From Ascidia mentula (taxonomy: Eukaryota > Chordata > Ascidiacea > Phlebobranchia > Ascidiidae), in the NCBI GenBank assembly GCA_947561715.1, contig OX387199.1, forward strand, positions 18,109,001-18,173,000: a stretch of DNA of 64,000 nt, given 5' to 3'. The first letter of the stretch is position 1. Each line of letters begins with the position of its first letter. The notes below the pieces were generated by a model that made no database searches, had not been told where the DNA came from, and was given only the letters and a program-made list of their open reading frames with translations. A program made the translations under genes and the position numbers. Of this stretch, positions 1 through 64,000 are shown one piece after another.

Positions 1-726
1 GACATCCGTGAATTTTTCTAAAAATCATAAGGTTCACAGGCTTCGCAGCCAAGGCATTGCAGCCAAGCTGGATCAGCCACTTTTCCCGACAAGTCGGAGC
101 GAGATCTGAAAAATCAAGCTCCCGGTGAGGTTTGAACTCACGACCCTGGGCTAACCAGGCCCAACGCTTTACCAACTGAGCTACAGGAGCTCAATGACTT
201 CACGGGGTATATTGTGGCCAAGGTACACTGGTGCGCAAGCGCACAACTTGTCAGGCGACCTTCACATGCGTAGAGGATCTCCACCACCGTAATCAGACAA
301 CGCAGAAGTAATACCATGCTTACGCATAGCAAGGCGGAATCGCCCCACTGCGCAGGTGCTTTATATTTTGGCGATCGCAGCTCTAATATTTTGATCATCA
401 GGTTCACAGGCTTCGCAGCCAAGGCATTGCAGCCAAGCTGGATCAGCCACTTTTCCCGACAAGTCGGAGCGAGATTTGAAAACTCAAGCTCCCGGTGAGG
501 TTTGAACTCACGACCCTGGGCTAACCAGGCCAAACGCTATACCAACTGAGATACAGGAGCTCAGTGGCATTACGGGGTACATTGTGGCCAAGGTACACTG
601 GTGCGCAAGCGCACAACTTGTCAGGCGACCTTCACATGCGTGGAGGATCTTCACCACCGTAATCAGACAACGCAGAAGTAATGCCGTGCTTACGCATAGC
701 AAGGCGGGATCGCCCCACTGCGCAGA
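1..726. repeat. Two tandem ~370-bp units, each with a tRNA-like core
   Basis: The sequence starting at 31 (ggttcacaggcttcgcagcc) recurs at 401, giving two head-to-tail units with a period of 370 bp. Each contains a 73-nt tRNA-like stretch on the minus strand (190..118 and 560..488). The first folds as a cloverleaf: a 7-bp acceptor stem (GCTCCTG/CGGGAGC), an anticodon stem TGGGC/GCCCA with a CTGGTTA loop, and a T arm with loop TTCAAAC. The second copy has extra mismatches. The same core recurs near 48.9 and 58.2 kb, so this is better read as a tRNA-derived repeat than as working tRNA genes. Confidence 0.6.
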
Positions 727-1870
727 CCCAAAAATACGTATTTCTAAAAAAATACGAATTTAAACGATTTGCTTTGCTTTGTTTTGGATAAACCACGACC
801 ACCGTTTAAAAGCACAACTCCCATTCTGCATTGAATGAGTGTGGCTTAGAAAAAAGAACACTTTCGCCCTATCAGTCCAGGTTTTGCAAACTGATGTTGC
901 AATTCTATTTCAAACTTTATTAAATGCAAAGATTTTTTGCCCTTTTCTTGAATTAAACTTCAAGTGTCACTTGTCGACTTTCGAATAGAGGGTTTCGAGT
1001 GGAACTAAAAGTTGAAACAACATTTACCGAAGATTTTTAGAGTTGTGCTGACAAACTTTCGTCCGATAACAAACGAAATTATGACAAAACGTGATTGATC
1101 CAGCTTGGCTGCAATGCCTTAGCTACGATGCTGGTGAACCCAATGATAGTTCAACAAACCCGCTCAAGGTCATGGTGTCACAAAAAGCTTGTTGTGGCAA
1201 TAACAGAACAAGACCAGAACAGGTTTCTTTTGTAGTGACGTAGCATTAACTTATAACAATGCACCTGAAATATTGTATTTTCCCGGGAAACAGCACCTGT
1301 GGTTTTGCCATTGTTTGCTTTTCCGCATCAGTAGTTTTCCTGCGTACGCATTCTTCTTGAAAACGAACGTCGCGTGCTTTAATATCCCCATCGCCTTTTT
1401 CCTGTTCAGACTATTCTTGCTGACTTGGCATTCTGATTCTAGATTTACTAGCTCTGTTTACTTCACATTGAAAATCTCAAAACAACCAGATGAAAGCTTA
1501 ACGAAGTACATGAAAGCTTTAGTTGACCATGTGATGCCACAGTTTTGAAATTCAAACAAGCGTTAAGTTCAGTGAAATAGGTGTGTTTAGATAGTGCAAG
1601 TTAATTTATAACTTTGTTGGCCACAGGCCGTGTCACTGCCATGATGACACTTACCGTGTTCATATCACATCACTGTGTACACAAGGCAGAAGTGCCATGA
1701 AAAGAGGTTCAGGCTTTTGGACAGGAATGGGGTTACAAAAGAATCAGCCTCATCAACAATTGCTGGTTGTTGTTTGGTTGTTCAATCGTTCAATTTATTT
1801 CTGTTTCAGTGGGTATTAAATGTGAAGTTGCTCACCAATATTAATATCTGTACGACCGACTGTGGCTGAA
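727..1870. other. Gene-free upstream region of the first GNAT copy
   Basis: No convincing gene is seen. A short repeat reading 'gatccagcttggctgcaatg' at about 1098 recurs downstream of other copies (5410, 7765, 11873) and, inverted, near 50 and 420. A polypyrimidine-AG (tgtttcag, ending at 1809) lies about 60 bp before the start codon. It resembles a 3' splice acceptor and is kept in several copies, so it may be a spliced-leader trans-splice site or the end of a 5'UTR intron (inference). Confidence 0.4.
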
Positions 1871-2563
1871 ATGTCAGATATGGATCTAAATGAACTGACT
1901 TGCCGGAAGCTGAAGGAAAACGATCTCCCCCAAGTACTAAAATTCATCGACGAATTTTACACACCAAGGGGCAGTATAGAGCAAATATTCAAAGTAAACC
2001 AACACTGTGACTACTTGTACCACAGAGCTAGGGCACGGTGTGCAATTGGAGACAATGTTTCTTTCGGAATATTCGACAAAAATGGACAAATGATTCGGCT
2101 TGATATGGCCTCAATCAAAGAAAAGGGGAAAACGTACAAATTCCCATCAGTAGAAGGAGATGATTGTCCAGGACATCAGGCAAAACTGCGCTTCTTAAAT
2201 CACATTGAAAGTGACGTGTTTGCAAACTTAAACACAGACAGGGTAATCGAATTATCGTTGTCGACTGGTCATCCAGATTATCATGGTAAAAAGCTGTGGA
2301 AAGTGTTTAAAATATACGATCTGTTTGAGTCTTGTGCCGTTGAAAATGACTGCAGTCATTTGGTCGGTACAGCTGTTTCCATTTACTCACAAAGGTTGAC
2401 TGTGGATGCCGGGTTTTCCATGTTAAGAAAAATAAACTACGCTGACTACGTTGATCCTTTGACGGGTAAGAAACCGGATTTGGAACTCTCACCAATCCAC
2501 ACAAGCACCATGTTGATGTACAAAAAAGTTGGACGATTATTTAAAATTAGAGCTGGTCTATAA
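1871..2563 (+). CDS. GNAT-like acetyltransferase family protein, copy 1
   Basis: Intronless 230-residue protein, class I type (TPRGSIEQIF at residues 31-40). The C-terminal half reads as an insect-type arylalkylamine N-acetyltransferase-like GNAT domain: HPDYHGKKLW (134-143) at motif A, CSHLVGTAVSIYSQ (161-174) at motif B, a GF turn at 181, YADYVD (190-195) and an IHTS signature (209-212). Family members transfer acetyl from acetyl-CoA to amines. Here the glycines of the usual Q/R-x-x-G-x-G/A acetyl-CoA loop are K and W, so activity is uncertain. The ATG at 1871 was chosen over an in-frame GTG nine bases upstream. First of a tandem array. The family call rests on motif similarity seen by eye. 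Confidence 0.75.
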   Translation: MSDMDLNELTCRKLKENDLPQVLKFIDEFYTPRGSIEQIFKVNQHCDYLYHRARARCAIGDNVSFGIFDKNGQMIRLDMASIKEKGKTYKFPSVEGDDCPGHQAKLRFLNHIESDVFANLNTDRVIELSLSTGHPDYHGKKLWKVFKIYDLFESCAVENDCSHLVGTAVSIYSQRLTVDAGFSMLRKINYADYVDPLTGKKPDLELSPIHTSTMLMYKKVGRLFKIRAGL

Positions 2564-3129
2564 ATACATTTTATTCACGTGGGAAATATCCTGTACAGAT
2601 CGGGGTTTGACAAGAAATGTCGCGACCTCATACAAAAATGTGGCTTGTGACGGTTACGAGACCGACAGCGAGAAATTCGGATTTTCACAAAAGCACTAAA
2701 CCACCAAACACGAGGTGCAGAAGTGTTGTATTAGTAACATGCTGTTCATCATATGTCAAGCTTTGCCAAGGTTCACATACTGATGTTGCAAACTTGTTTA
2801 TATGCGTAAATTTTCTGCCGTTTTGCTGAACTAAGTTCAAATTGTGTAGTGTTGTCTTTCGAAACACGATTTAGAGCGTTACTAAAAGTTCACACAATAC
2901 TTAACAAGGATCTTTGGAGTTGTTTTGACAAACTTTCGACCGATAACAAACGAAATTTCTGTTTACCCTTCGTTGCCTTTACCGCCATTATCGGAAAAAG
3001 CGTTGCGCATCACAGCCCAAGCTAGTTCGGAAGTGGTTTCAGCGAACTACCTTAATAGGGGTGGGTTCGGAAGCTATTTGAGCGAACTAGCTTCTTTTCG
3101 CGAATCAGCTGATCTAAAAATTTGGCGGT

Positions 3130-3836
3130 AAAAAAGTCCAGTAATTTGGACCAACGAAGCAATACACGAGTTGTTAAAAAATGTTGAAGAAAAAAAAGTT
3201 CAGCAACAGTCCTAAATTCGGCAGAAGATGCCAGTTTAAACAGTGCTATTGCTGCTCCCTTTGTTGCTGTAATTGGTTGTCTAATTGTTGTGTCATCTGA
3301 AAAAACAACAATTTAAGACTTATCTACAATCTATTTAATGCATACAATTCACCTGTAATCGTCCCTACCAGGTTTTATATCATCCCACACTTCTTCACAC
3401 AAACACGCAAAGCATTCTTTACTCAATCTGAAATGGGTCAACCACTGGGAATCATTAAAACCGGGAACTTTAACATTCCACCATTGCCCTGACATAAAAC
3501 AAATGAAAATAACATTTTACTTAACCAAGATTCAAAACGAAACACAGTATTCCACTTCCAGTAAGCATAAAGTCTGGCCCATATACCTCACCTCCGTAAT
3601 CGCCACGGCCGACCTAGTCTTCGATTGTGAGAAAGCAACGCATTGACATGTAACAACAGCAAAGTCTTTGTTCGTTTGCACCGTTTTGGATAATTATGAA
3701 GTAAAAGTAGAGCCCTAACTTCCAATAAACTATATGTTGCCGCCATATTCATTTTGCGAGAACCGAATTTCGCGCGCTCATGTAAATTGAGCCCCGAAGC
3801 TCGCTCGTTATGGTCTGTGTTCGCAAACCATTTCAT
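3130..3836 (-). pseudogene. PIF/Harbinger transposase relic
   Basis: Three pieces on the minus strand resemble the N-terminal half of a Harbinger (HARBI1-like) transposase. About 3836-3588 is a Leu/Arg-rich segment ending HNRRLGRPWRLRR. About 3489-3353 reads WWNVKVPGF..QWLTHFRLSK, the typical W-FR-S helix region, bounded by cag and a gtgaat donor. About 3293-3190 reads TTIRQPITATKGAAIALFKL followed by ASSAEFRTVAELF, the classic helix-turn-helix segment. The reading frame between the second and third pieces does not join cleanly. The DDE catalytic core is absent. This is a dead insertion between GNAT copies 1 and 2. The remaining gaps (2564-3129 and 3837-4335) show no gene. Confidence 0.6.
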
Positions 3837-4335
3837 GTAAACAGGGCTGTTGTGACGTCACTGTAGCCTGATGTAGCGTTTCCAATCATTGTATATGAAA
3901 CATATTAATTGAGTAAACGAATTCGAATGTTTATGACTTTTTGCTGCTAGTTGCGCTATGTACCAGTTTATTAATTCAACCCAAATCATTTACTTGATGT
4001 TTACAAACATCACGAAACAGTCAGGTAAAACTTTAACGAAGTGCACAAAAAGTCTAGTCGACCACGAGATGTTACAGTTTGAAATTTTAACAATCTCGTA
4101 GTTTGCCCAAACAGCACTTGTCAAATTCAGCGAAACACGTGTATGTAACTTGGTGCAAGTTAATTTGTAACTTTGTGGGCCACAGTCGGTGCCACTTAAC
4201 GCGTTCATACCATACATACAAGGCAGAAGTGCAAGAAAAAAGAGGTTTAGGCATTAGGCCAGGAAACTGGTTACCTAAGAATCAATAATTGTTTGTTGTT
4301 GTGTTGCTGCTGCTGCCCGGCATATTGTACTTAAA

Positions 4336-4464
4336 TTCTTCTGGCACAAATAAACGCATCTTTCATTCTCCGACGTTTCGCCAGATATTCCCTTACAGTT
4401 ACCCAGGAGAAATAGAGTTGAACATCAGGCAAAACGACGATACGTTTAATTGTGCAAGAAGAAC
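4336..4464. repeat. Short inverted-repeat element, copy 1
   Basis: The ends are inverted relative to each other (ttcttctggcacaaataaac at the left; its near complement, cgtttaattgtgcaagaaga, at the right). The middle contains, on the minus strand, a GGCGAAACGTCGG stretch resembling the 3' half of a hammerhead core. A second copy is at 12705-12833. Confidence 0.55.
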
Positions 4465-4583
4465 AAAATAATTGAAACATTGCATGATGTTGTCGGTTGT
4501 AGGATAAAAAAGTTCAATTTGTTTCGGTTCTATAGGTTTTTCAAGTAGCAAATATCAATAATTACGACTGACGGTGACTAGAT

Positions 4584-5267
4584 ATGGAAATAAATGAACG
4601 GACTTGCCGGAAGCTGATGGAAAACGATCTCCCCCAAGTATTAAAATTCATCGACGAATTTTACACACCAAGGGGCAGTATAGAGCAAATCTTCAAAGTA
4701 AACCGGAACTGCGACTACTTGTACAACAGAGCTAGGGCACGGTCTGCAATTGGAGACAAGGTTTCTTTCGGAATACTTGACAAGGATGGAAAAATGGTTC
4801 GACTTGATATGGCCTCAATCAAGGAAAAGGGGAAAACGTACAAATTCCCGTCAGTAGAAGGAGATGATTGTCCAGGACATCAGGCAATACTACGCTTGTT
4901 GAAACAAATTGAAAGTGACGTGTTCACAGACTTGAACTCAAACAGAGTAATCGATTTATTGTTGTCGACTGGTCATCCAGAATATCATGGTAAAAAGCTG
5001 TGGAAAGTATTTAAAATATACGATCTGCTTGAGTCTTGTGCCGCTGAAAATGGCTGCAGTCATTTGATCGGTACAGTTGTTTCCTTTTACTCACAAAAGA
5101 TGCTTGTGAATGCCGGTTTTTCGATGCTGAGAAATATAAACTACGCTGACTACAATGATTCTTTGACGGGTGAGAAGCCGGATTTGGAACTCTCACCAAT
5201 CCACACAAGCGCCAAATTCATGTACAAACAAGTTGGACGATTATTCGAAATTAGAGCTGGTCTATAA
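4584..5267 (+). CDS. GNAT-like acetyltransferase family protein, copy 2
   Basis: Class I copy, 227 residues, full C-terminus (RLFEIRAGL). The usual start sequence ATGTCAGATGTG has decayed to 'ctagatatg', so translation must begin three codons later at the ATG at 4584 (MEINERTC). Motif A reads HPEYHGKKLW, motif B GCSHLIGTVVSFYSQ, and the end reads PIHTSAKFMYKQVG. No internal stop or frameshift is seen. Like its neighbours it lacks the second glycine pair of the canonical acetyl-CoA loop. The 5' flank differs from copy 1 and matches that of copy 6, so it came with a different duplicated block. It could be functional if the shifted start is used. Confidence 0.72.
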   Translation: MEINERTCRKLMENDLPQVLKFIDEFYTPRGSIEQIFKVNRNCDYLYNRARARSAIGDKVSFGILDKDGKMVRLDMASIKEKGKTYKFPSVEGDDCPGHQAILRLLKQIESDVFTDLNSNRVIDLLLSTGHPEYHGKKLWKVFKIYDLLESCAAENGCSHLIGTVVSFYSQKMLVNAGFSMLRNINYADYNDSLTGEKPDLELSPIHTSAKFMYKQVGRLFEIRAGL

Positions 5268-6271
5268 ATACATCTTATGCATGTGTGAATTATCCTGTAC
5301 AGATCGGGGTTTGTTTAAGAAACGTATGTTACACAATGCTTACCCAGGATCTTTAAAGTTGTTTTGACAAACTTTCGACCGATAAAAAACGAAATTATGA
5401 CCAAACATGCTTGATCCAGCTTGGCTGCACTGCCTTGTGGCTGCGATGCTGGTGAACCCAATGATAATTTCACCAACGCGCATGGTGTCACAAATAGCTT
5501 GTTGCAGAAATAACAGAACAAGAGCAGAACAGGTTGCTTTTGTTGTGACGTAGCATTAACTTATAACAATGTACCTGAAATTTTGTATTTTCCCAGGAAA
5601 TGGCACCTGTAGTTTGTCATTGTTTGCCTTTCCGCATCAGTAGTTTTTCTGCGTACGCATTCTTCTTGAAAATGAACGTCGCGCGCTTGAATATCCTATC
5701 GCCTTTATCCTGTTTTGATTATTCTTGCTGACTTGACATTCTGATTCTAGATTTTGTAATGAGCGCACGTGTCCATAAAATTTATTCTTTCCTGCGAACT
5801 TCCATGAAACCCCCGTCATGATCGACATGAAATCAGACAGAGTTTAGATGTACTTTTGATTGTGAAGTTGTGTAAGTTAGCGCAAAATCAGAAAAAGTAT
5901 CTCTGTTAACTTCACAATGCTTAACGAAGTACATGAAGGCTTTAGTCGACCATGTGATGCTACAGATTTGAAATTTAAACAAGCGTTAAGTTCAGCAAAA
6001 CAGGTGTGTTTAGTTAGTGCAAGTTAATTTATAACTTTGTTGCCACTGGCCGTGTCTCGGCAGTGATGTCACGTACCGTGTGCATATTACATCACTGTGA
6101 ACACGAGGCAGAAGTGCAATGAAAAGAGGTTAAAGCTTTTGGACAGGAAATTGGTTGATAAGAATAAACCTCATCAACAATTGCTGGTTGTTGTTTGGTT
6201 GTTGAATCGTTCAATTCATTTCAGTTTCAGTAGGTTTTAAATGTGAAGTTGTAAGACTGACTGTGGCTAAA
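5268..6271. other. Intergenic repeat-bearing spacer
   Basis: No gene seen. The segment near 5400-5760 repeats sequence found at about 1080-1450 (same order, with indels), showing that flanks were duplicated along with the GNAT genes. A tttcag acceptor-like site ends at 6230, about 40 bp before copy 3. Confidence 0.45.
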
Positions 6272-6946
6272 ATGTCAGATGTGGATCTAAATGAACTGAC
6301 TTGCCGGAAGCTGAAGGAAAACGATCTCCCCCAAGTACTAACATTCATCGATGAATTTTACACACCAAGGGGCAGTATAGAGCAAATCTTTAAAGTAAAC
6401 CAGAACTGCAACTACTTGTACCACAGAGCTAGGGGACGGTCTGCAATTGGAAACAACATTTCTTTCGGAATATTTGACAAAAATGGAAAAATGGTTCGAC
6501 TGGATATGGCCTCAATTAAGGAAAAGGGAAAAACGTACAAATTGCCAACAGTAGATGGAGATGATTGTCCAGGACATCAGGCAAAACTACGCTTTTTAAA
6601 ACACTTTGAAAGTGACGTGTTCACAGACTTAAACACAAGCAGGGTAATGGATTTATGGTTGTCGACTGGTCATCCAGATTATCATGGAAAAAAGCTGTGG
6701 AAAGTATTTAAAATATACGATCTGCTAGAGTCTTGTGCCATTGAAAATGGCTGCAGTCATTTGGTCGGTACAGCTGTTTCCTGTTATTCACAGAAGGTGC
6801 TTGCGAATGCCGGATTTTCAATGCTGAGAAAAATAAACTACGCTGACTACGTTGATCCTTTGACGGATAAAAAGCCGGATTTGGAACTTTCGCCAATCCA
6901 CACAAGCGCCATGTTGATGTACAAAAAAGTTGGACCGAGTATTTGA
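6272..6946 (+). CDS. GNAT-like acetyltransferase family protein, copy 3 (altered C-terminus)
   Basis: Class I copy, 224 residues from the ATG at 6272 (MSDVDLNELTC). Motifs are intact up to MYKKVG, but the next bases (ggaccgagtatttga) contain one extra base relative to copy 4 (ggacaagtattcga). The last ~10 residues are therefore replaced by PSI and a stop; the original codons for ELKAGL are still visible downstream out of frame. Residue changes include GRSAIGNNI and VMDLWLSTGHPDYH. The lost tail lies beyond the recognisable GNAT core, so a product is still possible. Confidence 0.7.
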   Translation: MSDVDLNELTCRKLKENDLPQVLTFIDEFYTPRGSIEQIFKVNQNCNYLYHRARGRSAIGNNISFGIFDKNGKMVRLDMASIKEKGKTYKLPTVDGDDCPGHQAKLRFLKHFESDVFTDLNTSRVMDLWLSTGHPDYHGKKLWKVFKIYDLLESCAIENGCSHLVGTAVSCYSQKVLANAGFSMLRKINYADYVDPLTDKKPDLELSPIHTSAMLMYKKVGPSI

Positions 6947-8569
6947 ACTCAAAGCTGGTCTATAAATATATTTTATGCATGTGGGAATTATACTGCTATT
7001 TTTGCTGCCAGGCATACTAATTGTTAAGAATTGTTCTTCTGGCATTTAAGTTTCTAAAGTTTTATTCGAAACCAACGTTTCGTCTGCCATCCGGCGAGAC
7101 TTCTTTAGGGTTATGTCAACATTGAAGCATCACGCGCATAAAACACTAAAAACGCAGGAAAAACGCAAGAAAAACACAAGGAAAAAGAAAAACACATGTG
7201 GGAATTTTCCTGTACAGATCGGGGTTTGTTAAAGAAATGTCGTGAAAAATTTGGCATGTGACGATTACGAGACCGACAGCGAGAAATTCGGATTTTCACA
7301 CAAGCACTAAACCAAACACGAGGCAGAAACGTTTGCATTAGCATCATGCTAATCATCAGATGCCAAGCTTTTTTACGAAAAAGACGTATTTCGGATCTGC
7401 AACGGATGTATAGTTATCAAAACAAATTATTGAATAAAGATCATATTGTTATGCCACTGGCGCCAAGGTGTTTGTTTAAAGAATAAACTGGTCTTATATT
7501 TTGAATGCGGGGGATTAATATGAAAAGAATTCTTTTCGCCCTAGAATATCTTTCCCAAAGTTTCACATACTGATGTTGCTAACTTGTTTAAATGCGTAGA
7601 TTTTCTGCCCTTTTGCTGAACTAATTTCAAATTGTCTAGTGTTGTCTTCCGAAACAGGATTCAGGGCGTTACTAAAAGTTGACACAATACTTACCAAGGA
7701 TCTTTAGAGTTGTTTTGACAAACTTTCGACCGATAACAAACGAAATGACGACAAAACGTGCTTAATCCAGCTTGGCTGCAATGCCTCGGCTATGATGCTG
7801 TTGAACTCAATGATAATTTAACAAACCCGCTCAAGGTCATGGTGTCACAAAACCCTTGTTGTAGAAATAACTGAATAAGACCAGATCAGGTTTCTTTTAT
7901 AGTAACCTAGCAATGACTCATCTGTGTGAACCAAGCAACATTAATATAATATTTATTAAAATAGTTGTTCACATTGTCGTTGCAAAATATTACAAGAACG
8001 ACAGTTTTAGGGGGGACAAAGGATGTGGATGGTGACCAAAAATCTGACCGCAATAAACGTAACGTAATGAATATTTTATCTTCCGGTTTACCCTTCATTT
8101 TCTTTAAACATTTTGACGTCACTGCATCCTGATGTAACGTTTCCAGTCATTGTTATGAAACCTATTAATTAAGTCAACGAAGTCGAATGTTTATGACTTT
8201 TTGCTGCTAGTTGCGCTATGTACCAGTTCATTAATTCAACCCAAATCATTTACTTGATGTTTACAAACATCACGAAACAGTCAGTTAAAAGCTTAACGAA
8301 GTGCACAAAGAGTTTAGTCGACCACGAGATGTCACAGTTTCAAATTTCAACAATCTTGTAGTTTGCCGAAACAGCACTTGTCAATTTCAGCGAAACACAT
8401 GTATGTAACTTGGTGCAAGTTAATTTGTAACTTTGTGGGCCACAGTCGGTGCCACTTAACGCGTTCATATCATACATACAAGGCAGAAGTGCAAGAAACA
8501 AGAGGTTTAGGCTTTAGGACAGGAAACTGATTATCTAACAATCAACAAGTACGACTGACTGTGGCTAAA
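6947..8569. other. Spacer with hammerhead-like remnant and duplicated GNAT flank
   Basis: No gene seen. On the minus strand, 7110..7071 reads CTAAAGA, a stem AGTCT/AGAC, then GAAACGTTGG, resembling a hammerhead core with one invariant G changed to A. About 7190-7300 repeats the downstream flank of copies 1 and 5 (ctgtacagatcggggtttg). About 8100-8530 matches 3845-4270 and 12225-12650, another co-duplicated block. Confidence 0.5.
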
Positions 8570-9262
8570 ATGTCAGATGTGGAAATAAATGAACTGACTT
8601 GCCGGAAGCTGATGGAAAATGATCTTCCCCAAGTACTAACATTCATCGACGAATTTTACACACCAAGGGGCAGTATAGAGCAAATATTCAAAGTAAACCA
8701 GAACTGCGACTACTTGTACCACAGAGCTAGGGCACGGTCTGCAATTGGACACAACGTTTCTTTCGGAATATTCGACAAAAATGGAAAAATGGTTCGACTT
8801 GATATGGCCTCAATCAAGGAAAAGGGGAAAACGTACAAATTGCCCTCAGTAGATGGAGATGATTGTCCAGGGCATCAGGCAAAACTACGCTTGTTGAAAC
8901 AAATTGAAAGTGACGTGTTCACAGACTTGAACACAAACAGAGTAATCGATTTATTGTTGTCGACTGGTCATCCAGATTATCATGGCAAAAAGCTGTGGAA
9001 AGTATTTAAAATATACGATCTGCTTGAGTCTTGTGCCGCCAAAAATGGCTGTAGCCATTTGGTCTGTACAGCTGTTTCCTATTACTCACAGAAATTGGCT
9101 CTGAATGCCGGGTTTTCTGTAATGAAAAAAATGAACTACGCTGACTACGTTGATCCTTTGACTGGTGAGAAACCGGATTTGGAACTTTCGACAATTCACA
9201 CAAGCGCCATGTTGATGTACAAAAAACTTGGACAAGTATTCGAACTCAAAGCTGGTCTATAA
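8570..9262 (+). CDS. GNAT-like acetyltransferase family protein, copy 4
   Basis: Class I copy, 230 residues, start ATG at 8570 (MSDVEINELTC) and full tail (QVFELKAGL). Motif A HPDYHGKKLW and motif B GCSHLVCTAVSYYSQ are present. The strand after it reads GFSVMKKMNYADY, and the PIHTS signature has become TIHTS. The frame is clean. Codon choice and wording match copies 2 and 6 (MSDVEIN), while the tail matches the out-of-frame remnant in copy 3, suggesting mixing among copies by unequal exchange or conversion (inference). Acetyl-CoA loop glycines are missing, as in the whole family. Confidence 0.75.
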   Translation: MSDVEINELTCRKLMENDLPQVLTFIDEFYTPRGSIEQIFKVNQNCDYLYHRARARSAIGHNVSFGIFDKNGKMVRLDMASIKEKGKTYKLPSVDGDDCPGHQAKLRLLKQIESDVFTDLNTNRVIDLLLSTGHPDYHGKKLWKVFKIYDLLESCAAKNGCSHLVCTAVSYYSQKLALNAGFSVMKKMNYADYVDPLTGEKPDLELSTIHTSAMLMYKKLGQVFELKAGL

Positions 9263-9324
9263 ATACATTTTATGCAATTTACATGTACAAAAAAGAACTG
9301 TTCTTGTAGCATAAGGTTACGAGA

Positions 9325-9380
9325 TTTTTATTACAACCAACGTTTCGTCAACTATCCGGTGAGACTTCTTCCGGTATGTG
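9325..9380 (-). repeat. Hammerhead-like remnant downstream of copy 4
   Basis: Minus strand 9374..9337 reads CCGGAAGA, a stem AGTC/GAC with a long loop, then GAAACGTTGG. This matches the 7.1 kb repeat in layout. The invariant U of CUGANGA is replaced by G, so it is expected to be inactive. Confidence 0.5.
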
Positions 9381-10007
9381 TTCAACACAAATAATTTACT
9401 TGATGTTTATAAAGCCAAACTACTTCCAGCAAAGGTAACGTATACAACGATACAAAGACTTGAGTCGACTATGAAATGTCAAAGTTACAAAATTCAAACA
9501 ATTTTGCAGGCTTTGCCGAATCAGCACTTGTGAGTTCGCTAAAGAACGTGTGTTACTTAGCGCAAGTTAATTCATATCTTAGCTACGTAAGAATTAATCC
9601 CATCAACAATTGTACTTCGTTGAATTGAAAGAATCGATAATATTTGTATCTGTTGTTACGCCGCACACGTGGGCAGCGCTTGCGAACTCCCAGTGCTCGT
9701 AAACAGAGAGTTTATTATTCAGAGACGAAATACGCGCGTCACCAAAAAACGCGGTTTTCTGCAAAAATTCAAGCATGACACAACGTATATCGCGAGACAA
9801 ACCCAACTTACCGAGCTGTGACGAAGGCAAGCCTTAAATGTCCTTACATAAGCATGCTGTTCAATGAGTATTAATTTCCGAAAGTTAACTGCCTCCTAAC
9901 ACATAAAATATAAGAAAGCAACAGGTTAGTTATAGCCCATACGCAGCACAGCCAAACACAACAACTAAACTTAAGAATTGAAATCGCGCCAACAAACCAA
10001 GACAAAA

Positions 10008-10110
10008 ATAAACTATGCTGACTACGTTGATCCTTTGACGGATGAGAAGCCGGATTTGGAACTCTCGCCAATTCACACAAGCACCATGTTCAGGTACAAA
10101 ATGTTGGATA
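10008..10110 (+). pseudogene. GNAT C-terminal shred
   Basis: Reads KINYADYVDPLTDEKPDLEL then SPIHTSTMFRYKML in frame, the last ~35 residues of a GNAT copy, with nothing of the upstream domain. The same shred with the same flanks occurs at 18758-18862, showing that a block of at least 1.2 kb was duplicated together with the class II gene that follows. Confidence 0.75.
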
Positions 10111-10628
10111 AAAGCTATACGCCTCTTTCTTTTAGACCACAAGGAATTTATTGTCAATCTCTTGATGACGTTTCATATGAAATGCACGTGAGGCCTATTT
10201 TTTGTTTCGTTATATGTTACCAGAACCTCACGTACAGTACATGTATTGTAAATAAATCAATAAATAAACGAAGAAATTATGTTACTGAGTCAAAGAACAC
10301 TGTAGTTCAAAGCAGTATTTTTTACTTAAAGACCCCATCGCCTTTTTCCAGCTACATTCCTTGATGACTTGGCATTTTGGATATAGATTTTGTAATGTCA
10401 CTTATCTTGTTCATAACATTGTGCACACAAGGCAGAAGTGTCTTGAAAAAGAAGGTTTAGGATTTAGACAGGAATTAGGTTGGATAAGAATCAGCCACAT
10501 CAACAATTTCTGGTTGTTGTTTGGTTGTTGAATGAAAAAGTTCAATTTATTTCAGTTCGGTAGGTTTAAGTGTTGAGGTGAATACCAATATTAATATCTG
10601 TACGACTATGACGACTGACTGTAGCGAA

Positions 10629-11320
10629 ATGTCAGGTGTGGATCTAAATGAACTGACTTGCAGAAAACTGAACGAAAACGATCTTCCCCAAGTACTAAAG
10701 TTTATTACTGATTTTTATACGCCAGAGGTCAGCCTACACAAATATTTAAAGGAAATCAGCACTACAGTTACTTGTACCAAAGTGCCAGAGCACGGTCTGC
10801 AATTGGAGACCACGCTTCTTTTGGAATATTCGACAAAGATGGAAAAATGGTTCGACTCAACATGGCCTCAATCAAGGAAAAGGGGAAAACGTACAAATTC
10901 CCGTCAATAGACGGAGATGATTGTCCAGGACATCAGGCTAAGTTTCTGTTTTTAAATCATCTTGAAGGTGACGTGTTCACAGACTTGAACACAAACAAAA
11001 TAATGAATCTTTCGTTGTCGACTGGTCATCCGGATTATCGTGGCAAAAAGCTGCGGAAACTGTTTAAAATATACGATCTGCTAGAGTCTTGTGCCGCTGA
11101 AAATGGCTGCAGTCATCTGGTGAATTCAGCTGTTTCCTGTTACGAACAGAATGTGGTTGTGAATGCCGGATTTTCGATGTTGAGAAAAATAAACTACGCT
11201 GACTACGTTGATCCTTTGACGGGTGAGAAACCGGATTTGGAACTTTCGCCAATCCACACAATCGCCATATTTATGTACAAAAAAATTGGACGATTATTTG
11301 AAATTAAAGCTGGTCTATAA
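10629..11320 (+). pseudogene. GNAT-like copy 5 (class II), frameshifted
   Basis: Class II type (PEVSLHK). It opens with an ATG at 10629 (MSGVDLNELTC; an in-frame ATG at 10608 would add MTTDCSE). At about 10741 one A is missing from the run in 'cacaaatattt' (copy 8 has 'cacaaaatattt'), moving translation out of frame after ~38 residues. From about 10772 the correct frame resumes and stays open to the stop at 11320, including HPDYRGKKLR, GCSHLVNSAVSCYEQ and PIHTIAIFMYKK. With one indel and no other stop it is either a recent pseudogene or a sequencing slip in an A-run. Confidence 0.75.
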
Positions 11321-12704
11321 ATACATTTTATTCACGTGGAAAATATTCTGTACAGATCGGGGTTTGTTTAAGAAATGTCGTGCGACCTCATACAAAAATG
11401 TGGCTTGTGACGGTTACGAGACCGACAGCGAGAAATTCGGATTTTCACAAAAGCACTAGACTACCAGACACGAGGGGCAGAAATGTTGTGTTTATTCTCT
11501 CTGCAATGAATGTACAGTTATCAAAACAAATTAGTGACTGAAGGTCATAGTGTTATGTCACTGGCGCCAAGGTGTTTTTTACAGCATAAACTCGCCTTGT
11601 ATTTTGAATGCGGGTGTTTATAAGGAAAAGAACACTATTCTTTTCGCCCTAGAATATATTTCGCTAAGGTTCACATACTGATGTTTTTGCAAACTTGTTT
11701 ATATGCGTAGTTTTCTGCCGTTTTACTGAACTAAGTTCATATTGTGTAGTGTTGTCTTTCGTAACACGATTTAGAGCTTTACTAAAAGTTGACACAATAC
11801 TTACCAAGGATCTTTGGAGTTGTTTTGACAAACTTTCGACCGATAACAAACGAAATTATGAATAAACGTGCTTGATCCAGCTTGGTTACAATGCCTCGGC
11901 TACGATGCTATGGAACTCAATGGTAATTTAACAAACACGTTTAAGGACATGCTGGTGTCACAATAAGCTTGTTGTCGAAACAACAGAACAAGACCAGACC
12001 AGGTTGCTTTTATAGTAACGTAGAAATGACTCATCTGTGTGAACCAAGCAACATTAATAAAATAATTAAAAAAAATAGTTGTTTTCAGTGTCGTTGCAAA
12101 TTAATACATGAACCACAGTTTTAGGGGGAACAAGGGATGTGGATGGTGATCAAAAATCTGACAGCAACAAACGTAACGTAATGAATATTTTATCTTCCTG
12201 TTTACCCTTCATTATCTTTGAACATTGTGACGTCACTGGAGCCTGATGTAGCGTTTCCAGTCATTGTTATAAAACACAGTAATTTAGTCAACGAAGTCGA
12301 ATGTTTATGACTTTTCGCTGCTAGTTGCGCTATGTACCAGTTCATTAATTCAACCCAAATCATTTACTTGATGTTTACAAACATCACGAAACAGTCAGTT
12401 AAAAGCTTAACGAAGTGCACAAAGAGTTTGGTCGACCACGAGATGTCACAGTTTCGAAATTTCAACAATCTTGTAGTTTGCCGAAACAGTACTTGTCAAA
12501 TTCAGCAAAACACGTGTATGTAACTCGGTGCAAGTTAATTTGTAACTTTGTGGGCCACAGTCGGTGCCACTTATCGCGTTCATATCGTACATACAAGGCA
12601 GAAGTGCAAGAAAAAACAGATTTAGGGTTTAGGACAGGAAACTGGTTATCTAACAATCAACAACTGTTTGTTGTTGTGTTGCTGCCCGACAAATTGTAAT
12701 TTAA
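11321..12704. other. Duplicated intergenic flank
   Basis: No gene seen. The stretch matches the flanks downstream of copies 1 and 3 (transcript-end region near 11340-11450) and upstream of copies 2 and 4 (about 12225-12650). These shared flanks show that the array grew by duplication of blocks of about 2 kb rather than of coding sequence alone. Confidence 0.45.
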
Positions 12705-12833
12705 TTCTTCTGGCACAAATAAACGCATCTTTTATTCGCCGACGTTTCGCCAGATTTTCCCTTACAATTACCCAGGAGAAATACAGTTGAACAGCAGGTA
12801 AAACAACGATACGTTTAATTGTGCCAGAAGAAC
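12705..12833. repeat. Short inverted-repeat element, copy 2
   Basis: Left end ttcttctggcacaaataaac and right end cgtttaattgtgccagaaga form about 16 bp of inverted repeat. The interior on the minus strand carries CTCCTGGGTAA followed by GGCGAAACGTCGG, a degraded hammerhead-like arrangement. The sister copy is at 4336-4464, in the equivalent upstream position of copy 2. Confidence 0.55.
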
Positions 12834-12951
12834 AAAATAATTGAAACATTGCATGATGTTGTCGGATGTAGGATAAAAAAGTTCAATTTGTTTCGGTTCT
12901 ATAGGTTTTTAAGGTGATAAATATTAATAAGTACGACTGACTGTGGCTAAA

Positions 12952-13620
12952 ATGTCAGATGTGGAAATAAATGAACTGACTTGCCGGAAGCTGAAGGGAA
13001 ACGATCTCCCCCAAGTACTAAAATTCATCGACGAATTTCACACACCAAGGGGCAGTATACAGAAAATCTTCAAAGTAAACCAGAACTGCGACTACTTGTA
13101 CAACAGAGCTAGGGCACGGTCTGCAATTGGAGACAAGGTTTCTTTCGGAATATTTGACAAAAATGGAAAAATGGTTCGACTCAACATGGCCTCCATCAAG
13201 GAAAAGGGGAAAACGTACAAATTCCCGTCAGTAGATGGAGATGATTGTCCAGGACATCAGGCAAAACTACGCTTTTTGAAACATATTGAAAGTGACGTGT
13301 TCACAGACTTGAACTCAAACAGAGTAATGAATTTATCGTTGTCAACTGGTCATCCAGATTATCATGGTAAAACGCTGTGGAAAGTATATGAAATATACGA
13401 TCTGCTTGAGTCTTGTGCCGCTGAAAATGGCTGCAGTCATTTGGTCAGTTCGCCTGTTTCAATTTACTCACAAAAAGTGCTTGTGAATGCCGGGTTTTCC
13501 ATGTTGAGAAAAATAAACTACACTGACTACGTTGATCCTTTGACGGGTGAGAAGCCGGATTTGGAACTTTCCCCAATTCACACAAGCGCCATGTTCATGT
13601 ACAAAAAGATAATTTTTTAA
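12952..13620 (+). CDS. GNAT-like acetyltransferase family protein, copy 6 (shortened tail)
   Basis: Class I copy, 222 residues from the ATG at 12952 (MSDVEINELTC), frame intact. It carries VRLNMASIK, a class II-like residue choice, and SSPVSIYSQKVLV in motif B, shared only with the inverted copy 7. After MYKK the sequence changes abruptly to IIF and a stop, because the inverted-repeat noncoding sequence begins there and the usual RLFEIRAGL tail is lost. Copy 7 ends in the same way, so the truncation came before the inverted duplication or was copied by conversion. Product plausible; activity untested. Confidence 0.7.
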   Translation: MSDVEINELTCRKLKGNDLPQVLKFIDEFHTPRGSIQKIFKVNQNCDYLYNRARARSAIGDKVSFGIFDKNGKMVRLNMASIKEKGKTYKFPSVDGDDCPGHQAKLRFLKHIESDVFTDLNSNRVMNLSLSTGHPDYHGKTLWKVYEIYDLLESCAAENGCSHLVSSPVSIYSQKVLVNAGFSMLRKINYTDYVDPLTGEKPDLELSPIHTSAMFMYKKIIF

Positions 13621-15215
13621 ACGTTTTGCCTATGTTGGAATTTAATGTCACAAGAAGATTTTGAATGTAGATTTGCATCGTATAATTGAGAAGATTTGCA
13701 TCATATAATTTACGTGCGCTTTGTTTAGCTTTTTCCCTAATTGTAATCAACAGTTTATTGCATACATTAAAATCATTGTGATACGACCGGTTGCAACCTA
13801 TTAACTTCAAGTGTTACGATCCTCTGGCTGAACATGATTCTCCATCAGGCAATCATCTCTATAGGGCGAAGTGCGAACTGTGTTGCTGCGTGCTGTGATT
13901 CCAAGATACAAATTACAGCAAAAACCCATAGGCTTCCGGAGTTGGTTAAGTGGATTTAAAGTAGCTGAACCAATTTAAAGTTTGACTAGATTGCGTGTTA
14001 TGCTCGATTGTAACATAGCAAATACTAGCAAATACTAAAATGGCATGTTGTGATAATTTGGCATTTATTTTATAAACACGGAAACATCAACATTGTTTCA
14101 TTTGGCGCATTCTTTGCTTTATGTATTTTGGCAACTGCGCTGCAGAAGTAGAAAGGTTTGCAAAAATATTACCTAAAATCATATCGATTTGACCAAAAAC
14201 TTTCAGGTTGTAAATTAGCTGTGTGTAGGTTGATGATATTCACTTTTGTTTTTTGTGAAGTGAGGTTGTCAACAAAAATATCTTTGGCACGATCTGTAAT
14301 TGGAAAACTATCTTCTCCACGTACTAAAATTTATCACTAACCAGAGGTCAGCCTATAAAAAATATTAAAAGAAAGTCAGAAACCTCGCGTCTTTTAGTTG
14401 TTGATGAGCTCGTTTCTTTGGTTTTCCTGGCACTTCTGTCATGTATACTTAGTGATATAAACACGATAAGTGGAAACATCACAGAGGCGCACAAAGTGGC
14501 AAATTTACATGCACTATTGATAACACATCCACGTATAAACTTTTCACGGTGTTTACGAAACGAAATCCGATAATTAGACAAATATTAGGAAATGTACCTT
14601 ATAGTCGGTAAATTGCGTTTCTTTCTGCGAACCAACTACTTCTGTGTATGTTTATACAATCGAGCATAACACGCAATCTAGTCAAACTTTAAATTTGTTC
14701 AGCTACTTTAAATCCACTTAACCAACTCCGGAAGCTTATGGGTTTTTGCTGTAATTTTTATCTTGGAATCACAGTTCGCACTTCGCCCTATAGAGATGAT
14801 TTCCTGATGGAGAATCATGTTCAGCCAGAGGATCGTAATACTTGAAGTTTATAGGTTGCAACCGGTCGTATCACAATGATTTTAATGTATGCAATAAACT
14901 ATTGATTACAATTAGGGAAAAAGCCAAACAAAGCGCACGTAATTTATATGATGCAAATCTTCTCAATTATACGATGCAAATCTACATTCAAAATCTTCTT
15001 GTGACATTAAATTCCAACATAGGCAAAACGTTTAAAAAATTATCTTTTTGTACATGAACATGGCGCTTGTGTGAATTGGGGAAAGTTCCAAATCCGGCTT
15101 CTCACCCGTCAAAGGATCAACGTAGTCAGTGTAGTTTATTTTTCTCAACATGAAAAACCCGGCTTTCACAAGCACTTTTTGTGAGTAAATTGAAACAGGC
15201 GAACTGACCAAATGA
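13440..15215. repeat. Large inverted repeat around the GNAT copy 6 / copy 7 pair
   Basis: The left arm, about 13440-14012, includes the 3' end of copy 6 and about 390 bp beyond it. It is matched in reverse complement by about 14654-15215. The spacer is about 640 bp. Arms are nearly identical outside the genes (for example the stretch from 'acacgcaatctagtc' inward). The 5' halves of the two genes differ more than the 3' halves, so the near-identical portion begins inside the coding region. Confidence 0.8.
14275..14380 (+). pseudogene. Scrambled class II GNAT shred in the palindrome spacer
   Basis: Short pieces resemble class II coding sequence out of order: 'gcacgatctgtaattggaa' (ARSAIGD region), then a 'ccacgtactaaaatttatca' piece (LPQVLKFIT region), then 'ccagaggtcagcctataa' (PEVSL region). 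No usable frame remains. Confidence 0.5.
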
Positions 15216-15699
15216 CTGCAGTCATTTTCAGCGGCACAAGATTCAAGCAGATCGTATATTTTGAATACTTTCCACAGCTTTTTACCATGATAATCTGGAT
15301 GACCAGTCGACAACGATAAATCGATTACTCTGCTTGTGTTTAAGTCTGTGAACACGTCACTTTCAATTTGTTTCAAAAAGCGTAGTTTTGCCTGATGTCC
15401 TGGACAATCATCTCCATCTACCGACGGCAATTTGTACTTTTTCCCCTTTTCCTTGATTGAGGCCATGTTGAGTCGAACCATGTTTCCATTTTTGTCAAAT
15501 ATTCCGAAAGAAACCTTGTCTCCAATTGCACACCGTGCCCTTGCTCTGTGGTACAAGTAGTCGCAGTGCTGGTTTGTTTTGAAGATTTGCTCTATACTGC
15601 CCCTTGGTGTGTAAAATTCGTCGATGAATTTTAGTACTTGGGGAGATCGTTTTCCATCAGCTTCCGGCAAGTCAGTTCATTTAGATCCACATCTGACAT
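15032..15699 (-). pseudogene. GNAT-like copy 7 (class I), frameshifted near the start
   Basis: Minus-strand mirror of copy 6. The normal start (ATG at 15699, MSDVDLNELTC) is present. The run of five C in 'gatctcccccaag' has only four here (15640-15643 on the plus strand), which breaks the frame at about residue 19. The remaining ~200 residues are open and carry HPDYHGKKLW, DCSHLVSSPVSIYSQ and PIHTSAMFMYKKIIF. An alternative ATG upstream in the shifted frame gives a 212-residue product with a wrong N-terminus. One indel in a C-run could be recent decay or a sequencing error. Confidence 0.7.
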
Positions 15700-16861
15700 T
15701 TTAGCCACAGTCAGTCGTACAGATATTAATATTGGTGTGCAACTTCACATTTAAAATCTACCTAACTGAAATAAATTGAACGATTCAACAACCAAACAAC
15801 AACCTGCAATTGTTGATGAGGCTGATTCTTATGTAACCCCATTCGTGTCCAAATCCTAAACCTCTCTTTCGTGGCACTTCTGTCTTGTGTACACAGTGAT
15901 ATCAACGCGATAAGTGCCATCATTCAGTGACCGCCACTCTGACCCACGAAGTTACAAATTAACTTGCTGTAAACAACACACACGTGCTTCAATGAAATTA
16001 ACAAGTGCTGATTCGCCAACTACACGCTTTGTAACATCTCGAAGTCGACTAAAGTCTTCATGCACTTCGTTAAGCTTTTAACTGGTTGTGATGTTTATCA
16101 ACATCAAGTAAATGACTTCTGTTTTATTAATGAACTGGTACATGTTAAAAGTGACAAACATTCGACTTCGAATCTTCGAATGATATCCTTCATAAACAAT
16201 GATTGGAAACGCGAGACTACTTCCAGCACAATACCGGAAGACAAAATATCAATTACGTCATACGTTTGTTGCAGTCTGACATTTGATGACCAAACAGCCA
16301 AGTATCATAACATGTTATTTTAGCAGCAATTCGAACTTTTTAATTCAACAACGCACAATTTTTGATGAGTTTCATTCTTAGGTAACCTCATTCCTGTCCA
16401 AAAGTCTAAACAACAAAACTAAATGATTTGAGTTGAAATAAAAAACTATCGCCTCTTGGCTTCGTTGATAAACTATACGCGAAAAACGAGACGGGCTTGC
16501 GTTGAGTCTGGCGGCGGTGGCACGAATAAACATTCAAACCTGGCGAGAAATTGTTCACACAAGCACTAAACCAAACACGAGGGCAGAAACGTTTGCATGA
16601 GTACCATGCTAATCAACAGATGCCAACCTTCGCCATTCATATTTAGGATTATACGCTCCAAATATTTTTTCACGAAGATTCTATTAACACAACTGTTTTT
16701 GGACCCTGTGTCTAGTCTGACACTAAATCATTTTTAGCCAAGTTTTGCTTTCTAAATCAACAGTTAGTTAGCTTTTTTCTAACTAAATCAACAGTTAGTT
16801 AGTAACTCCTTGAGGCACCTAAACAAGTTTTAAGCATGTTTTACCAAAATAACCCCAATTT
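15700..16861. other. Reverse-oriented GNAT upstream flank, no gene
   Basis: About 15700-16200 is the reverse complement of the upstream flank of other copies (same 'tgttgatgaggctgattctta' context and acceptor-like site). Nothing coding is seen from 16320 to 16861. A near-identical stretch with cggcggtggca at about 16510 recurs at about 22660. Confidence 0.4.
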
Positions 16862-17119
16862 TTAGAAGTCCGCATCCACCTGAATTGGGGAAGGTTTGCC
16901 TGCGTTTATAATATTGCTACAGCCGCCAGACATACCTTCAGCCGTTTGCTCTTTCGGCGAAACACCATCGTTCATTAATAAAGCGTAGAAACGCAAGACA
17001 AAATCTGGGAAATCTGTTGGACGAAATATGACTTTAAATCTCACATAAAACAAAACCTCATCTTCAGGATGAAAAAGGGTTAAGATTTCGGATCCGAAAC
17101 ATAGATCACGTTTCTTCAA
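16862..17119 (-). CDS. Unrecognised 85-residue ORF, possible exon remnant
   Basis: Open frame of 85 residues with protein-like composition (GSEILTLFHPEDEVLFYVRF, then KVIFRPTDFPDFVLRFYALL). No family recognised. A relative with stops and gaps lies on the minus strand at about 22990-23170, sharing the 'gaagcgtagaaacgc' and 'aaaacaaaacctcatc' stretches, so the segment is at least a duplicated sequence. It could be one exon of a decayed gene or part of a mobile element. Confidence 0.3.
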   Translation of the reverse strand: MKKRDLCFGSEILTLFHPEDEVLFYVRFKVIFRPTDFPDFVLRFYALLMNDGVSPKEQTAEGMSGGCSNIINAGKPSPIQVDADF

Positions 17120-18147
17120 GATCTCGACATTTGTGATTATTGTGACGCAATTGTAACCCGTGTCTGACAGGCGCGGTTATTCACTTACAACAGACCATTG
17201 TTTTCTTTTGCAAGTGCTGTGTCTGGCATTCTGTTTCTAGCTTTTGCCTTTGTGGTGATTACATAGGTATAACAAAGCGTTCTAAACTGCCAGTTTTAAA
17301 GTAGATGATTAAATATAACACATCTGAGTATAGGCCTGCTTTGTAATGGAGTTACCTAAGATTCGGACTCAACAACAATTGAGCGTTGTTACTTCGATGT
17401 TATTCGGATCTGTAGTATCTAACTGTAACCTCGTTTACATGACGGTTTAAGACAGCTGACTCGCCGATCCGACTCTCTCGTTTTCGGCGAAGAGAAAAAG
17501 GCAAGCGTCTTAAGCCGTCTCAGCCTTCGATCTAAGAGTGGTTTACGGGACAGTTTAAAGCGTTTAAGTCAGCTTAAAGGCAATTGCGACAAGTGGCGCG
17601 AAGAAGTTAGGTTTAGGTAATTTGTTTATGAGGTTGTGCGTATAGGGTATGCTGTTTACAATAAAACCTAAAAGTAATTAACTAGTTTTTGTACAATTAC
17701 GTGAGTATGCTGTATGTTGCAGGGGGCAGAAGGATGTGCTTACTCCAGTTTTAGTACGATTTTGATCAATATTGCACAAGTGTTGAATGAAAGCATCAAG
17801 ATACAAAAACGCAATATTCATTTTGAGGACGTAAGTTGCATTTTGGAGACCTGAAGGAAACAAATGCATTGCAGGGTTGCTGACATTTGCTTGAAAGAAG
17901 AATGATGTATCCGTAAATATAAGACTCATACCCCTATTGATGTGACATGTACATTTTTCATCACAAAAAGAACATTTTTTAGTAACTGTAACTATTATTT
18001 GGCTTGGCACAGCCATACACTTGTGTGTTAACTGTTTTCATTTGCTGCTGGATGTGCTGTAACAGAACAAGTCAATGCAAACTGGTTGTTTATTCATTTT
18101 TACTGCATGTTTTTTAAGAAAGGATTATGTGAACAACAATCAACAAT
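17120..18147. other. Gene-free stretch
   Basis: No supported gene. About 17420-17580 contains imperfect repeats built on 'gtttaca-gac-gtttaa' (17433 and 17550). A 112-codon open frame on the minus strand (18016-17678) has no recognisable domain and is not called. Confidence 0.35.
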
Positions 18148-18195
18148 AAAAGATGGACAAATAGTTCGACTCAACATGGCCTCAATCAAACGTAT
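18148..18195 (+). pseudogene. GNAT shred (KDGQIVRLNMASIK)
   Basis: Fourteen residues matching residues ~70-83 of the family sit alone at the start of a block (about 18190-19450) that copies 9420-10570. Confidence 0.6.
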
Positions 18196-18757
18196 ATACA
18201 ACAGTATAAGACTTGAGTCGATAATGAAATGTCAAAGTTACGAAATTCAAACAAGCTTGCCGGCTTCGTCGAATCAGCACTTATGAGTTCGCCAAAGAAC
18301 GTGTACTACTTAGCACAAGTTAATTCATATCTTAGCTTCGTAAGAATTAAACCCATCAACAATTGTACTTCGTTGAATTGAAAGAATCGATGATATTTGT
18401 ATCTGTTGTTACGCCACACACGTGGGCAGCGCTTGCGAACTACCAGTGCTCGTAAACAGAGAGTTTATTATTCAGAGTCAAAATACGCGTGTCACAAAAA
18501 AACGCGGTTTTCTGCAATAATTCAAGCATGACACAACGTATATCGCGAGACAAACCCAACTTACCGAGCTATGACGTAGGCAAGCCTTGAATGTCCTTAC
18601 ATAAGCATGCTGTTCAATGAGTATTAATTTCCGAAAGTTAACTGCCTCCTAACACATAAAATATAAGAAAGCAATAGGTTAATTGTAGCCCATACGCAGC
18701 ACAGACAAACACAACGACTAAACTTAAGAATTGAAATCGCGCCAACAAACCAAGACA

Positions 18758-18862
18758 AAAATAAACCACGATGACTACGTTGATCCTTTGCCGGGTGAGA
18801 GGCCGGATTTGGAACTCTCGCCAATTCACACAAGCGCCATGTTCATGTACAAAAAGTTGGAT
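18758..18862 (+). pseudogene. GNAT C-terminal shred, second copy
   Basis: Reads KINHDDYVDPLPGERPDLEL then SPIHTSAMFMYKKLDKSYTP. It is the partner of the shred at 10008-10110, in the same position upstream of a class II gene. Confidence 0.75.
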
Positions 18863-18905
18863 AAAAGCTATACGCCTCTTTCGTTTACATCACAAGGAAT
18901 TTATT

Positions 18906-19008
18906 ACTATATGCTTGCTTGTGCACTGCTTTTATAAGAGACTGACTGTTAAACAACTTTATTCGCACGAGCTTTCGCGAGATTGATCTCGCTTCATCAG
19001 GTGCAGCA
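18906..19008 (-). mobile_element. 103-bp short retroelement-like insertion with a hammerhead-like core
   Basis: Flanked by the 12-bp direct repeat aaggaatttatt (18894-18905 and 19009-19020). The paralogous block at about 10141-10152 has a single aaggaatttatt and no insertion, so this is a filled site with its empty counterpart. On the minus strand the element begins TGCTGCACCTGATGA, then a 6-bp stem GCGAGA/TCTCGC, then GAAA. This is the CUGAUGA - stem II - GAAA order of a hammerhead. A possible stem I (TGCAC/GTGCA) closes it about 50 nt later, but the base expected to be U before the cleavage site is C. A diverged relative lies at 25712-25812. Confidence 0.7.
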
Positions 19009-19475
19009 AAGGAATTTATTGTAAATCTATTCATGACGTTTCATATGAAATGCACGTGAGGCCTATTTTTTGTTTCGTTATATGTTACCAGAACCTCATG
19101 TACAGTACATGTATTGTAAATAAATCAATAAATAAACGAAGCAAACATGTTACTGAGTCAAAGAACACTGTAGTTCAAAGCAGTATTTTTTACTTAAAGA
19201 CCCCTTCGCCTTTTTCCAGCTACATTCCTTGATGACTTGGCATTTTGGATATAGATTTCGTAATGTCACTTATCTTGTTCAGAACATTGTGCACACAAGG
19301 CAGAAGTGTCTTGAAAAAGAAGGTTTAGGATTTAGACAGGAATTAGGTTGGATAAGAATCAGCCACATCAACAATTTCTGGTTGTTGTTTGGTTGTTGAA
19401 TGAAAAAGTTCAATTTATTTCAGTTCGGTAGGTTTAAGTGTTGAGGTGAATACCAATATTAATATCTGTACGACT

Positions 19476-20162
19476 ATGACGACTGACTGTAGCGAAATGT
19501 CAGATGTGGATCTAAATGAACTGACTTGCAGAAAACTGAACGAAAACGATCTTCTCCAAGTACTAAAGTTTATTACTGATTTTTATACGCCAGAGGTCAG
19601 CCTACACAAAATATTTAAAGGAAATCAGCACTACAGTTACTTGTATCAAAGTGCTAGAGCACGGTCTGCAATTGGAGACCACGCTTCTTTTGGAATATTC
19701 GACAAAGATGGAAAAATAGTTCGACTCAACATGGCCTCAATCAAGGAAAAGGGGAAAACGTACAAATCCCCTTTAGTAGCTGGAGATGATTGTCCAGGAC
19801 ATCAGGCCAAGTTTCAGTTTTTAAATCATCTTGAAGGTGACGTGTTCACAGACCTAAACACAAACAAAATAATGAATCTTTCGTTTTCGACTGGTCATCC
19901 GGATTATCGTGGCAAAAAGCTGTGGAAAGTGTTTAAAATATACGATCTGCTAGAGTCTTGTGCCGCTGAAAATGGCTGCAGTCATCTGGTGAATTCAGCT
20001 GTTTCCTGTTACGAACAGAAGGTGGTTGAGAGTGCCGGATTTTCCATGTTGAGAAAAATAAACTACGCTGACTACGTTGATCCTTTGACGGGTGAGAAGC
20101 CGGATTTGGAACTTTCGCCAATTCACTCAAGCGCCATGTTGATGTACAAAAAAGTTGGCTGA
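19476..20162 (+). CDS. GNAT-like acetyltransferase family protein, copy 8 (class II)
   Basis: Best-preserved + strand class II copy: 228 residues from the ATG at 19476 (MTTDCSEMSDVDL), or 221 from the ATG at 19497 used by the other copies. Class II marks are PEVSLHKIF, NHLEGDVFTDLNTNKIMNLS, HPDYRGKKLW and SAVSCYEQKVV. It stops after MYKKVG (aaagttggctga), lacking the RLFEIRAGL tail. The 1.2-kb upstream block is the same as that of copy 5. The acetyl-CoA loop has R-G-K-K-L-W: arginine is kept and both later small residues are lost. The stop at the same point in copy 9 suggests class II proteins may normally end here. Confidence 0.72.
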   Translation: MTTDCSEMSDVDLNELTCRKLNENDLLQVLKFITDFYTPEVSLHKIFKGNQHYSYLYQSARARSAIGDHASFGIFDKDGKIVRLNMASIKEKGKTYKSPLVAGDDCPGHQAKFQFLNHLEGDVFTDLNTNKIMNLSFSTGHPDYRGKKLWKVFKIYDLLESCAAENGCSHLVNSAVSCYEQKVVESAGFSMLRKINYADYVDPLTGEKPDLELSPIHSSAMLMYKKVG

Positions 20163-21263
20163 GTCTAGTTTTTCCTTATTATTTTATGCAACGATTCTCT
20201 GCAGCATATATAGATTGTTTTGTTGGTCATTTAAAAGTGTTTGATGTAGCGCAAACCATGACGCCACCAATCCTGCGATTGGGCAACTGTTAAACCCGTT
20301 AAACGCTTGCTGACCGTTGGTTTGTTGATAATTGTTCTTTGCAGAAATTTCAAACCGTCTTTCATCTTAGTGTACATAAGTGCATGGCTCTTCGTCTAGT
20401 TCAGTCTTGGTCTACGTCTACGTCTTCGTCTACTTGTGTTCTTGTCTATACCTTGTGTTCATGTAACCTGGCAATCTAATTCAATATACTCATGTATGTT
20501 ATAAGCATGTAATCTTCATGTAATAAATAGTGTCGTAGTCTTACAGCAGTCAGGTTGGCAGACACAACAATTAGAAAATAGGAATCACTTTTTGCAGCAA
20601 CTAGAACTCATGAGTGACGTTATGTTAAATGCACTAACGTGTGATTTTCTTACCAAATGTTAAATAATATTGTTAAGACATAATAGCTTTAACATGGGTT
20701 GCAACAAGTCAGTCTACACAAAATATTTAAAGTGATATCGAGCCGACTACAGCGACTTTCATGAACTTGAATGAAATTAAATAAGTTGCAAATCCGGCAT
20801 CGCATTTGTCAATGAGTGCAAGTGGCAGGCGGACATGTACAACACCAACTGAAAGTTTTCAAATTATTTTAAAAACAATATTAAATGGACATACAGAGAG
20901 CCAAAAAGCAAAAAGGTTTGGGAAACACTTTGTGATGGAAGTTGTTTCGGTAGAAGCCAGCATGTCATTTTACTCGAATAAACGGTGAATTTTCACGAAG
21001 GCAGAATAAAAGAATTTAGTCAAAATTAGAAAAACAAAAAGTAGCTACACTACTCAGCATCTATTGATGGGGTAATTGAGGGTAGCTTATTTCCAAGATC
21101 CAGTAAAGTTTAAACTACTGATTTTTTATTTGTATCTCCTTTCCTCCTGTCAGTTTACTAATGGTTACATGGCACAATTTCTCGCACAACAGTTTTTTTT
21201 AACAAATCCAGATCTATACAGGATAATTCCCACAAGCCTTAAACATATTTAGAGTTCAAATAT
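20163..21263. other. Gene-free stretch with one GNAT shred
   Basis: Class II shred at about 20707-20760 (SLHKIFK region). A Cys/Thr-rich simple stretch (gtctacgtctacgtcttcgtctac) is at about 20405. Otherwise nothing gene-like. Confidence 0.35.
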
Positions 21264-21929
21264 TCATCCAACTTTTTTGTACATCAACATGGCTCTTGTG
21301 TGAATTGGCGAGAGTTCCAAATCCGGCTTCTCACCCGTCAAAGGATCAACGTAGTCAGCGTAGTTTATTTTTCTCAACATGGAAAACCCAGCATTCACAA
21401 GCACCTTCTGTTCGTAACAGGTAACAGCTGAATTCACCAAATGACTGCAGCCATTTTCAGCGGCACAAGACTCTAGCAGATTGTATATTTTTAACACTTT
21501 CCACAGCTTTTTGCCACGATAATCCGGATGACCAGTCGAAAACGAAAGATTCATTATTTTGTTTGTGTTTAGGTCTGTGAACACGTCACCTTCAAGTTGC
21601 TTCAAAAATCGAAACTTAGCCTGATGTCCTGGACAATCATCTCCATCTACTGGCGGAAATTTGTACGTTTTCCCCTTTTCCTTGATTGAGGCCATGTTGA
21701 GTCGAACTATTTTTCCATTTTTGTCGAATATTGCAAAAGAAGCGTGATCTGCAAATACAGACCGTGCTCTAGCACACTGAAATAAGTCATTGCAGTGCTG
21801 GTTAACTTGAAATATCTTGTGCAGACTGACCTCTGGTATATAAAAATCAGTGATAATTTTTAGTACTCGGGGAAGATCGTTTTCCATCAGTTTTCTGCAT
21901 GTCAAGTGACAAAGATCCACATCTGACAT
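21264..21929 (-). CDS. GNAT-like acetyltransferase family protein, copy 9 (class II, minus strand)
   Basis: Intact 221-residue frame from the ATG at 21929 (MSDVDLCHLTC). Class II motifs are PEVSLHKIF, HPDYRGKKLW, GCSHLVNSAVTCYEQKVLV and PIHTRAMLMYKKVG. It is the most diverged full-length copy (VLKIITDFYIPEVS, CNDLFQCARARSVFADHASFA), so it is an older branch. The stop comes right after VGG's first G codon pair (ggatga); the following bases resemble an out-of-frame remnant of the longer class I tail. The reverse orientation marks the array's inversion boundary together with copy 7. Confidence 0.7.
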   Translation of the reverse strand: MSDVDLCHLTCRKLMENDLPRVLKIITDFYIPEVSLHKIFQVNQHCNDLFQCARARSVFADHASFAIFDKNGKIVRLNMASIKEKGKTYKFPPVDGDDCPGHQAKFRFLKQLEGDVFTDLNTNKIMNLSFSTGHPDYRGKKLWKVLKIYNLLESCAAENGCSHLVNSAVTCYEQKVLVNAGFSMLRKINYADYVDPLTGEKPDLELSPIHTRAMLMYKKVG

Positions 21930-23774
21930 TTTGACGACAGTCGGTATACCGAGATATTATTATTGCCAACTTCACTTTAAAAAAAATTCAGTAACCTGCT
22001 CACAGTTAACTTACAATCAGAAACTCCTAGACATGTCGATATGTTGTTGGGCGTTATTGTTGCATAAATTTGTTCTTTTGCAGCGCAGTTACAAAAACAC
22101 ATTGACAAGTTAACGAAAACAACACGTAATAAAAACAATTTAACTTAATGTTACGGTCACACTACACATTGCTTTGCCCACGGCAGCGTTCACCAGCTTA
22201 ATTGCTTCATACAATAAATTCAATGCCAAAGTATCATAACATGTTATTTTAGCATTGCCATTCACGTTCGCAAATAGATACTACACATCCAAATAACATC
22301 GAACTTTTCACTTCAACAACGCACATTTGATGATGAGTTTGATTCCTAGGTAAACACATTCCTGTCCAGAAGCCTAAACCTCGTTTGAATCTACTTCTCC
22401 CTTGCAGGTATTAATATCAACCCATTTAAGTCTAAATATTAGATTCCTATTCAAATATTCCTACTGTCTGGTTCCGATTTTTATGTTAGAATCACAACAG
22501 TAACACTCTTCAGACTTGTTTAATTCAAATCTGTAACATATTGGCTAGTTTTTCTGGATCTATATAAACTTTAAGTAAATGATTTGAGTTGAAATAATGG
22601 ACACTCGCGTCTCCGCTTCATTGATCAACCATACGCAGAAAACGCGAACGGCTTGCGTTCTGCCTGGCGGCGGTGGCAATATTAAACATCAAACCTACCC
22701 AAAAATCCGGATTTTTACACAAGCACTAAACCAACAGGTACGATGGACAATAGCGTTTGCATTAGTATCATGCTGATCATCATAATGCCAAGCTTTGTCA
22801 TTTATGTTTGAGATAATGCGATCTAAATATTTTTTTATTAAGATTCTATTAACCCTTGCCGACCCAACTGTTTACGGACCCTGTGACCAGTCTGATACCA
22901 CATATGTTTTCGCCAGTTTTTGCTTTTTAACCAACTTAGCATTTTCTAACACCTTGAGGCACCTAAACAAGCTTTGAGCATGTTTTACACCCTTTTGGCA
23001 AAGCGCCATCGTTGATTAATGAAGCGTAGAAACGCGAGACAAAATGCAGTCTCGGTACCAATTTATCTGTTGGGCGAAATATGACCTTAAAACTTAGATA
23101 AAACAAAACCTCATCCGCAGGATGACAAAGGGTGAAGATTTCTAATCCGAAACAAACATTTCGTTGCCCGAAATAATGTGATGCACGTCAAGGTCTCGAG
23201 TTATGACGTCATTGCAACTCAAAGTTGCGTTTGCAGTTATTGTTTATGGAGAAAAAATCAGACTCATCAACCGCTGTGCGTTGTTAAATGGAAAACTTTT
23301 CAAAAACGACATCATCCGGATCTGCATTATCTAAGTTTCAAAGTAAACACCAAAGCAAAAATTCTGCTGTAAAATAACGTGTCGTGATTTGATTTGATTG
23401 TTTGGAAACAGGTAAGCTTGTGATACATCAGGCAGTGAAACCCAGTGGTTCAACGCCACCATGGGTAAACCACTGTGGTGAGATCACAACCGAGGTAGGA
23501 TTGATTGGTTTTACAACGTGGGACATTGTAAAAACTTTGGTTTCAAGTGCTATTACATATAACATCAGTTGGTTATAGGCCTGCTTTGTAAAGTTGCTGG
23601 GTTCGTATTAATATATACAATGCAAAAGTGCCTGTAAACGTGGTTTAGGCTTTAGGACATAATGGGGTTGCCTATGAATTAGACTCAAGAACAATTGTGC
23701 GTAGTTGAATGCAAATCTTTGACACTATTCGGATCAGTAGTATCTATCTGTTAAAGTAAACACCAAAGCAAAAA
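21930..23774. other. Gene-free stretch
   Basis: No gene supported. About 22550-23170 is a diverged repeat of about 16420-17110, including the region of the 85-residue ORF, here interrupted by stops. A short self-complementary stretch around 23430-23480 (cagtggttcaacg ... aaccactg) is noted. Confidence 0.35.
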
Positions 23775-24215
23775 TTCTGAACATACACCAGAGGTCAGCC
23801 TACACAAGATATTTAAAGGAAATCATCACTATAGTTTCTTGTACCAAAGTGCTAGAGCCAGTCTGCATTTGGAGGCCACGCTTCTTTCCCAATATTCGAC
23901 TAAGATGAAGAAATAGTTCGACTCAACATGGCCTCAATCAAGGAAAAGAGGAAAATATACAAATATCCGTTAATAGATGGAGATGATTGTCGAGGATATT
24001 TAAATCATCTTGAATGCGACGTCCCCACAGACCTAAACACTAACAAAATAAAGATCCCATCGTTGTCGACTGGTCATCCGGATTATCGTGGCAAAAGCAG
24101 TGGAAAGTGTTTAAAATAAACGATCTGCTGGAGTCTTGTGCCGTTAAAAATGGTTGCAACAATTTGGTTAGTTCGTCTGTTTTCATTTACTCACAGAAGG
24201 TGCTTGTATCCAAAT
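23775..24215 (+). pseudogene. GNAT-like copy 10 (class II), heavily decayed
   Basis: Starts abruptly at the PEVSLHKIF region and runs to the SSVFIYSQKVLV region with at least one stop (gaaatag after the KDGK position), a missing GHQAKF segment (gattgtcgaggatatttaaatc) and a frame break at the GKKLWK position (ggcaaaagcagtggaaag). The first ~30 residues and the whole C-terminal third are missing. This is the downstream edge of the array. Confidence 0.8.
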
Positions 24216-25101
24216 ATAGACACAGTATATACCTATTGTTGTCGAAGATGCAACAATTCCTTTTCTGTGGCTTGAGTTTGTGTTTTGCCACAAAGTACGC
24301 AAGTTTGATTAACATTCAGATATTTAATGTCACAGAATATAGGGCTAGAAAAATTGAACAGGAATTTACAGCCCCAAAATTAAGCTTAGATGAAAGAACA
24401 AATAATTAAACCGACCGATGTTACTCTGTTTGGCCAAAACGTGGCAGCACGTGATTAAAATTTTGATGTAATTATTTGCACTCATTTGACACGTTGGGAT
24501 GTGTGAATAAAATGTTTGGAGTACAAAATCTAACTGTTGGCCTATCGGATTTAACACAACCATTTAATTAGACACATTTCGTAATTCGAAGACAGTTAGC
24601 ATCGCATCACGGCCCAATGCAGTCTGGGAAAGTGATATGCCGATGCTTTTGCCGAATTAATTCCACCGAATCAGCCGTCCGTCCAGAAGCAGAAGTAAGA
24701 GTTTGCATGACGTCACAAATGAATTGATGAAAACGGTCCGAACTGAATTTAAACGATTCGAAATGCATCACCAGTCTTTGGTATGCTCGGGCATGAATAG
24801 CAAAAGAGGACCTCGAAAGTATTATTGTTTATTTTAAAACGAGGTGATTTCTATGGTCAAAGCTGGGTTTGGATTTCTCTTTAAAAAGGTCTTGGCACCA
24901 GCACATTTTTCTCTGATGTGCCTGCACCGCATTGTGACACACAGGGTCGTCCATACAAATATTGTTTGCTTGGCCTTCCGGTTGTGTTAAAAGTAAGACT
25001 TGAAACACAATTGTAACTCATGAACGTCTTGCAACATAAAACCCACAGACTTCAGGCTAACATTTGAGACACAAGGGACAACAAGTTGGTTTATTATTGA
25101 T
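24216..25101. other. Gene-free stretch between the GNAT array and RPL13A
   Basis: Nothing gene-like is seen. The last ~60 bases before 25102 form the RPL13A 3'UTR side, with AATAAA on the minus strand about 10 bases after the stop codon. Confidence 0.4.
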
Positions 25102-27726
25102 TTAAACCGCATAGCATCCCATCTCTTGTATCTGCTTGTCAATACCAGCAAGTTTATCGGAAGCATTGGCAATTGCTTGTTTTCGCAATTTCTGTAAAGA
25201 AAATTACAGTCACTACATGAATATTACTTTCAACCTTTTGATATATGTATAATGTTATGCCTGTTTACTTTACAATAGATATGGCATTGCTACAACAACC
25301 ATACGATGTAAACTTGCCTCAGTGTAAGTTAATAAATGTTATCAATGCACAAGTCATGCATTCAGACAATGTAGGAAAACATCATTGGCAAGTTCGAACC
25401 ACTACGAAGTAAAAACAAATACTGCTCATGAGAGCAAGGTTCAGTCGGATGCAATCATGTTGGCCAAACGTAACAATATAGTAGAACTACTCCGTTTATT
25501 TCAAACTTAGGCAATATGGAATTTGCTTATCGTCGAATACAGCTCAGTTGTAATGTTTCTTTATGTTTTGGATATTCTTTATTAATGAAACAAACTTGTA
25601 TTGGCTATCAGAAATGTCACCTATTTCTGACAATTTCTGGCTCTACTGTATTCATAATTTAGTTTCTTTAATGCGCGGCGTCAGGTCCACAACTATAATA
25701 CTTGTTGTAATTTGCAGCACCTGAGGAAGCGAGATTAAGCTAGCCAGAGCTCGTGCAATTAGTTTTTTAACAGTCAGTCTCTCATTAAAACAGTGCACCA
25801 GCAAGTACTGTGCATATTTCTAATGAGTCTGCGGCAAAAACCAAGTTTCTGTGCAGTCTGCATCACACAAACTGAACAGCAACATAAATAAATCAGATTT
25901 GTGCATGTATTTAACGTTTTTGTACCAACTTATGTTGAAAACCATTAAATTCACAGTTTCATGTACATTCAAGGTTGATGCATTACCACTGAAAACTTAC
26001 CAGCTGTGCCTGTTTCTTGTCCCAATGCATTTTCGACTTGATCTTTCGCTTGGCTTCCAACGCTTCGATCACCCCCCTGTATTTCCATCCCACTTCATGC
26101 GACAAACGGGAAAGCTCAGCAAACTTTCTCTTGGGCTTCAGTCTGACCACCTTCAGGCAGGATGGAGCAATGAACCGCTTTTTCTGTTTTTGTAAAAACA
26201 ATCAAAAACTCTTTTTAGAGGGAGGTCACATAGAAAATGTCATTTAGTGACGATTTGTCCTGTGTCTCAGATGGTAGTGCATGGTTAATTGCATGATCTT
26301 TACGATTAAAAAAAAAATGTGGTTTCAAAATTCATCACAGACACCTTCTTCTTTAAACATTACCAAAAACCAAGAGTTGTTATGTACACACCCTGTCATA
26401 TGGTGGGGGAATGCCTTCAAACACCTTCAGACGATCAAGTGCTTGAGCTCCACGATAGAGTTTATGTGGCAACATGCCTCTTACAGTTCTCCATAGAATT
26501 TTGGATGGGGCTCTATAACAACACCAGTTGGAGTTAGAAAAAACGGCCATACCTCAGTTGGTTATTCAGTATACATATTTGCCTCAGATGGTAGTGCATG
26601 ATTTGTCACATGCCTTGGACAGATTCGAAAAAGTTCTGTGGTAGCTAACTCATCACTGGCTAATTTACTGCACACACACATAATTAAAAGTAAACCTGAA
26701 ATGGAAGGGACCACGCTTGGGGTTGGTGCGAATTCTTTTCTTCAGAAAATCCAAGTACTTCAACTTGTTACGGTAGAAATTCCCGGAGATGACGATACCT
26801 TCACATCTCACCACAACAACTCTTTGACCTGAAATACATGATTTAAAGGTTTCAATTTTGATTTCTTTATTTTGACAGTACTGATATTGCTTTGGAGATA
26901 AATAAAATTCAACAATTTTACATTAATCAAACGCTTAACTATCAGTTACTTGACCTTAACATGTATTTTATAAACACTCGTACCATTGAGCAATGACTTT
27001 GCTACAACAGCGGCCAATCGACCAAGAAGGTGGTCCTTGGCATCAATTATCCGCACCTGCAAAATATTCCATTAATCAGCATCTGTTTTCATACTCACTA
27101 TGGACAAAAATATCTTTGTGCAATAACTCATAAGACTAAAGTTTTATTGGTGCATAGTTTGAGGTTTTTATTGCAAATCTGGACATAAAAAACAAAACTA
27201 TTAGTACTACAATGAACAGTGCCCTTCCAAAAAAAATTTTGCACAAATTCCAAACTGAACAAAATATAAGCTACATGTAAAAATTAGATGCCCGCTAAGG
27301 TTATAAATTTTGGGTTGGAAAATCAAACGTTTGCTGTTACAAGAAGCAATACAGTTATACATATACTGACCTAAAACTATAGCCTACTTCCAAAGTGAAA
27401 ATATTTTATATAAATCATAGCGATGCCTGCCTCAGTTTCAAATATATGCAAAATCAGAGCACAAGTCATGCATTCAGACAATGTAGGAAATCATCATTGG
27501 CAAGCAAAAGCAGTCTTAAGACAGGCTATATTGCAGGCAATGCAGGGTAGTGTGCCCTCATTCCATTGGAACGTTAAAAAAGTTGAATAATAAGTAGTAT
27601 GAGTAATTTCAAACATAATATGTTAACCTTATACTATGTCACAGTTCTAAAAAAAATGTAAACGTGACTAGGAATACGAGTAAAACGATAAATCGCTTGA
27701 CAAACCTTCACAAATCCGTCAGCCAT
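25102..27726 (-). CDS. RPL13A: Ribosomal protein L13a (uL13), six coding exons
   Basis: Large-subunit ribosomal protein uL13. Minus-strand exons: 27726..27706 (MADGFVK), 27056..26984 ([20 protein letters not shown]), 26828..26696 ([20 protein letters not shown]), 26512..26392 ([20 protein letters not shown]), 26183..26001 ([20 protein letters not shown]) and 25191..25102 ([16 protein letters not shown] to GCYAV-stop). They sum to 621 nt, 206 residues, close to the usual ~203. All junctions are GT/AG in consistent phase. A pyrimidine tract (cttccttttttttatc, minus strand, just before the ATG) fits a 5'TOP transcription start. Introns 1, 3, 4 and 5 each hold a C/D snoRNA, as the vertebrate orthologue does. 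Confidence 0.97.
25311..25394 (-). ncRNA. SNORD34: Box C/D snoRNA, SNORD34-like, RPL13A intron 5
   Basis: 84 nt closed by a perfect 8-bp terminal stem AACTTGCC/GGCAAGTT. Box C ATGATGT (one off consensus), D' CTGA, a C'-like TGACTT and terminal D CTGA. The guide before D' is TCCTACATTGT, complementary to the ACAATGTAGG stretch of 28S rRNA. The fifth base before D' points to a U, as for vertebrate U34, which also sits in an RPL13A intron. Confidence 0.88.
25712..25812 (+). repeat. Diverged copy of the 18.9-kb hammerhead-like element
   Basis: Shares with the minus strand of 18906-19008 the opening GCAGCACCTGAGGAAGCGAG, then GAGCTCGTGC, TTTTTTAACAGTCAGTCTCT and a closing CAGTGCACCAGCAAG. CTGAGGA still fits CUGANGA, but stem II and GAAA have decayed. 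It lies antisense in RPL13A intron 5. Confidence 0.65.
26262..26344 (-). ncRNA. SNORD33: Box C/D snoRNA, SNORD33-like, RPL13A intron 4
   Basis: About 83 nt with terminal stem GTGTC/GACAC, box C GTGATGA and box D CTGA. The guide before D, CATGCACTACCAT, pairs with the GGUGGUGCAUG stretch of 18S rRNA (one G-U). The fifth base before D points to a U, as for vertebrate U33. Confidence 0.88.
26578..26663 (-). ncRNA. SNORD33: Box C/D snoRNA, SNORD33-like, RPL13A intron 3
   Basis: About 86 nt. Box C GTGATGA preceded by TTAGCC, box D CTGA followed by GGCAAA; the terminal stem has one mismatch. The D guide is the same CATGCACTACCAT as in intron 4, while the rest of the molecule differs, so this is an older duplicate. 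Confidence 0.85.
27424..27506 (-). ncRNA. SNORD34: Box C/D snoRNA, SNORD34-like, RPL13A intron 1
   Basis: 83 nt, terminal stem TGCTTGCC/GGCAGGCA (8 bp, one G-U), box C ATGATGA, D' CTGA, D CTGA. The D' guide TCCTACATTGT is the same as in the intron 5 copy; the 3' half has diverged. Confidence 0.9.
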
Positions 27727-30061
27727 TTCGCTGATAAAAAAAGGAAGAACCACGCTCGCGGTGATTGTGACGTGCGTAAATTCACAACGGTTCACTAATG
27801 AAAATATATTTTTTTGAAATTACAAAATTTTCAGCGAGGAAAATTAGTAGCTGCACTGATAATTAGGGATGCACCAAAAATTAAGTATGCCGAATTTATC
27901 TAGCCAAAGCCAACATTTCTACAACTATTTGATTTCGGTCGAATTTTTCTGCAAAATTGTTTTTTTCACTTATAATCAAAATCATTTGACACTCGAAATA
28001 TCACATTTCACTGATAATAAAAACATAAAAAGATGTAGTGATTTGTAAATATTGCGTTCAATAACGCTCTCATTGTCACTTTTTTTTCATTTTTCCAGTA
28101 AAATTATCTTATCGTCGCTCAAAGCGAACGGGTTCAGAGGCTCCTTGAACGCATTTATCTTTTCGGTGAATCGGAAACGAAGCAGTGAAATAAAAATTGC
28201 TCTCACAGTGGTAGGAGTTGGTATGAAAGGAAGGAATTAAATCGAGAAAGAGCAAAGACGTGAAACGAGGAAACACAACACCAGCAGTCATTGCAACAAA
28301 AGACAACGTCAGCACTCGATTTCGTATAACTACATTGCTGGGCTGGGTGGCAAATGCCTTTTTTGTTAAAATAGTACAAAGCCGTGGTGGGATTTCTCAG
28401 TTGTGTTTGACAACTGGCGGTTAAAATATGGTAGAAAGGCAAAAAAGTAAGGGCGTGTCATTGGATGTATTCATGGTTCCTACTTCATCAATGCTGCAGC
28501 TAAAGATTGGCGGTAAATGCATTGGATTAGATAGGAGTTCTTCATTAAAACGCGTGTAACGCTTGGGTAAACCATTTTGTATCATTCTTTGCGCTTCTGG
28601 CAGCTACATTGCATCAATGTGAGCGTTTACTGTCTCGTTAGTGGGTAAAATCGCAGCATATGAAACGAAAGACTCTGTAAATCAAACTATACTCGTGCTC
28701 TACGAATTCTCTAGGTCACTTTTGAATTAAAATTTACGAAATTCTCATCTTAATTGTACTGTCGCCACACAACACATGTATATACTATAAAAGGCCCAAA
28801 GCGTATAAGTATATTATGACCGAGAGTTAAAACCAAAGTCATTGTAATCACGCGTTCAACGCATGTCCAAGTTGTGATGTCCAATAAAACGACATGGGAA
28901 AAAAGAAGAACTCATTTCTGGTTTAGGTCAATTCCTGATCGGACAATTTAATAGGAAAAACATGCCGAGCTGGTGGCAGGTGAAAAAATTGTAGCCGGTA
29001 GAAGCAGCCACATTATAGATGTGTTATTAACCATGTAATTTGGGCAATGAAGTCATATAGGTAACTTAGGCAACCAAACTAACTATGTAAATCAAGGTAA
29101 AATAATTACAGGCATTTCTTTGGCAAATAATAAATAAGGTTAATTTAAACACAAGTACTTCTTTCGCAAATGATAAATAAAGCTAAAATAAACACAACTA
29201 CTTTTAGTTATTCTGAAAACAAAATCTACCCATACATAAATAACCTATTAGGGCACTTAGTTAATTAAGCTATATAAATAACTGACGTAATCGACCAAAT
29301 CGGCCACCTTCAAGTTGCATTCAAGTTGCGCAACAACTCAAAATAAGGCATCAATACGTGTGGCCAACCGCAGACTATATAAGCAGAGCAACTAGAGCCT
29401 GCCAGATCAGTGTGTTTTAACTGTTGCTGTGTAAGGGTCTAGGCTGTTGGTTCTGCTTTAGTACACTGTATAGGAGTTACAATTATACTGTACTGTACTT
29501 GGATTTATTCGTTGGATTTATCAATAAATGGATTTATGAACAACTTTGGACTGGCTTGAAGCTTGGTGGATGTATGTGTTTAGTCGGGAGTTAGACTATT
29601 TAGAAGACGCACAGACTTGTGTAAAGGAGTTCTTTAACTCCAACAGTAAACCTTGAGATAGAGAAGGCAAGTTGCCTACGAGGCCGAGTTGCCATCGAGA
29701 CTTAGTCGGATCCCTTGGGGTGCGAGGCCGAGACGCAGTCGTACCCCACGGTCACCCAGCGGGGACATACGCCGACAACGGGTAAACCGACAGTACGCAC
29801 TAATACAAAACTTAACAGAGATGACTTCTTTTTTTTCTTTACCTTCGTTTTTGGTGCTTGGTACTTATATTCTTTGGCAATTTCTGCTATGCTTGAACGT
29901 AAATTTTTTTCAAAGGAACACTAAGGAATTTAGGGCTGCGCTACACGCGTTTTGGTAAATAACTTCTGTAACGTGCTTTTTCAACGGATCGGCGGCGTTA
30001 CACGCTACACAGCAGTTTTGGGCTTTATCCCAAATGTGTTTAAAAACGCGTCCCAGTTCTC
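27727..30061. other. Gene-poor stretch with LTR-like promoter and polyA signals
   Basis: No protein gene is supported. At about 27868 'agggatgcacc' resembles the end of hAT-type elements. Two TATA-like sites are each followed by a polyadenylation signal on the + strand: TATAAAAGG at 28786 with AATAAA at 28883, and TATATAAG at 29376 with AATAAA near 29523. That spacing is typical of LTRs (U3-R-U5), and the segment about 29020-29645 begins TG and ends CA. No primer-binding site or matching second LTR was found, so a solo LTR is only a guess. Confidence 0.3.
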
Positions 30062-30357
30062 CTAGGTAGTGGCCAAGCCCGCAGAACACAACAGACACTT
30101 GTATTCAATACAACGAAAATGACCAGCACAACACCAACGGAACAGGAACGGTTTCTATAAACAAAAAGAAACACAATTGTATATACGGTTTGCAAACATT
30201 CTAGTACACTCACCAAACTGTTTTGCGACCGATCTATCAGCAGGCACAGGTTGCCCGTTGCGAAATCACATTCACAAGCTGCATCAATCAGATGCCGGCA
30301 AAACTTCCAAAGGTCACACAGTTTTTTGGGATAAACACAGTTATCAGACGTAAACAT
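30062..30357 (-). CDS. Small two-exon gene of unknown function
   Basis: Exon 1 is 30357..30214, from ATG (MFTSDNCVYPKKLCDLWKFC) ending at a GTGAGT donor. Exon 2 is 30154..30062, after a strong pyrimidine-rich acceptor (ctttttgtttatag), running to TAG. Together they encode 78 residues with many cysteines (CDLWKFC, CECDF, RWCCAGHFRC, CLLCSAG). The phase is consistent and both splice sites are good, which argues for a real gene. I do not recognise a family; a small zinc-binding or disulfide-rich protein is possible. The spliced-leader-like tandem sits 9 bp before the ATG. It could also be the 5' end of a longer, truncated gene. Confidence 0.45.
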
Positions 30358-30365
30358 TATCCACG

Positions 30366-30399
30366 CCTTATTCAAGTAAAATCCTTATTCAAATAGAAT
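30366..30399 (-). repeat. Tandem spliced-leader-like sequence
   Basis: Minus strand 30399..30384 is exactly ATTCTATTTGAATAAG, which I recall as the Ciona 16-nt spliced leader, followed by G. Directly after it, 30382..30366 reads ATTTTACTTGAATAAGG, matching the first 17-mer at 15 of 17 positions. Neither copy is followed by a GT donor, so this is not an SL RNA gene. The AG ends could serve as splice acceptors. Confidence 0.75.
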
Positions 30400-30689
30400 C
30401 AGGTTAAAGCACATGACAAAAAAACTGGCAACTCAAGTACAAGCAAACCTAATCACGCGGTCTGCACGCGCAGAGCTACTGCGCAGCCTTTGTTATGAGT
30501 GTTGCGTCAAACATAGAACGAAATTTTGGTTTGGGAATCTACAACTTCTATCTAATTCTAAACCATTGCATTTTCTCAATGTTATGTCTGTTTTGAAGTC
30601 TCATGTGGGCGGTGTTCGTAATAATTTATTTCCAAAGTTCCTGTCGGGCGTTTTGCTTGCATGTCATGTTAAAATGAACTCTTAAGATA

Positions 30690-32890
30690 TGTGGCAAGCT
30701 GGGTATAAATAAAATTGTAAATTTATACGATTGTTAGCACACAAATGCAGCGTTGTAAAAGCAAGTTAGAACAGACGGTCATTATATAAAATATTTACCA
30801 CATTTTTGTTATTATTTACAATATTTTCGCCAATTACAAGCGATCACGTGAATGTACCATAACTTAAAAGCCAACAGCTACATGATTTTTCCATGGGGCA
30901 AAAAAGGGAATTCTACATCACGCAAATCTGGCCACTGCCAAAGCAAAAGTGCACTCAAATGCCGAGGCGCATGGCTGAGAAAAACGCAAGTGTGGGTAAC
31001 GGATAGATGAAAGACGTTAAGGAAAGGCGGAAAAACACAACTGCAATACAATTATTAGCAACTACTAGAGGTGCGCTACTTATCACTATACTGGTATGCA
31101 TGAAATACAGGGGTAAAGGTGCCCAGCCGCATGATGCAGGAGAGCTGTTCTTATAGTTCACTCGTGTTTGGCCACATGTCCAGCTGCGGTATAGTAGGGA
31201 CACAGCGTTAGTGAACAAGCGGTGATGTCAAATTTCCATTATCTAGGCCACACGGAAACGGCTTTAACGTGTAAGTTGATACTATAATGACTGTTGCCAT
31301 AGTTGGAAAAACGTTGGTCTGTGTACTTCGAACCAATATGATAAGAAACAGTAGCAAGTATACGAGTAGGATTCCGATAAAAAAACATCTGATCGTTTTC
31401 TGTCAATTCTCTGAAGGAAAACTGAATAGTGATTACTGCAATTAAATTCTGAATTTAATGAAATATATCCGGTGTAGACCATGGACCATGCATTTTCCTC
31501 GTTTTGTGATAACTTTTATTGTTATTTGAGTAAAAAAAAAATTCTTACTAATTGGTAAATGTTGTTAAGACCCAGCTTTAAGCTCTTCATCCTACATATA
31601 GGTTGCAATAGGATTACTAAACTTTGATCTGTGTCAAACTTGTTAGGCGTGTTTGTAAGTGCATCAAAGCATATAAGCGCAGCTAAGGATGCATCAACTC
31701 GCAAAGTTCTACAATAAGTATTTGTAAGTTTGGGTTTTTCGAAGTGAACACTTTGCGGTTAATTTTTTTTTTTATTTAAAACTTTTGACAGTTTTTTTGA
31801 TGTGTAATACGTTGGTTTAAGTCAAAAACCTTTACGCGCTTCAAAGAATTAATCATTTGGCCTCACAAAAAATTACACTGCAGCTTCACAGTGACACTTT
31901 GAAGAAGAAATTGTAGCTGCATAGAATCTACAGAAAACAATTTTCGTGAAAGAGTGGTTCGGAAATTAGGTTGGGCTTCAGAACTAAGTCTCCAGCTTTG
32001 GGATATAGCATCCGCCGGAATTTTCAGTCATGTATCCTTCCATTTCCGTCATTACGTCATCGCAGGATGAAAACTGCTTGATGACGTAAGACTCGTGCTT
32101 TTCCTGTTTGTGAGTTTCTCTGTGACTTCGAAGAATTCTAACTTCCGTCGCCATTTTTTCACGACCGAACATTTCAACCCGTCGCCAAAACGTCTGGTTG
32201 TAATGATCGTACAGTTGAATATCCTGGTAGAAAAGAGCCACACTTTAAACCACGTATTCACATGTTCATTTCAGGAAACAGAATCAAATCTTTGTCTCTT
32301 GGCCCGTAATTAATCCATTGTTTTCAATGTCTGCAAAGGCTAATATTGTCCAAGTGCGGAGTATACTGTACAACATTACAAACTGCTTTAGCGCTTTTCT
32401 TTAATTTCATTTGGATAGTTGCAAATAATAAAAATACATTCTTAAATTATGTGACATTGCACACCATTAGAGAATACAACTTCGCATTTTGAAATCAAAC
32501 AAGTGTGTATTAACGAGCTATTATGTTGAGACTTAACATTAACCCGAGACCTAATAAGTGGATACAGTGGTTCTGTGTGTTGCCCACTTACAATATGATT
32601 GAGTTCCCTAAAGACTTTCCGGTGATGTTCACTCGGAAAATCCTCGTGTTCGTAATTTCTCTCATACCAGTGATAATATTTCTTCATCGTGTCCCAGCTA
32701 ATGCACAGGAGATCCTATAAGGTAAAAATAGATCTTGCAAAATGCTTGATGTACAGATAATCGTGTACTGCATATATATTGGTTTGACCGTCCTGTGCTT
32801 GATTTTTGTATCGCAGTGTTTATTTACATCTGATGAAGCGAAAGCTAGTGTTTTTTTTGGAAAATCCGAACTTGTCTCTCCGTGATCGTG
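30690..32890. repeat. Left arm of long inverted duplications
   Basis: This ~2.2 kb is found in reverse complement at about 42430-44690, again at about 51760-54060 and, shortened, at about 58807-60720. It includes the last two exons of the sulfotransferase gene and about 1.3 kb downstream of it. Confidence 0.85.
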
Positions 32891-35800
32891 GTTCCGACCT
32901 CTCATAGAAATGCTATTTTATATTATGTAAGCTGAAACGGTTTATCTGTTTTAAACCTAGGTACGTTATCTTACTTTTAGTAATATCAGAGACTCGTCCA
33001 AGTGTTCCAGAAGCATCACTAAGTCCATATTACTATCCAACTCCTGTAGTTTTTCGGTAATTATTTCTTTTCCTTCCAAAGTTGGGTTGATCCCCAAGTC
33101 GTGGGATTGGGAATTTTTAAACCTGAATTTCAAAAATTATTTCACTATTTATACCAATTACGTAACCAGCTGAATGTGGCATGGGTTATTTCGAATCAGT
33201 AAACGTAAACAAATAAATTGTATTGCGCTGTCGTGGTTTTCAAGCATATAAAATGTCAAGAACTGACCTTTTTGCACAAAAAAAAACCAACGTAGCTTGT
33301 AATCAACCATTGCCAACAGCAAAAAGATAAATATGCCAGCTAGTGTAAAAGCTAGCACAGTGCCACTGTCAACAGCTGCACGGATGAGACCTTACAGGTC
33401 GAAACAGTGCGTGTACACCATGTCTGCAGCTCTCCAATATTATGGCTTTTTTGCACATAAAATATGTTTGTAATGCATGAAATGGTACAAAGCTTTAAAT
33501 TGAAGGAAACTTTAAATTGAACTTTATCAATCTCGAATTGCTCACCTAAAGTACCACGGTATTGATTTGTTAAGTAAACTCGCCGCTTTGAGCAGAAACT
33601 GATGGATATCTAACTGTTTGTCTTGCTGGATGTACATGATCGGCATTCCGGGACAGTGCGGTCTCGTAAGTGTTTTAGTCTTGTAAAAATTGAAAGCGGA
33701 TTGAAAGTTATGCCAGGGTTCTCTGATTATCGTGAAGTACCTGAAAGGGACAGAGAGTTAAAACCAAAATTCCGTGTAAAATAACACAGGTTAGTTAATG
33801 TTGTTCATTAAATTGAAAACAAAGTTGTTAGTTGGGATTGAATTTTGACTTGAAGAAATTGGCAAAACTTATTTTACGCAACTTTACATTTCGTTGTACA
33901 GGTACTGTATCAGTGAGTACATGGTACAAATACAAAATAAAGTATTAACGGTTGTATAAATGCCTGAAACGCCCAATAAGGTAAACAGTTCTGCCAAAAG
34001 AGCAGTAGTTTACCTTACGATTTTGTATAAAAAGGAAAATTTTTATTGTACAACGCTTTATAAACCCTATGTCACTCTTATTAAAGCTGATGTGAACATC
34101 GCCTATACTTTTATAGAGGAAATATTGCTATTTAACGTAAAATTTTTATTTTCAAAATGCTTCAAACATTTTGATGCGTAAATAGTTTTTTTTAATTTTT
34201 TTTGTGATAATCTCTGCTGTTTATATGCTGAACATTACAAACATTTTAACACCGAGAACCATTGCTTGAAAGCATGATGAACCATAGTTAAAATTTGTTT
34301 ATTTTAAGTAGCCTATTTATACCTGGTTTCAAGTGGAAAACACCTTTTCATTTCCTTTGCGTCGAACGTTGTGTGAGAGATGCTGATAGTTGCGTTGTAG
34401 GGGAATTTATATCTGCATCGGAATTTACCGGGAAAACCCCCAACGTACGGAACCGGGCACGCCAACGTGGCAAGCTTGAGTTAGACGAGAATTTTTTAAA
34501 AGATGATGGCGTTTTAAATATGAACGCAACACATTTTAAAGACTTTTACAAAACACGAGACTAGCTATTTATTTTTAAAACAAAACTATTAAAATAAACA
34601 AGAGACCTGCTATTTATTTCGAAAACATGATATTGATTAAATTTAATTCGTAAAGGACTCTATTTTTTATTTTCATAATCAGTCCTGGCACAAATAAACG
34701 TAGCTTTCATTTGATCGAAGTTTCATCTGCTGTTCAGCTAGGCACCAGGGAAAAAATATATTATATGCCTGGCATATCAACAGCAACATAATAGGTATGA
34801 CTCTGTTCGGGATTTAAAAAAAATGTTTACTGTAATATTTGTGACAAACATACTCACATGCAGCATGTCGTTCTTCACCAGAAAATCCCTTAGAAATATT
34901 CTCATTGACGTTGATCCGGTTTTGTGGGTTTTTACAAACACAAAGTTGGAAACGGGAGCTTGACAGGTTTTTGTGACATTTCGATAAGACGGAGCTCTGG
35001 TCTTTGTCAAGATCGGTTGCAGGGTGGTTGGTTCAAGTTTCTAAAAATGATTTTTGGAAACACAGAATGTGAGTCAGGGCGAAATCCTTTCATACTTGTC
35101 GCGATAACAATCGTTCATAATGACATGACATGGCGTCTGCAACGATCTCATAATAACCAGCTAAATTATAAAGTAAATCTTTTTTACCATGTGAACGGCT
35201 AAATGCTAGTTTGTGTGACAGCGTAAATTGTTTCCTCTTCTTTTTACTGCCTGTGTTGCAGTTGGTCATTCTGGTCTGACTACTATCGCTTGATAAGTGC
35301 ACGGTTTGCCTGCCTCGGTCCACCGTAGAGACCGAGGTAGGGCATTCTATTCTATACTTTATTAGTTGCCATGTAAACTACTTGTGAAAAGTCTTAAAGG
35401 TGCCTGCCTTGTGTCTACATATTGGCACAAATTGGAAGACTGATTAGTTCGAAACCAGAAGAAAGGAGATTGCCAAATTCTAGCCCCAAGGCTCATGCCT
35501 TTTAAAGGTCAAGGACCATAAACTCTAAAGTGAGGTTCACCTATAGGAACTCTGTGCCTAAACTAAACGCTACCTATTGCGACATACGTTGCACGATCTA
35601 AAAATGATCGATGCCACATGCCTAAGAGCCGGCCTTTGACAGATTTAAACTGGCGCCACGTATCTAGAAAATGGGCCCAGCAGTTTGCCACGAATTTCAT
35701 TATATCTGCGTTTCGACCACCATGCAGACTGCTGGTACACCATCAATAAAACATGCCTGGCGACACAGCAGTAATTTTGTTTACCACCAGAGGGCGACCC

Positions 35801-36039
35801 GTAAAGTTTGCTTTTGGTCCTTTTTTACATTAATATGCGAAGACAACTAAGGGTTTTCAGCATGAGATATCCTTGCTCAGAGAACAACCATTAAAACTTC
35901 TGTTCAAATTCACCTTTAATTTCCATAAATTGAAGTCATTTCTGTGGTTGATAGAACCACTGTGGAGAGTTATGAAGCCGATTAATCCAACTTGGAAAAC
36001 ATAAAATATGGATAGAAAACAAAGGAAACACCGGTTCAT
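31984..36039 (-). CDS. Galactose-3-O-sulfotransferase (GAL3ST family), seven exons
   Basis: Golgi type II enzyme that transfers sulfate from PAPS to galactose 3-OH of glycolipids or glycans (family knowledge). Minus-strand exons: 36039..35914, 35040..34858, 34474..34323, 33740..33546, 33122..32975, 32714..32592 and 32223..31984. They sum to 1,167 nt, 388 residues, with matching phases. Exon 1 gives a signal anchor (MNRCFLCFLSIFYVFQVGLI). Exon 2 holds the 5'-phosphosulfate loop FVFVKTHKTGST (75-86). Exon 3 ends CFPLETR. Exon 4 begins with the 3'-phosphate site YFTIIREP..FQSAFNFYK (155-173). Exon 5 has LVMLLEHLDESLILLK, exon 6 DLLCISWDTMKKYYHW, and exon 7 LYDHYNQTFWRRVEMFGREK. Length matches the family (~400). 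Which GAL3ST it matches is unclear. Exon 1 assignment is by phase and hydrophobicity. Confidence 0.87.
33374..33431 (+). ncRNA. Hammerhead ribozyme-like motif with one core change
   Basis: Stem I AGCTGCA (33374-33380) pairs with TGCAGCT (33425-33431). The core reads CGGATGA instead of CTGATGA. Stem II is GACCT/AGGTC with loop TAC, then GAAA. Stem III is ACA/TGT plus a short extension, and the cleavage triplet is GTC. Only the invariant U4 is changed (to G), so it is likely inactive. It lies antisense in a sulfotransferase intron. Confidence 0.75.
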
Positions 36040-39000
36040 TATTTTCGAGACACAGGATGTTTAAAATTCGTTTACAGGAATAAAAACGCCTGAAAACCTT
36101 GTTCACAAAATGCAGTTTGTATTGTCTGAACAAGGGCTTGGAATATCGGTACCAGATTCGATGTTGACAAGCAAAAAATAAACTTTTTGAAGTTGATTCG
36201 TTTAAGTTTATACATTTGTCGAGAACGCTGAAATTTGTATATCACTTTTGAGTGTGCTATCATCTATCTGTAGTAATTCCTAGTGTACCTGAGAAGACCA
36301 GTGCACAATAACAGTGAATTGAATCTGGAATAGTAACCCAATGCAAGCAAACCGAACAGGCCTAATGACACAATCAGTTGCACACCTATGCTTTGTGGAA
36401 ATCAATTAGCTGTAACGAGTTGACGTCATCGTGCTTAGTCGCAAGTCATACCACATTAGGCATAAAAATGTCCTGTCTTCAACCAAAAGTTATAAAGCCT
36501 GATTATTGCAGCTGTTTTTGGTCAATATCAACAATGATGTTACCAATCTTAACCAATTTCGCTAAACTGTGTAACCTTCAAATATAATTGATAGATGCAT
36601 TTTACCTCGTTGAAATTAATGACTTTGACTATTTCTTTTGACCTCGCATTGCAATTCAAAAGGACTTTGTCCAGCGAGCGCTAGAATTGTCCTCTATAGT
36701 ACTACTCCATGTATACTGGTTGCTTTGCTTGTGCCATTTCTCTGTAAACACCACAACGCAATGCAGTAATCTCTTTGTTTGAATACAATACTTAATACTT
36801 AACACAGCGCTCATTCAACAAATTGTTTCGCGTATAATCAGAATTGTCCTGGATTGAATTCGAAAAGCGTGATCCCATTGTTTCAATACGGAACGTCACT
36901 AACAATCAGTCCATATTAATTGTTTAAGTGTGCTGAAACTGTGGTTGTTTTTTTGTAATGGAGGCAATGCGTCGGTATTGATTTGCGCAAACTTATTCAA
37001 ACATTAAACAAACAATTGGCCTGAACTGTGACGTCACCGTAATAAAATACAAAGTCTATTTTTTTGACCATGCTCTGTGTTATAATAATTCTTCTATCTA
37101 ACGTGATTGCCTTTATCAATATGCTATCCAGCAAGCCTTCGAATTGTCCTAGCATTTTACCCATGCGTGGTTGCCTTGCTTGTGTTGAGCATCGACTGCC
37201 TGTAAATTCTCTTTGTTTGAAATACTTAGGGTGGAATGCGGAAACCCCGCTTAACGTTAAGCTCGGCTTAAATCCCCGCTTAACTTTTTGGCGTAGCAAC
37301 TGCTTGACGACGGCGAAACTGCACTGCCAGGTCCTCGAGTCCAGGTAAAGTAAACCACAAAGTTTGAAACGGGAGCTTGACAGGTTTTTGTGACATTTCG
37401 ATTAGATGGAGCTCTGGTCTTTGTCATAATCGGTTGCAGGGTGGTTGGTTCAAGTTTCTAAAAATAATTTTTGGAAACAAAGAATGTCAGTCTGGGCGAA
37501 ATCTTTTCCTCTTGTCGCGATGACAATCGTTCATTTTGACATGATATTGCGTCTGCAACGATCTTATAATAACTAGCAAAATTATAAAGTAAATCGTTTT
37601 TACCATGTGAACGGATAAATGCTAGTTCGTGTGGCAGCGTAAATTGTTTCCTCTTCTCTTGACTGCCTGTGTTGCAGTCGGTCATACTAGTCTGACAACT
37701 AATGCTTGACAAGTGCACGGTTTGCCCGCCTTGGTCCACCGTAGAGACCGGGGTAGGGCATTCTGTTTTATACCCTATCAGTTGCCATGTAAACTACTTA
37801 TGTGATAAGGATTGTTGTTATTGCCTGTCTTCATATTGGCACTTGGTAAGAATACAATTGTACATACAAATTGGAAGATTGATTAGTTTAAAACCAGAAG
37901 AAAGGAGAATACCAAATTCTAGCCCCGAGGCTCAGGCCTTTTTAAGGTCAAGGACCATAACTCTAATGTGAGGTTCACCTATAGGAACTCGGTGCCTAAA
38001 CTAAATGCTACCTATTGCGACATACGTTGCACGATCTAAAAATGATCGGTGCCACCTGCCTAGAGCCGGCCTTTGACAGATTTAAACTCGGCGCCACGTA
38101 TCTAGAAAATGGGCCCAGCAGTTTGCCACGAATTTCATTATATCTGCGTTTCGACCACCATGCAGACTGCTGGTACTCCAGCAATAAAACATGCCTGGTG
38201 GCACAGCAGTAATTCTGTTTACCACCAGAGGGCGACCCATAAAGTTTGCTTTTGGTCCTTTTTTACATCAATATGCGAAGACAACTATGGATTTTCAGCA
38301 GGAGATATCCTTGCCCAGATAATAATCATTAAAACTTCTGTTCAAATTCACCTTTAATTTCCATAAATTGAAGATGTTTCCGTGGTTGATAAAACCATTG
38401 TGGAGAGTTATGAAGCCGATTAATCCAACTTGGCAAACAGAAAATGTTGACAGAAAACAAAGAAAGCACCGGTTCATTATTTCCGAGACATAGGATGTTT
38501 AAAATTCGTTTATAGGAATAAAAACGCCTGAAAACCCTGTTCACAAAATGCAGTTTGTATTGTCTGAACAAGGGCTTTGAATATTGGTGCAAGATTCGAT
38601 GTTGACGAGCAAAAATTAAACTTTTTTAAGTTGATACGTTTAAGTTTATACATTTGTCGGAAACGCTGAAATTTGTATATCACTTTTGAATGTGCTATCA
38701 TCTGTCTGTAGTAATTCCTAGTGTACCTGAGAAGACCAGTGCACAATAACAGTGAATTGAATCTGGAATAAGTAACCTAATGCAAGCAAACCGAACAGGC
38801 CTAATGACATAATCAGTTGCACACCTATGCTTGTGGAAATCAATTTGCTGTAACGAGTTGACGTCATCGTGCTTAGTCGCAAGTCATAACACATTAGTCA
38901 TAAAAATATCCTGTCTTCAACCAAAAGCTATAAAGCCTGATTGTTGCAGCTGTTTTTGGTCAATATCAACAATGATGTTACCAATCCTAACCAATTTCGC

Positions 39001-39690
39001 TAAACTGTGTAACCTTCAAATATAATTGATAAATACATTTTACCTCGTTGAAATATTTTGACTATGACTATTTCTTTTAACCTCACATTGCAATTCAAAA
39101 GGACTTTGTCCAGCGAGCGTTAGAATTGTCCTATACAGCACTGGTCCATTCATGCTGGTTGCTTTGCTTGTGCCATTTCTCTGTGGACTGGACACCACAA
39201 CGCAATGCAGTAATCTCTTTGTTTGAATACAATACTTAATACTTAACACAGCGCGCATTCAACAAATTGTTTCGCGTATATTTAGAATTGTCCTGGATTA
39301 CATTTATCCTCGGAACAAGAAATATCCTAAAAGCGTGACCCCATTTTTTTTAAAACGGGGCGTCACTAACAATCAGTCTATATTAATTGTTTAAGTGTGC
39401 TGAAACTGTGGTTGTTTTTTTTGTAATTAAGGCAATGCATCGGTATTGATTAGCACACTTATTCAAACATTAAACAAAAAATTGGCCGGAACTGTGACGT
39501 CACAGTAATAAAATACAAAGTCTATTTTTTGACCATGCTCTGTGTTATAATAATTCTTCTATCTAACGTGATTGCCTTTATCAATATGCTATCCAGCAAG
39601 CCTTCGAATTGTCCTAGCCTTTTAACCATGCATGGTTGCTTTGCTTGTGTTGAGCATCGACTGCCTGTAAATACTCTTTGTTTGAAATAC
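34940..39690. repeat. Direct tandem duplication of ~2.3 kb
   Basis: About 34940-37225 and about 37353-39690 are the same sequence in the same order. The first unit contains sulfotransferase exons 1 and 2 and their upstream region; the second holds a truncated version. A third partial copy, about 50570-51740, matches about 38620-39935. Confidence 0.85.
37353..38477 (-). pseudogene. Truncated 5' copy of the sulfotransferase gene
   Basis: Exon 1 is repeated at 38477..38352 (MNRCFLCFLSTFSVCQVGLI, same donor). Exon 2 begins at 37457 after the same acceptor, but the duplication ends at about 37353, just before the KTHKTG phosphosulfate loop. The adjoining sequence is unrelated, so the copy has signal anchor and stem but no catalytic region. 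Confidence 0.8.
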
Positions 39691-39974
39691 CTAAAACCAC
39701 AGCGGACATTCAACAAATGACTTAGTGATTGACATGTCCTGGATTTAGTTTAAATTCTTGGAACAAGAATTAAGCAAAACGCGTGATCTCGTTGTTTCAA
39801 AACGAGGCGTCACTAACAATTACTAAACATTATTTGTTTAAGTGCGCTGGAACAGTGATTGTCAACCTTTTTTGCACTTATGGAGCGGAAAAGTTTCAAA
39901 ATTATTTTTACGATCCGGTAAATTCATGATATTTAACCTAAATTGTATTGAAACAGGCGTATTTGGTTGAGAAA

Positions 39975-40062
39975 CGGCCGTACTTGTGGGCGGGTGATTG
40001 GCAGCACCTGATCGGGATTCGTAGCCAGGATATCCAGGGTTCAAATCCCGATGTGGTAAACA
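39975..40062 (+). repeat. tRNA-derived SINE-like sequence
   Basis: Contains an A-box-like stretch (tgattggcagca) and a B-box (gggttcaaatccc) about 40 nt apart, in the layout of a tRNA-derived promoter. It lies only in the first duplicated unit; the equivalent junction at 51736 goes directly to other sequence. Confidence 0.5.
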
Positions 40063-40067
40063 CACTA

Positions 40068-40335
40068 GTACAGTTTGAACTATTATTCTAAACTTTGCGT
40101 ATCACTGTTGCATGCAGTAAAAAAGTTTCGGTTTCGGCGGAATTTTGCAAAAATATTCGGCCGAAACCGAATAATTATAAAAACTTGGGATGCACTTCTG
40201 CAGAAGTTCGGTTTGCCGAAGTTTTTTAGGATTATTCGGTTTCGGCCGAATTTCGCAACCGAAACTTTGTTACTGCATGCAACGCTGATGCGCAAAGTTC
40301 AGCATAGCTTGGAATCATTGTTCAAACTCTGCGAA
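40068..40335. mobile_element. Hairpin MITE with long terminal inverted repeats
   Basis: The left half (cagtttgaactattattc ... gttgcatgcagta ... ggccgaaaccgaataat) is mirrored by the right half back to ggaatcattgttcaaactctg. The two halves form an almost complete 268-bp hairpin around a short centre (cttctgcagaag). No coding capacity and no clear 8-bp target duplication. Confidence 0.65.
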
Positions 40336-40594
40336 TGTGTTCGTTTTGTTTGTTTTTTGTGACAGAAATGATGACATTCAACTTTAAGTCCTATTTGGTA
40401 GTTGGTACAGCAGTCGAGGTTATTCTTCAAGTGCCAATAAACGTCTGTTTAACATTTAAATGCATAGCCTACTGTATTTAACAGGAAAAGTTTTTTGTAC
40501 ATATAATATGTATGTATAAATGTGTAATTAAAGATAAATTTTCACTTTAAAGCTAAAGTCAAAATCTCTTTCCATAACTGATCATCAGTATACT

Positions 40595-40902
<308 letters not shown>

Positions 40903-41454
40903 TAATTTATTTTATGTTAAACTTTGCTTCACTTGATTTTACAGTCGGCAACTACTGCCATGCGTACCAGGTTTGGAAGGTGATTGTTTATGACACAGTA
41001 GTGATTTAGTTCACACAACAATACCTTGCCATATGTGCGTAAAATAAATTTGGGAAGGAAAACAACAATTTGCAATTAATTGTTTCCACATTATGAATTT
41101 ACCCACAAAAATTTGCATATTTATGTAATGGAAAAAGTTATTGGTTTGTTATGTCATATTGTGCAGATATCAACATTTTGAAATGTTTTGTAAACGGGCA
41201 TACGTTGTTCCAAAAGAATGTGAGGTGTTAAGCAAAACCATTATGTTATACCTCGCCCAAAAATGATGCAGAATTAATTTTCTTATAGTAGTTGGGTGAG
41301 ATCTAATATATTGCTGCATACACACAGCAAGATTATATATAAACCCCTTTGATCCTTTAAATGTCAAATTTTTGCTTCAAAATCTTTGCGTTGTTGTTAT
41401 ATCACTTGCACAGGGTTGTTGGTTCTTACGTTTACCAGTAACTAGCATGTGTAA

Positions 41455-41619
<165 letters not shown>

Positions 41620-42574
41620 TAATACCACTGCCAAAAAACAAGAAACGCCTACAGAAGAGGTAATGTAGCATTAATGTTGAATTAGTAAGCTTATGTTTTA
41701 AGGTAAATGATGAATCCAAACCTTAACTCGAACGAAAAAGGTCAATTTTTTCTCTGTGAAACCAAAAAACTTGCTCATTGTGTTCTATGTTAGACTGGGA
41801 CGAATTATGAAGGGTGTGATGTTTGTGTGACCTAATAATGGAAAATGTTTCATAACTTGCTGTGCAGGGGTCGGTGCAAGTCAGTGGTGCACAATACTGT
41901 GCATGCATGCCAAATTTGGTGCACCATTGGTTTAAAAATGGTATGCAGGCCAACTATCACATAATAACGTATAGAATTTTATTGCATGTTTGACCAGTAC
42001 GGTAGTATATATGTTGTTTTATATCCAGCAACTTTCAATTAAGCTTTCATGCACACTGGTGCTGAAAAAGCCCTGACCACACAAATGTTTGGCACACCAT
42101 GAATAGTGTGTATACAATAAAAGTTACTTGCATCCTGTTTTGAGTTGTACACCCATTGTGTACCCATTTCCGAAAAAAAAACATCAACAAATATGTGATT
42201 ATTGTCAGGTTTTCGACTTCACACAGAAATAGCTCATGATACGGTGCTGATCAACAACTTGCCAGGGTACCTTGGTTTTAGCAGATCCATATTAGTTTTT
42301 ATTGTACTGCAGTACATGGGAACAGGTTAGCTACAAGCTTACAAAACCTATGCAAATTATTAAATGTGTATCAGTCTTATGCATACAGACTGAATTAACT
42401 TGGTTTCACACTCTTTAAGGAGGCTGAATTAAAAAACGTTGATTTTCGCTTCATCAGATGTAAATAAACACAATGCGATACAAGAAACAAGCGCATGACG
42501 GTCAAACCAATATATATGCAGTGCACGATTATATGTACATCAAGCATTTTGTAAGATCTATTTGTACCTTTTAG

Positions 42575-43326
42575 GATCTACTGTGCATTAGCTGGGACAC
42601 GATGAAGAAATATTAACACTGGTACAAGAGAAATTACGGACACGAGGATTTTGCGAGTGAACACCACCGGAAAGTCTTTAGGAAACTCAATCAAATTGTA
42701 AGTGGGCAACTCACAGAACCACTGTATCCACTTATTAGGTCTCTGGTTAATGTTAAGTCTCAACATAATAGCTCGTTAATACACACTTGTTTGATTTCAG
42801 AATGCGAAGTTGTATTCTGTAATGGTGTGCAATGTCACATAAATTAAGAATGTATTTTTATTATTTGCAACTATCCAAATGAAAATAAAGAAAAGCGCTA
42901 AAGCAGTTTGTAATGTTGTACAGTGTACTCCGCATTTGGACAATATTAGCTCTTGCAGACATTCAAAACAATAAATTTTTCAAAAAATAAAGTGAATTTA
43001 TTACGGGTAAAGAGGCAAAAAGTTGATTCTGTTTGCAGAAATGAACATGTGGATATGTGGTTTAAAGTGTGGCTCTTTCCTACCAGGATATTCAATTGTA
43101 CGATCATTACAACCAGACGTTTTGGCGACGGGTTGAAACGTTCGGTCGTGAAAAAATGGCGACGGAAGTTAAAATTCTTCGAAGTCACAGAGAAACTCAC
43201 AAACAGGAAAAGCACGAGACATACGTCTTCGAGGAGTTTTTTTCCTGTGATGACGTAATGACGAAAATGGAAGGATACATGACTGAAAATTCAGGCGGAT
43301 GCTATATCCCAAAGCTGAAGACTTAG
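42575..43326 (+). pseudogene. Sulfotransferase 3' fragment, unit A
   Basis: Copies of exons 6 and 7 in the opposite orientation to the complete gene: exon 6 at 42575-42697 with a TAA after MKKY (aaatattaacac, where the gene has aaatattatcac), and exon 7 at 43087-43326, still open to the end (SGGCYIPKLKT). Splice sites are kept. There are no upstream exons. The preceding ~100 bp mirror the gene's intron. Confidence 0.85.
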
Positions 43327-44823
43327 TTCTCAAGCCCAACCTAATTTCCGAACCACTCTTTCACGAAAAGTGTTTAGTGTAGATTCTGTGCAGCTACAAT
43401 TTCTTCTTTAAAGTGTCACTGTGAAGCTGCAGTGGATTTTTTGGGGGGCCAAATGATTAATTCTTTGAAGCGCGTAAAGGTTTTTTATTTAAACCAACGT
43501 ATTACACATCAAAAAAACTGTCAAACGTTTTAAATAAAAAAAAATTAACCGCAAAGTTATTTTTTTTTTCACTTACACAAACCTACAAATACTTATTGTA
43601 GAACTTTGCGAGTTGGTGCATCCTTTGCTGCGCTTATATGCTTTGATGCACTTACAAACACGCCTAACAAGTTTGACACAGATCAAAGTTTAGTAATCCT
43701 ATTGCAACCTACATGTAGGGTGAAGAGCTTAAAGCTGGGTCTTAACAATATTTACCAATTAGTAAGAATTTTTTTTGTACTCAAATAACAATAAAAGTTA
43801 CCACAAAACGAGGAAAATGCATGGTCCATGGTCTCCACCGGATATATTTCATTAAATTCAGAATTTAATTGCAGTAATCACTATTCAGTTTTCCTTCAGA
43901 GAATTGAAAGAAAACGATTAGATGTTTATTTATCGGAAACCTACTCGTTTACTTGCTACTGTTTCTTATCACATTGGTTCGAAGTACACAGACCAACGTT
44001 TTTCCAACTATATAGCAACAGTCATTATAGTCGGGTATCAACTTATACGTTAAAGCCGTTTCCGTGTGGCCTAGATAATGGAAATTTGACATCACCGCTT
44101 GTTCACTAACGCTGTGTCCCGTCTATACCGCAGCTGGACATGTGGCCAAACACGAGTGAACTAAGAACAGCTCTCTCGCATCATGCGGCTGGGAACTTCT
44201 ACCCCTGCATCTCATGAATACCAGTATAGTGAGAAGTAGCGCACCTCTAGTATTTGCTGATAATTGCAGTTGCGTTTTTCCGCCTTTCCTTGACGTCTTT
44301 TATCTATCCGTTACACACACTTGCGTTTTTCTCAGCTATGAGCCTCGGCATTTGACTGCGCTCTTGCTTTGGCGGTGCCCAGATTTCCGTGATGTAGAAT
44401 TTCCTATTTTGCCCCATGGAAAAATCATGTTGCTGTTGGCTTTTAAGTCTATGGTACATTCACGTGATCGCTTGTAGTAGGCGAAAGTATTGTTAAAAAT
44501 AACAAAACGGTGGTAAATATTTTATATATTGACTGTCTATTCTAACTTGCTTTAAAAACGCTGCATTTGTGTGCTAACAATCGTATAAATTTACAATTTT
44601 ATTTATACCCAGCTTGCCACATATTTTAAAAGTTTATTTTAACATGACATGAAAGCAAAACGCCAGGCATGAACTTTGGATATAAATTATTACGAACACC
44701 GCCCACATGAGAAAGAGACTTCAAAACAGACACAACATTGACAAGCCTATGCCACAATATCGTGAATCATATATTTGAGCGCATGAATTTCTTTTTGACT
44801 ATTTCAAAAATATATGTTACTTT

Positions 44824-47800
44824 TCAAAAAATAGCGTACGCAGCTGTCTGGGGAATTATTTTAGCTTTTTCCGGAGGAAAGACTGCAGTCTTTTTTGTTC
44901 TTGTGTTGAAACCATTGCACATCAGTTGACATCGTACATTGGTGATGTTATCCCCGATCATCATTTGCATGCCATTGGGGTCTTCTTGTTTATAGTCAGA
45001 GATCGCTTGATAAACTCCAATCTGTCCTGGATAGAACCAGTTGGTGTCTACAGATGTGGCAGTCGCGTGGTTTGGGTCGAAGTTCGCTAGGAGCGTTTCA
45101 TGAATAAGCCGACCGATCTGGAAAGCATATTGAAATATGTCAACAACTGTGTCGAATGGTTTCAAATAAAGGATCCCAAAAGGTAAAGCACAACGCATTA
45201 GTGCGACGTTTATTTCAACATCGGTGGGGCGTCACAAGCTTATAGTTGGAGAATAAACTGTTTCATTTGCGCTATTGCAGTGACACGAACGATTTATCAG
45301 ATTACGTAAGGGAATTCGTCCTTTAAAATAGGTAAACTCCCTTAATTTTATAAGAAACTGGACGTTTTCCTAGTTCGTCGCTACATCATTTTTTCAGGGT
45401 TGGTTGCATCACAGTTTGGGAAATTTGGGAACCAGCGGTTTAAAACATAGCGGAATACAAATTGGTAGCGAATGTCGACGGTCTATACACGCAACTCTAA
45501 AACCTATGTCAAGCAATTATCTTTTAATGTTCATAATAATTCAATGTGACAAACTTAACTAAACCGTTCGTTTGTTCTAAGTGGATTGAAACCGAAGCGA
45601 ATTCAATACACCACTGCAAACGGATTGAGCGCTCCGTCGCTCCTCTTGCGCAAAAAACGTGGGAACGATTGTTCGAAGCGCATTCGAATTCGCTTCAATT
45701 GTTCATGTAAACGGGTTTAGTTTACTCACGTTGGAGCTGAAAGTGCAAACCACGTGATCACATTCACCCAACAACGCCAAGTCTTGAACAATTCCCCAGA
45801 AACCAGCTTCTGTTTCCCTCTGAGCTTTGGCGGTTTCTGTGTTATGGGTCAAAGTAACGAAGGTGTAGGATGGATATCTGGTACGAATGGACATAAACTT
45901 GTTACGTTGGTCAGGAACTTATCGTTACTTATTTGTAGATAGCGGCATTTCTTTTTGAGGTCGAAACAGCGACCATAAAGACAGCTCAGTTGATGTTTAA
46001 TCTGACAAGTATATTTCGTCGATCAAGGTACAGCTAGCGCCATTATACCCTTTATCCACATGATAAGCAATGTGGAGCCAATAATATGAATTTGTTTGGT
46101 CAGCAAAGTCGTCTGATAGTCACACCAGCTGCACTGATGAGACCTTTTAGGTCGAAACAGTGGCCATCTGTCTGCAGCTTATACACAAACCCTTTATCCA
46201 CACTTGGTCGTCTGACTAGAAAGCTGACACATCATTTAAGTTGTTAAAACAAAAACTAAATGAAAGTTGTACGTACTTTTTACGAGCCTCCTCATGTACG
46301 CTGATGTCATCTGTTGCCAAAAATACGCGGCGCGAGACGTTTTCTTGTTGATGCTTGTGAAGCCATTTCTCCACCTGATCCATGTAGACTTCAATCGACT
46401 GAAACTTAGCTTCCCTCTGCAGCTTGTCTGTTCTTCGTATGTGAACTCTTGGAAACGAAACTATCATTCTGGTATGTAGTAATACGTACACAAGTGGAAG
46501 ACGATATCGCAGTTGCCCTCAAAGCACTTCCAGGAAATAAATGTTGGTTAGCAACATCTTGTTGGATGCATGGTGTGCTTTCCAACAGTTTCATCCCAAC
46601 AAGTCTACTTATCTAGCATATGGATAGAAGTAAAGCTGGATTAGCTATCATCTTATCGGTCACTGCTGTTCCATATTTTTGTATCGTCATGTTGCTGACG
46701 CCTCTAGTGGTTGCGTGAAATTTCCGCGAGGACTTCTAGGCGTTAGTAAATGTGAGTGTGTATGCGTGGCAGTAACGCGAATGACGTGTTGTGGGGATGA
46801 AACGGATTACTTTCTATCTTTTTGCGGTTTTTCAATGAAGACATGTTTTCCCTACTTGTTTGAAGCAGGTCATGCGAACCTCTAGGAAGTGTTACAACTG
46901 CAACCTCACCATAGCTTTCTGGACCGATACCAGCCAATCGCAAAAACACGTGAGAGGAAGCAATTGTGTATTACATCCTAACCCATTTCACCCAATTGTA
47001 GGGCATGTATGCAAACCCATCTGATATTGGTAGAGTTGCAAATCAACGTGACATCTACAATGCCTTAAATATATACTGGTACACTCACCCTACAATGGGG
47101 TGAACGAACCCAATCTTCTGCTTGAGTTCTTCAATTTGTTTTGTGAGGGAAGGTTGTGCTCTGGTGATGTACGTCATCAGCTGACCAACCCACCAAACTT
47201 GTGGTTCTTCACATATTGGTTCCAGTTTGTCCCTCAGAGATTCCGGGAAGGTATTTGGAGCGAACGCCGTGAAGGGTTGAAATATGTCGTTTATGAAAAA
47301 CTTGACCACTCGTTTTCTGCCGCTCGTTTCCTTGACTCCGTCGCCTGACAAAGTCCAACAATACAATTTCAAAGCAGAAGGCTTGCTAATTAATTTAAGG
47401 AGAACCTTACTATCTGTTTGACATTGCTTTTATTTCGGCAATATGAAATACTGCACGTGCTATGTGCATTAAAAAAGCAACAAGTCGCGGTTTGAATTTG
47501 CTGACAGCAATCTGTGGCTTGTGGCTTTTAAGGAAGAGTGGGGAGACTTATACGACACTGACTATCAAGAATGGCAGAGTACAATAAGATACATTAAAAA
47601 CAAAATCGAAAAATGTGGAATTATGTAGCAATTCTTGCTTTTCACACAGCAGCAACATAAGTCAGGCGTTTGAGAGCAAGCAGAAAACCTGGTTGGGTGA
47701 TCTGGGTTCGAATTCCGGTGTAGTAAAAAAAACTCCAAAATTATTACCTTCGAAATTATCGGCCTTATTAAATTCCTCTTCAGACCAATGGGAGCACGTT

Positions 47801-49135
47801 TCGCTCAAGGGCAGATAAGCTTCGTTGATGGATTTAATCGTTGGGTGGCTTTTCAAATCAATGTTTAAAACCAGGGTCCTGTTAGTTCCTGCAGCCAGTA
47901 GAAAACACATACCGATGTAGTGGAGTTGGCATCCAAACCCGCACCAACCAACTTTTATCTTGCACAGAAGCTTCCGTGCCCTCGTGCAGTTACGTGGATT
48001 CTAATTATGGGATAAAGTTGATAAATCAACAACTTATCCAATTACGTGAGGAAAAATGCTATGGATTAATGTCAGCTAGTTTAATAAAAATTATAACACC
48101 TAACGTTAAGAAATGACACGCGGGCAGATTTTGACAATTTCTTTTTGATTGCCATCAAAAAACGTTAAACAGTGTAAATCAACCTGTAGCACGATCAGTT
48201 TCTGCTGCACAAATCTTCGCAAGGCACCGAGCGTTTTGGGTTTTGTCGTTTCCTTGTGTACGTTTGTGGGACTTCGTAATACTAAGAAATAAAATTATGC
48301 AGAAACAATAAATTGATAGCAAACGAAAAATAAATCTGTATATTTAAATCAATAGGAACAGCAGACATGCCAGTCTTGGAATATAGCTTGTCCCTATATG
48401 TTACATACCTTGCGGTGAACTATAGGTTCTTTTTATAATAAATTGCATTGACATGACAAAAATGTTACCATTGCAACACAAATGGTAACGCTGGGTTGGT
48501 GACGACAAGTTCCAAATGAAAGGATAGGTTTCCATTACTTACAAGATACTTCTGAGGGACCAGAACCCCGATTCCACAAAGTGATGCTGGGGTGGCAACT
48601 GAAAGCACTCCACCTGATAATAACATTGAGTTACCGCGCATAAAGCGACTGGTACTATATAGACCAGGGGTTTCTGAAGCTAAAATGTGTGAACTCATTA
48701 GTGATTTTACTGTGGTTAAAGCTATCTTGTCAAAAATGACAACAAAAATGTATTGATTGTGAAGGAAGCCAAAGGTTTTATCAAACGTTTTTATTGTGAC
48801 TGAAAATGATTATGAAACACTGATCTAGTCGAAAAAACATAAAAATCAAAACAACATGTTTCGTCAATCCATTTGTTCTCTAAGGATGAGGTGTACAACC
48901 AGAAACAAGAAAACCAAGCTGCACGTTAAGTTTGAACTCACGACCCTGGGCTAGCCAGGCCCAACGCTCTACCAACTGAACTACAGGAGCTCGGCGGTTA
49001 TTGGACCGGGTAAACTGTGATCAATATGCCTGGCATCAACAGGAATTTCACTTACTTGTAATTGCAAATGATGTAGAGAAGTACCCCAGCCAAACATACA
49101 ACACAAAATATCGTAGAAATTTTCCTGGATCTCAT
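44824..49135 (-). CDS. FUT8: FUT8-like alpha-1,6-fucosyltransferase, copy A
   Basis: Golgi GT23 enzyme adding core fucose to N-glycans (family knowledge). Exon 1, 49135..49056, encodes a signal anchor (MRSRKISTIFCVVCLAGVLL). Catalytic exons are 48000..47748 (NPRNCTRARKLLCKIK, GFGCQLHY), 47344..47089 (WWVGQLMTYITRAQPSL), 46447..46277 (VHIRRTDK donor-sugar motif, RRVFLATDD), 45877..45730 (YPSYTF to CDHVVCTFSSN) and 45117..44824 (SH3-like end YQAISDYK..GDNI..FPPEKAK). These five give 373 residues in phase. The linker is unresolved: a conserved segment 48613..48543 has cag/gtaagt borders but its length does not fit the phase. The long coiled coil of vertebrate FUT8 is not seen. A ribozyme-bearing element sits in the intron before the YPSYTF exon. 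Confidence 0.87.
45560..45720. repeat. MITE-like inverted repeat in the last-but-one intron of the FUT genes
   Basis: Left end taaaccgttcgtttgttc ... gaagcgaattc and right end gaattcgcttcaattgttca...acgggttta are imperfect inverted repeats. Equivalent copies at about 54933-55095 and 61553-61715 show that it was there before the triplication. Confidence 0.55.
46061..46188 (+). mobile_element. 128-bp insertion ending in a complete hammerhead ribozyme
   Basis: Bounded by the 14-bp direct repeat ACCCTTTATCCACA (46047-46060 and 46189-46202). Gene copies B (about 55414) and C (about 62034) have the sequence once and no insert, so this is a true insertion with two empty sites. It encodes no protein and has no polyA tail; the ribozyme occupies its last 60 bases. 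Confidence 0.9.
46127..46179 (+). ncRNA. Type I hammerhead ribozyme
   Basis: All core positions fit. Stem I AGCTGCA (46127-46133) pairs with TGCAGCT (46173-46179), 7 bp. Core CTGATGA is at 46134-46140. Stem II is GACCT/AGGTC, 5 bp with a TTT loop. GAAA is at 46154-46157. Stem III is ACAG/CTGT with a 7-nt loop. The cleavage triplet is GTC, so cutting is predicted after C46172. It is open at stem I, so type I. It lies antisense to the FUT copy A transcript. Confidence 0.9.
47660..47735 (+). repeat. tRNA-derived SINE 3' piece in a FUT intron
   Basis: The B-box-like gggttcgaattccggtg is followed by an A-rich run (tagtaaaaaaaac). Copies are in the same intron at about 56880-56950 and 63523-63595, with the better B-box ggttcgaatcccgg. 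Confidence 0.5.
48918..48990 (-). repeat. Degenerate tRNA-like sequence upstream of FUT exon 2 region
   Basis: Shares the tRNA-like core of the repeats at 118-190 (GCTCCTGTAGTTCAGTTGGT, anticodon stem TGGGC/GCCCA), but the T stem and acceptor 3' half have decayed. The duplicate is at about 58138-58211. Not a working tRNA. Confidence 0.6.
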
Positions 49136-49348
49136 GTTGGTTTCCTTTTCTATTTCTAATATGACGTTTCTGCAAAATCAAAAAATTCGCATGTCATTTT
49201 GCTAAAACCATGCTTACATTCTTCGTGAAAAAATATCGGTTCGTATCATAGGCGTCGATTTTTTTAAAGTTTTGTAAAATATTAAGGGTGACTTTTTCAG
49301 CTTTTGAAACCACGCAAAAAACATTCCGTCAGTCGTATTGCCCTAAAC

Positions 49349-49951
49349 CAGCGGTGCACAACCTGCGGCCGTACGGCCACATGCGGCCGCGGACGCACTT
49401 TTTTGCGGCCGTGCACATTTATATCAAAATATATGCATTGGCGGCCGCCGTGGCTTCTGAAACTTGTTTTTCTAGCGGTCGCAAGAGTTAAGCTTTTAAT
49501 TCGGCCCATTTCCGCGTTATACACATTCGTTCGCTGTACCGAGTAGTAACTGGTGCAGCCACCGCAACCGAGACAAAGCGCAACAATACGGATGGTGACG
49601 TCATAAAACGCAAAAGGTTGTTAAAACAAGAGAAAATGGCGTTTAATCCCAAATGGGAAGTGGATTATTTTATGATGGAGACGTGAACCTAGCGTGCAAG
49701 AACAAGGCAGCCATTGAATAATTCGACATTTTATTACATTGTAATATACGCAATTTGGCCAATATAAATAATAAATAGTGCACATTTTTCAGGTATGGAA
49801 TCATTTCCATTCCTTTCAAATAATGCTCACGTCAACTTGTCGTAATTATCAGGAGTATATCGTTGGAAAAGCTGTATATTCAGTGGCGGCCGTTAGCACA
49901 CTGTGGTGTGTGTGTTGCGGCCGGCAATAGAAAAATGGTTGTGCACCCCTG
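49349..49951. mobile_element. Non-autonomous hAT-type element
   Basis: Terminal inverted repeats CAGCGGTGCACAACC at the left and GGTTGTGCACCCCTG at the right, with subterminal GCGGCCG-rich repeats, as in hAT elements. 603 bp with no transposase. The flanks ccctaaac (left) and gcctaaac (right, 2 bp in) look like an eroded 8-bp target duplication. It lies between duplicated units A and B. Confidence 0.7.
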
Positions 49952-51913
49952 CGGCCTAAACATAGGAAACGACGCAAATTCCGTTTCGTGTCAGTTTCTT
50001 TTTACACCGAACCATGTTGTTATAGCACTAAATTTTAAACACTTTAATTACGAACCCCCTTACTGAAAGCGGTACATTTTTGTTTCACTCGGTCTATTAC
50101 AAATTTAGTAATTATGAAGTAACAAACAAATCTATTACGCAACAATGCCGATTCTTACCATTATGCTACAACAATTGCTGCGCTGCGTAACAATCACGAG
50201 ACACTTGATAATACAGGTCTTTTGAAACTGAGTTAACGCATAGTATGTGGTTTTAAAGATTCCTGAACGAAAGTTGTTTTCTTTTTGCATAGGCCTGTGT
50301 TTCTCAAATTTATACCATACACTAAAAATTGCAGTTGCCAACACGCTGTTGCAACGAATGTTTGATTACCAAGTTAAAGTAGAGCCTGCGTTTGCAGTCT
50401 GGTGCTTGGACATTCTATTCTATTCTGTACAACGAGACTCAATGCATTTCTATCTGTAACGTGTAAGTAGTATCTGGATTCACATGGCTTGGACAGATAA
50501 TAAACCTATTTTAATCATAAGGAACAATTAAAAATGTCATATTTCTGAAGCTGGTCTGTTGTCCTAAGCTAAGGCATATTTGCCTTTGAGTTGATATACG
50601 TTCAAGTTCATACATTTGTCGGAAACGCTGAAATTTGTATATTACTTTGGAATGTGCTATCATCTGTCTGTAGTAATTCCTGGTGTACCTTTTGGGAAGA
50701 CCAGTGCACAATAACAGTGAATTGAATCTGGAATAAGTAACCCAATGCAAGCTAACCGTATAGGCCTGCTGACATAATCAGTTGCACACCTATGCTTGTG
50801 GAAATCAATTTGCTGTAACGAGTTGACGTCATCGTGCTTAGTCGCAAGTCATAACACATTAGGCATAAAAATGTCCTGTCTTCAACCAAAAGCTATAAAG
50901 CCTGATGGTTGCAGCTGTTTTTGGTCAATATCAACAATGATGTTACCAATCTTATCCAATTTCGCTAAACTGTGTAACCTTCAAATATAATTGATAGGTG
51001 AATTTTACCTCGTTGAAATGTTTTGACTATGACTAATTCTTTTAACCTCACATTGCAATTTAAAAGGACTTTATCCAGCGAGCGTTAGAATTGTCCTAGC
51101 ACTGGTCCATGCATTCTGGTTGCTTTGCTTGTGCCGCAATGCCATAACCGCAATGACGTCACAAAAATCAGTCCATATTAACGCTGAAACAAGTGGTTGT
51201 TTTTTTGTAATTAAGGCAATGCATCGGTATTGATTTGCGCAAACTTACTCAAACATTAAACAAACAATTGAACTGAACTGTGACGTCACAGTAATAAAAT
51301 ACAAAGTCTATTTTTTTGACCATGCTCTGTGTTATAATAATTCTTCTATCTAGTGTGGTTGCTTTCATCAATATGCTATCAAGCAAGCCTTCGAATTGTC
51401 CTAGCATTTTAACCATGCATGGTTGCTTTGCTTGTGTTGAGCATCGACTGCCTGTAAATTCTCTTTGTTTGAAATACCTAAAACCACAGCGGACATTCAA
51501 CAAATGACTTAGTGATTGACATGTCCTGGATTTAGTTTAAATTCTTGGAACAAGAATTAAGCAAAACGCGTGATCTCGTTGTTTCAAAACGAGGCGTCAC
51601 TAACAATTACTAAACATTATTTGTTTAAGTGCGCTGGAACAGTGATTGTCAACCTTTTTTGCACTTATGGAGCGGAAAAGTTTCAAAATTATTTTTACGA
51701 TCCGGTAAATTCATGATATTTAACCTAAATTGTATTTATACGGACTGAATTCTCTTGGTTTCACAGTCTTTAAGGAGACTGACTTCTTGTATTGAAAAAC
51801 GTAAATAAACGCAATGCGTTACAAGAAACAAGCGCAGGGCGGTCTAACCAATATATGCAGAGCATGATGATTTGTACATCAAGCATTTTGTAAGATCTAT
51901 TTTTACCTTATAG
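49952..51913. other. Gene-free stretch, partly duplicated
   Basis: 49952-50540 shows no gene or known repeat. About 50570-51740 repeats about 38620-39935 (the region upstream of the truncated sulfotransferase copy). At about 51736 the match switches to about 42385, skipping the 2.4 kb that contains the MITE and the zinc-finger exon. Confidence 0.6.
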
Positions 51914-52660
51914 GATCTCTTGTGCATTAGCTGGAACACGATGAAGAAATATTATCACTGGTACGAGAGAAATTACGAACACGAGGATTTTCCAAGTGAA
52001 CACCACTGGAAAGTCTTTAGGGAACTCAATCAAATTGTAAGTGGGCAACACATAGAACCACTGTATCCACTTATTAGGTCTCGGGCTAATGTTAAGTCTC
52101 AACATAATAGCTCGTTAATACACACTTGTTTGATTTCAAAATGCGAAGTTGTATTCTGTATATAATGGGGTGCAATGTCACAAAATTCAAGAATGTATTT
52201 TTATTATTTGCAACTATCCAAATGAAAATAAAGAAAATCGCTAAAGTAGTTTGTAATGTTGTTCAACGTACTCTGCATTTGGACAATATAAGCTCTTGCA
52301 GACATTCACAACAATAATTTTTTCAAAAAATAAAGTGAATTTATTACGGGCAAAGAGTTGATTCTGTTTGCAGAAATGAACATGTGAATACGTGGTTTAA
52401 AGTGTGGCCCTTTCCTACCAGGATATTCAACTGTACGATCATTACAACCAGACGTTTTGGCGACGGGTTGAAATGTTTGGTCGTGAAAAAATGGCGACGG
52501 AAGTTAGAATTCTTCGAAGTCACAGAGAAACTCACAAACAGAAAAAGCACGAGACATACGTCTTCGAGGAGATTTTTCCTGTGATGACGTAATGACGGAA
52601 ATGGAAGGATACATCACTGAAAATTCAGGCGGATGCTATATCCCCAAGCAGGAGACTTAG
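51914..52660 (+). pseudogene. Sulfotransferase 3' fragment, unit B
   Basis: Exon 6 copy, 51914-52036, is fully open here (MKKYYHWYERNYEHEDFPSE). Exon 7 copy, from 52422, loses one base at about 52570 (gaggagatttttcc against gaggagtttttttcc), so its last ~30 residues are out of frame, though their original codons continue to a stop at 52660. No upstream exons. Confidence 0.85.
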
Positions 52661-54196
52661 TTCTCAAGCCCAACCTAATTTTCGAACCACTCTTGCACGA
52701 AAAGTGTTTTCTGTATATTCTGTGCAGCCACAATTTCTTCATTAAAGTGTCACTGTGAAGCTGCAGTGGAAACTTTTTGTGGGGACAATTGATTAATTCT
52801 TTGAAGCGCGTAAAGTTTTTTTACTTAAACCAACGTCTCACTCATCAAAAAACTGTCAAAAGTTTTGAATAAAAAAAAATTAACCGCAAAGTTATTTTTT
52901 TTTTCACTTCGAAAAACCCAAACTAACAAATACTTATTGTAGAACTTTGCGAGTTTGTGCATCCTTAGCTGCGCTTATATGCTGTGATGCACTTACAAAC
53001 ACGCTTAACAAGTTTGACAAATATCAAAGTTTAGTAATCCTATTGCAACCTATATGTAGGGTGAAGAGCTTGAAGCTGCATGGTCCTTAACAATATTTAC
53101 CAATCAGTAAGAATTTTTTTCGTACTTTTCAGTACATCAGAAATGTGGCCAAATAACAATAAAAGTTATCACAAACCGAGGAGAATGCATGGTCCATGGT
53201 CTACACCGGATATATTTCATTAAATTCAGAATTTAATTGCAGTAATCACTATTCAGTTTTCCTTCAGAGAATTGAAAGAAAACGATTAGATGTTTTTTTT
53301 TATCGGAAACCTACTCGTTTACTTGTTACTGTTTCTTATCACATTGGTTCGAAGTACACAGACCAACGTTTTTCCAACTATGGCAACAGTCATTATAGTC
53401 GGGTATCAACTTACACGTCAAAGCAAATTTCCGTGTGGCCTAAATAATGGAAATTTGACATCGCCGCTTTTTCACTAACGCTGTGTCCCTTCTATACCGC
53501 AGCTGGACATGGCCAAACACGAGTGAACCACTAGAACAGCTCTCTCGCATCATGTGGCTGGGCACCTTTACCCCTGTATTTCATGCATACCAGTATAGTG
53601 ATAAGTAGCGCACCTCTAGTTGTTGCTAATAATTGTATTGCAGTTGTGTTTGTCCGCCTTTCCTTGGCGTCTTTTATCTATCCGTTACCCACACTTGCGT
53701 TTTTCTCAGCTATGAGCCTCGGCATTTGACTGCGCTCTTGCTTTGGCAGTGGCCAGATTTCCGTGATGTAGAATTTCCTATTTTGCCCCATGGAAAAATC
53801 ATGTTGCTGTAGGCTTTTAAGTTGATGGTACATTCACGTGATCGCTTGTAGTTGGCGAAAGTATTGTAAAAATAACAAAACGGTGGTAAATATTTTATAT
53901 ATTGACTGTCTATTCTAACTTGCTTTAAAAACGCTGCATTTGTGTGCTAACAATCGTATAAATTTACAATTTTATTTATACCCAGCTTGCCACATATTTT
54001 AAAAGTTCATTTTAACATGACATGAAAGCAAAACGCCAGACATGAACTTTGGATATAAATTATTACGAACACCGCCTACATGAGAAAGAGACTTCAAAAC
54101 AGACACAACATTGACAAGCCTATGCCACAATATCGTGAATCATATATTTGAGCGCATGAATTTCTTTTTGACTATTTCAAAAATATATGTTACTTT

Positions 54197-57100
54197 TCAA
54201 AAAATAGCGTACGCAGCTGTCTGGGGAATTATTTTAGCTTTTTCCGGAGGAAAGACTGCAGTCTTTTTTGTTCTTGTGTTGAAACCACTGCACATCAGTT
54301 GACATCTTACATTGGTGATGTTATCCCCAATCAACATTTGCATACCATTGGGGTCTTCTTGTTTATAGTCAGAGATCGCTTGATAAACTCCAATCTGTCC
54401 TGGATAGAACCAGTTGGTGTCTACAGATGTGGCAGTCGCGGGGTTTGGGTCGAAGTTCGCTAGGAGCGTTTCATGAATAAGCCGACCGATCTGGAAAGCA
54501 TATTGAAATAAGTCAACAACTGTGTCGAATGGTTTCAAATAAAGGATCCCAAAAGGTAAATCACAACGCATTAGTGCGACGTTTATTTCAATATCGGTGG
54601 GGCGTCGCAAGCTTATAGTTGGAGAATAAACTGTTTCATTTGCGCTATTGCAGTGACACGAACGATTTATCAGATTACGTAAGGGAATTCGTCCTTTAAA
54701 ATAGGTAAACTCCCTTAATTTTATAAAAAAACTGGACGTTTTCCAAGTTCGTCGTCACATCATTTTTTCAGGGTTGGTTGCATCACAGTTTGGGAAATTT
54801 GGGAACCAGCGGTTTAAAACATAGCGGAATACAAATTGGTAGCGAATGTCGACGGTCTATACACGCAACTCCAAAACCTATGTCAAGCACTTATCTTTTA
54901 ATGTTCATAATAATTCAATGTGACAAACTTAAATAAACCGTTCGTTTGTTCCAAGTGGATTGAAACCGAAGCGAATTCAATACACCTCCTGCGAACGGAT
55001 TGAGCGCTCCGTCGCTCCTCTTGCGCAAAAAACGTGGGAGCAATTGTTCGAAGCGCATTCGAATTCGCTTCAATTGTTCATGTAAACGGGTTTAGTTTAC
55101 TCACGTTGGAGCTGAAAGTGCAAACCACGTGATCACATTCACCCAACAACGCCAAGTCTTGAACAATTCCCCAGAAACCAGCTTCTGTTTCCCTCTGAGC
55201 TTTGGCGGTTTCTGTGTTATGGGTCAAAGTAACGAAGGTGTAGGATGGATATCTGGTACGAATGGACATAAACTTGTTACGTTGGTCAGGAACTTATCGT
55301 TACTTATTTGTAGATTCTTTTTGAGGTCGAAACAGCGACCATAAAGACAGCTCAGTTGATGTTTAATCTGACAAGTATATTTCGTCGATCAAGGTACAGC
55401 TAACGCTATTATACCCTTTAACCACACTTGGTCGTCCGACTAGAAAGTTGACACATCATTTAAGTTGTTAAAACAAGAACTAAATGAAAGTTGTACGTAC
55501 TTTTTACGAGCCTCCTTATGTACGCTGACGTCATCTGTTGCCAAAAATACGCGGCGTGAAACGTTTCCGTGTTGATGCTTGTGAAACCATTTCTCCACCT
55601 GATCCATGTAGACTTCAACCGACTGAAACTTAGCTTCCCTCTGCAGCTTGTCTGTTCTTCGTATGTGAACTCTTGGAAACGAAACTATCATTCTGGTATG
55701 TAGTAATACGTACGCAAGTGGAAGACGATATCGCAGTTGCCCTCAAAGCACTTCAAGGAAATAAATGTTGGTTAGCAACATCTTGTTGGATGCATGGTGT
55801 GCTTTCCAACAGTTTCATCCCAACAAGCCTACTTATCTAGCATATGGTTCGAAGGAAAGCTGGATTAGCTATCATCTAATAGGTCACTGCTGTTACATAT
55901 TTTTGTATCTTCATGTCGCTTACGCCTCTAGTAGTTGTGTGTGATTTCCGCGATGACTTATAGTCGTTAGTAAATGTGAGTGTGTATGCGTGGCAGTAAC
56001 GCGAATGACGTGTTGTGGAGATGAAACGGATTACTTTTTTCTTTTTGCGGTTTTTTAATGAAGGCATGTTTGCCCTGCTTATTTGAAGCAGGTCATGCGA
56101 ACCTCTAGGAAGTGTTACAACTGCAACCTCACCATAGCACCATTTCTCGACCAATATCAGCAAAAATATGTGAGATTAAGCAATTGTGTATTACATTCTA
56201 ACCCATTTCACCCAATTGTAGCGCATGTATGCAAACCCATCTGATATTGGTAGAGTTGCAAATCAACGTGACATCTACAATGCCTTAAATATATACTGGC
56301 CACTCACCCTACAATGGGGTGAACGAATCCAATCTTCTGCTTGAGTTCTTCAATTTGTTTTGTGAGGGAAGGTTGTGCTCTGGTGATGTACGTCATCAGC
56401 TGACCAACCCACCAAACTTGTGGTTCTTCACATATTGGTTCCAGTTTGTCCCTCAGAGATTCCGGGAAGGTGTTTGGAGCGAACGCCGTGAAGGGTTGAA
56501 ATATGTCGTTTATGAAAAACTTGACCACTCGTTTCCTGCCGCTCGTTTCCTTGACTCCGTCGCCTGAGAAAGTCCAACAATACAATTTCAAAGCAGAAGG
56601 CTTGCTAATTAATTTGAGGAGAACCCTACCATCTGTTTGACATTGCCTTTATTTCGGCGATATGAAATACTGCACGTGCTATGTGCGTTAAAAAAGCAAC
56701 AAGTCGCGGTTTGAATTTGCTGACAGCAATCTGTGGCTTGTGGCTTTTAAGGAAGAGTGGGGGAAAGTTATACGACACTGACCAAGAATGGCAGAGTACA
56801 ATAAGATACATTAAAAACAAAATCGAAAAATGTGGAATTATGTAGCAATTCTTGCTTTTCACACAGCAGCAACATAAGTCAGGCGTTTGAGAGCAAGCTG
56901 AAAACCTGGTTGGGTGATCTGGGTTCGAATCCCGGTGTAGTAAAAAAAACTCCAAAATTATTACCTTCGAAATTATCGGCCTTATTAAATTCCTCTTCAG
57001 ACCAATGGGAGCACGTTTCGCTCAAGGGCAGATAAGCTTCGTTGATGGATTTAATCGTTGGGTGGCTTTTCAACTCATGGTTTAAAACCAGGGTCCTGTT

Positions 57101-58357
57101 AGTTCCTGCAGCCAGTAGAAAACACATACCGATGTAGTGGAGTTGGCATCCGAACCCGCACCAATCAACTTTTATCTTGCACAAAAGCTTCCGTGCCCTC
57201 GTGCAGTTACGTGGATTCTAATTATGGGATAAAGTTGATAAATCAACAACTTATCCAATTACGTGAGGCAAAATGCTATGGATTAATGTCAGCTAGTTTA
57301 ATAAAAATTATAACACCTAACGCTTAGAAATGACACGCGGGCAGATTTTGACAATTTTTTTTTGATTGCCATTAAAAACCGTTAAACAGTGTAAATCAAC
57401 CTGTAGCACGATCAGTTTCTGCTGCACAAATCTTCGCAAGGCACCGAGCTTTTCGGGTTTTGTCGTTTCATTGTGTACGTTTGTGGGACTTCGTAATACT
57501 AAGAAATAAAATTATGCAGAAACAATAAATTGATAGCAAACGAATAATAAATCTGTATATTTAAATCAAAAGGAACAGCAGACATGCCAGTCTTGAAATA
57601 TAGTTTGTCCCTATATGTTACATACCTTGCGGTGAACGTATAGGTACTTTTAATAATAAATTGCATTGACATGACAAAAATGTTGCCATTGCAACACAAA
57701 TGGTAACGTCGGGTAGATGACGACAAGATCATAATGAAAGGATAGGTTTCCTTTACTTACAAGTTATTTCTGAGGGACCAGAACCCCGATTCCACAAAGT
57801 GATGCTGGGGTGGCAACTGGAAGCACTCCACCTGATAATAACATTGAGTTACCGCGCATAAAGCGACTGGTACTATATTGACCAGGGATTTCTGAACCTA
57901 AGATGTGTGAACTTATTAGCGATTTTACTGTGGTTGAAGCTATCTTGTCAAAAATGACAACAAAAATGCATTGATTGTGAAGGAAGCCAAAGGTTTTATC
58001 AAACGTTTTTATTGTGACTGAAAATGATTATGAAACACTGATCTAGTCGAAAAAACATAAAAATCAAAACAACATGTTTCGTCAATCCATTCTCTGTTCT
58101 CTAAGAATGAGGTGTACAACCAGAAACAAGAAAACCAAGCTGCACGTTAAGTTTAAACTCACGACCCTGGGCTAGCCAGGCCTAACGCTCTACCAACTGA
58201 ACTACAGTAGCTCGGCGGTTATTGGGCCGGGTAAATTGTGACCAATATGCCTGGCATCAACAGGAATTTCATCTTACTTGTAATTGCAAATGATGTAGAG
58301 AAGTACCCCAGCCAAACATACAACACAAAATATCGTAGAAATTTTCCTGGATCTCAT
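54197..58357 (-). CDS. FUT8: FUT8-like alpha-1,6-fucosyltransferase, copy B
   Basis: Same layout as copy A: exon 1 58357..58278 (signal anchor), catalytic exons 57217..56965, 56563..56308, 55671..55501, 55252..55105 and the SH3-bearing last exon 54490..54197. All five catalytic exons have the same lengths as in copies A and C, open frames and intact splice sites, including VHIRRTDK and CTFSSN. Differences are small (KIKVDWCGFG, LNHELKSH). The upstream region is broken: about 16 bp before the start codon the sequence switches to an internal fragment of another FUT copy, so the promoter of copy A is not shared. The protein could be functional, but expression is doubtful. Confidence 0.85.
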
Positions 58358-58373
58358 GTTGGTTTCCTTTTCT

Positions 58374-58806
58374 TTTGAAACCATTTCTCCACCTGATCCA
58401 TGTAGATTTCAATCGACTGAAACTTAGCTTCCCTCTGCAGCTTGTCTGTTCTTCGTATGTAAACTCCTGGAAACGAAACTATCATTCTGGTATGTAGTAA
58501 TACGTACACAAGTGGAAGACGATATCGCAGTTGCCCTCAAAGCACTTCCAGGAAATAAATGTTGGTTAGCAACATCTTGTTGGATGCATGGTGTGCTTTC
58601 CAACAGTTTCATCCCAACAAGTCTACTTATCTAGCATATGGATAGAAGTAAAGCTGGATTAGCTATCATCTTATAGGTCACTGCTGTTCCATATTTTTGT
58701 ATCATCATGTTTCTTGCGCCTCTAGTAGTTGTGTGTAATTTCCGCGATGACTTTTAGGCGTTAGTAAATGTGAGTGTGTATGCGTGGCAGTAACGCGAAT
58801 GACGTA
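58374..58806 (-). pseudogene. FUT8-like internal fragment at a duplication junction
   Basis: Matches about 62205-62635 of copy C. It includes only the 5' part of the VHIRRTDK exon (58465..58376; VYIRRTDK with a changed histidine) and the upstream intron. Both ends are abrupt: the left abuts exon 1 of copy B, and the right (about 58807) switches to sulfotransferase-flank sequence. Confidence 0.85.
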
Positions 58807-59094
58807 AATACACACTTGTTTGATTTCAAAATGGGAAGTTGTATTCTGTAATGGTGTGCAATGTCACATAATTTAAGAATGTATTTTTATTATTTGCAAC
58901 TATCCAAATGAAAATAAAGAAAAGCGCTAAAGCAGTTTGTAATGTTGTACAGCGTACTCCGCATTTGGACAATATTAGCCTTTGCAGACATTGAAAACAA
59001 TGCATTAATTACGGGTCAAGAGACAAAAATTTGATTCTGTTTGCAGAAATGAACATGTGAATACGTGGTTTAAAGTGTGGCCCTTTCCTACCAG

Positions 59095-59314
59095 GATATT
59101 CAATTGTACGATCATTACAACCAGACGTTTTGGCGACGGGTTGAAATGTTCGGTCGTGAAAAAATGGCGACGGAAGTTAGAATTCTTCGAAGTCACAGAG
59201 AAACTCACAAACAGAAAAAGCACGAGACATACGTCTTCGAGGAGTTTTCTTCCTGTGATGACGGAAATGGAAGGATACATGACTGAAAATTCAGGCGGAT
59301 GCTATATCCCCTAG
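59095..59314 (+). pseudogene. Sulfotransferase last-exon fragment, unit C
   Basis: Exon 7 copy after the same cctaccag acceptor (LYDHYNQTFWRRVEMFGREK). An 8-base loss at the CDDVMT codons (gatgacggaaat) breaks the frame, and a stop replaces the KLET end. The exon 6 copy is missing because the junction at 58807 lies inside the preceding intron. Confidence 0.85.
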
Positions 59315-60812
59315 CTCAAGACTTAGTTCTCAAGGCCAACCTACTTTCCGAACCACTCTTTCACGAAAACTGTTTTCTGTAGATTCTATGCAACCACAAT
59401 TTCTTCTTTAAAGTGTCACTGTGAAGCTGCAGTGGAAACTTTTTGTGAGGCAAAATGATTAATTCTTTGAAGCGCGTAAAGGTTTTTGACTTAAACCAAC
59501 GTCTCACACATCAAAAAACTTTCAAAAGTTTTAATTAAAAAAAAATTAACCGCAAAGTGTTCACTTCGAAAAACACAAACTTACAAATACTTATTGTAGA
59601 ACTTTGCGAGTTGATGCATCCTTTGCTGCGCTTATATGCTGTGATGCATTTACAAACACGCTTAACAAGGTTGACACAGATCAAAGTTTAGTAATCCTAT
59701 TGCAACCTATATGTAGGGTGAAGAGCTTAAAGCTGGGTCTTAACAATATTTACCAATTAGTAAGAATTTTTTTTTTACTCAAATAACAATAAAAGTTACC
59801 ACAAAACGAGGAAAATGCATGGTCCATGGTCTCCACCGGATATATTTCATTAAATTCAGAATTTAATTGCAGTAATCACTATTCAGTTTTCCTTCAGAGA
59901 ATTGAAAGAAAACGATTAGATGTTTTTTTATCGGAAACCTACTCGTTTACTTGCTACTGTTTCTTATCACATTGGTTCGAAGTACACAGACCAACGTTTT
60001 TCCAACTATATAGCAACAGTCATTATAGTCGGGTATCAACTTATACGTTAAAGCCGTTTCCGTGTGGCCTAGATAATGGAAATTTGACATCACCGCTTGT
60101 TCACTAACGCTGTGTCCCGTCTATACCGCAGCTGGACATGTGGCCAAACACGAGTGAACTAAGAACAGCTCTCTCGCATCATGCGGCTGGGAACTTCTAC
60201 CCCTGCATCTCATGAATACCAGTATAGTGAGAAGTAGCGCACCTCTAGTAGTTGCTGATAATTGCATTGCAGTTGCGTTTTTCCGCCTTTCCTTGACGTC
60301 TTTTATCTATCCGTTACACACACTTGCGTTTTTCTCGGCCATGAGCCTCGGCATTTGACCGCGCTCTTGCTTTGGCGGTAGCCAGATTTGCGTGATGTAG
60401 AATTTCCTATTTTGCCCCCATGGAAAAATCATGTTGCTGTAGGCTTTTAAGTTATGGTACATTCACGTGATCGCTTGTAGTTGGCGAAAGTATTGTTAAA
60501 AATAACAAAACGGTGGTAAATATTTTATATATTGACTGGTCTATTCTAACTTGCTTTAAAAACGCTGCATTTGTGTGCTAACAATCGTATAAATTTACAA
60601 TTTTATTTATACCCAGCTTGCCACATATTTTAAAAGTTCATTTTCACATGACATGAAAGCAAAACGCCAGACATGAACTTTGGAAATACATTATTACGAA
60701 CACCGCCCACATGAGCAAGAGACTTAAAAACAGACACAACATTGACAAGTCTATGCCTCAATATCGTGGATCGCATGAATTTCTTTTTGACTATTTTAAC
60801 AATATATGTTAC

Positions 60813-63800
60813 TTAAAAAATAGCGTACGCAACAGTCTGGGGAATTATTTTAGCTTTTTCCGGAGGAAAAACTGCAATCTTTTTTGTTCTTGTGTTGAAA
60901 CCATTGCACATCAGTTGACATCGTACATTGGTGATGTTATCCCCAATCAACATTTGCATGCCATTGGGGTCTTCTTGTTTATAGTCAGAGATCGCTTGAT
61001 AAACTCCAATCTGTCCTGGATAAAACCAGTTTGTGTCTACAGATGTGGCAGTCGCGGGGTTTGGGTCGAAGTTCGCTAGGAGCATTTCATGAATAAGCCG
61101 ACCGATCTGGAAAGCATATTGAAATATGTCAACAACTGTGTCGAATGGTTTCAAATAGAGGATCCCAAAAGGTAAATCACAACGCATTAGTGCGACGTTT
61201 ATTTCAATATCGGTGGGGCGTCGCAAGCTTATAGTTGGAGAATAAACTGTTACATTTGCGCTATTGCAGTGACACGAACGATTTATCAGATTACGTAAGG
61301 GAATTCGTCCTTTAAAATAGGTAAACTCCCTTAATTTTATAAAAAACTGGACGTTTTCCTAGTTCGTCGCCACATCATTTTTTCAGGGTTGGTTGCATCA
61401 CAGTTTGGGAAATTTGGGAACCAGCGGTTTAAAACATAGCGGAATACAAATTGGTAGCGAATGTCGACGGTCTATACACGCAACTCTAAAACTTATGTCA
61501 AGCACTTATATTTTAATGTTCATCTTTATAATAATGCAATGTGTCAAACTTAACAAAACCGTTCGTCTGTTCCAAGTGGATTGAAACCGAAGCGAATTCA
61601 ATACACCTCCAGCGAACGGATTGAGCGCTCCGTCGCTCCTCTTGCGCAAAAAATGTGGAAGTGATTGTTCGAAGCGCATTCGAATTCGCTTCAATTGTTC
61701 ATGTAAACGGGCTTAGTTTACTCACGTTGGAGCTGAAAGTGCAAACCACGTGATCACATTCACCCAACAACGCCAAGTCTTGAACAATTCCCCAGAAACC
61801 AGCTTCTGTTTCCCTCTGAGCTTTGGCGGTTTCGGTGTTATGGGTCAAAATAACGAAGGTGTAGGATGGATATCTGGTACGAACGGACATAAACTTGTTA
61901 CGTTGGTCAGGAACTTATCGTTACTTATTTGTAGATTCTTTTTGAGGTCGAAACAGCGACCATAAAGACAGCTCAGTTGATGTTTAATCTGACAAATAAA
62001 TTTCGTCGATCAAGGTACAGCTAGCGCCATTATACCCTTTATCCACACTTGGTCGTCTGACTAGAAAGTTGACACATCATTTAAGTTGTTAAAACAAGAA
62101 CTAAATGAAAGTTGTACGTACTTTTTACGAGCCTCCTCATGTACGCTGACGTCATCTGTTGCCAAAAATACGCGGCGCGAGACGTTTCCGTGTTGACGCT
62201 TTTGAAACCATTTCTCCACCTGATCCATGTAGATTTCAATCGACTGAAACTTAGCTTCCCTCTGCAGCTTGTCTGTTCTTCGTATGTGAACTCTTGGAAA
62301 CGAAACTATCATTCTGGTATGTAGTAATACGTACACAAGTGGAAGACGATATCGCAGGTGCCCTCAAAGCACTTCCAGGAAATAAATGTTGGTTAGCAAC
62401 ATCTTGTTGGATGCATGGTGTGCTTTCCAACAGTTTCATCCCAACAAGTCTACTTATCTAGCATATGGATAGAAGTAAAGCTGGATTAGCTATCATCTTA
62501 TCGGTCACTGCTGTTCTATATTTTTGTATCGTCATGTTTCTTACGCCTCTAGTGGTTGCGTGTGATTTCCGCGACGACTTTTAGGCGTTAGTAAATGTGA
62601 GTGTGTATGCGTGGCAGTAGCGCGAATGACGTGTTGTGGGGATGAAACGGATTACTTCCTATCTTTTTGCGCTTTTCAATGAAGGCATGTTTGCCCTGCT
62701 TGTTTGAAGCAGGTCATGCGAACCTCTAGGAAGTGTTACAACTGCAACCTCACCATAGCTTTCTCGACCGATATCAGCAAAAATATGTGAGATTAAGCAA
62801 TTGTGTAATACATCCTAACTCATTTCACCCAATTGTAGCGCATGTATGCAAACCCATCTGATATTGGTAGAGTTGCAATCAACAGCATTATTTCATTTAA
62901 GTGGAAGAACGTGACATCTACAATGCCTGAAATATATACTGGCCACTCACCCTACAATGGGGTGAACGAACCCAATCTTCTGCTTGAGTTCTTCGATTTG
63001 TTTTGTGAGGGAAGGTTGTGCTCTGGTGATGTACGTCATCAGCTGACCAACCCACCAAACTTGTGGTTCTTCACATATTGGTTCCAGTTTGTCCTTCAGA
63101 GATTCCGGGAAGGTGTTTGGAGCGAACGCCGTGAAGGGTTGAAATATGTCGTTTATGAAAAACTTGACCACTCGTTTTCTGCCGCTCGTTTCCTTGACTC
63201 CGTCGCCTGAGAAAATCCAACAATACAATTTCAAAGCAGAAGGCTTGTTAATTAATTTAAGGAGAACCTTACCATCTGTTTGACATTGCCTTTATTTCGG
63301 CGATATGAAATACTGCACGTGTTATGTGCATTAAAAAAGCAACAAGTCGCGGTTTGAATTTGCTGACAGCAATCTGTGGCTTGTGGCTTTTAAGGAAGAG
63401 TGGGGGAAAGTTATACGACACTGACCAAGAATGGCAGGGTACAATAAGATACATTAAAAGCAAAATCGAAAAATGTGGAATTATGTAGCAATTCTTGCTT
63501 TTCAAACAGCAGCAACATAAGTCAGGCGTTTGAGAGCAAGCAGAAAACCTGGTTGGGTGATCTGGGTTCGAATCCCGGTGTAGTAAAAAAAACTCCAAAA
63601 TTATTACCTTCGAAAATATCGGCCTTATTAAATTCCTCTTCAGACCAATGGGAGCACGTTTCGCTCAAGGGCAGATAAGCTTCGTTGATGGATTTAATCG
63701 TTGGGTGGCTTTTCAACTCATGGTTTAAAACCAGGGTCCTGTTAGTTCCTGCAGCAAGTAGAAAACACATACCGATGTAGTGGAGTTGGCATCCGAACCC

Positions 63801-63860
63801 GCACCAATCAACTTGTATCTTGCACAGAAGCTTCCGTGCCCTCGTGCAGTTACGTGGATT
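60813..63860 (-). CDS. FUT8: FUT8-like alpha-1,6-fucosyltransferase, copy C (5' end outside the window)
   Basis: Catalytic exons 63860..63608, 63206..62951, 62292..62122, 61873..61726 and 61106..60813 are all present with the same lengths and phases as in copies A and B. No stops are seen. VHIRRTDK, RRVFLATDD, CDHVVCTFSSN and the SH3-like C-terminus are intact. The signal-anchor exon should lie beyond base 64000. An extra 'gcattatttcatttaagtgg' stretch at about 62884 in the intron is not in the other copies. The ribozyme element of copy A is absent. Confidence 0.83.
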
Positions 63861-64000
63861 CTAAATAAGGGACAAAGTTGATAAATCAACAACTTATCCA
63901 ATTACGTGAGGCAAAATGCTATGGATTAATGTCAGCTAGTTTAATAAAAATTATAACACCTAACGCTTAGAAATGACACGCGGGCAGATTTGACAATTTT

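Follow-up and report, generated by a model that had tools for sequence, protein, structure and literature searches.

The window analysed here, a 64,000-nucleotide stretch of the Ascidia mentula genome, contains three copies of a FUT8-like gene. One of these copies, on the minus strand (PF19745 match with E = 2e-33 when two exon translations are joined), carries a 128-bp insertion at 46061-46188. The insert sits between two FUT8-like exons in antisense orientation, so its ribozyme would be absent from the pre-mRNA of that gene. As the initial annotation had proposed, the insertion is framed by a 14-bp duplication, with ACCCTTTATCCACA present at both 46047-46060 and 46189-46202. The first 35 bases of the insert are the reverse complement of the sequence just downstream of the ribozyme, creating an inverted and a direct arm that overlap by 2 nt. 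In the features below, unit positions refer to a 285-nt repeat in which position 1 is the base that follows the predicted cut, and S1 and S2 are the two sites at which its arms start.

45730-45876, minus strand: next exon of the FUT8-like host gene, borders approximate
46047-46060, no strand: left copy of the 14-bp target-site duplication, ACCCTTTATCCACA, present as a single copy in paralogue C
46061-46095, minus strand: inverted 5′ arm, unit positions 47 to 13 in reverse complement, starting at S2 and stopping at S1
46094-46188, plus strand: direct 3′ arm, unit positions 207-285 and then 1-16, with its end at S1 and spanning the predicted cleavage junction
46127-46179, plus strand: type I hammerhead ribozyme motif, with cleavage predicted after C46172 and only a weak Rfam match
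46189-46202, no strand: right copy of the 14-bp target-site duplication, ACCCTTTATCCACA
46276-46446, minus strand: host exon of the FUT8-like alpha-1,6-fucosyltransferase gene (PF19745), borders approximate
55413-55426, no strand: empty site in paralogue B, ACCCTTTAACCACA, one mismatch
62034-62047, no strand: empty site in paralogue C, exactly ACCCTTTATCCACA

Empty sites had been reported in both paralogues. The site is indeed uninterrupted in each, but it is identical to ACCCTTTATCCACA only in paralogue C, with paralogue B differing by one mismatch. A partial fourth FUT8-like copy lies at 58372-58805 of the window and is 96.5% identical to approximately 46354-46787. All three FUT8-like copies also carry a 23-bp piece (45954-45976, ~55326, and ~61947) that is 87% identical to the 3′ half of the hammerhead, possibly an older relic from before the triplication. 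Elsewhere in the window, an older hammerhead-like stretch at 33370-33409 (plus strand) is identical to the unit at 36/40 positions and has a broken core, CGGATGA, while CTGATGAAGCGAGATCAATCTCGCGAAA at 18973-19000 (minus strand) is similar to a hammerhead-like motif at the 3′ end of a Penelope-like element (L064). Two SNORD33-family snoRNAs are found in tandem at 26261-26345 and 26578-26663 (minus strand).

The 285-nt unit and its hammerhead motif

A genome search with 46061-46202 returned at least 66 matches among 40 scored candidates, many of which cover only the right-hand 96 bases of the insert, with the left-hand 35 bases adjoining in the opposite orientation. The loci read show 285-nt units arranged head-to-tail, as in the array of three units at C69:1657165-1658018, and with the whole unit as query at least 174 matches were obtained among 40 scored of 2,091 candidates. 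The unit has a GC content of 47.4%, and its reading frames never remain open for the 95 codons of a full lap: in a tripled unit, at most 94 aa pass without a stop. The initial annotation had described a mobile, ribozyme-bearing, non-coding element, and this description holds for a dispersed repeat with many copies that carry target duplications. The 128-nt piece, however, is not the mobile unit that it was taken to be; the unit is the 285-nt tandem repeat, and the 128-bp segment is a two-armed miniature insertion. Among most small relatives of the 128-bp copy the junctions are unlike, indicating that these relatives are mostly separate events and not offspring of one 128-nt unit. The junction GAATTGGTCAGC occurs at 5/13 places and was considered as a sign that the 128-bp unit moves, but this was rejected because duplicated genomic segments are involved: the places on C2 and C67 have common flanks, as do two copies at 2.7 Mb on C69, with one further place on C69.

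The hammerhead was said to be complete, and each of its core elements can be placed (CTGATGA, GAAA, and the GTC triplet), together with a 7-bp stem I (AGCTGCA/TGCAGCT), a 5-bp stem II, and a 4-bp stem III in which an A-U pair is counted, an architecture that makes it type I. A 37-nt core pattern, allowing up to 3 mismatches, was found at 1,547 places (811 + 736) in the 195.8-Mb genome, while a reversed-pattern control was found at 0, and thus the motif is not a product of chance. An Rfam covariance search had been named in the initial annotation as a check, and here the motif, though complete, fell below the cut-offs at the locus and in its relatives. A gathering-score scan of the window yielded no hammerhead; a permissive scan of the locus yielded a single weak match, to RF00008 Hammerhead_3, which scores 20.6 bits where 48.5 is required (E = 0.66); and an E-value scan of nine relatives yielded no hammerhead above threshold. 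The miRNA-like Rfam matches among these nine relatives were rejected, since they sit on inverted repeats. A genome search with RF00163 gave no match and was equally silent in its 14 control genomes, so its silence carries no information. The predicted hammerhead fold has an energy of -16.0 kcal/mol versus -17.4 kcal/mol for the competing best fold, under a nearest-neighbour model that ignores the catalytic and tertiary core. With flanks held fixed, CTGATGA is intact at 551/635 places versus 237/595 for the adjacent 7-mer, a single control that by eye includes a base varying between copy groups; this conservation is supportive of selection on the ribozyme, though not proof of it.

Insertion scars and the two start sites

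From 80 hammerhead loci we removed 22 for overlapping an insertion already represented and 6 for being segmental duplicates, leaving 52 distinct loci. This sample is not random, as similarity guided the choice of 60/80 loci (the window insert was the query for L001-L030, the whole unit for L031-L060) and an exact core that of the other 20. Its least biased part consists of the first 20 exact-core loci in coordinate order on C1, of which 17 are distinct, from a C1 total of 67. Further copies with direct repeats, which the initial annotation had anticipated, are common: 41/52 loci reach a target duplication score of 11 or more, versus 0/204 control placements in flanking DNA. At one of these 41 loci (L048) the duplication was mis-called inside the element owing to an alignment gap, where by eye an imperfect duplication of 10-11 bp is present. 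Where a duplication could be used (43 loci), its length is 12-15 bp in 33 cases and ranges from 7 to 30 bp in the others. Just outside the duplication, an A is found at -2 in 33/43 loci (P ~1e-9), a T at +2 in 30/43 (P ~1e-7), and a T at +3 in 27/43 (P ~1e-5), a roughly symmetric arrangement indicating that each strand tends to be cut before NTT.

By script scoring, 39/52 loci are two-armed, with the arms head-to-head, and 13/52 are one-armed. Of the two-armed loci, 35/39 pair an S1 end with an S2 end, while the S2/S2 combination is found in 0/39 and S1/S1 in 1/39. With three loci set aside because one of their ends falls outside both sites, 35/36 insertions are S1/S2, which has a probability of ~1e-9 under free choice. 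The script assigned ends to S1 within unit positions 5-30 and to S2 within 36-60, and in 33 two-armed S1/S2 loci with a duplication the S1 ends fall at 8-20 and the S2 ends at 40-51, except for the unreliable S1 end of L004 (27), which was placed with 8/20 mismatches. Two S1/S2 loci without a duplication, L005 and L061, were classed by their alignment ends, and L048, scored as one-armed by the script, is by eye two-armed and a further S1/S2 case. The C1 subset, with 8 one-armed and 9 two-armed loci among its 17, gives S1/S2 in 8/9. The single S1/S1 locus (L024, C67:9118172-9121267) lacks a duplication and has flanks that are inverted copies of each other, which makes it a foldback and not a simple insertion. 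The remaining exceptions combine S2 with u1 (L026, where the right-end arm starts at the 3′ end expected from cleavage, unit 285, ...CTGTC), unit 264 with S2 (L047), and unit 167 with S1 (L081, which is diverged and without a duplication). Two duplicated copies of a small insertion (L096/L097) have a right end inside the hammerhead, at about unit 264, like L047, and thus a further atypical start point.

The arms also bear on the nature of the template. Every S1 arm is at least 51 nt long (35/35) and hence spans the predicted cut junction, indicating that the template was either uncut or re-closed, and the longest arm extends for 1,679 nt, or about six laps (L086). Over 23 loci, sequences diverge by 0.91% inside single arms, by 1.55% from one arm of an insertion to the other, and by 2.04% from insertion to insertion. 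Opposite arms differ at 98/6,319 positions, with 82/98 of these differences coming from L042 and L048 and 16/4,858 remaining without these two loci; L052 has 0/1,947. Near-identical arms would be an outcome of copying one circle, although recent uniform arrays could produce the same result. Four loci do not fit a single circle unless they changed later, namely L042 and L048 (5-6% difference between arms), L005 (4/82), and L044 (3/134). A few arms (4/35 S2 arms and 1/35 S1 arms) terminate no more than 5 nt from the cut site and may reflect run-off on linear monomers. The stop of an S2 arm at S1, as in the window copy, was considered as proof that both arms come from one RNA molecule but was downgraded to a hint, as the sample is biased: S2 arms are shorter than 45 nt in 10/35 loci, and 9/10 of these were found with the window insert as query.

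Mobilisation and rival explanations

A genome search for GIY-YIG domains gave at least 150 matches among 150 scored of 382 candidates, many of them in frames of 700-950 codons, and some of the arrays run minus and then plus. Here, the label "Penelope-like" rests on this array layout. Such head-to-head arrangements are found at C67:6134028-6146916, where two minus frames and three plus frames have a spacing of 2,870 bp within each orientation, and at C52:9243979-9259647, with three minus and three plus frames spaced by ~3,493 bp. Four partial frames were scanned, and GIY-YIG was recovered in 4/4 and RVT_1 in 1/4 (L067, the longest; E = 5e-4, below the curated cut-off). Mitochondrial COX1 (C79:4437-5774) contains five in-frame TGA codons, pointing to a code that reads TGA. 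Inverted arms are present in 6/12 of the GIY-YIG loci examined, where L072 and L073 represent one insertion and the arms of L063 and L070 exceed the stretch read. All 3/3 GIY-YIG insertions with both ends readable have a one-ended tail, which measures 35 nt in L072/L073, 38 nt in L064, and 34 nt in L067, and their duplications by eye are ~10 bp, 9 bp with one mismatch, and 13 bp, respectively. In L067 (C70:5716119 region), the 13-bp duplication is followed by GTT. Among the insertions read, this scar is the nearest to that of the retrozyme, making L067 the first helper candidate. Three Penelope families in which the junction of ORF and pLTR was read (L093-L095) have hammerhead-like motifs of their own, and a comparison of their start regions with that of the retrozyme gave short stretches of likeness only (E = 0.15 or worse). 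Because no start region is common to the retrozyme and the Penelope families read, a helper enzyme is something we can only infer. The S1/S2 pairing of ends, along with the same one-ended tail on Penelope-like insertions, nonetheless supports Penelope-type two-ended priming on uncut or circular RNA.

We favour, with a probability of roughly 0.7, a reading in which the window carries a miniature insertion of a metazoan non-LTR retrozyme whose 285-nt unit carries a type I hammerhead and which is mobilised in trans by Penelope-type machinery (GIY-YIG plus reverse transcriptase). Tandem units would be transcribed, the hammerhead would cleave the transcript into monomers, and the monomers would close into circles. 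An endonuclease would then cut both strands of the target, leading mostly to 12-15-bp duplications, and each DNA 3′ end would prime reverse transcription inside the RNA, at S1 (~8-20 nt past the cut) on one side and S2 (~40-51 nt) on the other. The outcome would be two head-to-head arms with exactly one tail, which would be joined in the middle. For the window copy, the S2 arm would extend from S2 back to S1 only and the S1 arm for 95 nt, giving 128 bp. A more tentative proposal, to which we give slightly less than even odds, is that the Penelope-type complex grips one circular RNA at two start sites ~31 nt apart, one per DNA end, with both cDNAs running round the same circle. If true, every normal insertion would have exactly one tail, and the 128-bp copy would be a case of the second cDNA stopping where the first begins. 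If general, this configuration would tie animal retrozymes to Penelope enzymes through a DNA scar, and not through co-occurrence.

In a rival account, the template would be an uncut tandem transcript in place of a circle, leaving the ribozyme without a role in insertion; for insertion in vitro, a Penelope hammerhead proved dispensable, with unprocessed RNA as the main substrate (PMC11167929), multi-unit arrays are available as possible sources, and L042 and L048 hold unlike units in one insertion. However, units are near-identical in most arrays, both arms included (as in L052), whereas insertions differ by 2%, and the core 7-mer is intact more often than its neighbour. An uncut template is therefore a possibility that deserves to be taken seriously, at odds of well under one half. 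The enzyme itself could also be of a different kind, with a LINE-type enzyme moving the retrozyme and the inverted arms arising through ordinary twin priming of truncated transcripts. In favour of this account, 12-15-bp target duplications and inverted 5′ segments are also known in LINE-mobilised elements. Twin priming is, however, expected to give scattered second priming points, whereas the inverted end is located here at a fixed site ~31 nt from the other start, with the choice of sites being complementary in 35/39 loci. In addition, no poly(A) or simple-repeat 3′ tail, as expected of LINEs and SINEs, was seen by eye at the mapped ends, which stop at TTATACACAAA or GCTTATCATA-like sites, and the GIY-YIG elements with both ends readable have the same scar in 3/3 cases. 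Mobilisation by LINEs is thus unlikely, although LINEs were left possible as helpers in passages by the authors who described metazoan retrozymes (PMC7229834).

Two further explanations concern the host locus. The motif lies between two exons of the FUT8-like gene, and the hammerhead could be imagined to act in cis on the host transcript, but it occupies the strand opposite to the gene, is absent from both paralogues, and is part of a dispersed repeat. Self-cleavage of the FUT8-like transcript was rejected for the wrong strand, and we regard a cis function as very improbable. The segment might instead be ancestral and precisely deleted from paralogues B and C. Formally, one insertion plus two deletions could account for the pattern, but exact loss from both paralogues is far less probable, and dozens of unrelated loci carry the same element with different duplications, so that this history has next to no credibility. 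The preferred reading, a retrozyme mobilised in trans by Penelope-type machinery, is compared with known systems below.

Comparison with known systems

By its features the element belongs with the metazoan non-LTR retrozymes. It has a type I hammerhead with a complete core, a tandem repeat within ~150-450 bp (285 nt), a non-coding sequence with GC below 50% (0.474), and target duplications of more than 4 bp (41/52, one of them mis-called). Its mapped ends correspond to start sites and not to LTR termini. Metazoan retrozymes were described by Cervera and de la Pena 2020 (PMC7229834), in passages of which type I hammerheads, units of 170-400 nt, tandem copies, low GC, duplications of more than 4 bp, and many motifs per genome are reported, all of which resemble the element described here, and Penelope elements or LINEs are suggested as movers. 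Penelope elements are elsewhere in these accounts called a "strong candidate" on the basis of coexistence and of hammerheads in both (passages of PMC7229834, with similar statements in PMC7761336 and PMC8969392). Unlike metazoan retrozymes as described in those passages of PMC7229834, the insertions here are head-to-head and two-armed with two fixed start sites, and the word "inverted" is absent from the main text of that paper. The motif also differs from those of metazoan retrozymes in that stem I lacks an internal loop and loop II measures 3 nt, leaving no obvious partners for loop-loop contacts. In the tunicate Didemnum, nine type I hammerhead loci were listed with a genome from 2021 (passages of PMC8704543). 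Within the literature searched, mostly as article listings, no report of head-to-head retrozymes or of a one-tail rule was found. Plant LTR retrozymes (article listing, PMC4918200) are likewise non-autonomous and hammerhead-bearing, with a proposed circular RNA intermediate. In contrast to the element here, their hammerheads are of type III and reside in LTRs, their duplications span 4 bp, and they have primer-binding sites (passages of PMC7229834).

At insertion, the element is one that acts like a Penelope-like element yet is not itself one, as judged from its sequence. Head-to-head inverted copies with a one-ended tail are found in 35/39 two-armed loci, while the 285-nt non-coding unit cannot encode the reverse transcriptase and GIY-YIG endonuclease of a Penelope-like element. 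In Adineta vaga Penelope-like elements, a tail was described in 2013 as optional on one of the inverted pLTRs (passages of PMC3846280), and a Penelope protein, once purified, cuts both strands and extends them, with two internal start sites bounding the tail (Frangieh and colleagues 2024, PMC11167929). Head-to-head copies, a one-ended tail of ~31 nt, a hammerhead near the start sites, and starts internal to the RNA are thus features in common with these systems (passages of PMC3846280; PMC11167929). The retrozyme duplications are mostly 12-15 bp, versus 8-10 bp in the Penelope-like cases published in passages of PMC3846280 and 13, ~10, and 9 bp in the three Penelope-like insertions here. Complementary start-site use leaves a fingerprint at the DNA level, for which any sequenced animal can be screened, and the tiny 285-nt RNA would be a convenient substrate for dissecting Penelope priming on both strands. 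In essence, the one-tail, head-to-head architecture links retrozymes and Penelope elements via their insertion scar.
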